The notes beneath the pieces are model-generated. The model was given only the letters and a program-made list of their open reading frames with translations. It ran no database searches and was not told the origin of the DNA. A program made the translations under genes and the position numbers. From Bacillus sp. CGMCC 1.16541 (GTDB lineage: Bacteria > Bacillota > Bacilli > Bacillales > Bacillaceae_H): a DNA stretch of 64,000 nucleotides. The stretch covers positions 1 to 64,000 of the forward strand of contig NZ_QFRU01000001.1 in assembly GCF_003184905.1 (NCBI RefSeq). The letters run 5' to 3'. Below, piece by piece: positions 1 to 64,000 of the stretch. Numbering within the stretch: position 1 is the first letter of the stretch; each line of letters begins with the position of its first letter.

Positions 1-41
1 TTAGGATAGATCCGAAACTTATAGGCTTTATTGACTAACAT
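1..41 (-). CDS. tnpB: TnpB, IS200/IS605-type RNA-guided nuclease, N-terminus only
   Basis: Thirteen codons run off the left edge of the window. They read MLVNKAYKFRIYP, the usual opening of IS200/IS605 and IS1341 TnpB proteins. A strong ribosome site (GAGGAGGTG) lies six bases before the ATG. TnpB is a RuvC-type nuclease guided by an RNA made from the element's own 3' end. Only the N-terminus is visible, so catalytic residues and intactness cannot be judged. The divergent small gene at 122 occupies the place that tnpA often takes in two-gene elements. Confidence 0.75.
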   Translation of the reverse strand, partial: MLVNKAYKFRIYP

Positions 42-121
42 GACTTTCACCTCCTCGTGCGTTGAGATATACATATTATACCATATTGGATAGATATTCC
101 ATTTCATTTAGAGGTGAAGAT

Positions 122-277
122 ATGGAAACACAATCCGTTGTCTTAAGATTTCCCAAGACTTTTTTAGATAGAGTCGACATATACAACGAGCGAAAGGGTT
201 TTGGTACTCGTACACAAGCTATTTTTCATTTACTGCAACTCGCACTCGAACAGTCGGACAATCGAGATGGCAAGTAA
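122..277 (+). CDS. Small ribbon-helix-helix (CopG-like) protein divergent from tnpB
   Basis: A 51-residue protein. The start at 122 is preferred over an upstream in-frame ATG at 62 because GAGGTG lies just before it. The N-terminus (METQSVVLRFPKTFLDRVD) has the alternating beta-strand pattern of a ribbon-helix-helix DNA-binding protein, followed by two predicted helices (RTQAIFHLLQLALEQ). Such proteins bind DNA as dimers and usually repress their own or a neighbouring promoter. It is transcribed away from tnpB, and only about 80 bp separate the two start codons. It may control tnpB or be the element's second gene; both are inference. Confidence 0.6.
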   Translation: METQSVVLRFPKTFLDRVDIYNERKGFGTRTQAIFHLLQLALEQSDNRDGK

Positions 278-304
278 GCCATCCCTTGTCCGAAGGCGAT
301 TCAT

Positions 305-353
305 CCCCCACCTACTCATTGGGCTTGGCCCTTCTCATTCCTTGAGGTGGGGG
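305..353. repeat. Perfect 9-bp stem-loop, candidate end of the IS200/IS605-type element
   Basis: CCCCCACCT at 305-313 pairs with AGGTGGGGG at 345-353. A second small hairpin (GGGC TTG GCCC, 321-331) sits inside the loop. Subterminal hairpins are how IS200/IS605 elements mark their ends. Relative to tnpB this would be the left end. On the minus strand the bases just outside include TTTAT, a target motif used by some Bacillaceae elements, but the exact boundary is a guess. Confidence 0.45.
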
Positions 354-534
354 TCTTCTCGACTGAAATGATAAAATGTAATTACTTTTATCATATTCAT
401 CTACTTGTCTCCTATTTTTTATGTTGATAATTATTTCGACAAAAATGACTGTACTCCTTCTTTACAGCTACTCATCCTCTACTTACATTCTCTCCTTCAA
501 ATCAGGGTATCCTATTTAATAGGAGGGATGCTTT

Positions 535-1743
535 TTGAAACGTTTAATGCTTTTCTTTCTTTGCTTCTTTATGATCTTACCAATCACAGTCCGTGCTGAA
601 ACTCCACTTACCGCCGCATTTATTCGCGATCAACAACTTTGGATTAAAAAAGGAAATCAAGAAACACAGCTTACAAAAAATCGCTATATATATGCACCTC
701 AATGGTCGCATGACGGGCGCTTCATCGCCTATATCGACGGTGATGCACAAGGAAACAAATCACAGTTATACATTTATGACACAAAAGAAAACGAACATTT
801 TCAACCTTATGTCACCGTTGAAACAAGTGATGTCAAATGGTCCCCTGTGAACAACCAATTAGCCTACACAAGCCAAGGGATTCTGAACGTCACCAAGCTA
901 AAAAATGGTCGTCCCCACGGTTTTGAGAACGTCTCACTTGGTGTGAGTGGCTTTCAATGGTTTCCAAATGGAAAGGAATTTATCGTCTCGTCACAAGCAA
1001 GCTTACATCCGACTGGCTGGGGACCCATATCCCTTTATCAAATTCCAGTTGACGCAAACCTAGCGAAAGAAAAGATGAAGCTCTTTTATACGATTCAAAC
1101 AAATGATAACGATTTGTTTGCGATTGATGCAGATTTTTTTAAATTTAGTTTTGATGGAAAATGGATTAGCTTTTTAGCAACCCCTACCGCTTCTTGGTCG
1201 ATGGACAGCAACTCACTATGCGTCATCTCAGCAACCGGAACAAAGTTTCAAGCAATCGACCACATGCTGGGCTATAAAAACTGGTTCAAGTGGGCACCAT
1301 CTGCGAATCAACTTGCCTACATTTCTGGCGAAGGACGATTTTTCGTTGAAAATAAAAAATCAACGATTATCAACATGCCAATTTTCAACCAACAAAAACA
1401 ATACACCCCGAACGGCTACGTGGATCTAGACATTGAGTGGTTTTCTCCCGACACCGTCATTGTCGCTCGGGCAAAAGAAAACAAAGAATGGAAAGAAGGG
1501 CCTGTGCCAACGATGTTCACCACTCTTTACGAAATTAATGTAACGACTGAAACACAAAAACCGCTAACGTTTCCGAAGCAACATGAAATTGATGAAACGC
1601 CTCAAGTTATTGACTCCTACCTCACATGGTTTCGCAAAAAAGAAAAAAGTGTTCATGGTGATGTATGGGTGAGGGAAGGATTGAGTGGGAAAAGTAAACG
1701 GTGGATCGAACGTATAGATGAAGCGCCGGTATTTTTGAAGTGA
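535..1743 (+). CDS. Secreted TolB-like beta-propeller protein
   Basis: A 402-residue protein starting at TTG, seven bases after GGAGGG. A signal peptide covers about residues 1-21 (hydrophobic core then VRA). The rest carries repeated WD40-like/TolB propeller strands such as APQWSHDGRFIAYI and FKFSFDGKWISFL, with spaced WSP and WFPNGK motifs. TolB-like propellers usually bind proteins or ligands outside the membrane. No catalytic motif was seen. It stands alone, with no partner gene nearby. The exact role is unknown. Confidence 0.7.
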   Translation: MKRLMLFFLCFFMILPITVRAETPLTAAFIRDQQLWIKKGNQETQLTKNRYIYAPQWSHDGRFIAYIDGDAQGNKSQLYIYDTKENEHFQPYVTVETSDVKWSPVNNQLAYTSQGILNVTKLKNGRPHGFENVSLGVSGFQWFPNGKEFIVSSQASLHPTGWGPISLYQIPVDANLAKEKMKLFYTIQTNDNDLFAIDADFFKFSFDGKWISFLATPTASWSMDSNSLCVISATGTKFQAIDHMLGYKNWFKWAPSANQLAYISGEGRFFVENKKSTIINMPIFNQQKQYTPNGYVDLDIEWFSPDTVIVARAKENKEWKEGPVPTMFTTLYEINVTTETQKPLTFPKQHEIDETPQVIDSYLTWFRKKEKSVHGDVWVREGLSGKSKRWIERIDEAPVFLK

Positions 1744-1881
1744 ATAACGGAAACGAGGGAGAGGCAAAAAGGGCAAAGAATATCTCTGTCTGACGTGCGA
1801 GCGTTTGGTGATACCATTATGAAATGCTTGCTTAGTAAATCTAGGACTGTTCGCTTATAATACAAACAGTCCTACTCATTC

Positions 1882-1968
1882 CTAGAGTCTGCTCTTTCCT
1901 ACTTCTCTCTTATACACCTCCAACAGCTCTTCAACAGAAACACCATAGTTCGGGTGATCACTGTGACT
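1882..1968 (-). pseudogene. Protein-like 28-codon segment directly after the SOD stop codon
   Basis: After the TGA of the superoxide dismutase gene the same frame stays open for 28 codons to a TAG. The translation (ending VSVEELLEVYKREVGKSRL) is protein-like, with a convincing amphipathic helix. The SOD protein itself ends where the family normally ends (WKxY), so this is not a missing SOD tail. It could be the C-terminal remnant of another gene, or chance. It begins inside the 20-bp repeat found again near 23.1 kb. Confidence 0.25.
1949..1967. repeat. Short interspersed repeat, copy 1
   Basis: GTTCGGGTGATCACTGTGAC recurs with one change (GGTCAC) at 23138-23156. Both copies lie at the stop codon of a leftward gene, and each contains the near-palindrome TCACTGTGA. 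Only two copies are visible here. Confidence 0.4.
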
Positions 1969-2847
1969 TCAGTACGTCTTCCACTTCACCATCGCTGCTT
2001 TTTGATACCGGTCCTCTACATCGCGCCAGTTGACAATGTTCCACCAGTTATCGATGTAGGTTTTGCGATCATTTTGATATTGGAGATAGTACGCATGCTC
2101 CCACACATCGAGTCCTAAAAGCGGAATCGTATCCCATTGGGTGAAGAGCTGTTGTTTTTCGGTTTGCAGAATTTCTAAACGATGCGCGCGCGGAGCCCAT
2201 ACTAATAAGGCCCAACCAACACCTTCTACTTTATCAGCAGCTTCTGAAAAATGCTTTTTAAAACGATCAAAGCTCCCGAAGTCTTGCACAATTTGTTGTG
2301 CAAGTCGTCCTCGTGGTTGCCCTCCTCCGTTTGGCGACATGTTTTCCCAAAACATCGTATGCAAGTAGTGGCCCGATCCATGAAAGGCCGCTTCTCGTTC
2401 CCAATGTTTAATCAAATCAAAATTTCCTGTATCACGCGCTTCTTGCATCTTCTTTTCTGCTTTATTTAAACCGTCTACATAGCTTTTATGATGCTTTTGA
2501 TGATGCAGTTCCATAATCTTTGTCGCAATATATGGCTCAAGAGCATTATAACGATATGGCAACGGTGGTAATTTATGTTGACCGATGGGGACGCGTCCAT
2601 TTTGTTTTTGGCGCTCATCTTCTAAACGAAAGCTATGTTCAAGTTGCTGCATGCATGTTTGAATCGTTAAAATGTCTTCCTCTAAAAGATCATCGTTCTC
2701 TTCGTATCCTTGTACTAATTCCAATACGTAGCGAACGTTTTCTAACCAATCCTCTGAATACCCTCTATTCTCTGTCAACACCGATAAGCACCATTCCTCC
2801 GTATCACTTACATACTTTCGAAACGCGTGTTCATATTGTATTGTCAT
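1969..2847 (-). CDS. sodF: Superoxide dismutase, Fe/Mn family (SodF type)
   Basis: A 292-residue protein converting superoxide to oxygen and hydrogen peroxide in the cytoplasm. Residues 1-90 form the extra N-terminal region typical of the Bacillus SodF branch. The SOD core follows, with metal ligands His115 (ELHH), His163 (HYLHTMFW), Asp247 and His251 (DVWEHAYY). Family residues GVGWALLVW are present. The end WKTY matches the normal SodF end. It is monocistronic, and GGAGGGTCACC lies before the ATG. Iron or manganese preference cannot be told by eye. Confidence 0.9.
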   Translation of the reverse strand: MTIQYEHAFRKYVSDTEEWCLSVLTENRGYSEDWLENVRYVLELVQGYEENDDLLEEDILTIQTCMQQLEHSFRLEDERQKQNGRVPIGQHKLPPLPYRYNALEPYIATKIMELHHQKHHKSYVDGLNKAEKKMQEARDTGNFDLIKHWEREAAFHGSGHYLHTMFWENMSPNGGGQPRGRLAQQIVQDFGSFDRFKKHFSEAADKVEGVGWALLVWAPRAHRLEILQTEKQQLFTQWDTIPLLGLDVWEHAYYLQYQNDRKTYIDNWWNIVNWRDVEDRYQKAAMVKWKTY

Positions 2848-3103
2848 GGTGACCCTCCTCTAACCTCGTCAGCATATCGTATGCAAGACAGGCGTCTAGA
2901 AGAAAGTTGTCCGCTTAAATTTCACCGAGACAACCGCCTGTTTTTCTTGTCACCATCCCTTCACATCAAATCCGTCCTCGACTTACTTACACTCGCTTTT
3001 TTCATTGCACCTATCGTCTACACTCTCTATCTTTTTGCCCCCCCTTCTTTCCCCTTTAAAAAGAGCGAAAAAAGTGAAAAGAATGGGATTTTCATCATTA
3101 TTT

Positions 3104-4240
3104 TTATGACCTTCCATTCGTCAACGGCCTACGAATAAGCCCTTCTTCTTTAATATCCACTTTCACTTTCACCTTAACAGTTGCTTCTTTAAATGCTTTT
3201 CCCCAATCATCCTCTACTTTTTCCCACTTACGATATTGAAAAGCTCGTGCGTATTTACCAAGTCCAATAGGGTCCACTTCATTTTCTTGGAGTGAATCAA
3301 TTAATTGGGCGAACTCGTTTGTTAGCGCTCTCTCAATATCTTTTGTAAATTTTTTGCGATCTTTATTAATGTCATCGTTCATCACTTCAGTAATGGAAAT
3401 TGGCAATGTATAATTAAGATTAAACAAAAACGTATCTCCTTTAAAGCGAACCTTCATATCTCTTTCAACACTTTCAACATTGTAGCTTACTAGTCGGTTT
3501 TCAAAAGATTGCTTTTCTTCCTTGAGTATCGTTGTCATCGCAAGTTGTTTAATCGGAACATCTTGAATGAGTTGTAGAAGCTGTCCTTCATACTGATCAA
3601 TCTCCATCACTAGCTCTCCATCTTGATTAAGGAGCGAATAACCTTGCAAATTTGCTTGGCCATTTCCCATCCGAACCATTGGAATGATTGCCGTTTTTCC
3701 TTTTGACAGGTAATCAAATTGGAATTGTTGAAGTGTCACTTCTTTTGTGACGTGACGAATTGCACCTGTTTCAAGCAGCTTTGTCATATATAGATAAAGA
3801 CGCTTTTTCCCTTCTGGGTCACTATACATCAGACTCTGTACATCGCCTTCTACCCCTATAATCCTTGAGCTAATTGACGAAAACGAATCGCGATAAATGG
3901 TATCTAACAGCTGAATCCATTCTTTTTGCTCTAAAACTTTCTTTCCAACAAATAGTATTTGAAGCTTTCCTTTACTTGTAATCCCAGATAATAAGCTATC
4001 AAACTCTTCTCTTGCTTCTTTAATCGAGTGAGCAGGAACATCATACACTTCGTTTTTATCTTGAAGCTCTTCATCAAACGTCGGACTTGAGCTATAAAAA
4101 ACAAGTTTACCCTCTTCATTCATATCGATGCCTAACATTAAGATCATCGTCGCATCTTCTAAATTGATTTTATCCGCACATCCAGACAACAAACTCATAG
4201 CAAGGAGAACGACAACCAACGTTGATACTCTATGTTTCAT
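3104..4240 (-). CDS. gerC: Ger(x)C-family spore germination lipoprotein
   Basis: About 378 residues. The lipobox LLSGC places the lipidated Cys at residue 21 of the form starting at ATG 4240; a GTG four codons upstream is also in frame, but the ATG has the better spacing from GGTGGG. It is the C subunit of a nutrient germinant receptor in the spore inner membrane. The N-terminus has the family pattern after the Cys (INLEDATMILMLGIDMNEEG). It is third in a gerA-gerB-gerC operon, and its start overlaps the end of gerB. The germinant is not predictable. Confidence 0.88.
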   Translation of the reverse strand: MKHRVSTLVVVLLAMSLLSGCADKINLEDATMILMLGIDMNEEGKLVFYSSSPTFDEELQDKNEVYDVPAHSIKEAREEFDSLLSGITSKGKLQILFVGKKVLEQKEWIQLLDTIYRDSFSSISSRIIGVEGDVQSLMYSDPEGKKRLYLYMTKLLETGAIRHVTKEVTLQQFQFDYLSKGKTAIIPMVRMGNGQANLQGYSLLNQDGELVMEIDQYEGQLLQLIQDVPIKQLAMTTILKEEKQSFENRLVSYNVESVERDMKVRFKGDTFLFNLNYTLPISITEVMNDDINKDRKKFTKDIERALTNEFAQLIDSLQENEVDPIGLGKYARAFQYRKWEKVEDDWGKAFKEATVKVKVKVDIKEEGLIRRPLTNGRS

Positions 4241-5327
4241 AGTTCCCACCACTTTTCACCTTTCGTATGATAAAAGACCAAAAAAAGAGAAAAACGGTAA
4301 ATATATAAATAACGGTTCCGATTTTTGTTACCGTCCTCTTCAGCAAGTCTGCCATGTCCCAATCAATTTCAATTAAGGCCGCTGCACTAAAGAAAATGGT
4401 TAGCAATAAAATAATGTATTTTTTACTATCCGTTTGTTTAAATACGTCACCAACACTCGTAACTGTAAAAAGTACATACGGAATCCACGTAGTAGAAATG
4501 ACAAACATATACATTGGTAAAATAATAATATCGAGCCTGTCAATATAACGAAATCGAATATTACTTGCAAGATTCAAAAGCGGCTCATAGTAAATTGTAA
4601 TCGCATCTGGACTATAAAAAGCAAATGCAGCAATTGTTGTGCTCACATAAATGAGCATCGTTAATGTGTTTGCGGCAATGGCTGCTTTTATCGCATTTTT
4701 CTTATAAAGTAAAAACGGGTAAATGAAGTAAATAATTTCAAATCCTAAAAACGAAAAAATGGTTGTTTTTACACTTTCAAAAATGCTTCCCCAACCGTCT
4801 TTTAAAATCGGTAATAAGTGAATCCAATCACTCACTTGAACCGGTATGAATACCATCATGACGATGAAAAACGTAAAAAAGAACGTTAACTCAGCGTATC
4901 GCCCAATTACTTTTACGCCTCCTTTTGCGATAATAAATGTAGGAACTAACAAAAGAAGAAACAAAAGCGCTGGATTTGTACGCGGCAATACCCACGTCTT
5001 AATTAAAATAACGGTTTGAAGAATGAGAGTGAATGAAAAAAAACTAAGATAGCAAGCAAAAAACAAAATAATAACGGCACTTAACCACTTTCCAAAATAA
5101 CGCTTCGTCACTTGGACAATCCCTTGATTAGGATATTTGTCCATTGATTTAATAATTAAGATGCTTAACACGCTCGCAAACAGCCATCCGAACAAAATCC
5201 CTATCCACCCATCTGTTCCCGCAATTATCGCCAAGTCTTTCGGAAGGGATAAAACACCGACTCCCATTTGTGAGCCATGTATTAAAAACATAAACTGCAT
5301 CGTTGTAATCTGTTGTTTTTTAAACAT
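4230..5327 (-). CDS. gerB: GerB-family spore germination permease
   Basis: A 365-residue integral membrane protein with about ten predicted segments, of the APC-like endospore germination permease family. The N-terminus (QMGVGVLSLPKDLAIIAGTD) is the conserved first-helix region with the GVGxLxLP signature. GerB subunits take part in ligand recognition and ion release from the spore core. It lies between gerA (25 bp upstream) and gerC (overlapping), so the three are surely co-transcribed, normally in the forespore. Confidence 0.9.
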   Translation of the reverse strand: MFKKQQITTMQFMFLIHGSQMGVGVLSLPKDLAIIAGTDGWIGILFGWLFASVLSILIIKSMDKYPNQGIVQVTKRYFGKWLSAVIILFFACYLSFFSFTLILQTVILIKTWVLPRTNPALLFLLLLVPTFIIAKGGVKVIGRYAELTFFFTFFIVMMVFIPVQVSDWIHLLPILKDGWGSIFESVKTTIFSFLGFEIIYFIYPFLLYKKNAIKAAIAANTLTMLIYVSTTIAAFAFYSPDAITIYYEPLLNLASNIRFRYIDRLDIIILPMYMFVISTTWIPYVLFTVTSVGDVFKQTDSKKYIILLLTIFFSAAALIEIDWDMADLLKRTVTKIGTVIYIFTVFLFFWSFIIRKVKSGGNYET

Positions 5328-5352
5328 GCGCTCACCGCCTTTTAGCTTTCAT

Positions 5353-6813
5353 TTAATTCTTCCCTTTTTGCTTTTTTAATGGAAGCCTCACGATGCTATC
5401 CTTCCACTCTTTGTATGTCACAGGAGCAAATGGCAAACCGTATGGTGTGCGTAATGAATCAAGAGAAATAACGTGTCCAATTAACGTCATCAATCCAATC
5501 ACCACCCCAACAATACCAAACATCGATGCGATAACCATCATCGGAAAGCGGAGCAAGCGAACACCAATCGACATATCGTAGTTCGGGATAATAAACGATG
5601 AAATTGCGGTTAATGATACAACAATAACCATTAAATTACTCACGATTCCTGCTTCAACTGCCGCTTGCCCAATCACAATTCCTCCAACAATACCAACTGT
5701 TTGCCCAATTGGAGACGGAAGCCGAATTCCTGCTTCTCGAAGCATTTCAAGCGTCACTTCCATAATTAACGCTTCAATGAGTGGATCAAATGGTACTTGA
5801 GCACGCGAATCTCCAATTGTGACAAGTAAGCGAATCGGAACAATTTCATAATTAAAAGAAATAATAGCGATATAAATTGCTGGCAAAAAAATTGAAATAC
5901 CTAACGCTAAAAAGCGAAGCATTCGAATAAATGACGCTGACATCCACCTTGTTGTGTAGTCATCCACACTTTTCAAAAAGGACATAATCGAGCTAGGCGC
6001 AATTAACGTACTCGGCGAGCGATCTAACACGACACAAACTCGTCCTTCTAATAGTTCTAAGGAAACAAAGTCGGGTCTTTCTGTCAAAATAAATTGCGGA
6101 AATGGTGAATATTGATTGTCTTCAATGAGCTCCGCGATTTGTCCAATGTTCAACAATCCTTCCATTTTCACAGCCGATAAGCGCTCTTTCATTTCGCTTA
6201 CATACTCGTCGTTAACAACGCTTTCTAAATAAAGAAGATAGACGGTATTTTTATATTGCGTTCCAATCGTCATCTCTACTATTTTTAAGTCAGTAGTAGG
6301 GAGAAAACGACGAATTAACGCAATGTTTCGCTCCGCTTCTTCCACAAATCCAAGATGTGATCCTTTAAGCGTTGTTTCAAACACAGAATCTTCAATGTTT
6401 CGATTCACACCTCCAATCGTACTCAACACCCATGCTTCTACGTGACCATCCACAAACAGAATGCTCTTTCCATTCAAAAGCTGTTCCACAATGTTCGTCC
6501 AATTCGCTTCCTTCGTTACTTGACCAACGGAAACAGACAGAGAAGAAGCAACTTGTTCTTGTTCTATAAGCGGAGAAATAATAAACTCACTAATAACCTT
6601 TTCATCCACTAATTCTGAAAAATAAACAACTACACTTTCCTTCTCTTCCACATGTAAAGACCGAAACGTCAAAGTTGGTGCTAAATTAAACAACTGATGA
6701 ATATAATCAATATTTTCCTGCAGATGTTCACTAACTTGTTCGTTCACATTGGATGCAGAAGGTTTCGATTTATATTTTTGACGCTCATACTTAGATTTTC
6801 CCAAAAACTTCAT
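5353..6813 (-). CDS. gerA: GerA-family spore germination protein
   Basis: About 486 residues. ATG 6813 is chosen over ATG 6816 because it stands six bases from GAGGAG. The N-terminal ~290 residues are soluble. They are followed by about five membrane segments, including the conserved LLVTIGDSRAQVPFDPLIEA and LPSPIGQTVGIVGG regions seen in all GerAA homologues. It is the A subunit of a germinant receptor. First gene of the operon with gerB and gerC. No forespore promoter was clearly identified in the upstream 400 bp. Confidence 0.9.
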   Translation of the reverse strand: MKFLGKSKYERQKYKSKPSASNVNEQVSEHLQENIDYIHQLFNLAPTLTFRSLHVEEKESVVVYFSELVDEKVISEFIISPLIEQEQVASSLSVSVGQVTKEANWTNIVEQLLNGKSILFVDGHVEAWVLSTIGGVNRNIEDSVFETTLKGSHLGFVEEAERNIALIRRFLPTTDLKIVEMTIGTQYKNTVYLLYLESVVNDEYVSEMKERLSAVKMEGLLNIGQIAELIEDNQYSPFPQFILTERPDFVSLELLEGRVCVVLDRSPSTLIAPSSIMSFLKSVDDYTTRWMSASFIRMLRFLALGISIFLPAIYIAIISFNYEIVPIRLLVTIGDSRAQVPFDPLIEALIMEVTLEMLREAGIRLPSPIGQTVGIVGGIVIGQAAVEAGIVSNLMVIVVSLTAISSFIIPNYDMSIGVRLLRFPMMVIASMFGIVGVVIGLMTLIGHVISLDSLRTPYGLPFAPVTYKEWKDSIVRLPLKKQKGKN

Positions 6814-6901
6814 CATCGTCTCCTCAAACTTGTAAGTATTTTTAAAGTAGCCTGCATCATTTCTTTCTATGCATGAGTAGGAAAACCCTAACAGAATGCT
6901 C

Positions 6902-7039
6902 TTAACACGTCACATTCCACTTCTTGTTCACAATGTAAGTGGCTCCTCCTTTTAAACACTGTACAGATGCGCTTAGTATACGTTCTTCAAGGACACCTTC
7001 TATTTCATAGTTACCTTTAGGGCAATCGTTTACGTTCAT
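6902..7039 (-). CDS. Possible small cysteine-containing protein, unrecognised
   Basis: Forty-five codons from an ATG with GAGGGG nine bases upstream. The peptide begins MNVNDCPKGNYEIEGVLEE and has three cysteines, one of them the last residue. It fills the gap between the gerA start and the divergent ctaB gene. An in-frame ATG 30 codons earlier has no obvious ribosome site. No family recognised; it may be chance coding. Confidence 0.3.
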   Translation of the reverse strand: MNVNDCPKGNYEIEGVLEERILSASVQCLKGGATYIVNKKWNVTC

Positions 7040-7227
7040 TTCTTCTTGCCCCTCTCTATTTTTGAACATTTTATGACTTTCTTCATTCTTCCTCAATCTT
7101 CTCCCTCGTTTCCTTGACAATCCTCTCATACAAATTTAAGATACGTTAGTAGCCTCTTTATTTAAAAGAGCATGGAACTTATAAATATGTTAAATCTAGT
7201 AATCTTTTATAGAAAGAAGAGGGGAAT

Positions 7228-8145
7228 ATGTCAAAAGCTAACAACCTCGTTGCACCAACGAAAACACTACCCCAAATTATTGCGCAAACAGTAAAAACTG
7301 GCATTATTAAATCGAATTTAATTCCAATGTTCGCAGGGTTAACATTGGCTATTTATACGTATGACCGCAGTTTAATGGAAAGCATTCCAGTCATTTTGTT
7401 TGCCTTTATTGGGTCAGCTCTTGTCATTGGAGCAGCTGGTGCATTTAATAACTTGTATGACCGCGATATTGATTCAATTATGGAGCGAACAAAAGACAGA
7501 CCTACTGTAACAGGGGAAATTAGCTTTAAAACGGTACTCTGGATGGCTATTATCATGTCGATCGCAGGAATTGCGATTCTTGGCTTAGCAACACCGTTAG
7601 CGGCTCTTTTAGGTTTCTTAGGATTATTTTTCTACGTTGTACCGTACACCATGTGGAGTAAACGAACAACGATTTACAACACAGAGATTGGTAGTATTTC
7701 AGGTGCGATGCCTCCATTAATTGGGTGGGCTGCGATTTATCCTGACATTACACACCCAGCAATTCTTGGTCTTTTTCTCATTATGGTCATTTGGCAAATG
7801 CCTCACTTTTACGCGATTGCCATTCGTAAGCACGATGAATACAAAGCGGCGAATGTTCCAATGCTTCCAGTCGTAAAAGGCTTTGACCGCACGTACATTC
7901 AAACCAATATTTACTTAGCCATTCTCATTGCGAGCAGTTTCTTATTTATTACATTAAGTCTTGGTCTTGTATTAGTTGCACTTATTTTAAGCATCGCATG
8001 GCTTGTGCTAAGTATAAGCGGTTATAAAAAACGTGACTCTGAAAAATGGGCAAAATCCATGTTTATCTTTTCGCTTATTCATATGACAATTTTGTTTTCA
8101 ACCGTAATTATTTATTCACTCGTTGGAACGATATTCAATTTATAA
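7228..8145 (+). CDS. ctaB: Protoheme IX farnesyltransferase (haem O synthase)
   Basis: A 305-residue UbiA-superfamily membrane protein that adds a farnesyl group to haem B to make haem O for terminal oxidases. The Mg-prenyl-diphosphate motif lies at residues 74-92 (NNLYDRDIDSIMERTKDRP). About eight or nine hydrophobic segments follow. GAAGAGGGGAAT precedes the ATG. In Bacillus the gene usually sits with ctaA or the ctaCDEF genes; here it stands alone, so it may be a second copy. A strong terminator follows. Confidence 0.92.
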   Translation: MSKANNLVAPTKTLPQIIAQTVKTGIIKSNLIPMFAGLTLAIYTYDRSLMESIPVILFAFIGSALVIGAAGAFNNLYDRDIDSIMERTKDRPTVTGEISFKTVLWMAIIMSIAGIAILGLATPLAALLGFLGLFFYVVPYTMWSKRTTIYNTEIGSISGAMPPLIGWAAIYPDITHPAILGLFLIMVIWQMPHFYAIAIRKHDEYKAANVPMLPVVKGFDRTYIQTNIYLAILIASSFLFITLSLGLVLVALILSIAWLVLSISGYKKRDSEKWAKSMFIFSLIHMTILFSTVIIYSLVGTIFNL

Positions 8146-8149
8146 AACG

Positions 8150-8184
8150 AAAAGCCAAATTTCTCAATCGGGAATTTGGCTTTT
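8150..8184 (+). terminator. Intrinsic terminator of ctaB
   Basis: Twelve-bp stem AAAAGCCAAATT / AATTTGGCTTTT with an 11-base loop, running into T-rich sequence five bases after the ctaB stop. Confidence 0.9.
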
Positions 8185-8536
8185 ATTTATATTAGCAATA
8201 ATTCCATCTCTTCTCCTTTTCCCCACACGTTTTAATTATTTCAATATATAGTGTAAACATTCCACTTAACAACCTTATTAAGAGGTGTTTCCGCATTTGA
8301 ATTAGTGCTTTTTATTGCATTAAAAGAAAATACCCCCTATGTCTTACCTTCCATATTCTTCCATCTCAGATACTGCTAGTAAATAGTATAGACTTCTACT
8401 TTACTGAGTACGTAATCTAAACTAGAATTACTCCTTTTTTATGAGTTTATTCTATTCAAGCTACCATATCCACAACTAGAATTGGGGTACAACTAGAAAA
8501 CGAAAAATACCATCGAACATATTATTGCGGGAGTTA
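8185..8536. other. AT-rich intergenic stretch, nothing recognised
   Basis: About 350 bp between the ctaB terminator and the promoter of the acyl-transfer cassette. No coding frame with a ribosome site, no tRNA-like fold and no strong hairpin was found. Confidence 0.5.
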
Positions 8537-8566
8537 TTGACCTTTTGAAAAGCATTATGCTAGAAT
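8537..8566 (+). promoter_or_regulatory. Sigma-A-type promoter of the dlt-like cassette
   Basis: TTGACC (8537-8542) and TAGAAT (8561-8566) are separated by 18 bp. This is the best -35/-10 pair before the carrier-protein gene and ends 13 bp before the Fur box. Confidence 0.5.
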
Positions 8567-8578
8567 CATATACGCAAA

Positions 8579-8593
8579 TGATTATCGTTATCA
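8579..8593. promoter_or_regulatory. Fur box (iron-dependent repressor site)
   Basis: TGATTATCGTTATCA matches the Bacillus 7-1-7 Fur consensus TGATAATNATTATCA at all but two arm positions. It lies just past the expected transcription start, where a bound repressor would block initiation. Iron control of the genes at 8741-13080 is inferred. Confidence 0.6.
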
Positions 8594-8740
8594 ACAAAAG
8601 AGCATAATCATGTGATAATAAGTGGAATTTCAATGGAAAATATTAGAATAATTGATTTGAGTAGTCCATAATGGTTACGCATTTTGTCCATTGTATTTTT
8701 AACACTAATACAACTAAATGTAATGATTGAAAGGGTGTAG

Positions 8741-8992
8741 ATGATGAAAAATATTGAAAAATACCGACATGCATTTATCAATGCGCTAGACTTAGAGGAA
8801 GATGAAGTAGGCGAAGATTTAGTACTTGGAGGAACAAGAGAGTGGGATTCAATTGGACATATGACACTCATTTCTGAAATTGAAGATGTTTTTGATGTCT
8901 CATTGGATTCTGAATGGATTACAGAGTTTAATTCTTACCGATCAGGCATGGAGGTATTGAAACGCCTAGGAGTGGACTTTGATAATGAATAG
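8741..8992 (+). CDS. Acyl/peptidyl carrier protein of the dlt-like cassette
   Basis: An 83-residue carrier protein. The attachment serine is Ser37 in WDSIGHM, the site where a transferase adds 4'-phosphopantetheine. Length and the acidic helix II fit the family. GAAAGGGTG precedes two adjacent ATG codons (8741, 8744). The last 8 bases overlap the start of the AMP-ligase gene, so the two are translationally coupled. Its likely job is to receive an activated acyl or aminoacyl group from the ligase, as DltC does. The cargo is unknown. Confidence 0.85.
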   Translation: MMKNIEKYRHAFINALDLEEDEVGEDLVLGGTREWDSIGHMTLISEIEDVFDVSLDSEWITEFNSYRSGMEVLKRLGVDFDNE

Positions 8993-10379
8993 TTTCAAAC
9001 AACTTGAGAAGTTTGGAGACCGAACGGCTGTGTATGCTGAAAAAGCGTATTCTTACTTTGAAATGTTAGAAATTTCTGATGCGATTTGTGAAAAAGTAGG
9101 TGAAAGAACGCTCGTTTTTTGTTTGTGTTCCAATAATAAAGAGTCTTTATTTGGCTACGTGGGTTTTATTCGAGGTGATGTTGTACCTGTACTTTTGGAT
9201 GCATCTATCCATATTGATCAGTTGCGGAGACTAATGAATCGTTATAAGCCCACATATATTTGGGCGAGTAGTGAAAATCAATACCTCGTAAAAGAAATGG
9301 ATCGTTCATTTGTGTATGGAGATTACACGTTATTTAGATGTCCAACACCTCTTCACCATCATCTTCATGAACACCTTGCGCTCCTTCTAACGACCTCTGG
9401 AAGTACTGGGAGCCCCAAGTTTGTTCGCTTAAGTTATGAAAATATTTTTAAGAACGCTGAATCAATAGCAACGTACCTTGACATCAATGCAGATGATAAA
9501 CCGATTACAACGCTTCCAATGAATTATTCCTATGGTCTCTCTATCATTAACAGTCACCTCATATGTGGGGCAACGATCGTTGTAACAAATGCATCGATCA
9601 TGCAGAAGGAGTTTTGGGACTTATGTAAAGAGCAACAAGTCACAACTTTTGGAGGAGTTCCTTTCGTGTATGAGATGCTTAATCGACTGAAGTTTGAAGA
9701 ATTTAACCTTCCAAGCTTACAAAAACTAACTCAAGCAGGTGGAAAATTAAGCTCCATTTTATCGGACAAATTTGCTAGAGTTTGTGATCAAAAAGGAATT
9801 AAATTTTTTACCATGTATGGCCAAACTGAAGCAACAGCTCGCATGGCCTATTTACCATATGAAAAAAACCTTGAGAAAGTCGGTAGTATTGGCATTGCCA
9901 TTCCAGGTGGAGAACTGTCTTTACAAGATGAAAATGGCAACAAAATCACAACTCCTCATGTTAACGGCGAATTGATCTATAAAGGAGCAAATGTTTCGTT
10001 AGGGTATGCTGAATCGTTATTCGATCTTTCAAAGAATGATGAGAACAACGGCATTTTGTATACAGGTGATATGGCTTACTTTGATCAAGATGGGTATTTT
10101 TTTATATCTGGCCGAATTAAAAGAATGATCAAGGTCTATGGAAACCGTATCAGCCTTGATGAAGTGGAAGAACTTTTAAATAAGCATGGTCATGATTGTA
10201 TCTGTTCTGGGACAGATGACCAACTGTATATTTACACGTTAAGAGACGATTACGTTCAAATAAAAAAAATAATCAAGGAAAAATTAAACTTAAAAGGCTT
10301 TAAGATTATGAGAATTGAGGAAATTCCACGTAATCATTTTGGAAAAATCCTCTATTCTGATTTACCTAAGTATGGTTAA
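8985..10379 (+). CDS. AMP-dependent acyl/aminoacyl ligase (DltA-like role)
   Basis: A 464-residue member of the ANL adenylating family starting at ATG 8985, inside the end of the carrier gene. Motifs in order: P-loop TTSGSTGSPK (about 136-145), YGQTEA (278-283), YTGD (359-362), GRIKR (376-380) and the C-terminal catalytic lysine in NHFGKILY (about 454). It should activate a carboxylate with ATP and load it on the carrier protein. It is not a close match to any D-alanine ligase that I can recall, so the substrate is open. Confidence 0.85.
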   Translation: MNSFKQLEKFGDRTAVYAEKAYSYFEMLEISDAICEKVGERTLVFCLCSNNKESLFGYVGFIRGDVVPVLLDASIHIDQLRRLMNRYKPTYIWASSENQYLVKEMDRSFVYGDYTLFRCPTPLHHHLHEHLALLLTTSGSTGSPKFVRLSYENIFKNAESIATYLDINADDKPITTLPMNYSYGLSIINSHLICGATIVVTNASIMQKEFWDLCKEQQVTTFGGVPFVYEMLNRLKFEEFNLPSLQKLTQAGGKLSSILSDKFARVCDQKGIKFFTMYGQTEATARMAYLPYEKNLEKVGSIGIAIPGGELSLQDENGNKITTPHVNGELIYKGANVSLGYAESLFDLSKNDENNGILYTGDMAYFDQDGYFFISGRIKRMIKVYGNRISLDEVEELLNKHGHDCICSGTDDQLYIYTLRDDYVQIKKIIKEKLNLKGFKIMRIEEIPRNHFGKILYSDLPKYG

Positions 10380-10615
10380 TTAATTTTCACCTGAATTCGT
10401 AAATGTGAGATACATAATAAAATCTTACATATTAAGATCTAATGTCACCTTCTAGGTGCAGCGTGGACATAACATGAATCCTATAGTAGTTGTTTATTAG
10501 TTCTTAAGCGTTTTATTAACACATTTCAGGATTTCACTGATTAGAACAGCTTTGGGGTTATTTTTTTGCCTTTTTTTATGAGAAATCTTAAGTTTATTTT
10601 TTATCAGGTGATGGA

Positions 10616-12067
10616 ATGACGTTTATATCAATTGAGTTTCTCCTATTTATCGCAATCATTGTTTTTATCAATTATTTACTACCACATCAATTAAGATGGA
10701 TTCTTTTATTACTAGCAAGTTACGTTTTTTACGCTAGCTTGAGCATTCAATTTATTCCCTTGCTGCTTGTAAGCACCGCTTTTACTTATTTCACTGGAAT
10801 TATCATTGAAAAACAGGAAACAAAAAAACAAAAGAAAAAAGTCATGCTAGTTGGTATATCTGTACTATTGTTTTTTCTCGGTTGGTTTAAATATTTTAAT
10901 TTTGTAAATGAGTCCCTTCGAGCAATTGCAACGTACATGAATTTGAATTACACCTTACCATACCAAGAGATTGTTCTGCCACTAGCCATTTCTTTTTATA
11001 CATTTCAGGCAGTAAGTTATCTTGTCGATATCTACCGTGGAAAGCAAAAAGCAGAAAAACATTACGGCTATTTTTCGGTATATTTCGCGTTTTTTCCACA
11101 ATTGGTTGCTGGACCGATTGAACGTGCTAAAAAATTGTTACCGCAACTTAAAGTTGAACATCATTTAGATTATGAAAATATAAGTTATGGAATGAAGCGA
11201 ATCGCATGGGGATTTTTTAAGAAGACCTTAATCGCAGACCGGCTAGCTCCAATTGTATCGAGTGTTTTTGATAGTGCTGATCCTACTGGTTCACAAGTTG
11301 TACTAGGTACTATTCTATTTTCAATTCAATTGTTCGCTGATTTTTCAGCATGCAGTGATATTGCCATCGGTTGTGCAAGAATGTTAGGGATAAAATTAAC
11401 AGAAAACTTTAAGCAACCGCATTTCGCAGTTTCGATCTCGGATTTTTGGAGTAGATGGCACATAACGCTCTCTACATGGTTAAGAGATTATATCTTTATT
11501 CCATTATGTAAAGGGAAAAAGAAGAGAAGTGAAATTTATTTCGCAATTGTGATAACTTTTTTAATAAGCGGCATTTGGCACGGAGCCGCTTGGACTTTTG
11601 TTTTATGGGGTCTCATTCATGGATTTTATCGCGTGTTTGGAGATCATACAAAACATGCTCGTGGAAAAATGGCTTCATTTATTCTATTAGATAGAAGTCC
11701 GATGCTGCACCGATGGGTAAAAATTGTCATTACCTTTCTACTAGTCTGCTTTTCAAGAGTCTTTTTTCGTTCAGATTCTGTCAACGATGCATTTGAAAAT
11801 GCAAAACTCTTCTTAACAATTAACTCTTGGAAACCATCGGGACTTATTAAAGCGTTTGAACTATTTTCGCTACTAGATTTAGTGATTATTAGTTTTTTCT
11901 TTATCATTGTACAACTCTTTCAGTATATTGAAAGAAAAAATGGTTCCACATGGGAATGGCTATCGCGACGCTCGATATTTGCTAGGTTTGCATTTTATAT
12001 TTTTATTGTTCTTTCAGTCCTTATATTCGGTGTTTCGGGTAATGGGTTTGTTTATGGCGGATTTTAA
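10616..12067 (+). CDS. MBOAT-family membrane O-acyltransferase (DltB/AlgI-like)
   Basis: A 483-residue polytopic membrane protein. The region NFKQPHFAVSISDFWSRWH (about 264-282) and the catalytic histidine His322 in SGIWHGAAW are the defining MBOAT features shared with AlgI, PatA and DltB. It should pass an acyl group across or at the membrane to an extracellular polymer. It lies 236 bp after the ligase, a wide gap for an operon, with AGGTGATGG before the ATG. The neighbouring carrier and ligase argue for a DltB-type reaction rather than acetyl-CoA use. Confidence 0.88.
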   Translation: MTFISIEFLLFIAIIVFINYLLPHQLRWILLLLASYVFYASLSIQFIPLLLVSTAFTYFTGIIIEKQETKKQKKKVMLVGISVLLFFLGWFKYFNFVNESLRAIATYMNLNYTLPYQEIVLPLAISFYTFQAVSYLVDIYRGKQKAEKHYGYFSVYFAFFPQLVAGPIERAKKLLPQLKVEHHLDYENISYGMKRIAWGFFKKTLIADRLAPIVSSVFDSADPTGSQVVLGTILFSIQLFADFSACSDIAIGCARMLGIKLTENFKQPHFAVSISDFWSRWHITLSTWLRDYIFIPLCKGKKKRSEIYFAIVITFLISGIWHGAAWTFVLWGLIHGFYRVFGDHTKHARGKMASFILLDRSPMLHRWVKIVITFLLVCFSRVFFRSDSVNDAFENAKLFLTINSWKPSGLIKAFELFSLLDLVIISFFFIIVQLFQYIERKNGSTWEWLSRRSIFARFAFYIFIVLSVLIFGVSGNGFVYGGF

Positions 12068-12165
12068 TGTAAATACAAACGATATAAGAAATTAGGTTGC
12101 ATCTTATTGATGAGCCCTATTTAGTCATGTTAATAAAAAGCAGCACGGTATTGAAAGGATTTATT

Positions 12166-13080
12166 ATGGGACGTTTATTTATGAAGTTAGCCATTATCAT
12201 CACTGTTGTTTTACTACTGTTTATGCCAGTAAATCACTTTGTAAAGTATTCTCATGATTACAACATAAATCATGCAATATTGGACTTTAAGAAGCACCCA
12301 TATCCAGTTGATATCATGAATCTAGGTGCATCTCATTCCATGTATGGTTATCATTTTAAGCCTACTGGTTTGTCCCATTTGGACTTAGCACTTCCTGCTC
12401 AGACGATTGAGTACGACTTTAAACTGTTGAGAGAATTTGGCAAGCACCTTAAACCTGATGGTGTAGTCATTGTTTCCATTTCTCAAATTACTTTCGCAAA
12501 TTCTGATGTCAATTACATAGGAAATTATTATAACATTTTGGATCGTAACGAGATTGAACCGTTTCATTTCATTGATTATTACAGTTACTTGTTCTTACCT
12601 GGGACCAATAGTGGGCGTTTTCATTCTGCGCTCGCTGGTAAACTCAAAAGCTTCAGGTGGGATTCTCATCAACCTTGGGCAAATAACGGTAAAAACTATT
12701 CGGAAAGAAAGTATAAAAAAGTCGAATCACAATATAGTGAAGCGGTTAAAAACAATGATATTGAACGAAATATGGAACAATTAAGAGAAATGATTGATTA
12801 TTGTAAAGAGAAAGGCTACCAAGTAGTATTAACGATTGAACCGGTACATCAATCTTATCAAGAATTTTTTTATGAAGAAGTAATGAATAAACTTGTTTTT
12901 CAGTACTTAGAAGCTCTTGAATTAGATGTCCCTCTTTTGAATTATATGGGGGATCAAAGGTTCGTGGACAACAAAAGTTATTTTATCGATCCAGATCATT
13001 TAAACAAAGAGGGAAGAAAAGTATTTTCCTGGATCGTATACAAAGATCTCAAGAAATTAGGCTATTTGCGAGAACTTTAA
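12166..13080 (+). CDS. Membrane-anchored SGNH-like protein (DltD/PatB-like role)
   Basis: A 304-residue protein. The start at ATG 12166 has GAAAGGA seven bases before it; an in-frame TTG at 12097 lacks a ribosome site. One N-terminal membrane segment (about 7-21) is followed by an extracytoplasmic domain. The block-I-like motif NLGASHSMYG (about 52-61) and the block-V motif DPDH (275-278) are the pattern of SGNH hydrolase/acyltransferase folds. In dlt and alginate-type systems such a protein completes transfer of the acyl group to the polymer. Last gene of the cassette. Confidence 0.7.
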   Translation: MGRLFMKLAIIITVVLLLFMPVNHFVKYSHDYNINHAILDFKKHPYPVDIMNLGASHSMYGYHFKPTGLSHLDLALPAQTIEYDFKLLREFGKHLKPDGVVIVSISQITFANSDVNYIGNYYNILDRNEIEPFHFIDYYSYLFLPGTNSGRFHSALAGKLKSFRWDSHQPWANNGKNYSERKYKKVESQYSEAVKNNDIERNMEQLREMIDYCKEKGYQVVLTIEPVHQSYQEFFYEEVMNKLVFQYLEALELDVPLLNYMGDQRFVDNKSYFIDPDHLNKEGRKVFSWIVYKDLKKLGYLREL

Positions 13081-13224
13081 CTCTAAGTTAAACGTGGAAA
13101 AATTAAATGCATAAAGCCCTATGATGTATTGATGATGTTTTTCAATAAAGAATGTACACTTCTATAATTACTAACACGATAAGTCACGGATTAATTCGGA
13201 AGATAAATGACATCAAATGAGAGT

Positions 13225-13570
13225 GGGACATAACGAAATGATTCATTCTCAAAAACGAACAATAACATTTCTGTCATCATTAGGTTACAACAACAAGTTC
13301 GTTTCATTTCGCTCCAGCCACTCGCTTTCCGCAGGGAGGAACCTGAGTTGATTGGAGTGGAAGGCGCGAAGACTCCTGCGGGCGCAGCTGGTCAGGTGAG
13401 ACCCCGCAAGAGCGAAGGGATGAGGAGGCTCAGCGCCAGCCCCGCGGAAAGCGAAGCGCCTGGAACGGAAATCAATGGACTAATTTTAGAAGCTAACCTA
13501 AAAAGAGGGTGCCCAAAAGTTTATACCTTTTGGGACACCCTCTACTTATTTACTGAAACACTTATGTCCC
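13225..13570. repeat. GC-rich Bacillus-type intergenic repeat with inverted arms, copy 1
   Basis: Outer arms GGGACATAA (13225-13233) and TTATGTCCC (13562-13570) enclose a GC-rich core. A 56-bp block (13292-13347) recurs at 33620-33675 with about five mismatches. CGCTTTCCGC (13323-13332) pairs with GCGGAAAGCG (13444-13453), so the core can fold into a large hairpin. It fills the junction between two convergent genes. Such repeats occur widely between genes in Bacillus-group chromosomes. Confidence 0.7.
13504..13543. terminator. Strong 16-bp hairpin inside repeat copy 1
   Basis: AGAGGGTGCCCAAAAG pairs with CTTTTGGGACACCCTCT with a single bulged base. It lies between convergent genes and can stop transcription from either side, although neither flank has a long T run. 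Confidence 0.6.
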
Positions 13571-13585
13571 AGCCCCTTCTATTTA

Positions 13586-14248
13586 TTAAGAAAGTTGTTT
13601 GACGACTTCTTTTGCGACACTTTCTGTTGATTGTGGGTTTTGACCTGTAATTAAGTTACCTGCTACTTGAATGTGGTTTGTCCAGTTAGCAGCACCGCTA
13701 AACTCAGCACCAAGTTCACGTAAACGAGTTTCTAAAAGAAACGGCATGTATTGATCTAATGTTGTTTCACGCTCTTCTTCATCTGTGAATGCTGTCACTA
13801 CTTTACCTGCTACAAGTGGTGTACCGTCTGAAAGTTTTACACCGACTAATCCAGCTGGTCCGTGACAAACTGCTGCTACTACTTTATTTGCTTCATATAA
13901 GTCACGAATGATTGCTTGAAGCTTTTCATTATCTGGAAGGTCAAACATCGTTCCGTGACCACCAGGTAAGAACACCGCATCAAATTGAGACACATCTTTA
14001 ATGTCATCTAATTTGATTGTGTTTTCTAAATGCTTTGCTGTCTCTAAAATTTCTTGAGGTACATCTCCTTGTAAACTACGGTCATCAACTTGTGATTTTC
14101 CGCCTAGGGGGCTTGCCACTGTTACCTCATATCCCGCTTTCATAAACTCAACGTATGCTTCTCCAAATTCTGAAAGCCAAAGTCCTGTTGAATGACCTTC
14201 TTTCATTTCTTTTGCTGTTGTGACGACCATTAATACATGTTTAGACAT
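13586..14248 (-). CDS. DJ-1/PfpI-family class I glutamine-amidotransferase-like protein
   Basis: A 220-residue cytoplasmic protein of the Hsp31-like branch. The nucleophile is Cys128 in AAVCHGPAG, with Glu30 in the early loop (LSEFGE) and FLPGGHGTMFDL as the conserved strand-turn. Members act as glyoxalase III or protein deglycase and protect against carbonyl stress; which applies here cannot be told. Good ribosome site (GGGAGGAAT). It is divergent from the DUF3231 gene. Confidence 0.88.
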   Translation of the reverse strand: MSKHVLMVVTTAKEMKEGHSTGLWLSEFGEAYVEFMKAGYEVTVASPLGGKSQVDDRSLQGDVPQEILETAKHLENTIKLDDIKDVSQFDAVFLPGGHGTMFDLPDNEKLQAIIRDLYEANKVVAAVCHGPAGLVGVKLSDGTPLVAGKVVTAFTDEEERETTLDQYMPFLLETRLRELGAEFSGAANWTNHIQVAGNLITGQNPQSTESVAKEVVKQLS

Positions 14249-14448
14249 TTTAAAATTCCTCCCTGCAATTCAATCATCTATTAGTATTTACCTTGTTTTG
14301 CTTTGTTACAAACCTTATTTTAGTTGGAAATCATCTATAATACAAATTAGAAAATATACAATTAACCATAAATAAATTTATAGGTAAACTGATAATGAAT
14401 ACGAATCGAAACAGATGAAAATAGTAAAGGTAACTGGAGGTAAGAGAA

Positions 14449-15456
14449 ATGAACGAAAAAAAACCAATTAGTTCATCTGAACTTGGTACGCTTTGGCTTA
14501 CATATCAGGAAAAAACGTTAATTTTACGAATCCTTGAATATTTCATTGCAAAATCAGACAATGAAGAAGCAAGAAACATTTTAGGTGGTTTGTGGCAAGA
14601 ATTGAATTACTATGTAAAACGAATTCAAACTATTTTCGAAAATGACGGAGCTGTTGTTCCTATTGGTTTTACGAAGCAAGATGTAAATGTTGAAGCACCG
14701 AAATTATATAACAATCACTTTGATATTATGTTTTTACGCATCTTAAAAGAAGTAAGCATGGGCATGTATACCATTAACATGAACATGGCTTATCGAGACG
14801 ATATTATTGAGTTATATGAAGATCTAACCAGTGTCACACAAAAGATTTACCGATTGTCTACACTCTTTTTAATTGAAAAAGGCGTTTTAACCACACCACC
14901 GAACGTCACGATGCCAACGTCTAACGAATTTATCAATAGCAAACGGTATTTGAATGGGTTTCATTTATTTAGTGACAAACGCCCGTTAAATGATATTGAA
15001 CTAGGTTATCTGCACCATGGAATTGAAACGAATAACATCGGCATGCAGCTGATCACAGGGTTTGCACAGTGTGCACAATCAAAAGAAGTACGTGACTACT
15101 TTGTCAAAGGAAAAGAGCTTGCAAAGAAACAAATTAAACTATTTGAAGAAATTTTGTTAGATAGCGATGTTCAATTTTCCGCTACCTCTGGAAGTACCGT
15201 CACAACTTCAAAAACCTCGCCATTTTCAGAAAAGCTCATGATGTTTTGTGTTTATTTATTAAATGGCTTTGGCATTGTCGGAACAAGTTTTGGCACGATT
15301 TTCAGCTTACGTAGTGACATTTCGGTAAAAACAGCCCTTATTTCAAAAGATATTTATTTTTACGCACAAGACGGCATTAAAATTATGATCAACAAAGGCT
15401 GGTTTGAAGAACCCCCTCAAATGGAAGACCGTCCGAACCTGATGAATGGATCATAA
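14449..15456 (+). CDS. DUF3231-family protein
   Basis: A 335-residue protein with two similar halves. Each half opens with LGTLW or IELGYL and contains ferritin-like four-helix character (KSDNEEARNILGGLWQEL; AQSKEVRDYFVKGKELAKKQ). This two-domain form is common in spore formers and its function is unknown. GGAGG precedes the ATG. It is monocistronic with its own terminator. Confidence 0.8.
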   Translation: MNEKKPISSSELGTLWLTYQEKTLILRILEYFIAKSDNEEARNILGGLWQELNYYVKRIQTIFENDGAVVPIGFTKQDVNVEAPKLYNNHFDIMFLRILKEVSMGMYTINMNMAYRDDIIELYEDLTSVTQKIYRLSTLFLIEKGVLTTPPNVTMPTSNEFINSKRYLNGFHLFSDKRPLNDIELGYLHHGIETNNIGMQLITGFAQCAQSKEVRDYFVKGKELAKKQIKLFEEILLDSDVQFSATSGSTVTTSKTSPFSEKLMMFCVYLLNGFGIVGTSFGTIFSLRSDISVKTALISKDIYFYAQDGIKIMINKGWFEEPPQMEDRPNLMNGS

Positions 15457-15460
15457 AACA

Positions 15461-15511
15461 AAAAGGAGGAATCAAAAGAGTTCCTACCTCCCGTTTGATT
15501 CCTCCTCTTTT
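15461..15511 (+). terminator. Terminator after the DUF3231 gene
   Basis: Twelve-bp perfect stem GGAGGAATCAAA / TTTGATTCCTCC followed by TCTTTTGT, five bases after the stop. Confidence 0.85.
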
Positions 15512-15598
15512 GTGTGCAAGCTTGTGTTTCAATCGACAAGGATTGAAACTTTCTTTTCATTTTAACGTCTGAGTTAAAAAGGAAAAGGAGGAACTAGT

Positions 15599-15982
15599 AT
15601 GCGTGCAGTTTTACGTCTACTTATCGTATGTACCATTTTACTAACGGGATGCTCTGTACAAGACCGTACATCCACAAGTAAAACAATCGACAAAATTGAT
15701 GCAATCGAGGTATTAGCTCTTGACCATGAAGCGAATATTTTTCAACACGAAGGCGTCATCTACAAAACGAACATTGATTGGGTGAACAAATTACCTTTCA
15801 CAAAAGGCTCCTACATCGGTAAAATTACAAAAGTTCATCAAAAAAACACAACGTTTACTAACGGGATGGCAAATGAGTTACCTGTTGGAACTTTGCTTTT
15901 TTCAGCAACAGAACGAAGCGACATCCTACTTGCAGAAGTGGACGGCATCCTCATTCCTTATCTCGGCATTGTCGAAGGCTAG
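15599..15982 (+). CDS. Small lipoprotein, function unknown
   Basis: A 127-residue protein with a short signal sequence ending in the lipobox LLTGC (Cys18). AAAAGGAGGAACTAGT gives an excellent ribosome site. The mature part has alternating beta-strand character (GSYIGKITKVHQKN, LPVGTLLFSATER) and ends in PYLGIVEG. No catalytic motif and no recognised family. It ends four bases before the end of the convergent PP2C gene, so both may share stop signals. Confidence 0.7.
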   Translation: MRAVLRLLIVCTILLTGCSVQDRTSTSKTIDKIDAIEVLALDHEANIFQHEGVIYKTNIDWVNKLPFTKGSYIGKITKVHQKNTTFTNGMANELPVGTLLFSATERSDILLAEVDGILIPYLGIVEG

Positions 15983-15986
15983 ATTA

Positions 15987-16799
15987 CTACTCGTCAAATT
16001 GAATAAAAATGCCCGTTTTGTCATCTTGATAAAGGTTATGTTTTTCTTCATACGCGACTAAAGCTCGTGCATAGTGTTCGAGCCCATCTGTCGCAATGTT
16101 ACGAAGCATACCTTCCCAATTTTTATCTTTCGGAAAAAGTCCATCTGAAATAAGCAATAGCTCACGGCAATTCTCTCTCTTAATAGAACCTGTTTGAAGA
16201 TACATTTCAACGGCAGGATCTCCATTTAACACACCATATCCGTTTTTCGCATTCGCTAATGACCGATTATAAATGAGTGCATTTTTCTTCACATTAAAAT
16301 ATGATTCACCTGGTAAATCAACACCTTTTAACCGTTCGTTTTGACGATGCTCTTTCGCTCGCTCTGAGATTCCTTCCACGGTATCGTTTGAGAGCACCGC
16401 AAGATCGCCATTTCGTAACAGCGCAAAAATCATACAATCACCAATTTGACTGTAGTGAATGTCACGACCGGTAATGTGCACAACCGCTGCACACGTACTC
16501 CACCGCTCATGTTTTTGATGAAGAGGAGTGTGTGCTCGTTTCATTTCTTCTAACAATCGCTCATTCGCATGTAGAAGGCACTTTTTAACATCACCTACTG
16601 TCGGCTCTGTTTGACGAATGAACTCACTTACAATACGTGAAGCTAACACCGCTCCGTTTTTTCCTTTTTCATCTGTAAAATCAGAAACCGGTGTGGCCCC
16701 GTCTAACACCGCAAAAACGCCCTTTTGCTGGTTCGTAACAAAATCGTCTTCACAAATGGTTTTTCGGTTACTTTTGATCGAACATGTTTCAACGTTCAT
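15987..16799 (-). CDS. PP2C-family protein serine/threonine phosphatase
   Basis: About 270 residues from ATG 16799, where GGGGAGTG stands seven bases upstream; an in-frame ATG 15 codons earlier has no such site. Metal-binding PP2C motifs are present: FAVLDGATP near the N-terminus, SQIGDCMIF in the middle and LLISDGLF, with a late DDKTG aspartate. It should be a soluble, metal-dependent phosphatase. The substrate is unknown. It is not next to a kinase, unlike the prpC-prkC pair. Confidence 0.82.
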   Translation of the reverse strand: MNVETCSIKSNRKTICEDDFVTNQQKGVFAVLDGATPVSDFTDEKGKNGAVLASRIVSEFIRQTEPTVGDVKKCLLHANERLLEEMKRAHTPLHQKHERWSTCAAVVHITGRDIHYSQIGDCMIFALLRNGDLAVLSNDTVEGISERAKEHRQNERLKGVDLPGESYFNVKKNALIYNRSLANAKNGYGVLNGDPAVEMYLQTGSIKRENCRELLLISDGLFPKDKNWEGMLRNIATDGLEHYARALVAYEEKHNLYQDDKTGIFIQFDE

Positions 16800-16891
16800 C
16801 TTTATCACTCCCCATGCGTTTGTGTATGACACATCTATAGTCAAATCCTCAGCGTTTATGATTTCTGTTACTCACTTTTACAAACAAAGGT

Positions 16892-16917
16892 AGCCCCAAC
16901 CTTTCTCGATTGGGACT
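16892..16917 (-). terminator. Probable terminator of the selO gene
   Basis: AGCCCCAA pairs with TTGGGACT (one mismatch); on the minus strand it follows the selO stop and runs into CTTTGTTTG. Confidence 0.55.
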
Positions 16918-16925
16918 GCTTTTAA

Positions 16926-18380
16926 TCATGTACCACAAAACGTTTGGTAGTTGGCACACGAAGACGGATCGGGTGGTGTTGTGTATGCTTCTTGTTCAGA
17001 CGTATAAGCATACGGATTCGAAAGAACCGTTACTAACTGTTTCATCACGCTCAAATCTCCCTCTTCTGCTGCTTCTAATGCTTCTTCTACTCGATGATTT
17101 CGTGGGATAATCGCAGGATTCGAACGTTTCATCAGTTCGTGTGCATCTTCTCTTGATTGTTCTTGTTGATTGAGCCTTGCTTGCCACGCTTCATACCAAG
17201 CGTTAAATTCTTCTTTTTCATGTAGTACCGTGTCTTCTAGCTTATTTAATGTAAGTGCACGGAATGTGTTTGTATAGTCTGCTTTGTGCTTTTGCATCAT
17301 GCTTAACAGTTCTTCTACAAACTCTTTATCGTTTGCTTGTGCACGGAAAAGACCCAATTTTTCACGCATACCTGCTAACCATTTTTCACGATATAAATCT
17401 GGGAATTTCAATACCGCTTCTTGTGCTATTTTCACCGCTTTTTCTTGATCGTCATCTAAAAGTGGCAATAACGCCTCAGCCAATCGTGCAAGATTCCAAC
17501 CTGCCATACGCGGTTGATTTCCGTATGCATAGCGCCCTTGCACATCTATGGAACTAAAAACCGTATCAAGATCATACGTATTGATAAACGCACATGGACC
17601 ATAGTCAATCGTTTCACCACTTAACGCCATATTGTCTGTGTTCATGACACCATGAATAAACCCAACAAGCTGCCATTTTGAAATGAGGTTCGCTTGTCGT
17701 TTAATGACTTCTTCAAGCAGGAAAAGATAACGATTCTCTGTTTGTTCCGCACCTGGAAAATGTCTGTCTAATGTGTAATCAGCAAGTGTTTGTAACTGCT
17801 CGACGCCTCCCCAATTCACGGCGTATTGAAACGTTCCGACGCGAAGGTGACTCGACGCAACACGTGTTAAAATCGCTCCTTGTTGAACCGTTTGCCGAAA
17901 AACCAATTGACCTGTTGTGACAACCGCAAGGCTACGCGTCGTTGGAATACCAAGACCGTACATCGCTTCACTAATGATATATTCGCGAAGCATCGGCCCA
18001 AGACCCGCACGACCGTCTCCACCACGGGAATACGGCGTACGTCCAGATCCTTTTAACTGAATGTCAACACGCTTCCCACTCGGCGTAATCTGTTCACCAA
18101 GCAACATCGCCCGGCCATCTCCTAACATATTAAAATGACCGAATTGATGCCCAGCATATGCCTGAGCCAGTAATAATCCTCCTTCAGGTACTTCATTACC
18201 TGCAAGCTCTTCGACACGTATGTTTTCCACCTCTAACCCAAGAGTGCGAGCGAGCTCTTCGTTTTTGACGACCCACTCTGGTGCTTCTACTGGATTTGGC
18301 TTCATTTCTGTAAAAAACACGTTTGGTAAACGAGCGTAACCATTGTCAAAGTTCCATCCTGCTTCTGTTGGTTTTACCAT
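16926..18380 (-). CDS. selO: Protein adenylyltransferase SelO (YdiU family)
   Basis: A 484-residue pseudokinase-fold enzyme that transfers AMP from ATP to protein hydroxyl groups. Hallmarks: [17 protein letters not shown], the nucleotide-binding [18 protein letters not shown], then [14 protein letters not shown] and the metal region [20 protein letters not shown]. Length matches the bacterial family. A late Cys pair ([10 protein letters not shown]) occupies the redox tail where some homologues carry selenocysteine. The ATG is followed by [13 protein letters not shown], a normal start. No partner is next to it. Confidence 0.92.
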
Positions 18381-18513
18381 ATGATCTCCTTTTCATCTTT
18401 TGACTTTGCACATCATTGTTTTCTTCATTATACCGTTTTCACAAACATATTAAAAAAGATAGACTTCACATTTATTCTAAACGATAATAAGTATAGAAAG
18501 GGGATACGCACAC

Positions 18514-18699
18514 ATGTTTTTTATTTTTATTAATGTTTATCTCATCCCAATTTTAGGAATTATTTTTTGTTTAAACTTAGTGGAGATTATAAAAAAGATT
18601 AAAAACGATCAACCTACTGCCGCGAATACGTTTTGGTTAACGTCTTCATTTATTTTGATTATTTGGAGCATTGCTTTTGCCGCTTCTATGGGAGCATAA
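18514..18699 (+). CDS. Small two-segment membrane protein, unknown
   Basis: Sixty-one residues with two hydrophobic segments (about 3-23 and 42-58) joined by a lysine-rich loop. AAAGGGG lies before the ATG, and a clear terminator follows at once. It is therefore likely a real single gene, divergent from selO. No family recognised. Confidence 0.6.
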   Translation: MFFIFINVYLIPILGIIFCLNLVEIIKKIKNDQPTAANTFWLTSSFILIIWSIAFAASMGA

Positions 18700-18701
18700 T
18701 A

Positions 18702-18736
18702 AAAAAGCACTGACTTCAAAAGAAGTTCAGTGCTCT
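18702..18736 (+). terminator. Terminator between convergent small membrane genes
   Basis: AGCACTGACTTC pairs with GAAGTTCAGTGCT around an AAAA-type loop. It is flanked by AAAAAA on the left, so it may work leftward too. Confidence 0.8.
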
Positions 18737-18742
18737 CTGCTC

Positions 18743-19189
18743 TTATCCATGACTTTCCGCATTACGTTCCTTCAATCTCGCAAACAACATTTCTAACAGT
18801 ACGTACAGTCCCGTTAAGCCAATCGCAAATTTTAAATTGTTACTTGTACCAACTGATAGGAAAAAACCTAACATATATAAATAACCGAAGCGGAACACAG
18901 CCGCGAATACATATTTTAAACGATCGTGATCGGATAAATAACGACCAATCATCATCACTAAATCATCTACAAACAACACATAAAACGCAAACGCTGCACT
19001 CATAATGAGTAAATGATGCAAGCTCATCGTTAATTGAAACATCGGAATCATAAACAAAGTAGGTAATAGTGCCAACATCGCTGCCCTGCCTACTGCTCCA
19101 GCTGTTTGCTTCTCTTTTTTCATAAAGATATAAAATAATGCAAGAGATATTACGTAAATGACCGCTACACTAATCCAAAACCCCATCAT
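18743..19189 (-). CDS. Polytopic membrane protein, unknown
   Basis: A 148-residue protein with about four to five hydrophobic segments (near 4-22, 35-55, 58-76, 92-110, 117-134). Two ATG codons stand at the start, after GGGAGGACAAC. The loop DDLVMMIGRYLSDHDRLKYVF is charged and may be cytoplasmic. No family recognised. Convergent with the small membrane gene at 18514 and sharing its terminator. Confidence 0.65.
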   Translation of the reverse strand: MMGFWISVAVIYVISLALFYIFMKKEKQTAGAVGRAAMLALLPTLFMIPMFQLTMSLHHLLIMSAAFAFYVLFVDDLVMMIGRYLSDHDRLKYVFAAVFRFGYLYMLGFFLSVGTSNNLKFAIGLTGLYVLLEMLFARLKERNAESHG

Positions 19190-19537
19190 TGTTGTCCTCC
19201 CTTGTTTGTCTTGCTACGCCTCTCCCCAATGAAAGCGTAAAGATATGAACCTCTCTACTAGTAGTATAACAAACAGAAGGAGCCAGCTACGGCGAATGTA
19301 TGACGGTTTTGTGAAGAGTCTGAGACAAAAGACGAAAAACCCCTTGTTCGGTTCAGACTTCAACACCCTTCCCTTAAACATCCGGTCATTCACTAATAAA
19401 AAGGAAAAGGATTTTCTCCATAGTTGTCTTCTTTCACACACCACATTTGAATATAAATAACTAAATGAATCAAAACAGGATTTTGTTGATGAATCTCGTA
19501 TTCGTATTGAAAGGTTTTACAATGGAGGGGATGTTTA
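19190..19537. other. Intergenic region without recognised genes
   Basis: About 350 bp between divergent genes. A 76-codon frame on the minus strand has arginine/phenylalanine-rich, non-protein-like content and no ribosome site. The region should hold the promoters of both neighbours; no regulator site was recognised. Confidence 0.5.
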
Positions 19538-20740
19538 TTGTATAAGCTTTATTGTCGCGTCTATCAGAAAACATTTAAATGGGCTTTTCAGCTTTTAGGT
19601 TGTCCAACACCGCAATTACTTGAAGGGGAAAACAGTGTATATAAACTTCCTGCCATGATTAAAGTGAAAGGCATTGACCGCATTTTAATCGTGACAGATC
19701 GAGGGATTATGAACATCGGCTTAATCGATGAGTTTCTAAAAGGATTGGAAGCTAAAGACATTGCTTATACCATTTACGATGAAACGGTTCCGAACCCTAC
19801 TATCGACAACATCGAAGAAGCCGTAAAAGCGTATCATCAACATACGTGTCAAGCGATTCTTGCATTTGGAGGAGGTTCTTCCATTGATTGTGCCAAAGTA
19901 GTTGGTGCACGTATTGCCAATCCTGATAAATCCGTACCTGATATGAAAGGTCAGTTAAAAGTAAAGAAATCTATTCCACCTCTCTTTGCAGTTCCAACAA
20001 CGTCAGGAACTGGCAGTGAAGCAACGATTGCTGCTGTGATTTCCAATCGAGAGACTCATGAAAAATATGCGATTAACGACATTGTACTTGTGCCACAAGC
20101 CGCGGTCCTTGATCCGTTATTAACAGTCAATCTTCCTCCTATGTTAACAGCGACAACAGGTATGGATGCTTTAACCCATGCGGTTGAAGTCTACATCGGT
20201 AAAGCCAATACAACTGAAACAAAGACTTGGAGCAAAGAAGCGATTATCCTTATTTTTAATCACCTCTATAAAGCCTACTCAAATGGCACAAACATACAAG
20301 CGCGTGCTGGCATGCAAAAAGCGTCTTATCTAGCAGGTATGGCATTTACCCGCGTTGGCGTTGGAAATATCCATGCCATTGCCCATACGTTAGGCGGTTT
20401 CTACTCCACACCGCACGGATTAGCCAATGCGGTCATTATGCCTTACGTACTCGAATACTACGGCGAATCGGTTCACAAGTCACTTGCTGAACTAGCAGAC
20501 TTACTCACGCTCACGAAAAAAGACGAGAGTGATACACAAAAGGCCACTGCATTTATTGAAGCCATCAAACAATTAAACACATCAATGAACATCCCAACCA
20601 CTATACAAGGCATTGTTGATCATGATATACCGACGATGATTAAACGTGCACTAAAAGAAGCCAATCCTCTTTATCCGGTACCTAAAATTTTCAATCAACG
20701 AGACATGAATGAGTTGTATAAAAGGATTCGTGAAGCCTAA
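19538..20740 (+). CDS. Iron-containing (group III) alcohol dehydrogenase
   Basis: A 400-residue NAD(P)-dependent dehydrogenase. The start is TTG, seven bases after GGAGGGG; the ATG at 19531 is out of frame. Nucleotide binding: GGGSSIDCAK. Metal ligands lie in GMDALTHAVE and GNIHAIAHTLGGFYSTPHG. Family signature VPTTSGTGSEAT is present. It oxidises or reduces a small alcohol/aldehyde in the cytoplasm; substrate unknown. Monocistronic. Confidence 0.9.
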   Translation: MYKLYCRVYQKTFKWAFQLLGCPTPQLLEGENSVYKLPAMIKVKGIDRILIVTDRGIMNIGLIDEFLKGLEAKDIAYTIYDETVPNPTIDNIEEAVKAYHQHTCQAILAFGGGSSIDCAKVVGARIANPDKSVPDMKGQLKVKKSIPPLFAVPTTSGTGSEATIAAVISNRETHEKYAINDIVLVPQAAVLDPLLTVNLPPMLTATTGMDALTHAVEVYIGKANTTETKTWSKEAIILIFNHLYKAYSNGTNIQARAGMQKASYLAGMAFTRVGVGNIHAIAHTLGGFYSTPHGLANAVIMPYVLEYYGESVHKSLAELADLLTLTKKDESDTQKATAFIEAIKQLNTSMNIPTTIQGIVDHDIPTMIKRALKEANPLYPVPKIFNQRDMNELYKRIREA

Positions 20741-20742
20741 AT

Positions 20743-20772
20743 AGCGATAGACGCACATGTCTATCGCTTTTT
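20743..20772 (+). terminator. Terminator of the alcohol dehydrogenase gene
   Basis: Perfect 10-bp stem AGCGATAGAC / GTCTATCGCT, six-base loop, then TTTTT. Confidence 0.92.
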
Positions 20773-20789
20773 CATGACCATATGACTCA

Positions 20790-21869
20790 TCATTTTCGTT
20801 TAAACTTCTGCAACCTCTCGTTTTCTAATTCCGCTACATACACATTCCCTTGTTGATCAACCGCAATATCATGAGGAACTTTAACAGCACCAACATCCGT
20901 TCCCCATTGTCCAAATCGCTCAATGATTGTTCCGTTACGATTCAGTACAACGATTTGGCTTGTTTTCTTTTCTTTTGCATCTGGATAAAGCGAATCACCA
21001 CCATCTACGACGTACACATTTTGCTCTTCGCCTACTTCAACCCCAAACGGACGTCCTAATTCTGGCTGTTCCCAACTCGCTTGAAATTGTCCATCTTTAT
21101 TAAACACTTGAATGCGAGCATTGCTTCGATCTGCAATGTAAAGATTGTCTTCATGATCACGACTAATCCCATGAGGCAAGTGAAACTCACCCTCTTTTGA
21201 CCCTAATTCATTCACTTCCCATAAAAACTGTCCATCTTTTGTAAACTTCGCAATGCGTCGGTTGCGATAACCATCGCTGACCACAAACGACCCATCTGTT
21301 AGCACGGTCACATCGGTCGGCCGAGCGAATGTCGATTCACTCATAAACGTCGGAAAGTCCGGCATGACATTTCGAATGCGAAGAAGCGCTTCTGTCGCAA
21401 ATGAATAATTATCTCCGAATGTCGCAAGCAGCTGACCATCCGAATCAAACTTAAACACTTTATTTAACGAAACGTCCGTGATCCATACGTTATTTTCATC
21501 ATCAATCTCTAAGCCATGTGGAGATTGAAAAACATTTTGTCCCCATTTTGCTTTCACCTTTTCAGTTTGCCCATCTATGACTACGACCGTTGGCTCTTGA
21601 ATGAGCTCATCTCCCCCATACTGCCCTGTTGATCGGTGCAAATAGTATACATCGCCTTTACTATTAACAGCGACACCACTCGCTTCTCCCGCTTCTTTTT
21701 TATCCAATGGCGTTTTCGGCCACATTATGCTTGCCTCATAATTCGGTGACGTTTCAATGGGTTGCGTTTTTTCTTTATAAATGACATCTGAACCTCCACT
21801 CATTCCCCATAAAACAACACCGGTTATGACCACAATCACCACTACGATTCCTTTTTTAAAAACATTCAC
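20790..21869 (-). CDS. Membrane-anchored NHL-repeat beta-propeller (peptidyl-amidating-lyase-like)
   Basis: About 359 residues from GTG 21869. The open frame extends 48 codons upstream, but AGAGAGG lies just before this GTG and the hydrophobic anchor (FKKGIVVVIVVITGVVLWG) begins there. At least five NHL repeats follow, for example SPHGLEIDDENNVWITD, LPHGISRDHEDNLYIADRSNARIQVF and VPHDIAVDQQGNVYVAELENERLQKF. The spacing resembles the peptidyl-alpha-hydroxyglycine lyase propeller, but enzymatic function is unproven. Outside-facing. Confidence 0.75.
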   Translation of the reverse strand: MNVFKKGIVVVIVVITGVVLWGMSGGSDVIYKEKTQPIETSPNYEASIMWPKTPLDKKEAGEASGVAVNSKGDVYYLHRSTGQYGGDELIQEPTVVVIDGQTEKVKAKWGQNVFQSPHGLEIDDENNVWITDVSLNKVFKFDSDGQLLATFGDNYSFATEALLRIRNVMPDFPTFMSESTFARPTDVTVLTDGSFVVSDGYRNRRIAKFTKDGQFLWEVNELGSKEGEFHLPHGISRDHEDNLYIADRSNARIQVFNKDGQFQASWEQPELGRPFGVEVGEEQNVYVVDGGDSLYPDAKEKKTSQIVVLNRNGTIIERFGQWGTDVGAVKVPHDIAVDQQGNVYVAELENERLQKFKRK

Positions 21870-21993
21870 AACTATTTTCGTCCTCTCTTTGATGTTCCAC
21901 TTATCTTCTACAAACCTTATCTTAACAATACAACTCACTCCTAACAATGGACCTAAGCGTGAATCCAAATAAGACTTGAGATGTAGAAAGAAC

Positions 21994-22028
21994 ATAAAAA
22001 AGCAGCACACCAAATGAGATGTGCTACT
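21994..22028 (-). terminator. Terminator of the HAD hydrolase gene
   Basis: AGCACA / TGTGCT core with extended imperfect pairing, running into TTTTTTAT on the minus strand. Confidence 0.75.
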
Positions 22029-22055
22029 TATATATGTTTCACCTCGTCATTTACT

Positions 22056-22847
22056 TTAGTGAGATGAAACTTTTTGACGATTTTCACTTGTCGTTAATTG
22101 CTTTAATGTTAAGATAATGTTTTCTTCTACGTTTTCATCACACGCAATCGCTTCTGATGCATATGGTGCTAATTGTTCGTGGTGACCAATCATGACTGAA
22201 TGAGCAGCATGTTGAAACATCGTGATATCATTCGCATCATTGCCAAATGCGACATAGCCTCCTTCGATCAGTCCCAGCTTTTGGAGAGCGGTCCACTTAT
22301 CAACGTTTGATGGACTCATATCTAGTACATTCTCAGCGTGATGTCGATGCATCACAATATCGAGCTTGGACGCTTCTTTCGCGAATGCTTCCATATCTGT
22401 CGCACTTAAAAGCAGTACTTTTACAATCGACCCTAGTGCATGTACATCCACCATGTTTGCAAGTAAGGCTGGGTCAACATTTTGTAAGATAGGGTGAGAA
22501 GCATCGCCTGTATACGAATAGTTCCACTCCCCATCAATTAAATACGTAGCTTCATAAACATGAATCAAACGCAACAGCTCTTCTACTTGTTCAGGTGAAA
22601 ACGAAACTGATTCTAGCAACTTTCCTTGTTTTGAAAGAAGGGAGCCATTTCCACCAATCATGGTAACGTGCTGAAGACTGTCATCGATCACAGGAAGCAT
22701 ATCCCGAATGGGTCTTGCAGATGCAAAAATGACTTCGTGTCCTTGTGTTTCAAGCTCTTTCAATGCTTCAACGATTTTTTTCGTTAATGGCTTTCCTTTA
22801 AAACAAATCGTTCCATCTAAATCAAATACAACCTTCACACTGTCCAC
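22056..22847 (-). CDS. HAD-superfamily (Cof-type) phosphatase
   Basis: A 263-residue soluble phosphatase. Motif I is VVFDLDGTICF (Asp9, Asp11), motif II SAR at about 43-45, and motif IV GNDANDITMF near residue 213. The insert between motifs II and III marks a type IIB cap, as in Cof and YwpJ-like sugar or cofactor phosphatases. Substrate unknown. GAGAGGTGGACAGT precedes the ATG. Confidence 0.88.
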   Translation of the reverse strand: MDSVKVVFDLDGTICFKGKPLTKKIVEALKELETQGHEVIFASARPIRDMLPVIDDSLQHVTMIGGNGSLLSKQGKLLESVSFSPEQVEELLRLIHVYEATYLIDGEWNYSYTGDASHPILQNVDPALLANMVDVHALGSIVKVLLLSATDMEAFAKEASKLDIVMHRHHAENVLDMSPSNVDKWTALQKLGLIEGGYVAFGNDANDITMFQHAAHSVMIGHHEQLAPYASEAIACDENVEENIILTLKQLTTSENRQKVSSH

Positions 22848-23135
22848 CTCTCACCTTTTCCGAGGAACTGTTTTCTCTATCCCCTTAATTCTAATTCCCA
22901 TTGTCTACCACTCATTATACAACAAGCTCTCTTTTCATTCACCAAAAGAAAAAACATTTCCTACAATCTTTAAACTTACTGAATCATGCAAAAAAAGTAT
23001 CCAAAAAGGGCACCATTCTCCCTTCTAAGATACCTCTTCCCCTTATGCTTCTTCTTTTAACAACTGATTTACGCTCACCCAATAAGAAGAACAGCCGATG
23101 CTTGATAAATACAGACAATCGACAAATGATGACGA

Positions 23136-23156
23136 AGTTCGGGTGGTCACTGTGAC
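23136..23156. repeat. Short interspersed repeat, copy 2
   Basis: AGTTCGGGTGGTCACTGTGAC, same as the segment at 1948-1967 except one base. It contains the odd-centre palindrome GTCACTGTGAC and supplies the stop codon of the gene at 23147-23632. Confidence 0.4.
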
Positions 23157-23632
23157 ATTCTACGCCCAAACATCAAAAATTCACGATACACAGTAAAACG
23201 AAACTCGGGATAGCGTTCATACAGGTCGACAAATCCGCTTGAAACGACAAGTGTAAACCGTCCTTTTTCAATGCCCATCATGTATTTCCCTTCAATCGCT
23301 TCATACGGCTGTACAGTCCACTGTGCACCTTCGTTATGTGCGATAACAGCTTCTCCTAGGTACACCCCTAAACAGAGTTCAAATTCTTGTTTTGTTGTAT
23401 TAAAAACAGAGAATCGGTCTATTTCGACTAAGTCGTAATATAATAATTCCAATACTTGTATACTTTCAGCTGAATAGTCCATGTTGAACTCTTCAACTTG
23501 TTCACTGACTTTAGTTAATGTCGCAAGTGCCTCTTGACGAATGTCATAATAACGAACGTTTGCTTCAAATTGATTGTCACATGTTAACATCGTATCAGCT
23601 ATTTGTTGATCGTACTTATTGAATGATTCCAT
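23147..23632 (-). CDS. Unrecognised soluble protein
   Basis: About 161 residues from ATG 23632, which has GGAGAGGTG before it; the frame is open 19 codons further upstream without a ribosome site. The protein is acidic and rich in Tyr/Phe. Motifs of note are YLGEAVIAHNEGAQWTV and the C-terminal YREFLMFGRRMSQ. I do not recognise the family. The stop codon lies inside the short repeat at 23136. Confidence 0.6.
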   Translation of the reverse strand: MESFNKYDQQIADTMLTCDNQFEANVRYYDIRQEALATLTKVSEQVEEFNMDYSAESIQVLELLYYDLVEIDRFSVFNTTKQEFELCLGVYLGEAVIAHNEGAQWTVQPYEAIEGKYMMGIEKGRFTLVVSSGFVDLYERYPEFRFTVYREFLMFGRRMSQ

Positions 23633-23761
23633 CTTGATCACCTCTCCATGTGAATGGTCATTCTTGTCTGTCAAAAGTATAACACTCACTTATTGAGACG
23701 ACCACCCATTTACAGTCATTATACAAATAAGTTAAATTTTTACAATAAATGAGGAATGGTT

Positions 23762-23941
23762 ATGGATATCGAAGGGATTAGATATTTTGTGGCAGTGATT
23801 ATATTTGTAATGAGTACTTTTGCGATACTCTTTTTACTCGTTTATTTATCTACTTCAAAGAAAAAGCAACAACCTACTTCTATTGAACAAAAGCTTGATC
23901 GAATCATTGAACTACTTGAAAAACAGGAAAAAGAACGGTAA
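23762..23941 (+). CDS. Small single-pass membrane protein
   Basis: Fifty-nine residues. One membrane segment (about 8-30) is followed by a charged helix (SIEQKLDRIIELLEKQEKER) with heptad spacing suited to a coiled coil. GAGG lies just before; ATG 23762 is spaced better than ATG 23756. This architecture resembles small YrzO/YebO-like anchors, but no family is certain. A terminator overlaps its stop codon. Confidence 0.6.
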   Translation: MDIEGIRYFVAVIIFVMSTFAILFLLVYLSTSKKKQQPTSIEQKLDRIIELLEKQEKER

Positions 23942-23998
23942 AAAGGTCGTGTCCTTGAAGCTTTTCATTGCTTCTTCTGACACGACCTTCTTGTTTAT
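23941..23998. terminator. Bidirectional terminator between 23762 gene and yvrJ
   Basis: Outer stem AAGGTCGTGTC (23943-23953) / GACACGACCTT (23979-23989), inner stem GAAGC/GCTTC. It overlaps the stop side of both convergent genes. Confidence 0.75.
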
Positions 23999-24132
23999 CT
24001 ACTCATTTCGTCAGGCAGCTTTTGAATCGAGGTAACAACTAAATCGAGCTTCGACTCAATGCGATGCAATAGATAAAGTGTCACCACAACCGGAAAGCCA
24101 ACATCTTGAATGAACGAAAACCATTCCACCAT
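23995..24132 (-). CDS. YvrJ-family small membrane protein
   Basis: Forty-five residues, MVEWFSFIQDVGFPVVVTL at the start, one membrane segment, then LHRIESKLD. The phrase VGFPVxVxxYLLxRIExKLD is the YvrJ family signature. GGAGAGGGTGAG lies directly before the ATG. It is the third member of the DUF1659-DUF2922-YvrJ set seen in many Bacillaceae; function unknown. A hairpin separates it from the DUF2922 gene. Confidence 0.8.
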   Translation of the reverse strand: MVEWFSFIQDVGFPVVVTLYLLHRIESKLDLVVTSIQKLPDEMSR

Positions 24133-24151
24133 CTCACCCTCTCCTTTCATC

Positions 24152-24185
24152 AAAAAACCCCTCGTACCAGCTGGCTAGAGGGGTT
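24152..24185 (-). terminator. Hairpin between the DUF2922 and yvrJ genes
   Basis: AACCCCTC / GAGGGGTT with inner CCAGCTGG, running into TTTTTTG on the minus strand. It would reduce read-through from DUF1659-DUF2922 into yvrJ. Confidence 0.8.
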
Positions 24186-24194
24186 CTAGATTCC

Positions 24195-24416
24195 TTACAC
24201 TAATTCAATATCTGTCACTTGACGCTCGGTAATACGAGCTCCTCGTTTTTCAACGAGTGGACCACCGGTTGTGACGAACACGTTATTTGCGATAATTGCA
24301 TCCATCGCGGCTTGAACATCAGTTGCCTCAAGTGGATTTTTTACATTGTTGATGGAAACACTGGCCGCTTTTTGTTCTTGGTTCACAAACTGAAGCGTTA
24401 ATGTTTTGGTTAACAT
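24195..24416 (-). CDS. DUF2922-domain protein
   Basis: Seventy-three residues. The pattern TLTLQFVNQEQKAASVSI, NVKNPLEATDVQAAMDAII and the ending ITERQVTDIELV match DUF2922. Small soluble protein of unknown role, almost always next to DUF1659. It starts 20 bp after the DUF1659 gene, with AAGGAGGAGAACGA as ribosome site. Confidence 0.88.
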   Translation of the reverse strand: MLTKTLTLQFVNQEQKAASVSINNVKNPLEATDVQAAMDAIIANNVFVTTGGPLVEKRGARITERQVTDIELV

Positions 24417-24436
24417 TCGTTCTCCTCCTTATTTGA

Positions 24437-24655
24437 TTACTTGTAAATACGATACGTGATAACTTCTTCAATCGCATCAAGCGGCTTCGTTTGAAGACTT
24501 GCGATTGCTTCTGCTGTTGCAGTTAACTCTTCTGCTGTTGCATCTTGACGTACGTTGTTGAATGTTTTCGTTTTGAAGATTGGACTGCCATCTACTTTCA
24601 TTCCATCTTCAAACACTAGTCTAAATTGACTGTTATCTTGTACTTTCGTTGCCAT
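24437..24655 (-). CDS. DUF1659-domain protein
   Basis: Seventy-two residues. FRLVFEDGMKVDGSPIFKTKTFNNVRQ, split by the family's typical tail (TAEAIASLQT, VITYRIYK), identifies DUF1659. First gene of the trio; AAAGGAGGGTGATCAC precedes the ATG. Function unknown. Confidence 0.88.
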   Translation of the reverse strand: MATKVQDNSQFRLVFEDGMKVDGSPIFKTKTFNNVRQDATAEELTATAEAIASLQTKPLDAIEEVITYRIYK

Positions 24656-24775
24656 GTGATCACCCTCCTTTCACTCTATATATAGAAATGAAAATAGGAA
24701 AAGAGGGTGGTAGATGAAACTTTTTTTCTGTTTTATAATAAAAAAGGATGTTACATAGAGAAAGAGGATTTTACG

Positions 24776-25240
24776 ATGAAAAAGTGGATCATTTGTTTAC
24801 TGATACTGTTTGTCCTTCCGCACGCGGTGTTTTCAGAAGATAACAGAAGCACAATTGATACACAAAAAAGCGGAGACTATTTTTACACCGTGTATAAACA
24901 TCATGACGAACGGATGTATCATTATGCGTGGGATGTGGGGATCTCACCTTCTAACACCAAAAGTGAAATTAGTGAAACAAAATTAAACAACGAAGCACTT
25001 CAACTTTTTCGTCATACAGTGAATGACATTTCATCCATTAAGCAGCGACTTATGATGGTTGGGGTGTATTTCGTTCTTTTGACAATGATATGGATTTATG
25101 TAAAAAAAACGCGAAAAAACCGCTACATACGTGGCATTGTCACGATCTTCTCAACCGCTACCATTGCATACCTCGCTCATAATTCAATCATTTTGTACAC
25201 AAAAACGAAACACGCGAATTCGCTGTTTCATTTACTTTAA
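24776..25240 (+). CDS. Exported protein with C-terminal membrane hairpin, unknown
   Basis: About 154 residues from ATG 24776; the frame is open 23 codons upstream without a ribosome site, whereas AGAGGA stands before this ATG. N-terminal signal peptide (WIICLLILFVLPHAVFS). A short external domain of about 75 residues follows, then two membrane segments near 89-108 and 117-138. No family recognised. A strong terminator follows. Confidence 0.6.
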   Translation: MKKWIICLLILFVLPHAVFSEDNRSTIDTQKSGDYFYTVYKHHDERMYHYAWDVGISPSNTKSEISETKLNNEALQLFRHTVNDISSIKQRLMMVGVYFVLLTMIWIYVKKTRKNRYIRGIVTIFSTATIAYLAHNSIILYTKTKHANSLFHLL

Positions 25241-25280
25241 AACAAAGCCGAGTACTCAAAAAGAGCACTCGGCTTTGTTT
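25241..25280. terminator. Bidirectional terminator, 13-bp perfect stem
   Basis: AACAAAGCCGAGT pairs with ACTCGGCTTTGTT. It lies between convergent genes and ends at the stop codon of the small gene at 25279. Confidence 0.88.
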
Positions 25281-25437
25281 ACTTTATTACTGACGATTCT
25301 TCTACCCCTTGAACGTCGTCATCAATCATTTGTTCATTCATTTGCCGCTTCTGTTCTAGATGATAATAAGCAGCTCCTGTTCCTCCTAGACCAATTAATG
25401 CTACGACGATTAGAAGGATGGAGGTGACTTTTTTCAT
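25279..25437 (-). CDS. Small single-pass membrane protein
   Basis: Fifty-two residues: a lysine start, one glycine-rich membrane segment (SILLIVVALIGLGGTGAAYY), then an acidic tail (MIDDDVQGVEESSVIK). GGGGAGAAG precedes the ATG. No family recognised. It stands between a convergent gene and the AlbA_2-domain gene, both unrelated. Confidence 0.6.
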   Translation of the reverse strand: MKKVTSILLIVVALIGLGGTGAAYYHLEQKRQMNEQMIDDDVQGVEESSVIK

Positions 25438-25529
25438 GAATCTTCTCCCCTTGTTTTCCCCATGATTGCCACACTACGTTAAACATTGTCCTCATTTTAT
25501 CATATCTTCCTCAAATGTCATCCACATTT

Positions 25530-26954
25530 TTACTTATTTTCACCTAAAAGTTGGTGAATAAAAAAACGAATCCCATCCGTTTGAGATAATCCAAACGCAT
25601 GAATAACAGAGTCGAAGTAGGCTAACAATGCGCCTGGTCGCTTCGTTTCAACTTGTGTTGAGACAAACGACTTATTAAATCGGTATTTATTTTTGTCTGA
25701 AAAAACGAGTCCGTCACTTTGTAAAAACGAGACAAAAGGCTCATGATGAAAATAAAGCACGTCATTTCGCACATTTTCCAAATCAATCACCACAATCATC
25801 TCGTCACATTCTGCTTTTAGACCGGTAATACAATCAAAATACTCACCAAAACAACTTAATAGAGCAGTTAAAAACAACTGACCGTCAATGTATTGAAATT
25901 GTTCAAAAATCTTCTCATCTACATAATTAGGAACAGACTGTTTTAACACACGCTTCACTTTATCTACTTCATCTACATATGGAATCGGAATATGAAATTT
26001 TGCAGATCCGTTAAAAAACTGCTCCCACGCAATCGTCTTATCGTATGAATCAATCATTTCATTATTCCTGAAAATAATCGAATCCGCAGAATGAGAAGCT
26101 TTTAAAAACGGCAAATTGGCCCGCACTTGTACCCCGTCCTCTAACTCATATGCTTTCATTTCCAGTGACTTTGTTAAAATATGCTGCTTTAACATATCAG
26201 TGTTCATTTGCTGCAGCAAATCTAAATCATAAAGCGGAATGATGTAAATGTTGCACATGCCATAATGCACATAATTTTTTCCATGCATCGGCCATTTTCG
26301 GTTATAAATCGATAACTCTTTCGTACAAAACTCTTCTAATTTATACATGCGGTCTTCTGATTTTTGATACAAGCGATCTAGATGATAGCGATCTTCAATT
26401 TCGGTGACAGGTGACGAACCGCTGCCAACACGCCGATAAATTTTCCCATATGAAATATACGGAGGATTATTTCCTTCTGGAATCCAAATGACTAGTACAC
26501 CTTGATTCGGGTCATCATCTGTCGCTAAAAAGCGAGTAACGATGCGTGGAACAGGGTTGGTCACATCTTTTAACATATTGTTGATAAATAGTTCATAGTC
26601 CTTCCGCTCAATGAGATGAACTTTCTTTTCATCTTCATCAATGCCAAAGATGAGCCACCCACCCATTTCATTCGCAAACGATGCGATGATATTAGGAATT
26701 TTACGACGTACAGTTGAGCTAATTTCTCGTTTGAATTCAAGCTGATAGCCTTCTTCTGTGTCATTTTCAATCATAGCTTCTACATCTTTAAATTTAATTT
26801 CAAAAATCGTCTTCTTTCGCCCACTTCTCGTCACAAATGGTGAATAAAACGATTCAATCATTCCATTCCTCCCCCTGTTCCCTTTCTCTACCCGTTCATA
26901 TTGATCGGCTATGTAAATTGCCGGTCCAGTCCGGCTCATCGTCTCACTTCCCAT
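25530..26954 (-). CDS. AlbA_2/Schlafen-type ATP-binding domain protein
   Basis: About 474 residues. The AlbA_2 domain lies near residues 50-150: EGYQLEFKRE, IIASFANEMGGWLIFGIDED, then KIYRRVGSGSSPVT. This is the core of the Schlafen AlbA_2 family, often found in putative transcriptional regulators and some defence genes. The remaining ~300 residues are unrecognised. ATG 26954 is chosen over in-frame starts a few codons upstream. It stands alone; no nuclease or toxin partner was seen. Confidence 0.75.
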   Translation of the reverse strand: MGSETMSRTGPAIYIADQYERVEKGNRGRNGMIESFYSPFVTRSGRKKTIFEIKFKDVEAMIENDTEEGYQLEFKREISSTVRRKIPNIIASFANEMGGWLIFGIDEDEKKVHLIERKDYELFINNMLKDVTNPVPRIVTRFLATDDDPNQGVLVIWIPEGNNPPYISYGKIYRRVGSGSSPVTEIEDRYHLDRLYQKSEDRMYKLEEFCTKELSIYNRKWPMHGKNYVHYGMCNIYIIPLYDLDLLQQMNTDMLKQHILTKSLEMKAYELEDGVQVRANLPFLKASHSADSIIFRNNEMIDSYDKTIAWEQFFNGSAKFHIPIPYVDEVDKVKRVLKQSVPNYVDEKIFEQFQYIDGQLFLTALLSCFGEYFDCITGLKAECDEMIVVIDLENVRNDVLYFHHEPFVSFLQSDGLVFSDKNKYRFNKSFVSTQVETKRPGALLAYFDSVIHAFGLSQTDGIRFFIHQLLGENK

Positions 26955-27071
26955 TATCATCACCACAGCTTTTTTTCATCTGTAGTTATATATATGACCA
27001 AGCTTTTAAAACATGCGAAAAGAGGTTAGACAGAAGTGACCAAAGCGAAAAAAGAACGTGTACATGCAACA

Positions 27072-27120
27072 ACCCTTGCCTCTTTATCCATTGATACGAC
27101 TGGATTTTATCGGCAAGGGT
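27072..27120. other. Nested stem-loop without an assigned gene
   Basis: ACCCTTGCC (27072-27080) pairs perfectly with GGCAAGGGT (27112-27120); inside, ATCCA pairs with TGGAT. No T run follows on either strand, so it is not a standard terminator. It lies in the 217-bp gap between two leftward genes. Confidence 0.35.
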
Positions 27121-27171
27121 GTCATGAGCTAAGTCAACTAGTTGCTTTATCTTCGAACGTAGCTCTTCTCT

Positions 27172-27891
27172 CTATCTCCCGTACGTTTTCACGCCATTCT
27201 CTTTCATCACATTGACAACCATTTTCCCAATTTGTCTCCCTAATCGTAAACCTTCATCGTTATCGACTTTAAAATGAACACCCGCATACAACCTCGAAAT
27301 AGCAGCTTGTTCCATGTTCATTCGCATTTGTTGTTTTTGTTGCGGAAACAAATATCCTATGATTTCTTCTGAACAACCTGCAATGGTCGCGTGAGCTGAA
27401 GGATAACCAGGAAATCTCGGTGTAAACAGGACCGTTTGTAAAGGAACACCGTATTGATTCGGACGAGCTACATCCCATAAATATTTTAAATACCACGTCA
27501 TGACACACGTATCATGAACAGCGGAATGATAATAAGCAAGCATTCGTGCAATGTCTGGAGAGCCAAGTCGATAAGCCCCTCCTAACCGATAAATCGTCGT
27601 TGTCACTTTTTCAGTCAGCTCTCCTGTTCCCCAATACGTGGCGATTTGCGCTTGTTGTGGATTAGACGTTAAAAGCGTTCGCTGTACCATTGTCATCTCT
27701 TCGTTCCAATTGATTTCATTCGGATCTTTAATTGCCCATTGAATTGGTCTTCCAAAAGGATCGGTAAATTCATTCATTCCTTTCCTTTTTAGAAAAAACA
27801 ACTCCCAACTTCCTGCTTCTGCTAATCCGACTGGCGGCACTTGTTCCCCTTGATACGGATACGCTGACCATTTTCGATACGGTGTTCGCAT
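27172..27891 (-). CDS. Vanadium-haloperoxidase/PAP2-superfamily protein
   Basis: About 239 residues. All three PAP2/haloperoxidase oxyanion motifs are present: KYLWDVARP (K-x6-RP), GYPSAHATIAG (PSxH) and SRLYAGVHFKVDND (SR-x5-H). There is no transmembrane segment or signal, so a soluble haloperoxidase-like or acid-phosphatase-like enzyme is likely. Vanadate or phosphate use cannot be decided by eye. Leftward and close behind spoIIP (about 50 bp), so possibly co-transcribed. Confidence 0.82.
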   Translation of the reverse strand: MRTPYRKWSAYPYQGEQVPPVGLAEAGSWELFFLKRKGMNEFTDPFGRPIQWAIKDPNEINWNEEMTMVQRTLLTSNPQQAQIATYWGTGELTEKVTTTIYRLGGAYRLGSPDIARMLAYYHSAVHDTCVMTWYLKYLWDVARPNQYGVPLQTVLFTPRFPGYPSAHATIAGCSEEIIGYLFPQQKQQMRMNMEQAAISRLYAGVHFKVDNDEGLRLGRQIGKMVVNVMKENGVKTYGR

Positions 27892-27945
27892 CATTTCTCC
27901 CCCTTTTATCTCTGTACAATTTGTTCACCTCTAACAAACACACGC

Positions 27946-29136
27946 TTACTGTACATTCACTTTTTCAGCTTCCCAATACATTTCACTAAACACATCAGCC
28001 AGTGCTTTTGCAGAATTCGTTAACTCTTCCATGTTGTTATCAACCCCACCCATTTCGACTAAGATGGCGTTCGGTGATAAGTCTTGGTTATACACGCCAT
28101 TTCGACCACTTGTCTTTGGTTGAGAAAAAACACCGCGGCTTAAACCAGGATATTTTGCTTCAAGTCGCTCATGTAGGTCTTTTACGAGTTGCAAGTTTTG
28201 TTCATAATTTTTATTTCCTTCTCCTAATACGAATACGGTTTTCGCATAGGACTTTCCATTGACTGTTGCGGTTGTTTTGTCTTTACGTAGTGAATCACGA
28301 TGAATGTCAATAAAGTACGTTAAGTGTTGATTTTGCTGCATCGCAGAAGCGACAATTTCCCTAGACATCATATACGACTTTGGTGCTTTCCACTTTCTCT
28401 CTCCAAGCTTTTGCGTCATATTTGTCTTGTCCACTGTTGATCCAATTCCACGCGCTTCTAATTCTTTTCCAAGAATATCACCGACGAGCGTAATGTTGGT
28501 TTTATTATCCACCGCTTTATTGGCGTTCGCTTCCCCTTCCATTCCTAAAAGAGGCAAATATGATTCCCAACTATGGGTGTGATAAAGGTAGACGACTTTT
28601 CTTTCTCCTGTTGTCATCGTTGGTGGAGGCGCATTTTCTCGACTTTTTTCATTTTCTTCATAGGTTTCAACTTCTTTTTTAGCAAGTTCACGTTCTTCTA
28701 AAATGGTTTCAAGTGGCGGAGACGATTCTTGAGGAATGTTGGTGTAATCGGTCCCTTCACCCGCGATGATGATATTGGTATCAAACTTTCGAAACCCTGG
28801 TAACTCTGAACCTAACAAACTTCGAACATCACGAGCTCGTATATTTGTCGCAAGCTCTAGTGCGACAGACGAAAACGGAACAGGTTGAAAGTCGGATTCG
28901 AGCGCTTGTGCAAAATGATGGTTTTCTTGGGTAATTAAATAAAACAAACTTTGTGCTTTATAGTTGGATAGTGTTTGATAAATAATAGAAGATCGAAACT
29001 GATCTTTAAAAGCAGAATAACTGACAACAGCAATGGCTGAAGACATCATAAAGACGACCACAACCGAAATGATTAACGCGCGCGATGTAACAACGAAAAA
29101 CCCACCTTTATGAGGGTGTTGCTTATTTCTTTTCAT
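27946..29136 (-). CDS. spoIIP: Stage II sporulation protein P (SpoIIP), cell-wall amidase/endopeptidase
   Basis: A 396-residue protein with one membrane anchor (about 19-42) and an outside catalytic domain. YLYHTHSWESYLP and FIDIHRDS are the SpoIIP metal and catalytic motifs, and the end LADVFSEMYWEAEKV fits the family. SpoIIP cleaves peptidoglycan with SpoIID during engulfment. The usual neighbours gpr and lepA are absent; instead a haloperoxidase gene follows, so this could be an extra copy. Confidence 0.9.
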   Translation of the reverse strand: MKRNKQHPHKGGFFVVTSRALIISVVVVFMMSSAIAVVSYSAFKDQFRSSIIYQTLSNYKAQSLFYLITQENHHFAQALESDFQPVPFSSVALELATNIRARDVRSLLGSELPGFRKFDTNIIIAGEGTDYTNIPQESSPPLETILEERELAKKEVETYEENEKSRENAPPPTMTTGERKVVYLYHTHSWESYLPLLGMEGEANANKAVDNKTNITLVGDILGKELEARGIGSTVDKTNMTQKLGERKWKAPKSYMMSREIVASAMQQNQHLTYFIDIHRDSLRKDKTTATVNGKSYAKTVFVLGEGNKNYEQNLQLVKDLHERLEAKYPGLSRGVFSQPKTSGRNGVYNQDLSPNAILVEMGGVDNNMEELTNSAKALADVFSEMYWEAEKVNVQ

Positions 29137-29311
29137 AACAGGACCTCCTGCAAGATCTCATTCTATCAACAAAACGTTCTACTAGTTTTCATGTTCATGT
29201 CTCTATTAGTCTATGTGTCAAACTCCTCATTATGATAGAAAGCGTAAAAACTTGATAGAAAGTTTTTAACAAGATTTGTATAATAAAGAAAAGACAATTT
29301 GCGGAGGTTTT

Positions 29312-29911
29312 ATGTTTAAACAACTATTTAAAAAGACAACACCTGAAGAGAAGTTTTGGAAATGGTTTGAAAAGAATGCTCATAAGTACTATGAGTTAGA
29401 TGAACGAAAATACGAGCCGTTGCTTTTTAATTTAGGTCTACACCTTTCAAAAGTACACATGGACTTAACCTTTGAATTGAGTGTCGATTTGATAGATGGA
29501 AAACGCGAATTTATTATTAGCGCAGATGGGATGCTTGATGCGTTTCCTCATGTGATTCAACTTGTAGAAGAAGCTCCACCTCTCCCTCATTTTGACATCA
29601 TCGCGTTTCGTCAGCGTCATCCAGACGATTATGAAGTCAAACATGGAGACATTGCACTGACAGTGGATGACATGTATTTTCACTCCACAAATGGAGCGGA
29701 AGAGGAAACCATTGATCTTACCGTGTACATAAAAGGCTATACTGAAGAAGAGGAAGGCTACATTGGTACCGCTTTTCTTATGCTCGACTCACTCCTTGGT
29801 GAATACGATGTGGCCACACGATTAGGAGAAATTGACTTTCAACCTTACAAAAGTCAACTAAACGCTCGACCGATTAAAGAATTACGCGACCTTGTTGATT
29901 CGTTAAAATAA
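29312..29911 (+). CDS. Unrecognised soluble protein
   Basis: About 199 residues from ATG 29312, preceded by GCGGAGG; the frame opens 12 codons earlier without a site. Acidic, with no signal or membrane segment. Motifs include PEEKFWKWFEKN and YIGTAFLMLDSLLGEYDVATRLGEI, split by a beta-rich middle. The layout suggests a cytoplasmic mixed alpha/beta domain, perhaps DUF695-like, but I am not sure. Divergent from spoIIP. Confidence 0.6.
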   Translation: MFKQLFKKTTPEEKFWKWFEKNAHKYYELDERKYEPLLFNLGLHLSKVHMDLTFELSVDLIDGKREFIISADGMLDAFPHVIQLVEEAPPLPHFDIIAFRQRHPDDYEVKHGDIALTVDDMYFHSTNGAEEETIDLTVYIKGYTEEEEGYIGTAFLMLDSLLGEYDVATRLGEIDFQPYKSQLNARPIKELRDLVDSLK

Positions 29912-29916
29912 TTATA

Positions 29917-29986
29917 AAAAAAAGACGATCTCACCTGTAAAATGAACCCTTTATAAAGGACATTTCACGTGAGACTGTCTCTTTTT
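29917..29986 (+). terminator. Long stem-loop terminator
   Basis: TCTCAC pairs with GTGAGA, AGAC with GTCT, plus an inner pairing, followed by CTTTTT. Confidence 0.65.
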
Positions 29987-30034
29987 AAATACTAACCATC
30001 TTCAAATACTGTTAAACTAGATCGATTTCTTATC

Positions 30035-31699
30035 TTACACTTCTATAATAATCGGTAAAATCATCGGTCTTCGCTTCGTGTGCGTGTACACGTATTGATT
30101 GACTGAACGCTTGACGTTTTGTTTGATTTCGTTCCATTCCCGTCTGTGTCCGACTAACTCCATGTCATTCACAGTGCTTGTGATGAGTTTCGTCATATTC
30201 TTAAGCAATACTTCCGACTCTTTTACGTATACAAAGCCACGCGTCACAAGGTCTGGTGTCGAGATTAACTTCTTTTCCGCTTTACTCATCGTTAAAATAA
30301 TGACAAGCATGCCATCTTCTGCTAATTGCTTTCGATCTTTTAAAATAATCTCGCCTACATCTCCTACTCCAACACCATCTACATACGTATTCCCTGCTTG
30401 TATATTTCGTGTTTGACGAGCTTCTCCATCTTCAAGATCAACGACATCGCCATTTTTTAAAATAAACATGTTCTTTTCTTCAACACCTACAGATTCCGCT
30501 AACAAACAATGATGATGAAGCATGCGATATTCACCGTGAATGGGAATAAAGTAAGTCGGCTTTATGAGCGACAACATCAACTTTAAATCTTCTTGATACC
30601 CATGTCCTGATACGTGCATACTCGTTGAACTACCCGTGCCATAAATGACATTTGCTCCTAATGCAAACATGTTATCAACGATACGAGATACGCTTCGTTC
30701 GTTTCCTGGAATCGGTCCAGCTGCTAAAATGACAGTGTCACCTCGGTACACCTCCACTCCTCGGTACGTGCCATTTGATAGACGTGCAAGTGCTGCTAGT
30801 GGCTCACCTTGACTTCCTGTACATAAAATCGCAACTTTTTTAGAATCTAATTCATTGATTTGCTCTGCGCTAATGAGCATCGCTTTTGGAACATGTAAGT
30901 AGCCTCTTTCAATCGCGACGTCCACGACGTTCACCATGCTTCTTCCAAGCAATGCAAGCTTTCTTCTTGTCGCTTTACATGCATCAATGACTTGTTGCAC
31001 CCGGTTTACATTTGAAGCAAATGTGGACACAATGACTTTTCCTTTTGCTTTTTTAAACGCTTCTACCATATGCTCACCGACAATTCGTTCAGATGGCGTA
31101 AAGCCAGGTCGCTCGGCATTTGTACTTTCTGATAAAAGCAACTGCACTCCTTCTTCTCCGAGGTGAGCAATTTTATGTAAATCTGCATATTCATTATTCA
31201 TTGGCGTTAAATCAAATTTAAAGTCGCCCGTATGTACAATCGTTCCTTGCGATGTTTTAAATGCGATGCCTAAACAATCTGGAATACTGTGATTTACTTT
31301 AAAAAAGTCTACTTCCATATCGGTAAACGTAAGGTGAGAATCAGAGTGAATATCAAACAGTTCCGTCTCACCCAATAGCTTATGTTCCTCTAACTTTAAT
31401 TCAATTAAGCCAAGCGTAAATCGAGTCGCATACACGGGAACATTGACCTTTTTTAAAAAATAGGCAATTCCTCCAATGTGATCTTCATGACCATGTGTCA
31501 CAATGAGCGCTTTTACTTTTTCTTTGTGTTTCTCTAAATACGTCACATCAGGAATAATTAAATCAATTCCTAACAAACTTTCATCAGGAAACTTATTTCC
31601 ACAGTCAATGACGAGAATATCATGCTCACTTTCAATGACATACATGTTTTTTCCCACTTCATTTAACCCGCCGAGCGCAAAAACGGATAATTGACTCAA
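30035..31699 (-). CDS. Ribonuclease J family protein
   Basis: A 554-residue metallo-beta-lactamase/beta-CASP nuclease that processes and degrades RNA. The zinc motif HGHEDHIGG is complete (His69, His71, Asp73, His74), followed by HTGDFKFDLTP, the CASP motif HVSGHGYQED and IHGEYRM. The end KRRPMILPIIIEV matches RNase J. It is not beside dapA (J2) or the ykzG-type partner (J1), so it may be a third paralogue. Leftward, followed by no clear terminator. Confidence 0.9.
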   Translation of the reverse strand: MSQLSVFALGGLNEVGKNMYVIESEHDILVIDCGNKFPDESLLGIDLIIPDVTYLEKHKEKVKALIVTHGHEDHIGGIAYFLKKVNVPVYATRFTLGLIELKLEEHKLLGETELFDIHSDSHLTFTDMEVDFFKVNHSIPDCLGIAFKTSQGTIVHTGDFKFDLTPMNNEYADLHKIAHLGEEGVQLLLSESTNAERPGFTPSERIVGEHMVEAFKKAKGKVIVSTFASNVNRVQQVIDACKATRRKLALLGRSMVNVVDVAIERGYLHVPKAMLISAEQINELDSKKVAILCTGSQGEPLAALARLSNGTYRGVEVYRGDTVILAAGPIPGNERSVSRIVDNMFALGANVIYGTGSSTSMHVSGHGYQEDLKLMLSLIKPTYFIPIHGEYRMLHHHCLLAESVGVEEKNMFILKNGDVVDLEDGEARQTRNIQAGNTYVDGVGVGDVGEIILKDRKQLAEDGMLVIILTMSKAEKKLISTPDLVTRGFVYVKESEVLLKNMTKLITSTVNDMELVGHRREWNEIKQNVKRSVNQYVYTHTKRRPMILPIIIEV

Positions 31700-31757
31700 A
31701 CCAACTCCTCCTTCTATTACTAAATGGTTCTCTTAGTATTGTCAGTTCGCTACGTTC

Positions 31758-31853
31758 TTATAAAAACCCTTCTAACAGTCGCTTATGCATCCAAATCGCC
31801 GCTTGTAACCCAGCGATACCTCCTCCAATAATGATACATTCTACTGATTTCAT
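31758..31853 (-). pseudogene. N-terminal stub of an FAD-dependent oxidoreductase
   Basis: Thirty-one codons starting MKSVECIIIGGGIAGLQAA, the FAD-binding GxGxxG start of a thioredoxin-reductase-like enzyme, then an unrelated short tail and a stop. The ribosome site (GAGGAAAG...GAGGG) is intact. A full enzyme is about 300 residues, so most of the gene is gone. It sits just upstream of the RNase J gene on the same strand. Confidence 0.65.
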
Positions 31854-32039
31854 CACGTTCCCTCACTTTCCTCTTTATGTAGCCTTTGCACGATGTTTCG
31901 TTTCTATGAAAAAATCCAGCGTTGAGTAAGGACCTCTTTTAGAAATCAGTGTGACCGATTTAGTGAAACGCAGCTATATTTTTTCGACAATAAGTCACAC
32001 TAAAGAAAGAAAAAATAATAATGGAAAGGAGGACTCGCC

Positions 32040-32180
32040 ATGTCAAAGAAGAAGAATACACCTTCAACAGAAGTGGATCAAAAGAAACTCGTGGATGATA
32101 AAGCAGCCGAAATGCGCAGCAACAATTATGAAGATGATCATGTACGTAACGTGACAATTAACGGTGCCAATGGGCAATAA
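32040..32180 (+). CDS. Small charged protein, unknown
   Basis: Forty-six residues, lysine-rich start (MSKKKNTPSTEVDQKK), acidic middle (EDDH) and a polar end. GAAAGGAGGACTCGCC is an excellent ribosome site, and a terminator follows six bases after the stop. The size and charge suit a small spore or stress protein; no family is certain. Confidence 0.65.
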   Translation: MSKKKNTPSTEVDQKKLVDDKAAEMRSNNYEDDHVRNVTINGANGQ

Positions 32181-32185
32181 TAACG

Positions 32186-32213
32186 AAGAGGTGCTACAAC
32201 AGCACCTCTTTCC
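32186..32213 (+). terminator. Terminator of the 46-residue gene
   Basis: Perfect 10-bp stem AAGAGGTGCT / AGCACCTCTT with a five-base loop, then TCC. Confidence 0.8.
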
Positions 32214-32286
32214 TCTTGACTCCATATGGTAAAATAGGAAGATGAAACTAACATAATCTGACTTTCTTAATATGGAGTGACCCTTA

Positions 32287-32529
32287 TTGCAAAAGTTTTT
32301 ACGTATTTTACTTTATTCGATAATTATTGGGCCTTGGCTCTTTTTTACAATTGTGATGATGCCAGAAATCCCACTTTTTAAACCTTATGACACCGAAGCA
32401 TTCAAATGGATTTTTACATTACCGATTCTCATTTATATCCTCGTTGTTGATGAAGAAGGATCTGTGATCTTGATGTCATTCCTTGGTGGTCTCCTTTTCT
32501 TTTTAGGATTCGTTGTGGCATTTGTATAA
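32287..32529 (+). CDS. Small membrane protein, unknown
   Basis: Eighty residues from a TTG start, with GGAGTGAC before it. Three hydrophobic segments (about 4-22, 38-52, 57-78), with the acidic loop DEEGS. No family recognised. It is convergent with the gene at 32582 and separated by a short copy of the inverted-arm repeat. Confidence 0.55.
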   Translation: MQKFLRILLYSIIIGPWLFFTIVMMPEIPLFKPYDTEAFKWIFTLPILIYILVVDEEGSVILMSFLGGLLFFLGFVVAFV

Positions 32530-32535
32530 AAGAGC

Positions 32536-32591
32536 TTGGACATAAATCGCGACAGTTAGGATCCATCATTGACTGAAAGACTTATGTCCTA
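32536..32591. repeat. Inverted-arm repeat, short copy 2
   Basis: GGACATAA (32538-32545) pairs with TTATGTCC (32582-32589), preceded by GACTGAAAGAC as in copies 1 (ACTGAAACAC) and 3. There is no GC-rich core. The right arm supplies the stop codon of the leftward gene at 32582. Confidence 0.6.
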
Positions 32592-32998
32592 TCCTCACTT
32601 TTTATATCGACTAACTGACTCTCTGCGTATTCATATACTTCTACTTGTACTTCTTCAATGGATTCGTCTAAAAGCTCACCTGTCACTTTGCTTCCAGGAA
32701 GATTTTTTGAGACGGTAAGACCTAGAAACGAACGTTCACACACCCAAATCGGAACCGTATGCAAATCAATGAGCTCACCGCCTTCCTCACTAATTCCGAT
32801 ACTAATAAAAGACGAATAACCAGGTTGAAACGGATCAAAACCCTCTCGTTCGAATGAGGTTTCAAACGTCAAATGAACTTGATTGAATCGAGCTTCGTAT
32901 TCATTGTTTAGTCGTTCTAATAAAGCTTCGATTTGCTTTTCTTTCTCCTGAATGGCTTGTTGTAGGTGACTTGTAAACTCTTTTTGCCCAAATTTCAC
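32582..32998 (-). CDS. Unrecognised soluble protein with N-terminal coiled coil
   Basis: A 138-residue protein. Residues 8-40 are a charged helix (HLQQAIQEKEKQIEALLERL) suitable for a coiled coil. The rest is beta-rich and very acidic toward the end (DESIEEVQVEVYEYAESQ). No family recognised. The last three codons lie in the repeat arm, so the end may have been altered by it. Confidence 0.55.
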   Translation of the reverse strand: MKFGQKEFTSHLQQAIQEKEKQIEALLERLNNEYEARFNQVHLTFETSFEREGFDPFQPGYSSFISIGISEEGGELIDLHTVPIWVCERSFLGLTVSKNLPGSKVTGELLDESIEEVQVEVYEYAESQLVDIKSEDRT

Positions 32999-33174
32999 AA
33001 AGCCTCACTCCTCAGTTTGTACACTTTGAGAATACCTTCAAAAAGATGTTCTTTCTGTACATCATTTTTTCTCTAGACGAGTATCTTTGATTAGCTCTAT
33101 TGTCATTCAAAACTCATTCCCTATGAACCCACAAATTTCCTTTTGTGCTATACTAACCTTTGAGGTGACTAAAT

Positions 33175-33609
33175 ATGGAAATGGAAACAAGCACAACCGC
33201 ACGTTCGTTTAATTGGCTCATCTTTACTGCACTTTTATTGCTTAGTATTGTAACTGCATGTGTCACGATGGTTGATTTACTCACAATGACTGAAGCGGAC
33301 TACGGATCAGATGGTCCTCAATCGCGTGCCGAGTTTCGTTGGGGATCGTTACACACTACCCTTCTCATCATCCTCGTACCTCTTACACTTTGGCTCGTTA
33401 AATGTTGGAAGAAACTACACGTATTTAGTATTCCTCTTGCCATCATCCTTCTCGGTTTTTACTATTGTCTGTTTTTCTTGACCTTTACAGTAGGCTGGGT
33501 CGGCATGCAAGGGATGCTTGGATTAGCGATTGCCTTTGTAATCGGAGGGTTATTACTTTTGATTTATTTCATTCGTTTTGTTTCAGAACGGTTTAGTGTA
33601 AAAAAGTAA
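33175..33609 (+). CDS. Four-segment membrane protein, unknown
   Basis: A 144-residue protein with hydrophobic segments near 14-36, 58-78, 81-104 and 110-134. The first outside loop is acidic (EADYGSDGPQSRAEFRWG). Ribosome site TTGAGGTGACTAAAT. No family recognised. Monocistronic, convergent with the ABC-F gene across a repeat. Confidence 0.6.
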   Translation: MEMETSTTARSFNWLIFTALLLLSIVTACVTMVDLLTMTEADYGSDGPQSRAEFRWGSLHTTLLIILVPLTLWLVKCWKKLHVFSIPLAIILLGFYYCLFFLTFTVGWVGMQGMLGLAIAFVIGGLLLLIYFIRFVSERFSVKK

Positions 33610-33619
33610 GAACTCACTG

Positions 33620-33845
33620 AACAAGTTCGTTCCATTGCGCTCGAGCCACTCGCTTTCCGCGGAGAGGAACCTGAGCCTCCTCGTGCCTGAGGGGTCTCAG
33701 CCTTTCCTCTATTTCCCGCAGCAGTCGAGTGTCCTACGCTCCATTCTACTATTCTTTTAAAGTTATTTTCCGAACCATCAAAAGTATATAACTCACGATA
33801 ATTCAGATATATTACTAACTGAAAAACTTATATCTGAGCCTCTTC
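33620..33845. repeat. GC-rich Bacillus-type intergenic repeat, copy 3 (degenerate)
   Basis: The block 33620-33675 matches 13292-13347 at about 51 of 56 positions. The complementary right half of the core is missing, and the outer right arm is decayed (ACTGAAAAACTTATATCTGAG). It again fills a convergent gene junction. Confidence 0.65.
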
Positions 33846-33854
33846 GTTTAATTT

Positions 33855-35468
33855 TTATAGTAATTCACGTTTTCTCTTCAACAACTCCGCATACTTGGCT
33901 TCTAGTTGCTCTTTCTCTCGCCCGCTCACAACAAGTGATAGCTTACTAATCGTCTCGGTTAACTCCATCTCCACTGCGAGTAACTGTGCTTCTTGTTGCT
34001 GCTTAGATTGGGATGCTTCTTTCGATTGATCAACCGCTCGTAACGTGGCTTTTTTGTTATCCATTTCAATAATATGAGTGGCTAATTCTTTCACAAAATA
34101 ACGGTCATGCGTCACAAATACAATCGTACCGGGATATGCCTTTAGCACTTCTTGCAGGGCTTCTTTTGTATGCAAATCCAAATAGTTAGTAGGCTCATCA
34201 AGAAGTAACACGTTATAATCTCCTAAAAACACTTTCGCTAACGCCGTTTTCACACGCTCTCCTCCGCTTAACATGCACACCTTTTTATGCACATCTTCTC
34301 GCTTAAACAAAAGCCGTGATAAAACCGTTCGAATAAATGTTTCGGTATAACGACTACTTTTCTGTACATTTTCTAAAATCGACTTTTCTTCATCGAGGTT
34401 TTTAAGCTGTTGATGAAAATAGCCCATTTTCGCTGGCTTCGCAACGGTGATGTTTTCATGACTTTGATGGATCATGTTCAACAATGTTGACTTTCCGACA
34501 CCATTTGGACCGATAATCGCCACTTTCGAACCTGGCTTAACGGACCCATTTAACTGTTCAAATAAAACGCGCTCACCGATTGTCGCTTCAACATGTTCAA
34601 ATGTCATGACTCGTTTACTGTAAATGTGGCGAAACGATTGTAAATCAAACACAATGTTTTCTTGTTCTTTCGGCTTTTCTTTTTTCTCAAGCTTTTCAAT
34701 TCGCGTTTCAATCGCTTTAACACCACGATCTAGCTTCGCTTTTTTTGTACCAACACTTCGTTTATGAAGTCTTGCCTCTGAATTTCCCATTCGACTCGGT
34801 GCTTTTTTCAACGATTTTGACTTTTCGCTCCGTTCAGAAGCAGCTTGTTCTAATCGCTGCTTTTCTTTTACATATTGCTCATACTCAAACAACTGTCGCT
34901 CTTTTACATGTTCTTTCTGCTCAACATAATCTCGGTAATTGCCTTCATACACGCGAAGTTCACCATCTTCTAGTTCCCAAATGGACGTGCATAGTTGCGT
35001 TAAAAACTGTTGATCATGCGAAATGATGAGAACCGCTCCTTTAAAAGCGGTTAACTCTCGCTCTAATTGCTCGATCCCTTGTACATCAAGATGACTCGTT
35101 GGCTCATCGGCTACAATCACATTTGCACCTGACGATAGCGCGGCTGCAATTTTTTGACGCGTCATTTCTCCGCCACTCCATGCATCATGCCCTTCTTTTG
35201 GCACATCCCACTTCGATTTCATTTTCCCCGTTACATGCTCTTTCTCTCCCACTTCTAGTTGCGGGATATAAGCTAATTGTCCAGCGACTTGAATCGTTCC
35301 GGTATCAGGTTGTACGTCACCCACTAACATGCGCAACAGCGTTGATTTTCCTTCACCATTTTTCCCAACAATCCCAATTCGCTCTCCGTTATATACGTTT
35401 AGTTGATTCACTTTCACAATAAGACGATCGCCATAACTTTTTTCAATTTTATTTACTTCTATCAACAT
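33855..35468 (-). CDS. ABC-F ribosome-protection ATPase (Msr/Vga/VmlR-like)
   Basis: A 537-residue protein with two ABC cassettes and no membrane part. Walker A sites: GKNGEGKST and GPNGVGKST; signatures: WSGGEM and LSGGER; Walker B: VIVADEPTSHLD and VLLLDEPTNYLD. The linker is long and basic (about 190-270), as in antibiotic-resistance ABC-F factors that displace drugs from the ribosome. An attenuator leader upstream (35469-35745) supports a drug-induced gene. The exact antibiotic group cannot be told. Confidence 0.9.
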   Translation of the reverse strand: MLIEVNKIEKSYGDRLIVKVNQLNVYNGERIGIVGKNGEGKSTLLRMLVGDVQPDTGTIQVAGQLAYIPQLEVGEKEHVTGKMKSKWDVPKEGHDAWSGGEMTRQKIAAALSSGANVIVADEPTSHLDVQGIEQLERELTAFKGAVLIISHDQQFLTQLCTSIWELEDGELRVYEGNYRDYVEQKEHVKERQLFEYEQYVKEKQRLEQAASERSEKSKSLKKAPSRMGNSEARLHKRSVGTKKAKLDRGVKAIETRIEKLEKKEKPKEQENIVFDLQSFRHIYSKRVMTFEHVEATIGERVLFEQLNGSVKPGSKVAIIGPNGVGKSTLLNMIHQSHENITVAKPAKMGYFHQQLKNLDEEKSILENVQKSSRYTETFIRTVLSRLLFKREDVHKKVCMLSGGERVKTALAKVFLGDYNVLLLDEPTNYLDLHTKEALQEVLKAYPGTIVFVTHDRYFVKELATHIIEMDNKKATLRAVDQSKEASQSKQQQEAQLLAVEMELTETISKLSLVVSGREKEQLEAKYAELLKRKRELL

Positions 35469-35497
35469 AAAAAAGCCTCCCTAGCTTTCTAGAGAGG
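35469..35497 (-). terminator. Leader terminator sequestering the ABC-F ribosome site
   Basis: CCTCTCTAG / CTAGGGAGG (loop AAAG) then TTTTTT, ending at the ATG. The 3' arm contains GGGAGG, the ribosome site, so the hairpin can block both transcription and translation. Confidence 0.8.
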
Positions 35498-35618
35498 ATG
35501 ACTGATGCTTTTTTAGGTGCTAAAAAGATGCCTAGGTCCATGAAAAGAGACCGAGGACATACGTATTCCGTTTAAAGAGAAAGCACTTAAAAATGAACAG
35601 ACGAATCCTATCTAGAAA
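35486..35618 (-). promoter_or_regulatory. Antiterminator pairing of the ABC-F leader
   Basis: TTTCTAGATAGGAT (35605-35618) is complementary to ATCCTCTCTAGAAA (35486-35499) at 13 of 14 positions. This pairing would open the terminator. The same upstream strand can instead pair with AATCCTAT next to the uORF, giving two exclusive states. Confidence 0.7.
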
Positions 35619-35666
35619 TCATTATTTTTAAACATTCAATTTAAAATAATGGTTATAAAAATAGGA

Positions 35667-35678
35667 TTAAAACTTCAT
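35667..35678 (-). CDS. Three-codon leader ORF (Met-Lys-Phe-stop) of the ABC-F gene
   Basis: ATG AAG TTT TAA, about 11 bases after GAAGGGAAAGG. Its stop codon overlaps the 5' arm (AATCCTAT, 35661-35668) of the leader hairpin. A ribosome stalled here by a drug would mask that arm. Very short uORFs are known in leaders of related ABC-F genes. Confidence 0.65.
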   Translation of the reverse strand: MKF

Positions 35679-35715
35679 TGGCTTAAGTACCTTTCCCTTC
35701 CTGTAAGATAATGTT

Positions 35716-35745
35716 AGTATATGTGAAACACATTCAGTTTGTCAA
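35716..35745 (-). promoter_or_regulatory. Promoter of the ABC-F gene
   Basis: TTGACA (35740-35745), 18-bp spacer, TATACT (35716-35721), placing the start near 35708 and giving a leader of about 240 bases. Confidence 0.75.
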
Positions 35746-35819
35746 CCACACATTTACACACCTTCTCTATTTTCTTACATACTTATAAGTAAACAATGAC
35801 TCTGTTGAGGTGAAAACAA

Positions 35820-36227
35820 GTGCCAGAAATGAAGACAAACAATTCTCATAAACAAAAAGGAGAAGACATTGAGACGGTACGACGCAGTTTAGAGAAGCGT
35901 GTAGAGCTAGCCGTTTGGATTCCAGCAGTAGGGCAAGCACTTGAAGCAACTTCTTTATCTCAATTGCTTACATTAGAAGATGAACGAGGACAAAACGAAC
36001 AAGATGTAGTAACAGGAGTATGGGTTCAAACCATTGGACAATTTATCGAAGCTATCGGAGTTTCGCAAGAATTATCCACTGATATACAAGCACTTATTTT
36101 TCAAGGTCAGCAACTAGCGATTACAGGTAACGCCCTCTCATCAGCAGGTGCGGCACTTGAAGCGATTGCTAGTAAACGCATTCTCATTGATGAAATTCAA
36201 AGCGGAACAACAAAATTTATCCCATAA
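35820..36227 (+). CDS. Internally repetitive small protein (DUF6944-like)
   Basis: A 135-residue protein starting at GTG, seven bases after GAGGTG. It has three related repeats of a glycine/alanine-rich helix: VGQALEATSLSQLL, IGQFIEAIGVSQEL and GNALSSAGAALEAIASK. This fits the repetitive DUF6944-type proteins of Bacillaceae, an identification made from memory. Role unknown. Shares a terminator with the convergent cydC gene. Confidence 0.6.
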   Translation: MPEMKTNNSHKQKGEDIETVRRSLEKRVELAVWIPAVGQALEATSLSQLLTLEDERGQNEQDVVTGVWVQTIGQFIEAIGVSQELSTDIQALIFQGQQLAITGNALSSAGAALEAIASKRILIDEIQSGTTKFIP

Positions 36228-36230
36228 CAA

Positions 36231-36278
36231 AGAGGCTCATTAATCGGTAGTAACCTCCAATTTATGAGCCTCTCTTTT
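36231..36278. terminator. Bidirectional terminator, end of the cyd operon
   Basis: AGAGGCTCAT pairs with ATGAGCCTCT; TCTTTTTATTT follows on the plus strand. It lies four bases beyond the cydC stop on the minus strand. Confidence 0.85.
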
Positions 36279-36281
36279 TAT

Positions 36282-37985
36282 TTAAAAGAGTACATTCTTC
36301 TCCACTTCTTTTAATCCGTAAAAATACCCTTTTCGTGCCATAAGCTCGTCAAATGAACCGACTTCGATGACTTTTCCTTCGTTCATCACAACGATTTGAT
36401 CCATTTGTTCAAGACCCGTTAAGCGATGACTCACTAAAATGAGTGTATCGTCTTTTGCTCGAGTGAACATTTCCTCATACACGTTACGTTCTGCTAACAC
36501 ATCGACTGAAGACGTTGGTTCATCGAGTAACCATAATGAACGTTGACGCAACAACGTACGCGCAATGGCAAGCTTTTGCTTTTCTCCACCTGATAAATTT
36601 TCTCCTTTTTCATACACAGCGTCATGTAATGCTTTGTTTAACCCAACGACTTTCAATGCGTTGTTCATCTCGTCATCTGTCGCATTTTCTTTCGCTAGTA
36701 ACAGATTATCGCGAATCGTGCCATAAAAGAAATGGTTTTCTTGCAGGACAACGTTGCTTCTTGCCCACAAACTTTCAGCGTTCACTTTCTTCATCGACAA
36801 ACCGTTTATCGTGATGTCTCCATCATTAACTGGATACATGTTCATCACAAGTTGTAATAGCGTTGACTTTCCTGAACCAGATGGACCGACAATGGCCGTT
36901 TTCGACCCAGCCGGAAATGAAACCGATACATCTTGAAGTGTAGGTCGTACCCCATCAAATGAAAATGACACACCTTTCACATCAATCGTCACAGACTCTC
37001 CTTCGATGTCAAGTAGCTTCTCCTCTTTTACAGGTGGATCGTTCACAACTGAAAACAAGCGTGCCGACGCCCTGCGACTGTCTTCAACGTATACAGGAAA
37101 AGCCGCCATTGGAATGGAAAATTCAAATACGTTTAACGAAATCATAACAAGCATCGCTAGATACAAACCATCTAAACGCCCAACGACTACCTCATACGCA
37201 CCAACCGCAAGTACAGCGCAACTAACAAGCATTGCAACTGCCATATTGAACGACTGTGTTTGATTCGCACGATTTTCTTTTTGGACTTGTTCCTCCACAT
37301 ACACATCGGATAATTGACGCAGCTTTTCTGCTTTTTCATCCAGTCGTCCATAAATCTTCAAATCGCGAAATCCATATAACAACTCCGTCACATCGGATGA
37401 CAGTATATTTCGGTTACTCTGCACGGAATCTTCCACTCGCTTTTGCTTCAAAGCGAAAAACAACGGCAAGATAAATCCCGTCACAAGCATCCCAATCAAC
37501 AACGTAAGGGCAATCGATACAGAGTAGAACGTTGTAACGAAAATGGTGCTTAAAAACACGAGCAAAAACACAACAGGTGGATAAAATACACGTAAAAAGA
37601 AGTTCTGCAAGCTTTCAACGTCACCCACAATTCTTGATAGCAAGTCACCACTTCGGTACTTGTGTAAAATACGTGGTGTTAACGGCTCTAGCTTTTCAAA
37701 AAAGGAAACGCGAATGTTTCCTAAAATCGTAAACGTTCCACGATGCGAAACTAGTCGTTCTCCGTAACGGCTAAGCGCTCGCGAAATTCCAATCAGCTTT
37801 AAAAGAGCCAGCATGACAGTCAACGTATAAAGTGGCGGTAAAAGAGCCGCTTTGGAAATCAGGTAGCCACTTGAAGCAAACAGCGCAACGCCAAGCACTC
37901 CTGCTAAAAAGCCAAATAAAGTGGTTAGCCAAATATCCTTTTTCTCACTCCACATTAAACGAACAATTTGTGCTAAATCCCTCAT
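36282..37985 (-). CDS. cydC: Thiol-reductant ABC exporter subunit CydC
   Basis: A 567-residue half-transporter: six membrane segments (to about residue 310), then an ATPase domain with Walker A GPSGSGKST, signature LSGGEKQKLA and Walker B LWLLDEPTSSVD. With CydD it exports cysteine/glutathione-type thiols and is needed to assemble cytochrome bd. The ATG overlaps the cydD stop by four bases, so the two are coupled. Last gene of the cyd operon. Confidence 0.92.
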   Translation of the reverse strand: MRDLAQIVRLMWSEKKDIWLTTLFGFLAGVLGVALFASSGYLISKAALLPPLYTLTVMLALLKLIGISRALSRYGERLVSHRGTFTILGNIRVSFFEKLEPLTPRILHKYRSGDLLSRIVGDVESLQNFFLRVFYPPVVFLLVFLSTIFVTTFYSVSIALTLLIGMLVTGFILPLFFALKQKRVEDSVQSNRNILSSDVTELLYGFRDLKIYGRLDEKAEKLRQLSDVYVEEQVQKENRANQTQSFNMAVAMLVSCAVLAVGAYEVVVGRLDGLYLAMLVMISLNVFEFSIPMAAFPVYVEDSRRASARLFSVVNDPPVKEEKLLDIEGESVTIDVKGVSFSFDGVRPTLQDVSVSFPAGSKTAIVGPSGSGKSTLLQLVMNMYPVNDGDITINGLSMKKVNAESLWARSNVVLQENHFFYGTIRDNLLLAKENATDDEMNNALKVVGLNKALHDAVYEKGENLSGGEKQKLAIARTLLRQRSLWLLDEPTSSVDVLAERNVYEEMFTRAKDDTLILVSHRLTGLEQMDQIVVMNEGKVIEVGSFDELMARKGYFYGLKEVEKNVLF

Positions 37986-39709
37986 TTTACCGCCTCCCCT
38001 CGATGTACTGTGACCATGTCTTTGTATGATTGGACTTGTTTCATTAATTCATCATGCGTGCCATTGGCAACCACTTCTCCGTCTTGAAGAAAATAAATCG
38101 TATCGGCATTACGAATCGTATGCAAGCGATGAGCAACTGTAACAACCGTTGCGCGCTTTCCTAGTTCGTTAATCGACGTTTGAAGCACTTGTTCCGTATA
38201 TAAATCAAGCCCTGTTGTTGGTTCGTCAAATAAAATAAACGTCGGCTTTTTCAAGAATGCGCGTGCTAATGCAAGACGTTGCTTCTCACCACCTGATAAC
38301 CCGCGGCCTCCTTCACCAATGACCGTTTCATAGCCAAACTGTAACGATTCAATCATTGACGAGAGCCCCGCTTGTTCCGCTGCTGCTTGAATCTCTTTAA
38401 GCGTTGCGTTCTCACGACTACCAATGGCAATGTTTTCTGCGATCGTCCCTGCAAAAATGTACGGATGTTGAGAGATATAACTAATTTGATCAAACCAGCT
38501 TTTCTCTTCGTAATGAGCACGTGATTTCCCATTTATGATTACGTCGCCTAATGATGGTTGCAATAAGCCAGCAAGCACATGAAGTAACGTCGTTTTCCCA
38601 GCTCCGTTCGGTCCGACAATCGCTACTTTTTCATACGGCTCAATCGTTGCATTCACCTTGTGTAATGAAAATGAAGCTTCGCCATACGTAAATGTCACAT
38701 CACGTAATTTCACTGTTAGCGGTACTGACTGTACATTGTTTTCGCCCCATTGAACGTTTGCTTCTTCTTTTTCAAGCTCTTCTATGACACTTTTCGCCGC
38801 ACCCATACTACCACGTCCAGCATGAAACGCACTTCCAAACTCTTTTAACGATAAATAAAAATCAGGTACTAAAATTAAAATGAAGAATGCTGAAAAAAAC
38901 GTGACGTTTTCAAAAATGACAATTTGCAATCCTAACTCAAATGCCACAAGACCGATACTAAGCATTGAAATAAATTCAAGCGACAATGCCGATAAAAAAG
39001 CGACCTTTAACACTTGCATCGTCGCATCTCGAAACCCAAAACTGCTTCGTGCAATTTCATTCTTTTGCTGACGCACACGGCCGAATAACTTTAACGTCAC
39101 AAGCCCTTGTAACACATCTAAAAAGTGACCAGAAAATGTCGCCATTTTCTCAAGCTGTTCTTCTGACTTTTGTTTCGTTTTCATTCCGACAAGTGCCATA
39201 AACAATGGAATGAATGGAGCTGTAATTAATAAAATCAACCCTGAATACACGTGCTGTGTAAACACAGCGATTACAATAAAGAGAGGAATAAACGTCGTCT
39301 GAATCATTTGTGGAATGTAGACACTAAAGTACGGATCCATCTCATCGACTGCATCCATCACCGTATTCACTTTTCGGCCTGTTTGTCCACTTAATGACGC
39401 TTGAATCGGATTGTGAGTCATCTTTTTAACAAGTGCCATGCGCATGTTCCGCTTAACTGTTGCCGCTAATGAAATACCTGCTTTTCGTCCTCCATACATC
39501 GCCAACACGCGTATAAAGGATACGACAAGCAAATAAACAATCGACGGCGTCACTTCTTCAAACGATGCATTTTTTAAAAAGACACCATCTACCACTTTGA
39601 CAAAGAAATACGCTTGGGCCACCATTGTTGAACCCGTTAACGCCGCGTATAACATGAGAAGTCGTATGCTCTTTTTCTGTTCAAACGCCATTTGCTTCAG
39701 TTGTTTCAT
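37982..39709 (-). CDS. cydD: Thiol-reductant ABC exporter subunit CydD
   Basis: A 575-residue half-transporter: membrane domain to about residue 320, then Walker A GPNGAGKTT, LSGGEKQRLA and FILFDEPTTGLD. The VxGxGGRGLSGGEK stretch (IGEGGRGLSGGEK) is typical of CydD. Partner of CydC. It lies 54 bp after the cydS-like gene, with an imperfect hairpin (AAAAGCGCTCG / CGAGCACTTTT, about 39731-39757) between them that may lower read-through from cydABS. Confidence 0.92.
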   Translation of the reverse strand: MKQLKQMAFEQKKSIRLLMLYAALTGSTMVAQAYFFVKVVDGVFLKNASFEEVTPSIVYLLVVSFIRVLAMYGGRKAGISLAATVKRNMRMALVKKMTHNPIQASLSGQTGRKVNTVMDAVDEMDPYFSVYIPQMIQTTFIPLFIVIAVFTQHVYSGLILLITAPFIPLFMALVGMKTKQKSEEQLEKMATFSGHFLDVLQGLVTLKLFGRVRQQKNEIARSSFGFRDATMQVLKVAFLSALSLEFISMLSIGLVAFELGLQIVIFENVTFFSAFFILILVPDFYLSLKEFGSAFHAGRGSMGAAKSVIEELEKEEANVQWGENNVQSVPLTVKLRDVTFTYGEASFSLHKVNATIEPYEKVAIVGPNGAGKTTLLHVLAGLLQPSLGDVIINGKSRAHYEEKSWFDQISYISQHPYIFAGTIAENIAIGSRENATLKEIQAAAEQAGLSSMIESLQFGYETVIGEGGRGLSGGEKQRLALARAFLKKPTFILFDEPTTGLDLYTEQVLQTSINELGKRATVVTVAHRLHTIRNADTIYFLQDGEVVANGTHDELMKQVQSYKDMVTVHRGEAVK

Positions 39710-39763
39710 CTTAATCCCCTCTTTTTAGTGAAAAAGCGCTCGCGTTACCGAGCACTTTTACGT

Positions 39764-39868
39764 TCATTTTTCATACGGGTTCTTTCCTTTAGCTCCCCAC
39801 ACAAACAGTCCAACTACTGTTAATACCAGAATAAGAACAGGAGCGACCATAATTAAAAATGTATCCAC
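39764..39868 (-). CDS. cydS: CydS-like small subunit of cytochrome bd oxidase
   Basis: Thirty-four residues from GTG 39868, six bases after GGAGGG, and 11 bp after cydB. One membrane helix; the N-terminus DTFLIMVAP closely resembles the Geobacillus CydS N-terminus (QTFLIMYAP), which packs beside CydA in the solved structure. The tail is GAKGKNPYEK. It would be missed by automatic calling because of its size and GTG start. Confidence 0.75.
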   Translation of the reverse strand: MDTFLIMVAPVLILVLTVVGLFVWGAKGKNPYEK

Positions 39869-39879
39869 TTCGTTCCCTC

Positions 39880-40893
39880 CTATCTCTTTCCTTCGACGTA
39901 TTCATTATCAAATAAAAACAAGCGTAGTAACAAATAAAGAGATGGTACTAATAACAGTAACCCTGCTATAAACGCAATGACGAGTGCTATTGCCATCGTT
40001 TCATTGGTAAAGCTATTGTAAATTGTTACATACGGATAAAGAACATACGGCAAATGAGCTGCTCCGTATCCAAAGAATGCTGTGGCGAACTGAAGCATCA
40101 CGAGAATAAACGACATCCCTAAATGTTTCTTTTTCCAAATGAGATACACCGCTCCAAGGAAAAAGAGGAATGATAAAACAAACAGCCACGATAAATCAAT
40201 CATTTTACTAAAATGATCATCGTTGTGACGACTCATCGCCACAAATACAAGAAAACTTGCGAGTATCGTTGGTCCACTCCAAAACAACGCATACGTTCGC
40301 AACAAATCGAATGCTCCTTTGTCTTTCGCTTTATGTGCATAAAACGTTAAGAAACATGCTGAAATGTAAAGCACACTTACAATCGCAAGGAGAACAACGG
40401 CCCAGGCATAAAAACTTGTAAACAAGTCACCGTAATTCAAGCTGACATTGTCGCCATTTACCGTAATGTAGCCTCCTTCAGAGATGGTTAACACAACCGA
40501 TAGCGACGCAGGAATAAGCAACCCTGTTGCACCGTATAAAAATTGATACCAACTGCTTTCTTTATGTCCATAATGATGAAACGCATAATACGAACCACGA
40601 AGTGCAATTAAAATAATGGCAATGCTACCTGGCACTAAAAGCGCCGTTCCGTAGTAGTACGCAAGTGATGGGAAGAATCCAACTAACCCAACGTAAAAGA
40701 AAATTAAAAATACGTTCGTGACTTCCCAAACAGGTGACAAGTAACGGTTAATCACTTTTTTCACAATCGGACCTCGACCAGTTAACGTCGTGTAATAGTT
40801 GAAAAAGCCAGCTCCAAAATCGATGGACGCTACGATGAGATAGCCGTATAAAAACGTCCATAATACGGTAATACCAAGCAATTCATAATTCAT
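39880..40893 (-). CDS. cydB: Cytochrome bd quinol oxidase subunit II
   Basis: A 337-residue membrane protein with about nine segments. The start (LLGITVLWTFLYGYLIVASIDFGAGFF, in part) holds the conserved ASIDFGAG region of CydB. It pairs with CydA to form the high-affinity, proton-motive quinol:O2 oxidoreductase. It starts 12 bp after the cydA stop. Confidence 0.93.
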   Translation of the reverse strand: MNYELLGITVLWTFLYGYLIVASIDFGAGFFNYYTTLTGRGPIVKKVINRYLSPVWEVTNVFLIFFYVGLVGFFPSLAYYYGTALLVPGSIAIILIALRGSYYAFHHYGHKESSWYQFLYGATGLLIPASLSVVLTISEGGYITVNGDNVSLNYGDLFTSFYAWAVVLLAIVSVLYISACFLTFYAHKAKDKGAFDLLRTYALFWSGPTILASFLVFVAMSRHNDDHFSKMIDLSWLFVLSFLFFLGAVYLIWKKKHLGMSFILVMLQFATAFFGYGAAHLPYVLYPYVTIYNSFTNETMAIALVIAFIAGLLLLVPSLYLLLRLFLFDNEYVEGKR

Positions 40894-40905
40894 GTAACGC
40901 CCCTC

Positions 40906-42237
40906 CTATTCAATCCCTCGTTTTTCTAATTCACGCTCAACTGGATTTTCCTTAAACGTACGACGCAGCACCACAACTGCTGATACCGCTAAAATGATGT
41001 AAAGAACAATAAACAAGTAAAGCATAAGATCAACGTGACTAGATGTTGTCGCACCTTCTGCCGTTGTCATGTAGCCACGTAAAATCCACGGTTGTCTTCC
41101 TTCTTCGGTAAAGAACCACCCTGCTTCAATCGCTAACATCGCAAGTGGACCACTGCTTACAATGAGCCATAAAAGCGGCTTGTTTAGCTCGTTCCATTTT
41201 TTACGCCATTTCATGACCACATAAATGAATGAAATAAGCGCAAGGAACATCCCAATCGCAACCATTAAATCAAACAAATAATGCACAATGAGCGGTGGCC
41301 ATTCTTCTTTCGGAAACTCTTCAAGACCAATCACTTCCGCATCTGGTGTACCGTGCGCAAGAATACTTAATGCATACGGAATTTCAAGCGCGTATTTCAC
41401 TTCATTGTTTTCATCTAAAATACCACCTAGAATCAGTGACGCTTCTTCGACTGTTTCAAAGTGCCATTCAGCTGCTGCTAGCTTTTCAGGTTGATATTTT
41501 GCAAGATACTTACCTGATAAATCTCCAATAAGTGCTGTACTGATTGCACAAACAAAGGCAACGACCATTGACAAGTGAAGCGCCTTTTTATGATACACAT
41601 GAGTACGACCACGTAAAATCATAAAGGCCGCAATAGCAGCGAGCACACAAGCGGATGTTAAATAAGCTGATGACAAGACGTGTGCCATTTTTGTTGGTGT
41701 CGCTGGGTTAAACATCGCCATAATAGGATTAATACCTGTCAACACACCATTTTCAAGGTTAAATCCAAGCGGTGCATTCATAAACCCATTCACCGTTGTA
41801 ATGAAAAATCCTGACATCGTCGCTCCTAATGCAACTGGAATTAACAATAATAAATGAATCATTTTGTTTTTAAAACGATCCCACGTGTACAAGTAAATCC
41901 CAAGGAAAATCGCTTCAAAGAAAAACGCAAACGTTTCTAAAAATAGTGGCAAACTAATCGTTTGACCCGCTACTTGCATAAAGTTTGGCCACAGTAAGCT
42001 CAATTGCAATGCAATCGCTGTTCCTGTTACGACTCCGACTGCTACGGTAATAATGTACCCACGCGCCCAACGTCTCGCTAGCAAGTGGTAATGTTCATCA
42101 TTTCGTCGAATCCCAATCCACTCTGCTAATGCGATAAGGAGCGGAACCCCTACTCCTAGCGTTGAGAAAATGGTATGAAATGCTAATGTTAACCCTGTTA
42201 AAATTCGACTATATAAGACCGGATCATACTCAAACAA
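40906..42237 (-). CDS. cydA: Cytochrome bd quinol oxidase subunit I
   Basis: A 443-residue membrane protein that carries haems b558, b595 and d. The start is TTG 42237, seven bases after AAAGGAGG; it gives the canonical FEYDPVLYSRILTGLTLAFH with haem ligand His21. The open frame continues 26 codons upstream but that part is not CydA-like. GRQPWILRGYMTT is present, and the quinol loop is of the short Firmicute type. Two Rex-like sites lie upstream, so induction under high NADH/low oxygen is expected. Confidence 0.93.
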   Translation of the reverse strand: MFEYDPVLYSRILTGLTLAFHTIFSTLGVGVPLLIALAEWIGIRRNDEHYHLLARRWARGYIITVAVGVVTGTAIALQLSLLWPNFMQVAGQTISLPLFLETFAFFFEAIFLGIYLYTWDRFKNKMIHLLLLIPVALGATMSGFFITTVNGFMNAPLGFNLENGVLTGINPIMAMFNPATPTKMAHVLSSAYLTSACVLAAIAAFMILRGRTHVYHKKALHLSMVVAFVCAISTALIGDLSGKYLAKYQPEKLAAAEWHFETVEEASLILGGILDENNEVKYALEIPYALSILAHGTPDAEVIGLEEFPKEEWPPLIVHYLFDLMVAIGMFLALISFIYVVMKWRKKWNELNKPLLWLIVSSGPLAMLAIEAGWFFTEEGRQPWILRGYMTTAEGATTSSHVDLMLYLFIVLYIILAVSAVVVLRRTFKENPVERELEKRGIE

Positions 42238-42327
42238 GGCGATTCCTCCTTTACATTTATGTAGCTCTCCTAGATACACTTCTTCCTTTGATTTCCACTC
42301 TTTCTTTTTGTTCAAACGTTTGTTAGT

Positions 42328-42345
42328 TTGTGAAATAATTCACAT
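42328..42345. promoter_or_regulatory. Rex operator upstream of cydA
   Basis: TTGTGAAATAATTCACAT matches the Rex consensus TTGTGAAWWWWTTCACAA at 17 of 18 positions. About 90 bp before the cydA start. Confidence 0.8.
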
Positions 42346-42436
42346 GCTTATGTGTAATGACTGGAGATTAATTACTTACGCACAGTATAAAAAAGAAAAA
42401 GCTCCTTTTCCATAGTCTTGACTCATTTGTAAAAGA

Positions 42437-42454
42437 TTGTTCACATTTTCACAA
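42437..42454. promoter_or_regulatory. Second, weaker Rex-like site
   Basis: On the minus strand TTGTGAAAATGTGAACAA has a perfect left half and five of seven in the right half. It lies 109 bp from the first site, inside a 10-bp hairpin (AAAAGATTGT / ACAATCTTTT, 42431-42460). Confidence 0.5.
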
Positions 42455-42460
42455 TCTTTT

Positions 42461-42746
42461 CTTTTTATGAAGCTTTCTCGCTTGACTTTCGCTTCTTCTA
42501 CTTCTAAAATATTCCGCTTACATACACTTGCTTATCTAATGAAGTGAACGATCTGTGAACATACTTCCTTTCTTGATAGGACAACCATCTGAGTTACCTT
42601 ATTGTTAACATAATATAATTATTGTCTCTATATTCGTTACGCTTTTCAAAAAGGAACGTAAAATAGGTAACTACGTGATACAATAAGGAAAAGAATACCA
42701 TTCACACAATCATCGATTCTATTACTTGTGAGAGGAGTGTGTTCAG
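42461..42746. other. Upstream region of cydA and the 42747 gene
   Basis: No gene seen. GTGAAC occurs twice (42544-42549, 42555-42560), which could be further regulator contact points for the cyd promoter. Confidence 0.4.
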
Positions 42747-43043
42747 TTGGCATTTATCATTGCAATGGGTGTACCGCTCTTATTTGCGATTGCGAGCTAT
42801 GTACTTACAAAAGAAAAAACACCTAAAATAAAATGGATAACATGGGGTCTTGTAACGATGTTTGTTTTTACACCCTTCATCTCTTGGCTCATTGCCATCC
42901 CATTTGGTATCCTCCAAAAAGACGGATTCGCAGCGGTAGGGCTCATGATGTTGTTGCTTCCCCTTTTCTTCTTCATCGGACTTGTTATTTTGCTAATTGG
43001 GATATTCAAAAAGAACGAGATGAACATTAAAAACGCTAGTTAA
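42747..43043 (+). CDS. Small membrane protein, unknown
   Basis: Ninety-eight residues from TTG with AGAGGAGTG upstream. Three hydrophobic segments (about 3-18, 28-50, 58-85). No family recognised. Its stop codon lies in the left arm of a 13-bp perfect terminator. Confidence 0.55.
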   Translation: MAFIIAMGVPLLFAIASYVLTKEKTPKIKWITWGLVTMFVFTPFISWLIAIPFGILQKDGFAAVGLMMLLLPLFFFIGLVILLIGIFKKNEMNIKNAS

Positions 43044-43076
43044 CGAGTCATTTCTTGTTAACTAGCGTTTTATTTT
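43032..43076 (+). terminator. 13-bp perfect terminator
   Basis: AACGCTAGTTAAC pairs with GTTAACTAGCGTT, followed by TTTATTTT. Confidence 0.9.
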
Positions 43077-43134
43077 ACGCTTCAGGTAATTGTCCTTCTG
43101 CTTGGCAATGTCTAACCAAATAGATTTTCTTCAT
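43075..43134 (-). pseudogene. N-terminal stub of a histidine phosphatase
   Basis: Nineteen codons reading MKKIYLVRHCQAEGQLPEA then stop. LVRHCQAEG is the catalytic RHG-type start of the phosphoglycerate-mutase-like family. GGAGGGAAC is an intact ribosome site. The remaining ~170 residues are missing, so this is a decayed gene. Confidence 0.65.
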
Positions 43135-43145
43135 TGTTCCCTCCG

Positions 43146-43508
43146 TTAAATCGTGTTAAGGAGAAATACGACATTCACCAAACAAAGTCCTACTAAACTA
43201 ACAAAAAAGAGGACTCGCCCTGTCTTCCCCATCCAATACAAATTTACGAGTAAAAAATAAATAGCGGCTGCTCCTCCTATAAATCCGAGAAACTCCTTCA
43301 CTTTCTTAGCCGTCATCTTTTCTCCACCGAATTGAAGACTTTCAACTGCTTTCACTTGAAATCCTTCTACATAATAAGGAACAGTCAAAATAGAAAGCGC
43401 GAGCCCACCAAAAACAACTAAACCAATCATGTGCAACAACTTTCCCATACTTAGCTCTTTCGTTGTTTTAACCGTTACTTGCTGTTGTGTTTGGATATTG
43501 GTCTCCAT
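43146..43508 (-). CDS. Small membrane protein, unknown
   Basis: A 120-residue protein with a polar, Gln/Thr-rich N-terminus (about 1-22) and three hydrophobic segments (near 26-44, 75-93 and 98-118). TGAGGAAAT lies before the ATG. No family recognised. It is 11 bp before the histidine-phosphatase stub on the same strand, so both may once have formed an operon. Confidence 0.55.
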   Translation of the reverse strand: METNIQTQQQVTVKTTKELSMGKLLHMIGLVVFGGLALSILTVPYYVEGFQVKAVESLQFGGEKMTAKKVKEFLGFIGGAAAIYFLLVNLYWMGKTGRVLFFVSLVGLCLVNVVFLLNTI

Positions 43509-43763
43509 TTTATTTCCTCACCTCGTCAACATTGTTCTATGTAGGTATACGTGAGATGAGGAGAAAAGTTCCCAGTGATTACCGTCTTTTTCTATGAGTT
43601 GCGCCAACCAATCGTGTTTTTCTCCCTGTTCACTCAGATCATTAGGAAAACAATTCCTTCATTGAAACCAAAAAATCTGTAAGAATAGAAGAAGAAAACC
43701 TATCAATTAACACCATTTTTCAAAAAAATCCGAAAGTTTTTCCTCTTTCATTCGTTATATAAG

Positions 43764-43781
43764 TTGTAAAAGCTTTTACAA
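43764..43781. promoter_or_regulatory. 18-bp perfect palindrome before the ECF sigma gene
   Basis: TTGTAAAAGCTTTTACAA lies 20 bp before the ATG, between a possible -10 (TATATAA) and the ribosome site (AAAGGAG). It is cre-like at the edges but lacks the central CG. Likely an operator for a dimeric repressor, identity unknown. Confidence 0.55.
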
Positions 43782-43801
43782 AACCAAAAGGAGCTCAAAA
43801 C

Positions 43802-44371
43802 ATGAAAGCAACTAAACGGAATTTTATAAAGCGGCTTCAAAAAGAAAAAGAAGACGCACTCGATTATATTGTCGACCGTTATCTTCCTCTCGTAAAAGGG
43901 ATGACGTATCACGTGCTCGGTCCATTAAATAATGACGGAATTATCGAAGAGTGTATAAATGATGTATTTTTATCGATTTGGACGAATGCTCGTCAGTTTA
44001 AAGGGAAAGATGCAGACGATTTTAAAAAGTGGGTATGTACGATTACCAAATTTAAAGCCATTGATTATTACCGAAAAATAAGTAAGCGTACGGAACACCC
44101 AACGGACTATATTGAAATGGAAGATAGCCATTCAACCGAAGATGTTCTTATTTCGTCAGAAAATCGCAAAGAAGTCATGTCTCTTCTTGAACAACTCGAT
44201 CCACTTGATCAAGACATTTTTATCATGAAATATTTCTTAGGATATAAAATTGAGGAAATCTGTGACAAGCTCGATTTAACCAAATCAACTGTCAATAACC
44301 GACTGTATCGAGGAAAGAAAAAACTTTACCAAGAAGCAACAAACCTTGCATTAGGAGGGAACCTTGCATGA
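43802..44371 (+). CDS. ECF-type RNA polymerase sigma factor
   Basis: A 189-residue sigma-70-family protein. Region 2 (about 20-90) includes IIEECINDVFLSIWTNARQF and FKKWVCTITKFKAIDYYRK. Region 4 (about 125-180) has MKYFLGYKIEEICDKLDLTKSTVNNRLYRGKKKL as a helix-turn-helix, quoted in part. It directs transcription of a stress regulon and often its own operon. Its stop overlaps the start of the anti-sigma gene by four bases. Confidence 0.88.
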   Translation: MKATKRNFIKRLQKEKEDALDYIVDRYLPLVKGMTYHVLGPLNNDGIIEECINDVFLSIWTNARQFKGKDADDFKKWVCTITKFKAIDYYRKISKRTEHPTDYIEMEDSHSTEDVLISSENRKEVMSLLEQLDPLDQDIFIMKYFLGYKIEEICDKLDLTKSTVNNRLYRGKKKLYQEATNLALGGNLA

Positions 44372-45474
44372 AGAATTTGTACGAACGATTTAATGACATA
44401 AAGCTAGAGGAACAAGAGTATAAAGAACTTCCTGTCACTGATTTAGAAAAAGCACAGTTGAAAAAGTCTTTAAAGCAGCACCTTCCTAAAACACGAAAAA
44501 GCAAGTGGAAAAAACAACTCATTGCTGCCGCTGTACTCGGTGGGTTATCCGCCACTACAATTGGACTGTCTTTCCCTACTTACGCAAGTAACTTACCGCT
44601 TGTTGGCAATATCTTCACATTACTTGATGAAACGTTGTACGGAAATTACAAAGAGTACTCACAAGAGCTGAATTTAATAGAAAACGATAAAGGAATTGCC
44701 ATTACGATCAATGATGCGCTTTTTGATGGAGAAACCGTATCAGTGACTTACTCCGTTCAGACAGAACAACCGTTAGGTAAAGATATCATGCTAATGGGCC
44801 CTCCAATGAGTTTAAAAGGTTTTTCAGCTGGCAGTGGAAGTGATCAGCTCACACAAATTGCTGAAAACAAGTATGTTGGTATAGCGCGTGTTAGTGGCAT
44901 GGATGGTGAAAAGCAAGATGTCGCAAACGTGAAGTGGAACATTGAAGGTATCAAAGATATGAACGAAGAACGCGAAATAAATGGTAACTGGAACTTCGCA
45001 TTTTCGATACCTGCAACAAATAGCACGATGCATGAAGTACAAAAAAGCAGCGAAAAAGATGGAGTAAAAGTGAACATTCAATCAATCTCTCAAACACCAG
45101 TCTCAACCATTCTTCATTATAATCAAGAAGTTTCGTATGACGTCACCAAAGAATGGTCGATGGTGGACGTTCAGCTACAAGTAGAAGATGACCTTGGTCA
45201 CGAATATGTAGGACAAGGAAATGGTGGAATTGGAGACGACCACTACAACATTAACTGGAGTCACACCTTTGAAAAGCTTCATCCTGAAGCAAAAAGGCTC
45301 ATCATCACACCGATTGTGGAGTTACGAAATTTCGATGCTATCTCTCACGGAAGTGCGACAATGGATGAAAACAAAGTGACATCCATTGAAACGCCTACTT
45401 CCACAAACGCAGGACAGGAGCCGCAAGTTTTAATTCTTGATGAAATCGTTTTTGAACTCGATACCTTAAAATAA
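44368..45474 (+). CDS. DUF4179-domain anti-sigma factor
   Basis: A 368-residue protein: cytoplasmic N-terminus (1-45), one membrane segment (about 48-70, IAAAVLGGLSATTIGLSFP), then an outside DUF4179-like domain (LPLVGNIFTLLDE, IAITINDALFDGETVSVTYSV) and a second beta domain. This is the usual anti-sigma partner that holds the ECF factor at the membrane until a surface signal is sensed. Coupled to the sigma gene by an ATGA overlap. Confidence 0.85.
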   Translation: MKNLYERFNDIKLEEQEYKELPVTDLEKAQLKKSLKQHLPKTRKSKWKKQLIAAAVLGGLSATTIGLSFPTYASNLPLVGNIFTLLDETLYGNYKEYSQELNLIENDKGIAITINDALFDGETVSVTYSVQTEQPLGKDIMLMGPPMSLKGFSAGSGSDQLTQIAENKYVGIARVSGMDGEKQDVANVKWNIEGIKDMNEEREINGNWNFAFSIPATNSTMHEVQKSSEKDGVKVNIQSISQTPVSTILHYNQEVSYDVTKEWSMVDVQLQVEDDLGHEYVGQGNGGIGDDHYNINWSHTFEKLHPEAKRLIITPIVELRNFDAISHGSATMDENKVTSIETPTSTNAGQEPQVLILDEIVFELDTLK

Positions 45475-45480
45475 ATACCA

Positions 45481-45518
45481 AAAGCCCTTCTACCGCTTGA
45501 ATACGTAGAAGGGCTTTA
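45481..45518 (+). terminator. Terminator of the sigma/anti-sigma operon
   Basis: Perfect 13-bp stem AAAGCCCTTCTAC / GTAGAAGGGCTTT, 11-base loop. Confidence 0.9.
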
Positions 45519-45528
45519 TCTTACTGTT

Positions 45529-45657
45529 TTATCTGTTACTTGTGCTTTCATTTGAACCGCTACTTGCTTTGCCACCTTTTTCACCGATCTCCTCGTAAAA
45601 TTCTTTGTTGTGATTTCGTGATGTTGCGTTTCCGCCTTTTTTATCCTCTTTTCCCTC
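45529..45657 (-). pseudogene. Remnant of a KGG-repeat (GsiB-like) stress protein
   Basis: Forty-two codons with DKKGGNATSRNHNKEFYEEI followed by GEKGGKASSGS, then stop: two KGG motifs typical of GsiB/con-10-like stress proteins. A stop codon precedes the frame and there is no start codon or ribosome site. An ATG in another frame two codons upstream hits a stop after six codons, which suggests a frameshift near the start or loss of the N-terminus. Confidence 0.6.
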
Positions 45658-45706
45658 TCATTCACGCTATAATGAAACATATCTCAACAAATAAACGAGG
45701 TGACTT

Positions 45707-46885
45707 ATGGACTTACAATCACTATGGGAAAAACGGATTGCTTCCTTTTTTGGACAGATAGGCAAATATGTTGCGATTATTGCTTCAAGTGTGTTTTACG
45801 TTCTCATTATTGGTGGCAGCCTTTTTATTTATTACTACTTTACTCTTTTAAAACAACTGCCTGCTTCGTTTCCACGTGAAGCGGTTGCGGCCTTATTTAT
45901 TAGCTTCATAACATTACGAATGCGCATCCGTACATTTTTCAACAAAGCAGATGTCGTCTTTTTACTTGCGGCCGAATCGCACTTATCTTTTTATATAAAA
46001 AAGACGCTTCTATACAGCGCTGTTGTCAATAGCTTTACCCTCATTGTGTCAGTGGTCATTGTCATTCCACTCGTGAATACATTTCAGCTTGCCACATGGG
46101 TCGTGATAAGCATTGCTGCTCTTTTCTTAACCATATGGTTCGTTTGGGTAAAACAATGGTTAGCTAGCCGATTGTCTCATTTCATCCATGGTTGCATTCA
46201 TTTTGTTTCAATATGGGCGATGTTTTTCTTTCTTTTTCAGGAAAGGTGGTTAATCGCTTTCCTTCTATTCATCGTCAATGTAGCATTTCTTTTCGTTTTA
46301 TTTGGTCAGAGAAAGCGCGGATTTAACTGGCTATACTTAATTAATCAAGAAGAGAAAAACAATGAACGACTCTATCGCTTTATTCATTTGTTTGTGGATG
46401 TTCCTCATTTAAAAAACACATTTCATAAACGTTCACTTTTTATAAACCTTATTGAAAAAGTCGTTTCATTTAAACAGTCATCTACCTATACCTTTTTATT
46501 TTTACGACTTGCGATTCGCTATGATCAATACTTTGGCATGCATGTGAGACTGACACTCATTGGGTTTCTTGTTTTATACATGATCCCAGCCAATCCATGG
46601 CTTGTTGCGATATGTATTCTCTATATGACTGGTTATCAATTATTACCGCTTCACCGAGCACGAAATGAACTCGTCCGCTTATATCCATTACATGACTCTT
46701 TACTGAAAGAGTCTTTTCTAACAGTCATTTTATCGTTACTACTTGTACAAGCGGGTGCTTTCACTTTCGTTTCTCTATTTACTCATTCGCTGCTAGATAC
46801 ATCATTAACAGTCTTTGCACAAGGGCTCTTCATTGCCTGGTTTGTTTATTGGTTTGCGAAAAAACGAATTAAAATAAATACCTAA
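45707..46885 (+). CDS. EcsB-family ABC transporter permease
   Basis: A 392-residue membrane protein, about eight segments, with the family start LWEKRIASFFGQIGKYV and the internal FLLAAESHLSFYIKKTL and LYRFIHLFVDVPHLKN regions. EcsB works with the ATPase EcsA in secretion, competence and sporulation-linked processes. No ecsA lies next to it, so it is either an extra copy or uses a distant ATPase. ACGAGGTGACTT precedes the ATG. Confidence 0.8.
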   Translation: MDLQSLWEKRIASFFGQIGKYVAIIASSVFYVLIIGGSLFIYYYFTLLKQLPASFPREAVAALFISFITLRMRIRTFFNKADVVFLLAAESHLSFYIKKTLLYSAVVNSFTLIVSVVIVIPLVNTFQLATWVVISIAALFLTIWFVWVKQWLASRLSHFIHGCIHFVSIWAMFFFLFQERWLIAFLLFIVNVAFLFVLFGQRKRGFNWLYLINQEEKNNERLYRFIHLFVDVPHLKNTFHKRSLFINLIEKVVSFKQSSTYTFLFLRLAIRYDQYFGMHVRLTLIGFLVLYMIPANPWLVAICILYMTGYQLLPLHRARNELVRLYPLHDSLLKESFLTVILSLLLVQAGAFTFVSLFTHSLLDTSLTVFAQGLFIAWFVYWFAKKRIKINT

Positions 46886-46895
46886 CAAAATAACA

Positions 46896-46990
46896 GTGAT
46901 ACGTGCACCCCTTATCACGATCTGGCACGTAAGAGAAAATTAGGATTTTACTCTTTTCGATAGGGCATTTTTATAATTTCTCTCCTATCG
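46896..46990 (+). other. Leader with serial and alternative hairpins
   Basis: GTGATA/TATCAC (46896-46918) and TACGTGC/GCACGTA (46900-46931) share bases and cannot form together. Then AAGAG...CTCTT (46931-46956) and CGATAGG/CCTATCG (46958-46990). It lies between the ecsB-like gene and the 47029 gene. The middle hairpin may end ecsB-like transcription; the rest is unexplained. Confidence 0.4.
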
Positions 46991-47028
46991 GGCATGTTAT
47001 AACTAACAGGTCTTACAGGAGGGTTTTG

Positions 47029-47526
47029 ATGAAACGTCTGAAGTACAAAAAGATCTTATTACTTATTATGCTACTTCTCCCTTGGTTTAGCTTTCCTCTA
47101 CTTGGAAAGCCAGCACTCAAGCGCTTTCTTCCGGCAGGGCTTTTCATTTCAATTTTAGTATTTTTTGAAAACATGGTCGCGAAAAAGCGAAAGTGGTGGG
47201 TGTATCATGAAACGATTCATCCAAGAGTAACGGGTGATTTCCCGTTAATTTGGGGACCATTTTTAATTGGCTCAATGTGGATTTTAAAAGCAACGTACGG
47301 AAAATTTTATCTTTATATGCTTTTAAATATAGCCGTTGATAGCTTTTTCACCTATCCTCTTGTAAGTACTTTTCAAAAGTTAGGCATTTCATCACTCGTT
47401 AAATTAAAACGTTATCAACTTTCGCTTTTGTTTTTCTTCAAATCTGCTCTTTTATATGGCTTTCAGCTCATGATTGAAAGAATGAAAAGAATGCGTGAAA
47501 GCTCATCGACAAATCAACCAGAATAG
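47029..47526 (+). CDS. Membrane protein, unknown
   Basis: A 165-residue protein from ATG 47029, seven bases after AGGAGGG. Hydrophobic segments near 8-25, 29-45, 78-95 and 100-118, with a basic start and end. The loop VAKKRKWWVYHETIHPRVTG is charged. No family recognised. Ends before a convergent unknown gene. Confidence 0.6.
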   Translation: MKRLKYKKILLLIMLLLPWFSFPLLGKPALKRFLPAGLFISILVFFENMVAKKRKWWVYHETIHPRVTGDFPLIWGPFLIGSMWILKATYGKFYLYMLLNIAVDSFFTYPLVSTFQKLGISSLVKLKRYQLSLLFFFKSALLYGFQLMIERMKRMRESSSTNQPE

Positions 47527-47545
47527 AATCGTGTTAAAAACAAAG

Positions 47546-47590
47546 AAAGGAAACCTGCTGACTGTTGGGTTTCCCTTCCTTTTCCTTTTT
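47546..47590. terminator. Probable terminator between convergent genes
   Basis: AAAGGAAACC pairs with GGTTTCCCTT (one mismatch), then CCTTTTCCTTTTT on the plus strand. Confidence 0.6.
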
Positions 47591-47600
47591 ATTGTTTAAC

Positions 47601-49049
47601 CTACACATACTGTTTCACTCGCACATACTCCAACCCTTCATATGAAGCTTCTAGTGTTTTTACCGTGATTTCTGCATTTTCTAACCGTTCACGCCACGCT
47701 TTTTTCTGACGTTTGACCGCTTCTTCATCTTGTGACTGGTTATGAATGTCATCGCGTAGACGGTGTAACATTTGTTGATACTCACCAATTTCTCGCTGTA
47801 AATCCATACAAATCGGTGATCGATTGGCAACAATAAAATCAGTCATTTGCATCAATACTTTTTTACGCTCTACTTCTTTCACTTTCCATTTAATGCTTCG
47901 TTCTGCATTTTTAAATGTTGTTTTCATTTTCGCAAACCTCTGATCACGAACAACAATTTTACGTTGTAATTCTTCTACTTCACTTTTTAAAGATTCGTGC
48001 TCCTCAATCATTCTTTTTAAGACAAGCCCACCTTGTAACTGTGTTAAATCCATTGTACTTAATCGATTGCGTAACTGTTCTTTGTGCCGATCAATTTCTT
48101 TTACACATGTCCGTTCTTGTTCACGCAAATCTTTCATGGTCATGGTCGTTTCATCTTGAATATGTTCGATTCGCTCATATTCTTTAAAGGTTTCATTGAC
48201 TTTTTTTACAGCTTCATCATACGTTAAGCAAATTTTCGACCATTTGATAAGTAAAAAGCTGTCATTGATGAGCTCATCACGTTCAGCGATTTCGTAAGAT
48301 AGAACTAGTTGGGTGACAATGATGGCAACGAGCATCATTTGAACATTCATTCTTCCCACGACGTCTTCATGTTCTAAACTCGCCATAATAAAAAGAGGCG
48401 CATTCATCGTGACAAGATAAGGTTGGCGATACGTATTCGTTGTAAATAAGCTTGTTCCAATCGCTAAAAGTGAAAACAATGATTCATGAAGCGACACGAT
48501 TTTAAATAACGAAGACGTATGTACCTCGGTTAAATTCGCACTTTCAATTTCAAGCTTTAACTCATGTGGTAGCTGGTTATACCACTTCAACAATTGTTCT
48601 TCAAACCGTTCTTGATTTTCTTCACTTGCAATCGTGTATTGTTCATCGACTAGCTGAAAAAACAACCAAAGCTGATGGGTTACGAACTCTTTGACTGTCT
48701 TTACATGCATCGCATCATATTGTTGAATGATTTGGTTTGTTAATCCGTTGCTGTATCGGTTTAGGTCTTCACTTGTTTGTAAAAATGGAACTGGATCGTC
48801 CATTAATACTCCGAGCTTTAATAGTAACTGAAGATGCAATTCTGTATCAGAAACAGACTGCACTTTCTCCATTTCCTCTTGAAGGTGCAGCTGATATAAA
48901 TGAAGAGTTGCTTGCTCCCAGTCTTGTTCGAATTCAGCTTCCTTTATCACCGATTGAATGAATTGCTCTGTTTTACTCAATGCATACACATAACGAAGTG
49001 TGTCACCCTTGGCTGAAAGTAGTGCAGAAATAAGCGGCGTATCGTACAT
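47601..49049 (-). CDS. Large coiled-coil protein, unrecognised
   Basis: A 482-residue protein without a signal. Residues 1-290 are alpha-helical with hydrophobic stretches (NVQMMLVAIIVTQLVLSYEI) that might touch a membrane. Residues 300-470 are highly charged heptad-like helices (LREQERTCVKEIDRHKEQL). The layout suggests a scaffold or structural protein. No enzyme motif or known family was seen. GGGAGATC before the ATG. Confidence 0.6.
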   Translation of the reverse strand: MYDTPLISALLSAKGDTLRYVYALSKTEQFIQSVIKEAEFEQDWEQATLHLYQLHLQEEMEKVQSVSDTELHLQLLLKLGVLMDDPVPFLQTSEDLNRYSNGLTNQIIQQYDAMHVKTVKEFVTHQLWLFFQLVDEQYTIASEENQERFEEQLLKWYNQLPHELKLEIESANLTEVHTSSLFKIVSLHESLFSLLAIGTSLFTTNTYRQPYLVTMNAPLFIMASLEHEDVVGRMNVQMMLVAIIVTQLVLSYEIAERDELINDSFLLIKWSKICLTYDEAVKKVNETFKEYERIEHIQDETTMTMKDLREQERTCVKEIDRHKEQLRNRLSTMDLTQLQGGLVLKRMIEEHESLKSEVEELQRKIVVRDQRFAKMKTTFKNAERSIKWKVKEVERKKVLMQMTDFIVANRSPICMDLQREIGEYQQMLHRLRDDIHNQSQDEEAVKRQKKAWRERLENAEITVKTLEASYEGLEYVRVKQYV

Positions 49050-49081
49050 GATCTCCCATCCTTCCCATTTCTTCGTCTATC

Positions 49082-49267
49082 TTAATCTTTCACAACTTTT
49101 TGCTTACGTGAAACAACAAGTGCCCCCCAAATTGTCATTAAAGCTGGCGGTAGACTCCACAACACATACATCCACTCCCTCGTCCATATCCCTATAATTA
49201 GGAAAAGAACTGGAAATCCCACTGCAACAATGAACCCACTTATATGCCGTACTTTCACCTTCCCCAT
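49082..49267 (-). CDS. Small two-segment membrane protein
   Basis: About 61 residues, two membrane segments (near 10-27 and 33-52), with a basic C-terminus (SRKQKVVKD). ATG 49267 is uncertain; a TTG eight codons upstream is also in frame. It lies upstream of the coiled-coil gene on the same strand with a 32-bp gap, so the two may be one operon. Confidence 0.5.
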   Translation of the reverse strand: MGKVKVRHISGFIVAVGFPVLFLIIGIWTREWMYVLWSLPPALMTIWGALVVSRKQKVVKD

Positions 49268-49430
49268 TTGGCAACAGCCCCCATCAAACAATCTTTCCTA
49301 CGTTTTCTATAAATCTACCTCTTATTCCTGTTTATTTTATGACATTCGAATTATTTCTATTAAAATTTGGATTTTTCTGTAACGATTTGGATGAAAAAGT
49401 GGTAAAATAATTAAAAGAGAGGTGATAGTG

Positions 49431-49613
49431 ATGACTGCAAATTCAACGCAATATACGATGTCGCTTATTGAAGAAAAAAGACAGGAAATGATTAAATTAG
49501 CACTATCAAATGGTTTAACACATCAAGAAACTGTTCAAATAAGTCAGCAATTAGACAGTTTATTAAATCTGATGCATCTTGATGAACAACCTCTCAAGAC
49601 CCAATACGCTTAA
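49431..49613 (+). CDS. Spo0E-family aspartyl-phosphate phosphatase
   Basis: Sixty residues from ATG 49431, directly after GAGAGGTGATAGTG. The signature SQQLDSLLNLM is the Spo0E/Rap-target motif (SxxLDxLI), set in two helices. Such proteins remove phosphate from Spo0A~P and delay sporulation. Monocistronic with a terminator eight bases after the stop. Confidence 0.85.
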   Translation: MTANSTQYTMSLIEEKRQEMIKLALSNGLTHQETVQISQQLDSLLNLMHLDEQPLKTQYA

Positions 49614-49620
49614 AACATTC

Positions 49621-49650
49621 ATGGAGCTAACAACTGTTAGCTCCATTTTA
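49621..49650 (+). terminator. Terminator of the Spo0E-like gene
   Basis: ATGGAGCTAACA pairs with TGTTAGCTCCAT, then TTTTATG. Confidence 0.85.
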
Positions 49651-49815
49651 TGTAAAAACTACTTTTCCATATACCATTTTTTCATTTATTCTCTTTACTT
49701 TTTTTACTAGTCATCTTATAATTAATTACGAACAAATGTTCTTATTCATGATAAATATCCTCTTAGAACTTCTTCAGATGTGCTATACTAAAACAAATGA
49801 AGTGGAGGCTGTTTT

Positions 49816-50223
49816 ATGGAAATCGTATTAAAACAAATTCTCTCTGAACTCCAAAACGTGAACACACGACTGGGTTCGCTAGAAGAAGGACAAGCTGAAA
49901 TGCGCAATGATATTTCAGGTTTAAAGTCTGATGTTTCTTTGCTTAAGTCCGAACAACAAGAGATGCGTAAAGACATTTCCGGACTTAAATCTGATGTTTC
50001 TTCGCTTAAGTCTGAACAACAAGACATGCGTAAAGACATCTCAAATTTACAAGCTGATATAGCAGAGATGAAAGAGCAACAAAAACAAAATCAAAAAGAG
50101 ATTATTACTACGCTAGGCTCTTATATGGATAAAGTTGTTGCATACGTAGATGATAAAACTGAAGCGTTGAACAAGCGCGTTTATAAAGTCGAAACAGATA
50201 TTGAGCGACTTCTAAAACAATAA
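49816..50223 (+). CDS. Coiled-coil protein with internal tandem repeats
   Basis: A 135-residue, fully charged/polar protein predicted as one long coiled coil. A 21-residue unit (DISGLKSDVSLLKSEQQEMRK and variants) is repeated about two and a half times; the DNA shows a 63-bp tandem repeat from about 49909. The C-terminus (VVAYVDDKTEALNKRVYKVE) is unrelated. AAGTGGAGG precedes the ATG. Copy number may vary between strains. Function unknown. Confidence 0.7.
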   Translation: MEIVLKQILSELQNVNTRLGSLEEGQAEMRNDISGLKSDVSLLKSEQQEMRKDISGLKSDVSSLKSEQQDMRKDISNLQADIAEMKEQQKQNQKEIITTLGSYMDKVVAYVDDKTEALNKRVYKVETDIERLLKQ

Positions 50224-50236
50224 GTGAGAAACTACT

Positions 50237-50266
50237 GATCTTCAACAAAAGTTGAAGATCTTTTTT
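50237..50266 (+). terminator. Terminator of the coiled-coil gene
   Basis: Perfect 10-bp stem GATCTTCAAC / GTTGAAGATC, AAAA loop, TTTTTT. Confidence 0.93.
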
Positions 50267-50337
50267 GTAAAAAAAGCAATAAATGTCAAAAAAAGAACCG
50301 TTCGTTTTGATACGATGTATTCAAGGAGGTGTGATAC

Positions 50338-50487
50338 ATGATTACGCAAACCATTCGTCCTCTAACTCTTTTATATTCTTCCCGTATACATCGTTCACCT
50401 TCTCTATCACTTTCGATTGATTATAAATTTAGTGAAAAAAAGTTTCGAAAAAGGAATAAAAAGGATGATATACTAGAGAAGAGGTGA
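50338..50487 (+). CDS. Possible small basic protein, unrecognised
   Basis: Forty-nine codons from ATG 50338 with CAAGGAGGTG just before it. The peptide starts MITQTIRPLTLLYSSR and ends in a very basic stretch (KFRKRNKKDD). Its stop overlaps the ribosome site of the next gene, which fits translational coupling. Alternatively it is a chance frame. Confidence 0.45.
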   Translation: MITQTIRPLTLLYSSRIHRSPSLSLSIDYKFSEKKFRKRNKKDDILEKR

Positions 50488-50491
50488 TTTC

Positions 50492-50725
50492 ATGAAAAAG
50501 CTGTTGATTTTTTTAGCTAGTTTAGGTGTCTTGTTTTTCTTGCTTGAATTAGTCGTAGGGTTTATTCTCACGGCTACCTACAAACCACCCCTTTCAGAAG
50601 CTCAACATGTTACGCATTTAGCGAGCGAAGTTGCATTTGGTACAACGAATATGAGTTCGGTTGTTGTAGCAATGATCGCAGCCTGCTTTGCTTACTTTCT
50701 CTCTAAGCGAGTTAAAACCAAATGA
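50492..50725 (+). CDS. Small membrane protein, unknown
   Basis: Seventy-seven residues with two membrane segments (about 4-27 and 54-70) joined by a polar loop (ATYKPPLSEAQHVTHLASE). GAGAAGAGGTGATTTC precedes the ATG. No family recognised. Convergent with lhgO. Confidence 0.6.
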   Translation: MKKLLIFLASLGVLFFLLELVVGFILTATYKPPLSEAQHVTHLASEVAFGTTNMSSVVVAMIAACFAYFLSKRVKTK

Positions 50726-50739
50726 ACTGCAAAATAAAA

Positions 50740-50790
50740 AGACCGTGTCAAAAGGAAAAAAGTCTCCTCTTTGACCACGGTCTGTTCTCT
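50740..50790 (-). terminator. Terminator of the TRAP/2-hydroxy-acid operon
   Basis: AGACCGTG pairs with CACGGTCT, with inner TCAAA/TTTGA; the minus strand continues TTTTTATTTTG. Six bases after the lhgO stop. Confidence 0.8.
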
Positions 50791-50795
50791 CTTAC

Positions 50796-51998
50796 TTATA
50801 CTTGTATCTCCACGTGCGTTTCTACTAACTTAGCCACATATTTTCCAATCTCAAGTGAAGCTGTCGCAGCAGGAGATGGTGCGTTGCACACATGAACAGA
50901 TCGCTCACCTTTTACGATAAAAAAGTCATCCACAAGGCCACCATCTTCCCGAAGAGCTTGAGCGCGAACACCTGCTGGAGCTGGAACAAGATCGTCTTCC
51001 TCAATCATCGGCATGAGCTTTTGCACTTCTTTTAAGAAAAGACGCTTGTTGTAAGAGCGAGCCATTTCTCCCATCCCTTCTTTCAGATAGCGACTTGCTA
51101 GTTTCCAAAAGCCTTTGTACGTTAGCACTTCAGCTAGATCTCCTGCATGAAAGTCCGTCTTCTTATATCCTTCTCTTTTAAAACTGAGCACCGCATTCGG
51201 GCCAACATCTACTGCCCCGTCTATCATTCTCGTAAAATGAACACCTAAAAACGGAAAGTTTGGATTAGGAACTGGGTAAATTAAATGATTGACTAAATGA
51301 CGTTTTTCTTCTTTTAACTGATAATATTCCCCGCGGAATGGAACAATCTTCATATCAAGTTCGTATCCCGCTTTTTTCGCTACTCGGTCGCTTTGTAATC
51401 CCGCACAATTAATGAGCATGCGTGCTTTTATCGTATGACGAGATGTTTGAATCGTCACACCATCTTCGTGTTCTTCGATTTGTTCAACAGGTGATTGCAG
51501 CAAAATATCTCCACCTTGCTTTGTAATCAGTTCACCCATCTTTTCACACACTTGACAATAGTTCACAATCCCAGCTGCCGGAACACGGATTGCTTGTACT
51601 CCACTCACATTCGGTTCAATTTCATGAAGTTCCTCTTTTGATAGCAATTGAATGGTAAGACCATTTTGAAGTCCTCGTTCATACAGTTTGTGAAGCTCTA
51701 CTCGCTCCGCTTCCGTTGCGGCAACAATCACTTTTCCACAAATATCATGGTCAATGCCGTGCTTTTGGCAAAACGCAATCATCGACTGACTACCTTCTCT
51801 AGCAAACTTCGCTTTAAAACTACCAGGTTTGTAGTAAATACCTGAATGAATGACTCCACTATTGTGCCCGGTTTGATGAGCCGCAAGCTTTGCTTCTTTT
51901 TCAATAATTGCGATTTTCACGTTAGGAAATTGTTCAGTAAGGGCTAGCCCAACTGATAATCCTACAATTCCTCCACCGATAATGACGTAATCATACAT
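50796..51998 (-). CDS. lhgO: L-2-hydroxyglutarate oxidase LhgO-like FAD enzyme
   Basis: A 400-residue DAO-superfamily flavoprotein. The FAD motif is YVIIGGGIVGLSVGLAL (Gly8-13 area). HQTGHNSGVIHSGIYYKPGS is the LhgO hallmark, with GVHFTRMIDG and APAGVRAQAL later. It oxidises L-2-hydroxyglutarate to 2-oxoglutarate, passing electrons to quinone. The start overlaps the end of glcF by eight bases. Last gene of the operon. Confidence 0.88.
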   Translation of the reverse strand: MYDYVIIGGGIVGLSVGLALTEQFPNVKIAIIEKEAKLAAHQTGHNSGVIHSGIYYKPGSFKAKFAREGSQSMIAFCQKHGIDHDICGKVIVAATEAERVELHKLYERGLQNGLTIQLLSKEELHEIEPNVSGVQAIRVPAAGIVNYCQVCEKMGELITKQGGDILLQSPVEQIEEHEDGVTIQTSRHTIKARMLINCAGLQSDRVAKKAGYELDMKIVPFRGEYYQLKEEKRHLVNHLIYPVPNPNFPFLGVHFTRMIDGAVDVGPNAVLSFKREGYKKTDFHAGDLAEVLTYKGFWKLASRYLKEGMGEMARSYNKRLFLKEVQKLMPMIEEDDLVPAPAGVRAQALREDGGLVDDFFIVKGERSVHVCNAPSPAATASLEIGKYVAKLVETHVEIQV

Positions 51999-53244
51999 CG
52001 TTTTCTCCTCCTACTCCACATGCTTGTGCGACTAACTCCACAAGATGAACGACATTCGTTTTCTCACTCATACACTCTCGCTTCACACCAAGCTTCATTT
52101 GGAGATGACAGCCTGGATTTGATGTCACAATCAGGTCAGGTTTAATTTGTTTCACATGTTCCATTTTTCGGTCTAAAATCGCCATCGCTTCTTCATAATG
52201 TTCGACATTATAAATCCCTGCTGATCCACAACACACGTCCTTTTCCGCTAACTCCACATACGTTAACCCTTTGATTTTGTGAAGCAACGTCATTGGTTCT
52301 TTTTCGATTCGCTGCACGTTGCGTAAGTGACAAGACGGCTGATAAGTAACCGTTTTGTTTACGTGATGGTCAAATGGCAAATCCAGCTTCGCAAGTAACA
52401 CCGATATATCGACACATTTTCTAGCGAACGCTTTTGCTCGCTCATACATGTCGTCTTCTCTAAACAACTTATCGTATTCAACGAGCATCGCACCACAGCC
52501 GCCAATGCTGTTCACAATGTAGTCACATTGAATTTGTTCGAATGCTTCAATGTTTGCTTTAGCTAACTGCTTGGATGTATCATGCTCTCCACTATGATGC
52601 TGCAGTGCCCCGCAACACGTTTGTTCTCGTATGACAGTGACTTCACAACCGCCAAGTTGGAGCAACTTCATGCTTTGTTCATTGATTTTTGCAAACATTA
52701 CATCCATTACACAACCAACAAAAAAAGCGACTTTATAGAGAGTTGCTCCTTCTGGATGCAACACATTTGGATGCTTTTTACGTTTAACAAGTGGTGTCAC
52801 ACCTTCTAATTCTCTCACTGCTTTTGGTATCACATTCAATATGCCTGCTTGTCTGACAAGTTTATCGATCTTTAATGTTTGGTACATTTGCAAACTATAC
52901 GAAGCCGTTTTTAAGATGGTTTGGTTCGTTAACCCCTTTTTTAATAATAAGCTTTTTAAAAATGATGCTTTCTCATGTACAGCACCTATCGCTGAATCAT
53001 AAATATCTCCATACTGCACATTTGTCGGGCAAACTGTCTCACACGCACGACAACCGAGACAAAGTTCCATCGATTTGTTCATTGTCTCAAGTGAAATGCG
53101 TCCTTCTGCTGCCATTTTGACAAGGTGAATCCGACCGCGTGGTGATTGTGCTTCTTTTCCTGTTGTAACGTAGGTGGGACAAACAGGAAGGCAATAGCCA
53201 CATTGCACACAGTCAAACGTTGCTTCATAAGCAAGATTCGTCAT
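51991..53244 (-). CDS. glcF: (Fe-S) oxidoreductase subunit, GlcF-like
   Basis: A 417-residue protein with two 4Fe-4S ferredoxin motifs at the N-terminus (CVQCGYCLPVCPTY, CLGCRACETVCPT) and two CCG domains (CCGALQHHSGE, CCGSAGIYN) that bind further cofactor. It accepts electrons from the GlcD-type flavin subunit. Overlaps both neighbours (glcD end by 20 bases, lhgO start), so tight co-translation is likely. Confidence 0.9.
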   Translation of the reverse strand: MTNLAYEATFDCVQCGYCLPVCPTYVTTGKEAQSPRGRIHLVKMAAEGRISLETMNKSMELCLGCRACETVCPTNVQYGDIYDSAIGAVHEKASFLKSLLLKKGLTNQTILKTASYSLQMYQTLKIDKLVRQAGILNVIPKAVRELEGVTPLVKRKKHPNVLHPEGATLYKVAFFVGCVMDVMFAKINEQSMKLLQLGGCEVTVIREQTCCGALQHHSGEHDTSKQLAKANIEAFEQIQCDYIVNSIGGCGAMLVEYDKLFREDDMYERAKAFARKCVDISVLLAKLDLPFDHHVNKTVTYQPSCHLRNVQRIEKEPMTLLHKIKGLTYVELAEKDVCCGSAGIYNVEHYEEAMAILDRKMEHVKQIKPDLIVTSNPGCHLQMKLGVKRECMSEKTNVVHLVELVAQACGVGGENDV

Positions 53245-54649
53245 GCGTTAGCACAAACCTTTGACCAGGCTTTGGAAAAATCTTACCTGGATTGCAAATG
53301 TTATTCGGGTCCCACGCCGTTTTCATTCGCTTCATCATCTCAAGTCCAATGGTACCAAGCTCTAACTCCATAAAAGGTGCTTTCATCGTGCCAATTCCAT
53401 GTTCACCAGATAATGTTCCTCCTAGTTCCACCGCTGCTTTAAAGATGGCTTCCACTGCCTGTTCGACTCGCTTCATTTCCTCGCGATCACGCGCATCGGC
53501 AATAATGTTTGGATGAAGATTTCCATCACCTGCGTGACCAAACACAACAAGGTCGACGTTATACACGTCTCTAATTTCTTTTAATTTTTTAAACATATCT
53601 GGAATTTTACTACGTGGAACTGTTGCATCTTCTGAGATTTTGGTTGGCTTATGTTGCACAATGGCTGGTGATACGAGTTTACGAGCTTGCCATAACTCTG
53701 CTTCTTCTTCTTTCGTTTGAGCGATTCGTACTTCTCTTGCACCTACTTGTTCACACGCTTTTTTTACCGTGTTCATTTCATGTTCAAGAGCAGCTGGATG
53801 TCCATCAATTTCAATGAGCAAAATCGCTTCAATATCAGTCGGTAGTCCACAAGGTTGATAGTTTTCAACAGCGACAACCGATGCTTGATCCATGATCTCC
53901 ATTTTAGAAGGTAAAATGCCTGATGTAAGCACATTTGAAATGGCTCTCCCTGCATCGACTAAATCGTCAAACATCACCATCGCTGTTTTCGTTGCGATTG
54001 GCTTCGGTATAAGACGAAGCGTCGCCTCTGTAATAATTCCAAGCGTGCCTTCTGATCCGACAATTAGTTTCGTTAAATCATAACCCGTTACGTTTTTTAC
54101 TGTTTTTCCACCTGTTCGAATGACGTCTCCTTCAGGTGTAACGACTTCTAATCCGAGGACATAATCTTTTGTGACACCGTATTTCAATCCGCGCGGTCCT
54201 CCTGCATTTTCAGCTAAATTTCCTCCAATCGTAGAAACGTGCGCACTGCTTGGATCAGGTGGATACATCAGTCCATATTGATTGGCTTTTTGGTTAATCC
54301 TAGCTGTAATGACCCCAGGTGATACAATGGCCACTAAATCTTCCTCGTCAATTCGCAACACTTGGTCCCACCGTGACAAATCAAGAACAATTCCCCCTTC
54401 AACAGGAAGAGGACCACCGCTTAACGATGTTCCTCGTCCTCTTGGATATATAGGGATATGATACTCGTTTGCAAGCTTCATAAGCTGCGCGACTTCGCTT
54501 GTTGAAGTCGGCTGCACCACTAAATCAGGCACATATATACCAAACGATGCATCATACGCATAACAATAGCGATCGCCTTCATCTGCTAACACACGGTCTT
54601 CCTCTTGAATAATTGCTTGTACACGTGTGATTAGTTCATTTGAAAGCAT
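53225..54649 (-). CDS. glcD: FAD-linked 2-hydroxy-acid oxidase, GlcD-like
   Basis: About 474 residues from ATG 54649, where AAAGGAGACGAGG stands; the frame is open nine codons upstream. FAD_binding_4 domain (PRGRGTSLSGG, GGNLAENAGGPRGLKYG) and the C-terminal oxidase domain with HAGDGNLHPN and GTLSGEHGIG. Family members oxidise glycolate, D-lactate or D-2-hydroxyglutarate; the adjoining lhgO makes a D-2-hydroxyglutarate role plausible but unproven. Confidence 0.88.
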   Translation of the reverse strand: MLSNELITRVQAIIQEEDRVLADEGDRYCYAYDASFGIYVPDLVVQPTSTSEVAQLMKLANEYHIPIYPRGRGTSLSGGPLPVEGGIVLDLSRWDQVLRIDEEDLVAIVSPGVITARINQKANQYGLMYPPDPSSAHVSTIGGNLAENAGGPRGLKYGVTKDYVLGLEVVTPEGDVIRTGGKTVKNVTGYDLTKLIVGSEGTLGIITEATLRLIPKPIATKTAMVMFDDLVDAGRAISNVLTSGILPSKMEIMDQASVVAVENYQPCGLPTDIEAILLIEIDGHPAALEHEMNTVKKACEQVGAREVRIAQTKEEEAELWQARKLVSPAIVQHKPTKISEDATVPRSKIPDMFKKLKEIRDVYNVDLVVFGHAGDGNLHPNIIADARDREEMKRVEQAVEAIFKAAVELGGTLSGEHGIGTMKAPFMELELGTIGLEMMKRMKTAWDPNNICNPGKIFPKPGQRFVLTHDESCL

Positions 54650-54662
54650 AGCCTCGTCTCCT

Positions 54663-55382
54663 TTATCCGTTTTCACTTACCATCACTCGCTCATCTCCGA
54701 GTTTAATGCGTGCATTCGTTAAATGAATGCGCATGGTCTTTGATGCTCGCTCTGGATCTTGATCTAAAATCGCTTCGTAAATGCGAACGTGCTCTTTGTA
54801 CACTTTCTCTCGCTTTTCTTTTTGCACGTTTTTCTTTAATGAGAACAACAATGCTTTTCGGTTTAATTCGGCTAAGTTTTCAAAAGCTTGCATTAAGAAT
54901 GGATTACTTGCCGCTTTCACAACCGCATAGTGAAACTGAAAATCTGCTTCATGACCAACCGTTGAATAGTTATCAATAGTTGGTTTAAATGAATTGATCG
55001 CATCACGTATCAAATCTAAGTCCTCTTCGTTGCGTCGTTCTGCTGCAAGCTTTGCAGCCTCTGATTCGACAATGGAGCGCATTTCAAGCAAGTCGAAAAT
55101 TTGATCCATCTCAACCATTTCAAACGTAACCGGATCTAGCATCCCAGCAAGTTCCACTCGTTTCACATAGCTTCCTCCGCCTTGTCTTGATTCAATCAAG
55201 CCACTTGCTGCTAATACACTCAGCGCTTCACGAATCGGTGCACGACTAACCCCAAACATTTTGGATAACTCGTGTTCAGAAGGTAGCTTTGATTCTGGTG
55301 GAAATGTTTTATCTTTAATCATTCCCTTTAATTGCTCTAACACTTGACTCGATACCTTTTTTCTCTCAATTGGTGTAAACAT
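54663..55382 (-). CDS. GntR-family (FadR/LldR-type) transcription regulator
   Basis: A 239-residue regulator: winged helix-turn-helix (about 8-75, LPSEHELSKMFGVSRAPIREALSVL, in part) and a C-terminal FCD ligand domain with metal residues spread in EADFQFHYAVVKAA and EHVRIYEAI. FadR-type regulators of this class bind hydroxy or keto acids. It lies inside the operon between glcD and the TRAP permease and probably controls it. Candidate operator at 58426-58436. Confidence 0.87.
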   Translation of the reverse strand: MFTPIERKKVSSQVLEQLKGMIKDKTFPPESKLPSEHELSKMFGVSRAPIREALSVLAASGLIESRQGGGSYVKRVELAGMLDPVTFEMVEMDQIFDLLEMRSIVESEAAKLAAERRNEEDLDLIRDAINSFKPTIDNYSTVGHEADFQFHYAVVKAASNPFLMQAFENLAELNRKALLFSLKKNVQKEKREKVYKEHVRIYEAILDQDPERASKTMRIHLTNARIKLGDERVMVSENG

Positions 55383-55405
55383 TCATTTTCTCCCCTTCCC
55401 CACTG

Positions 55406-57349
55406 TTAAAACGCTTCGTTTGCTGATGAAACTTGTTTCTTTGACTTCACAATGTGACTCGCTAAGAAAATGCCGAGTAATGATACCCCAATGATATCGG
55501 TTACACCACCAGGGTGGATCAATAAAAGTGATGTGACAAAAAAGACAACTCGTTCAACGATTGACAATTTTGTTGAAAAGAAATTGTTAATTGCCACTGC
55601 CATCGCAAACACTCCTAATAGCGCTGTAGCAAACGCTAGTATGACGGCTAGCACCTCGACTGTTTCCCCAGCAGCCGGCTGCATAATCATCACTGGATTG
55701 TAAGCAATCATAAATGGAATAATGAAAGCTGGTAGTGTTAACTTAAGTGCTGTCCATGACGTTTTCATTGCATCCGCTCCCGCTATCCCCGCTGCAGTAT
55801 AGGATGCAAGTGCAACTGGTGGTGTAATGTTTGACATCGCTCCAAACCAGAATACGAAAAAGTGTGCAGCTACTGGATTCACACCTGCTTCTACAAGTGC
55901 TGGTGCTGCTGTAACAGCAACGACAATATAAAGTGCGGTTGACGGTAAGCCCATACTAAGCACAATACACGTAATCATAATGAGAACAAGAAGAACGGCT
56001 AAATTTCCACCTGATAGCGCTAACACGTTATAGGCAATCGCATTTCCAAGACCCGTCATCGTTACCACCGCAATTAAAATACCAATGGATGCGCAAGCGA
56101 TTCCGACTTGAATACCGCCTCTTGCTCCTTCTTCAAGTGCAACAATCATTTTTCTCCATGTAATACGATTCGTTTTATCTAACGTCAGCCAGCTTGCAAT
56201 CATGACAGCGAAAATCCCTGCAAATCCTGCAAATAAAGGTGTTTTACCGGCAAGTAACGTTCCAAAGACGATGATAATTGGTAATAAAAGAATTCCCCGT
56301 TCCTTTAATACCGCCATCACCTTAGGTATATTTTCTTTACTAATCCCCTTTAATCCTTGTTTTTTTGCTTCTAAATCAATGGCAATGATTAGGGAAGCAT
56401 AATATAAAATACTTGGAATAATCGCCGCTAAAATAACGACCGAGAACGGAACACCTAAAAACCCAGCCATAATAAACGCGGCTGCTCCCATAATGGGCGG
56501 CATCACCATTCCACCTGTTGATGCTGCTGCTTCAACCGCTGCAGCAAACCGTGGCTTTAACCCAATGCTTTTCATTAAAGGAATCGTAAATGCACCTGTT
56601 GTCGCAACGTTTGCCACTGCACTTCCGTTTAATGAACCTGTCATCGCACTAGAGATAACCGCTACTTGCGCAGGACCTCCACGTGTTCGACCGGCAATGG
56701 CCATCGCTAAATCATTAAATAATTTTGATGCACCACTTGCATTTAAAAATGCACCAAACAAAATAAAAATAATGATATAGGTCGATGCAATGGAAAGAGT
56801 GATACCAAAGATCCCTTCTGTTGTCATGTACATGCGATATAAAAATCGTTCAATGGAAAAGCCAGCATGTCCAAACAATCCCGGAAAATATGGCCCAAAC
56901 AATGCATAAACCATTGCAGACGCAGCTAGAAGCGGAATAAACAACCCAATGGTACGACGTCCTGCTTCTAACAGCATTAAAATCAAAATCACTGCGAATA
57001 CATAGTCTGTACTAACTGCAACCGATCCACGTTCAACGTGAATCGTCGTATATTGAAAATAAATATACACAGAACCCGCAATGGATAATAGAGCAAACAA
57101 ATAATCAGTGACTCCAACACCTTTTGAAACGGACTTTTTACGTGCTGGATAGAGTAAATACGTGAGGACGAGTAAAAAGCCTAAGAAGATAATGTTTCGG
57201 TAGATTTCTTGAATGTTCATCAGTCCGTTTACTGAGACGGTAAAAAGGGATAACACAACAGCAATGCTAATCGCAAGTATTTTTGACATGCCCGTGAGTG
57301 TTCGAGTCGGACTAATTGGCTCTATTTCTACTTGTTTCGGTTCGTTCAT
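55406..57349 (-). CDS. TRAP transporter fused permease (DctQM type)
   Basis: About 647 residues from ATG 57349; an earlier in-frame ATG (57358) touches the ribosome site GGAAGGAG. Around 16-18 membrane segments: four N-terminal ones of the DctQ-like part, then the DctM-like domain with GAMTGSLNGSAVANVATTG (in part), FWFGAMSNITPPVALASYTAAG. It imports an organic acid using a sodium gradient, fed by the TAXI binding protein next to it. Confidence 0.9.
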   Translation of the reverse strand: MNEPKQVEIEPISPTRTLTGMSKILAISIAVVLSLFTVSVNGLMNIQEIYRNIIFLGFLLVLTYLLYPARKKSVSKGVGVTDYLFALLSIAGSVYIYFQYTTIHVERGSVAVSTDYVFAVILILMLLEAGRRTIGLFIPLLAASAMVYALFGPYFPGLFGHAGFSIERFLYRMYMTTEGIFGITLSIASTYIIIFILFGAFLNASGASKLFNDLAMAIAGRTRGGPAQVAVISSAMTGSLNGSAVANVATTGAFTIPLMKSIGLKPRFAAAVEAAASTGGMVMPPIMGAAAFIMAGFLGVPFSVVILAAIIPSILYYASLIIAIDLEAKKQGLKGISKENIPKVMAVLKERGILLLPIIIVFGTLLAGKTPLFAGFAGIFAVMIASWLTLDKTNRITWRKMIVALEEGARGGIQVGIACASIGILIAVVTMTGLGNAIAYNVLALSGGNLAVLLVLIMITCIVLSMGLPSTALYIVVAVTAAPALVEAGVNPVAAHFFVFWFGAMSNITPPVALASYTAAGIAGADAMKTSWTALKLTLPAFIIPFMIAYNPVMIMQPAAGETVEVLAVILAFATALLGVFAMAVAINNFFSTKLSIVERVVFFVTSLLLIHPGGVTDIIGVSLLGIFLASHIVKSKKQVSSANEAF

Positions 57350-57365
57350 CAGTTTCATCTCCTTC

Positions 57366-58382
57366 CTATTTAACTTCTGGTGGCACTAACTCTTCAGGAA
57401 TATCAAGTCCAGCTTCTTTAAAGTATTTATACGCGCCCTCATGAAGTGGAACCGATAGTCCGTCTAATGCCGTTTCAAGCTTAATGTTATGAGCTGATTT
57501 ATGTACTTCATATACTTTGTCTAAGTTTTCATACATCGCTTTTGTTAACTTATAAATAATCTCAGCATCAATTTCTTTTGATGTTGCAAGTAAGTTAGGT
57601 TGTGCGATTGTTTGAATATCGTGATCTACTTTTGGATACGTACCAGCTGGAATCGTAAAACGGTACCAACTATTTGATACGCTGTTAATAGCTTCTAGTT
57701 GTTCATCTGTCACGTCTAAAACCGATGCTTTCACATTACTTGCATACATATCGGTAATCGCGCCAACTGGAACACCCGCTGGAAGTGATCCACCGTCTAA
57801 ACGACCGTCACGCATCGCCGAAATCGTATCATCGTACCCTAAATATTCAGGTGTAATGTTTTTCTTCGTTAACCTTAACCCTTCCATCATCACAAGTGTT
57901 GACGCTTCTGTTCCACTTGCTTGTGGGCCCACTGAAAACGAATGTCCTTCAATGTCTGAAATGGTCCCTGTGTCTTTTTTGTTATTCATTAAGACAAAAT
58001 GTTCCACATTTGGCCAAAGCATTGAAATGGTACGCAAATCTTTGTACGGTTTTCCTTCGAATGCTCCTTGTCCCTCATACGCTTGGGAGGTAATTAGTCC
58101 TTGTAAAATGGCCACTTGTGCTTCATCGTTGTTTAATAGATGAATATTTTCAATGGAACCTGCTGAAGATTGACCGTTTGCTTTAATGCCTTCATCGTAT
58201 AAAAGCTCTGTCCAGACGTTACCTAATCCAACTCCAATAGGATAATACGTTCCCCCTGTCGAAGCAGTTGCTACACTGATAAAGGTACGCTTTGAGCCAT
58301 TTGCGACTCCCATGCTACATGCAGTGGTCAACAATAATGTCGATACTAGTACGAGCAATCCTACTAATCGTTTTGTCTTCAT
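57366..58382 (-). CDS. TAXI-family TRAP solute-binding lipoprotein
   Basis: A 338-residue protein. Lipobox LLTTAC (Cys22). The TAXI signature is ISVATASTGGTYYPIGVGLG, and FSVGPQASGTEAS and RDGRLDGGSLPAGVP follow. It captures the substrate outside the membrane for the fused permease. TAXI proteins are often tied to dicarboxylates such as glutamate or 2-oxoglutarate, which fits a hydroxyglutarate substrate. First gene of the operon. Confidence 0.9.
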   Translation of the reverse strand: MKTKRLVGLLVLVSTLLLTTACSMGVANGSKRTFISVATASTGGTYYPIGVGLGNVWTELLYDEGIKANGQSSAGSIENIHLLNNDEAQVAILQGLITSQAYEGQGAFEGKPYKDLRTISMLWPNVEHFVLMNNKKDTGTISDIEGHSFSVGPQASGTEASTLVMMEGLRLTKKNITPEYLGYDDTISAMRDGRLDGGSLPAGVPVGAITDMYASNVKASVLDVTDEQLEAINSVSNSWYRFTIPAGTYPKVDHDIQTIAQPNLLATSKEIDAEIIYKLTKAMYENLDKVYEVHKSAHNIKLETALDGLSVPLHEGAYKYFKEAGLDIPEELVPPEVK

Positions 58383-58403
58383 TTTATTCCCCCTCTCCGT
58401 TTA

Positions 58404-58417
58404 TGTAAGCGCTTTAA
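58404..58417. promoter_or_regulatory. cre-like site (CcpA) before the TRAP operon
   Basis: TGTAAGCGCTTTAA matches the cre consensus TGWAARCGYTWNCW at 13 of 14 positions. Located 22 bp before the TAXI gene start, in a place to repress. Confidence 0.6.
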
Positions 58418-58425
58418 ATATATAA

Positions 58426-58436
58426 TTGTATTACAA
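58426..58436. promoter_or_regulatory. Candidate GntR/FadR operator
   Basis: TTGTATTACAA is a palindrome around one base (TTGTA-T-TACAA), nine bases upstream of the cre-like site. Its position before an operon that encodes a FadR-type regulator suggests an autoregulatory site. Confidence 0.4.
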
Positions 58437-58547
58437 GTATACATGAGACCTGTTTATTTTTAAACAAATATTCTAAATTTTTTACAAATTAATAGATTTT
58501 TCCTGTTTTCTCGCTACAATTTTAAAAAAAGTAGTAGAAAAATAAAA

Positions 58548-58575
58548 CAGCTCATCTGATATCATTCATGAGCTG
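58548..58575 (-). terminator. Terminator of the glycan operon
   Basis: CAGCTCAT pairs with ATGAGCTG; TTTTATTTTTC follows on the minus strand. It overlaps the last codons of the gene at 58566. Confidence 0.8.
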
Positions 58576-59513
58576 CTTTGGTGACCTTTTTTTATTTTTT
58601 CATAAATGGTTTGTGCGTGTAGGAGTTGCTCCTCTACTGTTATTAATCCATTCTTTGTTGTTAAAAATGCTTGAACTTGTTTAAAAAGACCTGGTTTGAA
58701 TGTCACGTCGTCGGTTCCTTGAAGTGGGACTTCTTGTAATTGAAACGAACCGTGCTCCATTTTATACAGTTTTTCAAGTGGTTGAAGAATAAACGTGTAA
58801 TCATCTGTCATTACTTCAACTCCCCACCGTCCTGGGGCTTTCCAATTCGCGTGATAACTAAACAATACGGCTTTTTCCGTTACCCCTGCTCCTGAGAAAA
58901 TTGCACCATCGGGATGCCATGGTAATGCATCTGATGTAAACGCATGAAAAGACGTTGGCTGTCCTGCTAAATAAAATGCTAAATCAATCACATGAGATGA
59001 GTTTGCAAATAGCCAATTGCTCTTCAATTCATCCGAGTTGTGAAGTTGCTCAATTCGCTTGCTTAATTCAGTGAATGTAAAGTGAATTGACTTAATTGGA
59101 TTATCTTCCGTTATGAACGTTTGCAACGTCTGAACAGAATCATAGAATCGACGGTTATAGCCAATCCAAACACCCGCTTTTACTGAGTTCGCTGCTTGTT
59201 GGAGATCTTGTAACTCCGCTTCATTCATCGCGCCTGGCTTTTCTATTAATACTTCCTTCATTCCGTGCGCTAACAATATCTTTGTGACGTCTTTTAAATA
59301 CGCTACATCAATGGCAACAATAGCTTTTTTATAATGGTTATTCTGTAAGAGTGATGGTAACTCGCCAAAATATGCTTTTTTTTCTGTATTCTTTTCAAAC
59401 TGTAAAGCCGTATTTTCGCTGCGTGTGAACACATCAAATGATACGTTCAAGCTTTTTAATACGCTTGCATACGCTATTCCCATACTTCCTGCTCCGACTA
59501 GAAGAATCCCCAC
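58566..59513 (-). CDS. Gfo/Idh/MocA-family NAD(P)-dependent dehydrogenase (copy B)
   Basis: A 315-residue sugar or cyclitol dehydrogenase. The Rossmann motif GAGSMG (7-12) and the catalytic EKPGAMNEAEL near residue 90 are intact; a later NSSHVIDLAFYL is the substrate-site histidine region. It ends the surface-glycan operon, 14 bp after a GT-like gene. It probably makes a keto or amino-sugar precursor. It is a paralogue of the gene at 61005, but not close. Confidence 0.85.
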   Translation of the reverse strand: MGILLVGAGSMGIAYASVLKSLNVSFDVFTRSENTALQFEKNTEKKAYFGELPSLLQNNHYKKAIVAIDVAYLKDVTKILLAHGMKEVLIEKPGAMNEAELQDLQQAANSVKAGVWIGYNRRFYDSVQTLQTFITEDNPIKSIHFTFTELSKRIEQLHNSDELKSNWLFANSSHVIDLAFYLAGQPTSFHAFTSDALPWHPDGAIFSGAGVTEKAVLFSYHANWKAPGRWGVEVMTDDYTFILQPLEKLYKMEHGSFQLQEVPLQGTDDVTFKPGLFKQVQAFLTTKNGLITVEEQLLHAQTIYEKIKKGHQSSS

Positions 59514-59527
59514 CTTTTCATCTCCCT

Positions 59528-60988
59528 TTACTTCGATAAAATATCTTCAATATGCTTTTTCACTAATAAAGGAGCGTCATCCACCGTTAAAATGGTCTGT
59601 TCAATAAATTTTCTTCCTCGTTCCTTTAGCTCCTCGACGTACTCATTACTGGCCACTATTTTCTTTACGACCTCTTTCATTTGTGTGTCATTCTTAATTC
59701 GTTCTCCAGCTCGCGTTTTAACAAAAAACGCCATACTATCGTTGCTGTTTAATACGTGATGGTACGGTATAGATGGCTGTAAAATCAGAAGTGGCTTCCC
59801 TAACAATACGGCTTCAAACCCTGTTGTCGAAGCAACTGTCATGACGCAATCACTGTAATGTAAAGCGGTATATAAAGGGTAATCACTTTTCAATATCCGT
59901 ACATTTTTTTCATCTTTAATTAGCGAATAGTCATGTCGGTCACTACGATGTTTTTTTATAATGAATGTGACAGGTAAAAGAGTGGAAACATTTTTCACCC
60001 ACTGCTCAATCTTTCGGTTTGCTTGTGGCAATGGCTGGGTGGTAAACGTAATGATCCGATGATTAGTTGGGATGTTTAATGTGCGGTAGAACATCGCCTT
60101 TGTACATGTTGGTTTTGCTTGTTGATAATAAAAGTAAAGGTTTCCAGTTTCCACAATCATGTTTTCTTTTATGTTTCGTTCTAGTAACCATTGTTTTTGA
60201 AACGGACCCCACGCAAAATAATAATTCGCTCGAGCTGGAATAAGTGTCCGATCACCAATCGCGACGAGCGGAATATTCACCAATGTAATCTGATATTTCT
60301 TCGACAGAAGGCTCAACACCGTCCCGTATATACTCGCTTCTGATGACACAACAATCAAAGATGGTTTCGCTCTTAATATTAACTTTTCTAGCACATAAAT
60401 CCATAAAATACTTTTTTTGTACGTTGCAAACAACCATGTTTGAAAGGCTTTCTTTTTAAAATAGTAATGCGTTGAACATTTCGCAAGTTGCTTCTTTAAA
60501 TCTTCTGCAAGTTGCGCTTCTTGTTTTCTCATCTTTTGATTTCCTCGTATGGCGTTTATCTCACTTTGAAGCATGTAATACGACAGGCGAGGTGTAGATT
60601 GAATCAGTTTTTTTTCATACTTGGTTGTATATAAAGTTACGTCATACTCTTTTAAGTGCTCGGACGCAAAACGCTCATAGCCATCAGATAATAATAGCGA
60701 TGTTTTACTTTTCTTTAAAGTCACAGGCTTAATACGCTCAATGGATACTAGTTTTTCTGTGATATCACCCATTGTAAAGAACGAATGCTTTATACGTAGT
60801 TTGTTAATCGTTGCTGTGTCTGAACGATTATAATCAACGAATGATTGAATATGAACAAGAAAGTGTGGAGCTAGACATTGTGCAATCGGTAGTCCGTAGA
60901 GCGTAACATCTGAAAAACATTGAAAAAAATCATAGAGCAACGAATAACGAAGCACATGATTATCATCAGCTTCAATTTCTCCAAACAT
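59528..60988 (-). CDS. GT-B-like surface-polysaccharide protein (copy 1)
   Basis: A 486-residue soluble protein. The middle and end carry GT-B-like features of capsule and glycerophosphate transferases: RANYYFAWGPFQKQWLLERN, FIIKKHRSDRHDY and the nucleotide-site loop ASTTGFEAVLLGKPLLILQP. The N-terminus (LYGLPIAQC) is shared with the copy at 62044. A transferase role in a surface glycan is likely; the donor sugar is unknown. Confidence 0.7.
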   Translation of the reverse strand: MFGEIEADDNHVLRYSLLYDFFQCFSDVTLYGLPIAQCLAPHFLVHIQSFVDYNRSDTATINKLRIKHSFFTMGDITEKLVSIERIKPVTLKKSKTSLLLSDGYERFASEHLKEYDVTLYTTKYEKKLIQSTPRLSYYMLQSEINAIRGNQKMRKQEAQLAEDLKKQLAKCSTHYYFKKKAFQTWLFATYKKSILWIYVLEKLILRAKPSLIVVSSEASIYGTVLSLLSKKYQITLVNIPLVAIGDRTLIPARANYYFAWGPFQKQWLLERNIKENMIVETGNLYFYYQQAKPTCTKAMFYRTLNIPTNHRIITFTTQPLPQANRKIEQWVKNVSTLLPVTFIIKKHRSDRHDYSLIKDEKNVRILKSDYPLYTALHYSDCVMTVASTTGFEAVLLGKPLLILQPSIPYHHVLNSNDSMAFFVKTRAGERIKNDTQMKEVVKKIVASNEYVEELKERGRKFIEQTILTVDDAPLLVKKHIEDILSK

Positions 60989-61004
60989 TAAATTATTCTC
61001 CTTT

Positions 61005-61970
61005 TTAAGTAATTGGACATTCTGTTATTTGTTGATGTAACTGACTTGAGAAAAAGTGGTTTAGTTGACGAATGAAGAGTAAATGTAGCTTCTTGGAGAA
61101 CTCATAGTTTGGAAGGTCACACGTTTGATTTAAGAGAATCGTAGTAGCTAACATAGTTGTCAACTCACTTTGTTTTGGATAATGAATCGAGTTGGTCTTG
61201 ATTTCTCCTGTCCTTAAACATTCAACTTCCACTGTTTCTAATAACGGATAAATTGTCCACACTTCATCTTTAAGATAGATCTTTAGTACGTACGTTTCAC
61301 TTGACGTTTTATGCGAAGAAATAACAAGTTCATTCCCTTTGTCGTTTACAACATTTAATGTACCAAGCACTTCTAAATAGCCATGACGTTTACTTTCAAT
61401 CACTTCTTCTAGTTGATTAATAGTAACGATCATCTCACTACTATTGGTCAGATACGAAAACAAATCTAGTTGATGAATGGAATTACAACCGATGCCAAAT
61501 TGTCGATAATCAACTTTATACGTAATAATTTGTTCACCTATTTTTTCTTTCAGCGTTTGAAAGAACGGAAACGTCCGTAACGGACAATTCACCCAACATC
61601 CTTTGACGTGATGTTCTTCTAAAAGAGTGGACATCTCTTCATAATCACTTTCTTTTTGAAATAAGACCTTCTCGAGAACAATAAATGAAACCACTCGATT
61701 CTTCATTAATTCTTTTGTGACGTGTAACCGAACTTTAGAATTAGTCGCTATAATAGCTAAATCGAGATTAGAAGGAAGAGATTCAATATGCTCCACTAAA
61801 TAACACGTTTTATCTTTTGTCTCACTCTCCTCAAAATAATTTTTCAGCTTATTTAATGCTTCTTGATTCGGATCTACGACATAAATACGAAGTGGTACAT
61901 TCGCTTTTAACAGTCCTTCAAAATGACGGTATCCAATATTCCCTCCACCTATAATACAAACGTTAAACAT
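61005..61970 (-). CDS. Gfo/Idh/MocA-family dehydrogenase (copy A)
   Basis: A 321-residue protein with Rossmann motif IGGGNIGYRHFEGLLK. The usual catalytic EKP is replaced by LEKVLFQ, keeping the lysine but losing the proline. NSIHQLDLFSYL holds the active-site histidine. It lies between two GT-like genes, with a 16-bp gap downstream. The changed motif may reflect an altered substrate or weaker activity. Confidence 0.78.
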   Translation of the reverse strand: MFNVCIIGGGNIGYRHFEGLLKANVPLRIYVVDPNQEALNKLKNYFEESETKDKTCYLVEHIESLPSNLDLAIIATNSKVRLHVTKELMKNRVVSFIVLEKVLFQKESDYEEMSTLLEEHHVKGCWVNCPLRTFPFFQTLKEKIGEQIITYKVDYRQFGIGCNSIHQLDLFSYLTNSSEMIVTINQLEEVIESKRHGYLEVLGTLNVVNDKGNELVISSHKTSSETYVLKIYLKDEVWTIYPLLETVEVECLRTGEIKTNSIHYPKQSELTTMLATTILLNQTCDLPNYEFSKKLHLLFIRQLNHFFSSQLHQQITECPIT

Positions 61971-62043
61971 ATGTCACCTCAATTGTTTTTATCGTCTCTG
62001 TTTCGTCCATACATTTTAAAGTACGTCACACTAGAATAAGTGT

Positions 62044-63510
62044 TTACTGAGAATGACGCATAATAATTTGTTTAATATGAGTTCTTAATAAAGCAGGAGC
62101 ATTTGTTTGCGTTACAAATGTATTTTCTAAAAATGTGTCACGTAGCTCCATTAACTCATTTAAGTACGATGGTTGTGTAATCAGTCGATTGACTTGTTCA
62201 TACAGTTCCTTTTCATTTTTAACAACTCCCCCCGCCTTTGCTTTCGCTAAGTGGGCATTTAGCTCATTATGGCTAAGTTTGTAGTGATACGGAATGATTG
62301 GCTGGAGAATAAGAAGTGGCTTTCCTATTATTGCCGCTTCAAACGCGGTCGTTGAACCGATTGTCATTAGCACATCAACGTGATGTAAAACATCATATAA
62401 TGGATAACTACTTGGTAAGATTTTCACTCTTTTATTTGACTTTAATCCTGCATACTCATATTGATCATTTCGATGCTTTTTAAGGACGATGGTGACTGAT
62501 AGATTAGAAGGTAACGCTTGTATCCATCGTTCAATTTGATTATTCGTCTCAAAAAATGGTTGGGAAGTAAAACCTATAATAAGATGCTCTTGTGGAATAT
62601 TCAGTGTATGACGAAACACTTCTTTAGATTGTGTCGCTTCCTTTTTCTCATAAAAGAAACCACTATTCCCTACTTCCATAATCTTCGTAGGATGAATTTT
62701 TCGGTCCATTAACCATTGTTTTTGATTGCCGCCCCAAACTAAGTAGTAGTTAGCACGAGATGGGATGAGAACTTGATCTCCTATTGTGACAACAGGCGCG
62801 TTTACATACGGAATTTGATACTTTTTAGCTAACAAACCAAAGATTGCGCCAAAAAGACTAGCTTCTGAAGGAATCACAATAATAGAGGGCTTTGTTTGAT
62901 GAATGAGCTTTTCTAAAATATACACCCATTTGATCACACTTAAAGCCGCTTTAGGAAACCAACTTTGAAACTCTTCTGTGCCAAAATAAGGGTGATTTTT
63001 TAAACTTTGTAATTTTTGTGTTATTTGCTTTATTAGTTCTTGACGTTCAAGTTGCACGTCTCCAGGAAGTACTTTTAAAATCTCATCTCGAAAGATATAA
63101 CTAGAAAATTCTTGAGGTAAATGTTGATAACAATCTTTATCTCTGACGCCAAATAATGTGACATGATAACCTATGAATTGATCTCTAGCAAGGTTGCTAT
63201 ACTCGTCAGCTAGTAAAATCGACTTTCGATTTTTAACCATTGAAACGGAAGGAATATCCTCAAATGAGAGAAGTTGTTCATTAATATCCCCCATCGTTTG
63301 AAACCGGTTTTGCCTCCGCAACTTTCGAATAAGCGCAACGTTTGACAAGTTTTCATCTACATATGGCTGGATATGCCCTAAAAATCGTAACAATATACAT
63401 TGCGCAATAGGTAATCCGTAAAGTTTAATTGAAGAGAAACGTAAAAAAAAATCATACACTAACGAATATTTAAGGAGATGATAATCATTTACTTCGTTCT
63501 CACCATACAT
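62044..63510 (-). CDS. GT-B-like surface-polysaccharide protein (copy 2)
   Basis: A 488-residue paralogue of the protein at 59528, collinear from end to end: YGLPIAQC, then SIIVIPSEASLFGAIFGLLA, RANYYLVWGGNQKQWLMDR, VLKKHRNDQYEY and GSTTAFEAAIIGKPLLILQP. About half the residues look identical. It lies 73 bp before copy A of the dehydrogenase and 14 bp after copy 3. Function as for copy 1. Confidence 0.7.
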   Translation of the reverse strand: MYGENEVNDYHLLKYSLVYDFFLRFSSIKLYGLPIAQCILLRFLGHIQPYVDENLSNVALIRKLRRQNRFQTMGDINEQLLSFEDIPSVSMVKNRKSILLADEYSNLARDQFIGYHVTLFGVRDKDCYQHLPQEFSSYIFRDEILKVLPGDVQLERQELIKQITQKLQSLKNHPYFGTEEFQSWFPKAALSVIKWVYILEKLIHQTKPSIIVIPSEASLFGAIFGLLAKKYQIPYVNAPVVTIGDQVLIPSRANYYLVWGGNQKQWLMDRKIHPTKIMEVGNSGFFYEKKEATQSKEVFRHTLNIPQEHLIIGFTSQPFFETNNQIERWIQALPSNLSVTIVLKKHRNDQYEYAGLKSNKRVKILPSSYPLYDVLHHVDVLMTIGSTTAFEAAIIGKPLLILQPIIPYHYKLSHNELNAHLAKAKAGGVVKNEKELYEQVNRLITQPSYLNELMELRDTFLENTFVTQTNAPALLRTHIKQIIMRHSQ

Positions 63511-63524
63511 CTATAAGTTCCCCC

Positions 63525-64000
63525 CTATTGTTTGTTTTCAGATATAATTTTTTGGATACACCTTTTTACGACACTTGGCGTTTTCTTTGTATTCAATAGA
63601 TTTTTCTTTAAAAATTGAGCCGTTCTCTGTTTAATAGATAATTCATATGTCGACCCTGACGATAGCTTTCGCATACTCTCCACAAATTCATCTTTATTCG
63701 AAATTATTCCGCCTGCTTGATTTGTTGCAAAAAATGTATGGTTTGAATTGTGGCATAACTTATAGTGATAAGGAATAGAAGGCTGTAAGATAAATAACGG
63801 CTTCTTCAATAAAGCAGCTTCAAATGCTGTCGTTGACGAAATGGTCATTAGACCGTCTATGTGATGCAAAAAGGAAAAAAGAGGATAGTCATCGGGCAGT
63901 ACAACAATGTTTTTTTGTCTTCTCGCTTGAAAATAGTCATATGGGTCGTTTGGATGCTTTTTAATGATGACCTTAATTGATAAATCGGCAGGTAACGATA
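63525..64000 (-). CDS. GT-B-like surface-polysaccharide protein (copy 3), partial
   Basis: The C-terminal 157 or so codons of a third paralogue; the gene runs off the right edge. Visible features: VIIKKHPNDPYDYF, SSTTAFEAALLKKPLFILQP and PYHYKLCHN, all aligned with copies 1 and 2. It is upstream of copy 2 in the same operon. The N-terminus and promoter lie outside the window. Confidence 0.7.
   Translation of the reverse strand, partial: SLPADLSIKVIIKKHPNDPYDYFQARRQKNIVVLPDDYPLFSFLHHIDGLMTISSTTAFEAALLKKPLFILQPSIPYHYKLCHNSNHTFFATNQAGGIISNKDEFVESMRKLSSGSTYELSIKQRTAQFLKKNLLNTKKTPSVVKRCIQKIISENKQ

Follow-up and report, generated by a model that had tools for sequence, protein, structure and literature searches.

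The rli53 leader of Listeria monocytogenes, at one time proposed as a riboswitch, has been described as a lincomycin-responsive attenuator of lmo0919 (vgaL) in which an open reading frame of three amino acids is translated (PMC8079631). In the vmlR leader of Bacillus subtilis, a three-codon uORF (MIN) stands with an anti-antiterminator, an antiterminator and a terminator; mutants of the start codon and of the SD are reported to lose induction, a toeprint maps 16 nt from the first base of the ATG, and the uORF SD site was confirmed through the toeprint of an SD mutant (PMC9226507). The uORF variants MDN and MDK are reported to be at least as good as MIN while MRK induces less, and the authors reason that lincosamides and pleuromutilins would stall the uORF and that macrolides would not (PMC9226507). 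Other reported uORFs encode MRI (cplR), MK[L/Q] (vmlR2) and MAGN (lsaA), and for cplR the translational layer alone is described as enough to suppress expression when antibiotic is absent (PMC10201436). Rfam lists rli53 (RF01481) as Cis-reg and ncr1575 (RF02452), presumably the vmlR leader, as 'Gene; sRNA', with a clan shown for neither.

The window analysed here is a stretch of 64,000 nucleotides from Bacillus sp. CGMCC 1.16541 (contig NZ_QFRU01000001.1, positions 1 to 64,000), in which a complete leader lies on the minus strand directly before an ABC-F gene (Table 1). A preliminary description had named a promoter, an MKF-stop uORF, an arm over its stop codon and a partner arm; all are present at the places given, as are the 13-of-14 antiterminator pairing (eight pairs, one mismatch, five pairs) and the ribosome site within the 3' arm of the terminator. 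The promoter alone is weak evidence, since a scan of 2.8 kb gave one site against a mean of 5.6 in shuffles, which is not significant; among 210 leaders of the family described below, matches of at least 9/12 within 85 nt upstream occurred in 91, where mononucleotide shuffles predict 26.5; these matches end at a median of 40 nt ahead of the uORF.

Table 1. Features of the leader and of the gene behind it in the window.
Feature	Positions	Strand	Basis or detail
Complete leader, 277 nt	35469..35745	-	
Sigma-A type promoter: -35 TTGACA 35745-35740, 18-nt spacer, -10 TATACT 35721-35716	35716..35745	-	11/12 consensus matches
uORF ribosome site, purine-rich, GGAAGGGAAAGG	35690..35701	-	11 nt ahead of uORF ATG
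Outer helix 5' strand, TACTTAAG..AATGAA, over uORF start codon	35674..35689	-	MFE, extended upstream to 35700; native versus swapped partners
uORF ATG AAG TTT TAA (MKF-stop)	35667..35678	-	sequence; 202/211 relatives' uORFs also three codons
Anti-antiterminator arm 1, AATCCTAT, overlaps uORF stop codon	35661..35668	-	fold; covariation in 53 leaders
Arm 1 partner, ATAGGATT	35604..35611	-	
Arm 2, TTTCTAGATAGGATT: partner is arm 1 (repressed) or terminator 5' arm (induced)	35604..35618	-	folds
TTCATTTTTAAGTGCT: outer helix 3' strand (repressed), second antiterminator helix 5' strand (induced)	35582..35597	-	folds; native versus swapped partners
AGCACCTAAAAAAG: second antiterminator helix 3' strand	35508..35521	-	masked fold; native versus swapped partners
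ATCCTCTCTAGAAA: first antiterminator helix 3' strand, overlaps terminator 5' arm	35486..35499	-	13/14 pairs
Intrinsic terminator	35469..35497	-	9-bp stem 35497-35476, -12.6 kcal/mol; U tract 35474-35469
ABC-F ribosome site AGGGAGG, in terminator 3' arm	35476..35482	-	7 nt ahead of ATG 35468
ARE-type ABC-F ribosomal protection gene (predicted), Vga/CplR-like	33855..35468	-	537 aa

The rli53 leader aligns end to end with that of the window, uORF, arms and outer helix included, and differs in the apical loop. In both, the uORF stop overlaps AAUCC, the outer helix lies over the start region and an ABC-F gene follows, and the rli53 consensus uORF, read off the consensus line as AUG AAA UUC UAA, likewise encodes MKF-stop. 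The vmlR leader shares the three-codon uORF (MIN also in the ncr1575 consensus, as read) and the three alternative structures, but is described with separate terminator (SL-3) and SD-hiding hairpin (SL-4), whereas one stem does both in the window. The described cplR leader of Clostridioides difficile, with its MRI uORF, resembles the window in that the terminator stem contains the ribosome site of the gene, a likeness of description rather than of directly compared sequences, to a host of another class of bacteria. An Rfam scan of the window at gathering threshold gave no match: rli53 scored 38.7 bits (35704-35545, E 2.2e-6; gathering score 70) and ncr1575 22.5 bits (gathering score 60), and four other families in a permissive scan were unrelated and taken as chance. 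Because rli53 aligns and the vmlR and cplR logic is published, the window leader is, judged by its sequence, another case of the known rli53/vmlR kind. Its layout is not new; the earlier impression that this exact layout was freshly readable here does not hold, MKF-stop being already in the rli53 consensus and the mechanism published for lmo0919, vmlR and cplR (PMC8079631, PMC9226507, PMC10201436).

Structure modelling, which had been proposed as a check, gave the leader an MFE of -67.1 kcal/mol against -45.6 +/- 3.9 for shuffles (0/200 as good, z -5.5) and bore out the predicted terminator. The repressed fold exceeds the AATCCTAT pair in that TTCATTTTTAAGTGC forms an outer helix with the region of the uORF SD and ATG; under a mask over the uORF start, the TTCATTTTTAAGTGC segment pairs instead with AGCACCTAAAAAAG ahead of the terminator, forming a second antiterminator helix. 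Both helices were overlooked in the preliminary description, as was the reach of the family past ABC-F genes. The mask was a 30-nt block standing for a ribosome at -14 to +15 relative to the uORF ATG, and folding was at equilibrium, which leaves out co-transcriptional timing. Terminator probability was 0.99 unmasked and 0.09-0.13 under this mask (two runs), with the terminator 5' arm pairing upstream at 0.77-0.80. Shifting the mask by 10 nt in either direction left the terminator at 0.99 or above, and at the other positions tried from -34 to +175 it stayed at 0.96 or above, masks over the terminator abolishing it trivially. With the gene start included, the change was smaller and in the same direction, masking weakening the terminator from 0.94 to 0.30 and raising the openness of the ribosome site from 0.00 to 0.50. 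The leader is thus predicted to hold a mutually exclusive anti-antiterminator, antiterminator and terminator.

Relatives were collected with two models. Model R1, from 18 leaders (17 reached via ABC-F protein, the eighteenth, L041, preceding a frame read as ABC-F), matched 209/397 genomes of the order, 69/398 of the class and 10/10 of the genus at E 0.001, model-source genomes included. RF01481 at E 0.01 matched 3/150 order genomes, the window's own among them and none over the cut-off, L040 being set aside because it reads like coding sequence; RF02452 matched 64/150, 33 of them over the cut-off, and among 14 control genomes B. subtilis alone. No Rfam gathering score was reached at 20 loci (the window leader and other classes), and that of RF02452 was reached at 4 of 12 further loci. 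RF01481 and RF02452 (loci concerned: L103, L076, L278 and L080) seem to represent clades within a single leader element, with the clade of the window leader falling under both gathering scores, and the sensor family is wider than these two unlinked entries.

Of 187 R1 loci examined (61 from searches, 126 by coordinates), 150 had an ABC-F frame by BLASTP, two more had one read stop to stop (L197, L227) and one a listed frame (L084), while 31 had another gene and three none or a remnant; these proportions are no census, because the loci are a part of the matches listed and the order search gave the best matches only. R1, the model that found the 31 loci with another gene, was trained exclusively on ABC-F leaders. 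Model R2, from 53 leaders of all gene classes, matched 30/39 genomes of one family, 7/11 of another and 9/398 of the phylum; at an Acetoanaerobium (Clostridia) ABC-F locus its match was weak, 21 bits with the core skipped. Removal of duplicates reduced 236 loci from the two models, again not a census, to 215 in 184 genomes. Classed by BLASTP against one reference each, an assignment that does not establish intactness per locus, these precede ABC-F genes (158), other genes (52) and no gene or a remnant (5). Two of the loci counted as having no gene are L243, with an AraC-like frame as read, and L240, with a broken frame like the start of a Tet-like MFS gene. Leaders L159, L167 and L176 are 86-97% like ABC-F leaders over 105-241 nt but are followed by no gene, or by just a short ABC-F remnant.

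The helices are supported across these relatives. Twenty-seven leaders were assembled and four near-identical ones dropped, leaving 23 for swap tests, in which the stems of L021, L022 and L030 were set by hand because the automatic terminator finder had picked wrong ones. For the first antiterminator helix, native partners averaged -18.3 against -12.9 kcal/mol for swapped ones, with 0/20000 permutations as good, L022 remaining weak (z -1.9); the outer helix and the second antiterminator helix also beat swapped partners, at 0/20000 each. We caution that a control pair reached 165/20000 in the same kind of test, so relatedness inflates these numbers. In the core helix of 53 leaders, the window's included, 95.2% of cells were paired and 5/11 pairs had two-sided changes (0/500 shuffles as high); with the partner slid by -1 there were still 4 pairs with two-sided changes, but 55.2% of cells paired. 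A MAFFT alignment of 18 leaders (A1) gave just 7 pairs and weak covariation, and the wider A3 gave 11 pairs.

A terminator could be placed in 205 of the 211 leaders, and in 65 of these 205 upstream pairing rose by more than 0.3 under the start-codon mask; as the mask was shifted, this gain was seen in none of the 205 from -40 to -20, in 2 at -10, 57 at +10, 49 at +20, 25 at +30, 2 at +45 and 1 at +60, which marks the uORF and the first downstream arm as the control point of the family. A looser criterion in an earlier run gave a gain above 0.1 in 121/205 and the reverse direction in 2. The exact mask register is sharp in some leaders, including the window's, but not family-wide, and many leaders change little at equilibrium. 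One relative, L141, has an extra copy of arm 2 (TTTCTGAATAGGATTAGTAATG) between hairpin and terminator, about 180 nt past the leader start.

We consider it highly probable that the window leader is a ribosome-controlled transcription attenuator with a layer of translation attenuation, of the rli53 (lmo0919)/vmlR type; homology to the proven rli53 leader and the mask computation both support the stalled-ribosome antitermination that had been suggested for it. Starting from the observed parts, their conservation, their pair support and the effect of the start mask, we infer the drug, the stalling and the termination switch in vivo as follows. Without drug, ribosomes would quickly initiate and complete the uORF, the anti-antiterminator (arm 1 with arm 2) and the outer helix over the uORF start would form and then the terminator, and transcription would end just ahead of the ABC-F gene; read-through mRNA would have its ribosome site locked inside the terminator stem. 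A blocker of the first peptide bond (lincosamide, streptogramin A or pleuromutilin) would halt the ribosome at the uORF start, where it would cover about -14 to +15 and block arm 1 and the outer helix at once. The freed arm 2 and the TTCATTTTTAAGTGCT segment would pair with sequences ahead of and within the terminator 5' arm and, because of this pairing, the terminator would be prevented and transcription would continue, with the ABC-F ribosome site opened at least partly. These three drug classes are retained from the inducers first proposed, among which macrolides are the least likely by the reasoning of the vmlR authors (PMC9226507).

An alternative interpretation is that the stem at 35497-35476 mainly hides the ribosome site, with termination a minor matter. 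The position of AGGGAGG in the 3' arm and the opening of the ribosome site under the mask (0.00 to 0.50) are consistent with such control, for which the sufficiency of the cplR translational layer without antibiotic offers a precedent (PMC10201436), but we consider it unlikely because a C and six T follow the stem, a stem with a T tract can be placed in 205/211 relatives, and in 10/27 leaders 36-67 nt separate the terminator from the protein match, which leaves room in those 10 for the ribosome site to lie outside the stem.

Within the attenuator we favour, what the uORF contributes can be read from its variation. It was located in 211/215 loci, the misses being two at contig edges, L245 (stop lost) and L268 (offset), and an SD-like 4-mer lay within 30 nt of it in 210/211 relatives (median spacing 15 nt). 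Exactly three codons were present in 202/211 and a TAA stop in 208/211; in L211 the usual stop is lost. The 202 three-codon uORFs encode 33 distinct tripeptides, most often MIN (33), MWN (26), MKN (19), MDN (18) and MIY (18), with MKF in 6. Arm 1 starts 10 nt past the A of the ATG in 193/211, most of the other 18 differing by a base insertion or substitution within the arm, and in L052, L056 and L064, where the stop comes one codon earlier, the 10-nt distance is kept. Across the sequences compared, the conserved feature is this distance between ATG and arm 1, not the peptide, and we read it as a ruler by which a ribosome halted at the start codon would reach arm 1 regardless of what is encoded; the three-codon length and the free peptide point to such a start-codon ruler as the sensing principle. 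Stalling during elongation in which the MKF peptide itself does the sensing, on the pattern of macrolide leaders that carry RLR-type motifs, would fit the MKF common to the window and the rli53 consensus, the weaker MRK variant of vmlR (PMC9226507) and the description of uORF(MIN) identity as crucial there (PMC10201436), but the 33 tripeptides at the same place, the performance of MDN and MDK in vmlR (PMC9226507) and the relatives that shift the stop and keep the distance make it quite improbable. That the leader is a riboswitch binding a ligand, or a small RNA in its own right, as the Rfam type of the related ncr1575 and the former proposal for rli53 (PMC8079631) might suggest, is scarcely credible given that the relatives conserve the SD, the start and stop codons and their spacing and that 210/215 loci have a recognisable same-strand gene downstream (the Vat frame of L211 being broken).

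The leader also precedes genes of other kinds. The 52 non-ABC-F genes comprise Mef-like MFS (TIGR00900 type; 33), Vat (5), Vgb (4), LmrB-like MFS (3), SDR (2), Tet-like MFS (2), Lnu(G) (1), alpha/beta hydrolase (1) and RibD-like (1). Mef-like MFS is the second commonest leader gene (33/215; for example L154, L158, L160, L168, L172, L178 and L284), with many in one bacterial family of large genomes, and we caution against counting the 33 loci as independent because several MFS leaders are >95% alike. Ten representatives of downstream genes were run against NCBIfam, where Lnu(G) (621.9 against 525) and Vat (351 against 300) exceeded their cut-offs and Vgb(B) (396 bits; cut-off 600), LmrB (487; 800), Mef-like MFS (152 with TIGR00900; 319.6) and Tet-like MFS (194; 475) fell under theirs; the SDR representative was a general SDR, under the cut-offs shown. 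On these scores we treat the MFS and SDR genes as candidates, not as known resistance genes. The two SDR oxidoreductases lie directly after leaders L171 and L225 (uORFs MKF and MIH) and are just 25% identical to each other. As resistance candidates, the alpha/beta hydrolase of L209, named PHA depolymerase by NCBIfam and with the in silico switch reversed, was rejected, and the RibD-like gene of L220 was judged weak.

Two leader pairs bear on exchange between gene kinds. Leader L076, ahead of Lnu(G), shares 75.8% identity across 273 nt with L174, an ABC-F leader; L058, ahead of an LmrB-like gene, shares 77.4% across 257 nt with L052, also an ABC-F leader, and each of these is the best match of any class. 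The likeness of L058 continues through the terminator and reaches the ATG at which the ABC-F gene would start. In named records, the leader stands ahead of lnu(G) (E. faecalis pE006-101), vat (Paenibacillus cellulositrophicus) and an MFS gene (P. megaterium QM B1551 pBM500). The lnu(G) leaders L076:1407-1629 (-) and L278:1240-1462 have the uORF MKN and score >139 bits with RF02452. The E. coli plasmid lnu(G) (L285) matches the Enterococcus copy (L278) at 99.3% identity, but this likeness sets in only some 53 nt ahead of the gene, and R2 gave no match in the stretch examined of that plasmid record, nor upstream of E. faecalis vgb(A)-vat(A), E. faecium vat(D) and the P. megaterium pBMG1 vgb-vat operon; the leader is therefore not universal for vat, vgb and lnu(G) genes. 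Among the literature matches listed, no title or abstract opening places such a leader before vat, vgb, lnu or MFS genes.

Taken alone, the element in the window is one more case of a proven mechanism and ordinary for its kind; the view of the family matters more. On balance we favour the reading that rli53, ncr1575/vmlR and hundreds of unlisted leaders form one portable drug-sensing RNA family, swapped between unrelated resistance genes, which would sense any first-peptide-bond blocker through the fixed distance from start codon to hairpin and would mark the Mef-like MFS, LmrB-like and Tet-like pumps and the two SDRs as probable new lincosamide, streptogramin A or pleuromutilin resistance genes. 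One sensor RNA fronts target-protection factors, drug-modifying enzymes (Vat, Vgb, Lnu(G)) and efflux pumps, and since it stands before several gene kinds, searching for this leader turns up candidate resistance genes with no need to know the protein family beforehand.

The ABC-F protein of the window exceeds the NCBIfam cut-off for ribo_prot_ABC_F (NF000355; 502.9 bits against 380); its best-scoring model is Vga (NF000170), at 570.3 bits yet under the curated cut-off of 725, and CplR, at 544 bits, is also under cut-off. Among its best-matching solved structures it lies nearer 7nhl (406 bits), a lincosamide-streptogramin A resistance protein, than Lmo0919 (7nhn, 336 bits), the others being 5zlu (352 bits), which carries the name macrolide efflux protein, and 6ha8 ExpZ/VmlR (246 bits). 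A contig scan gave a single named relative, Metabacillus iocasae, at 80% identity. Beside the leader, a small divergent gene (35820-36227, +) has a weak match to DUF6944 (36.1 bits, cut-off 32). The same-strand upstream neighbours (36282-42315, -) resemble cydC, cydD and cytochrome bd oxidase genes, and cydC (36282-37985), the sole upstream neighbour run against NCBIfam, is over its cut-off.
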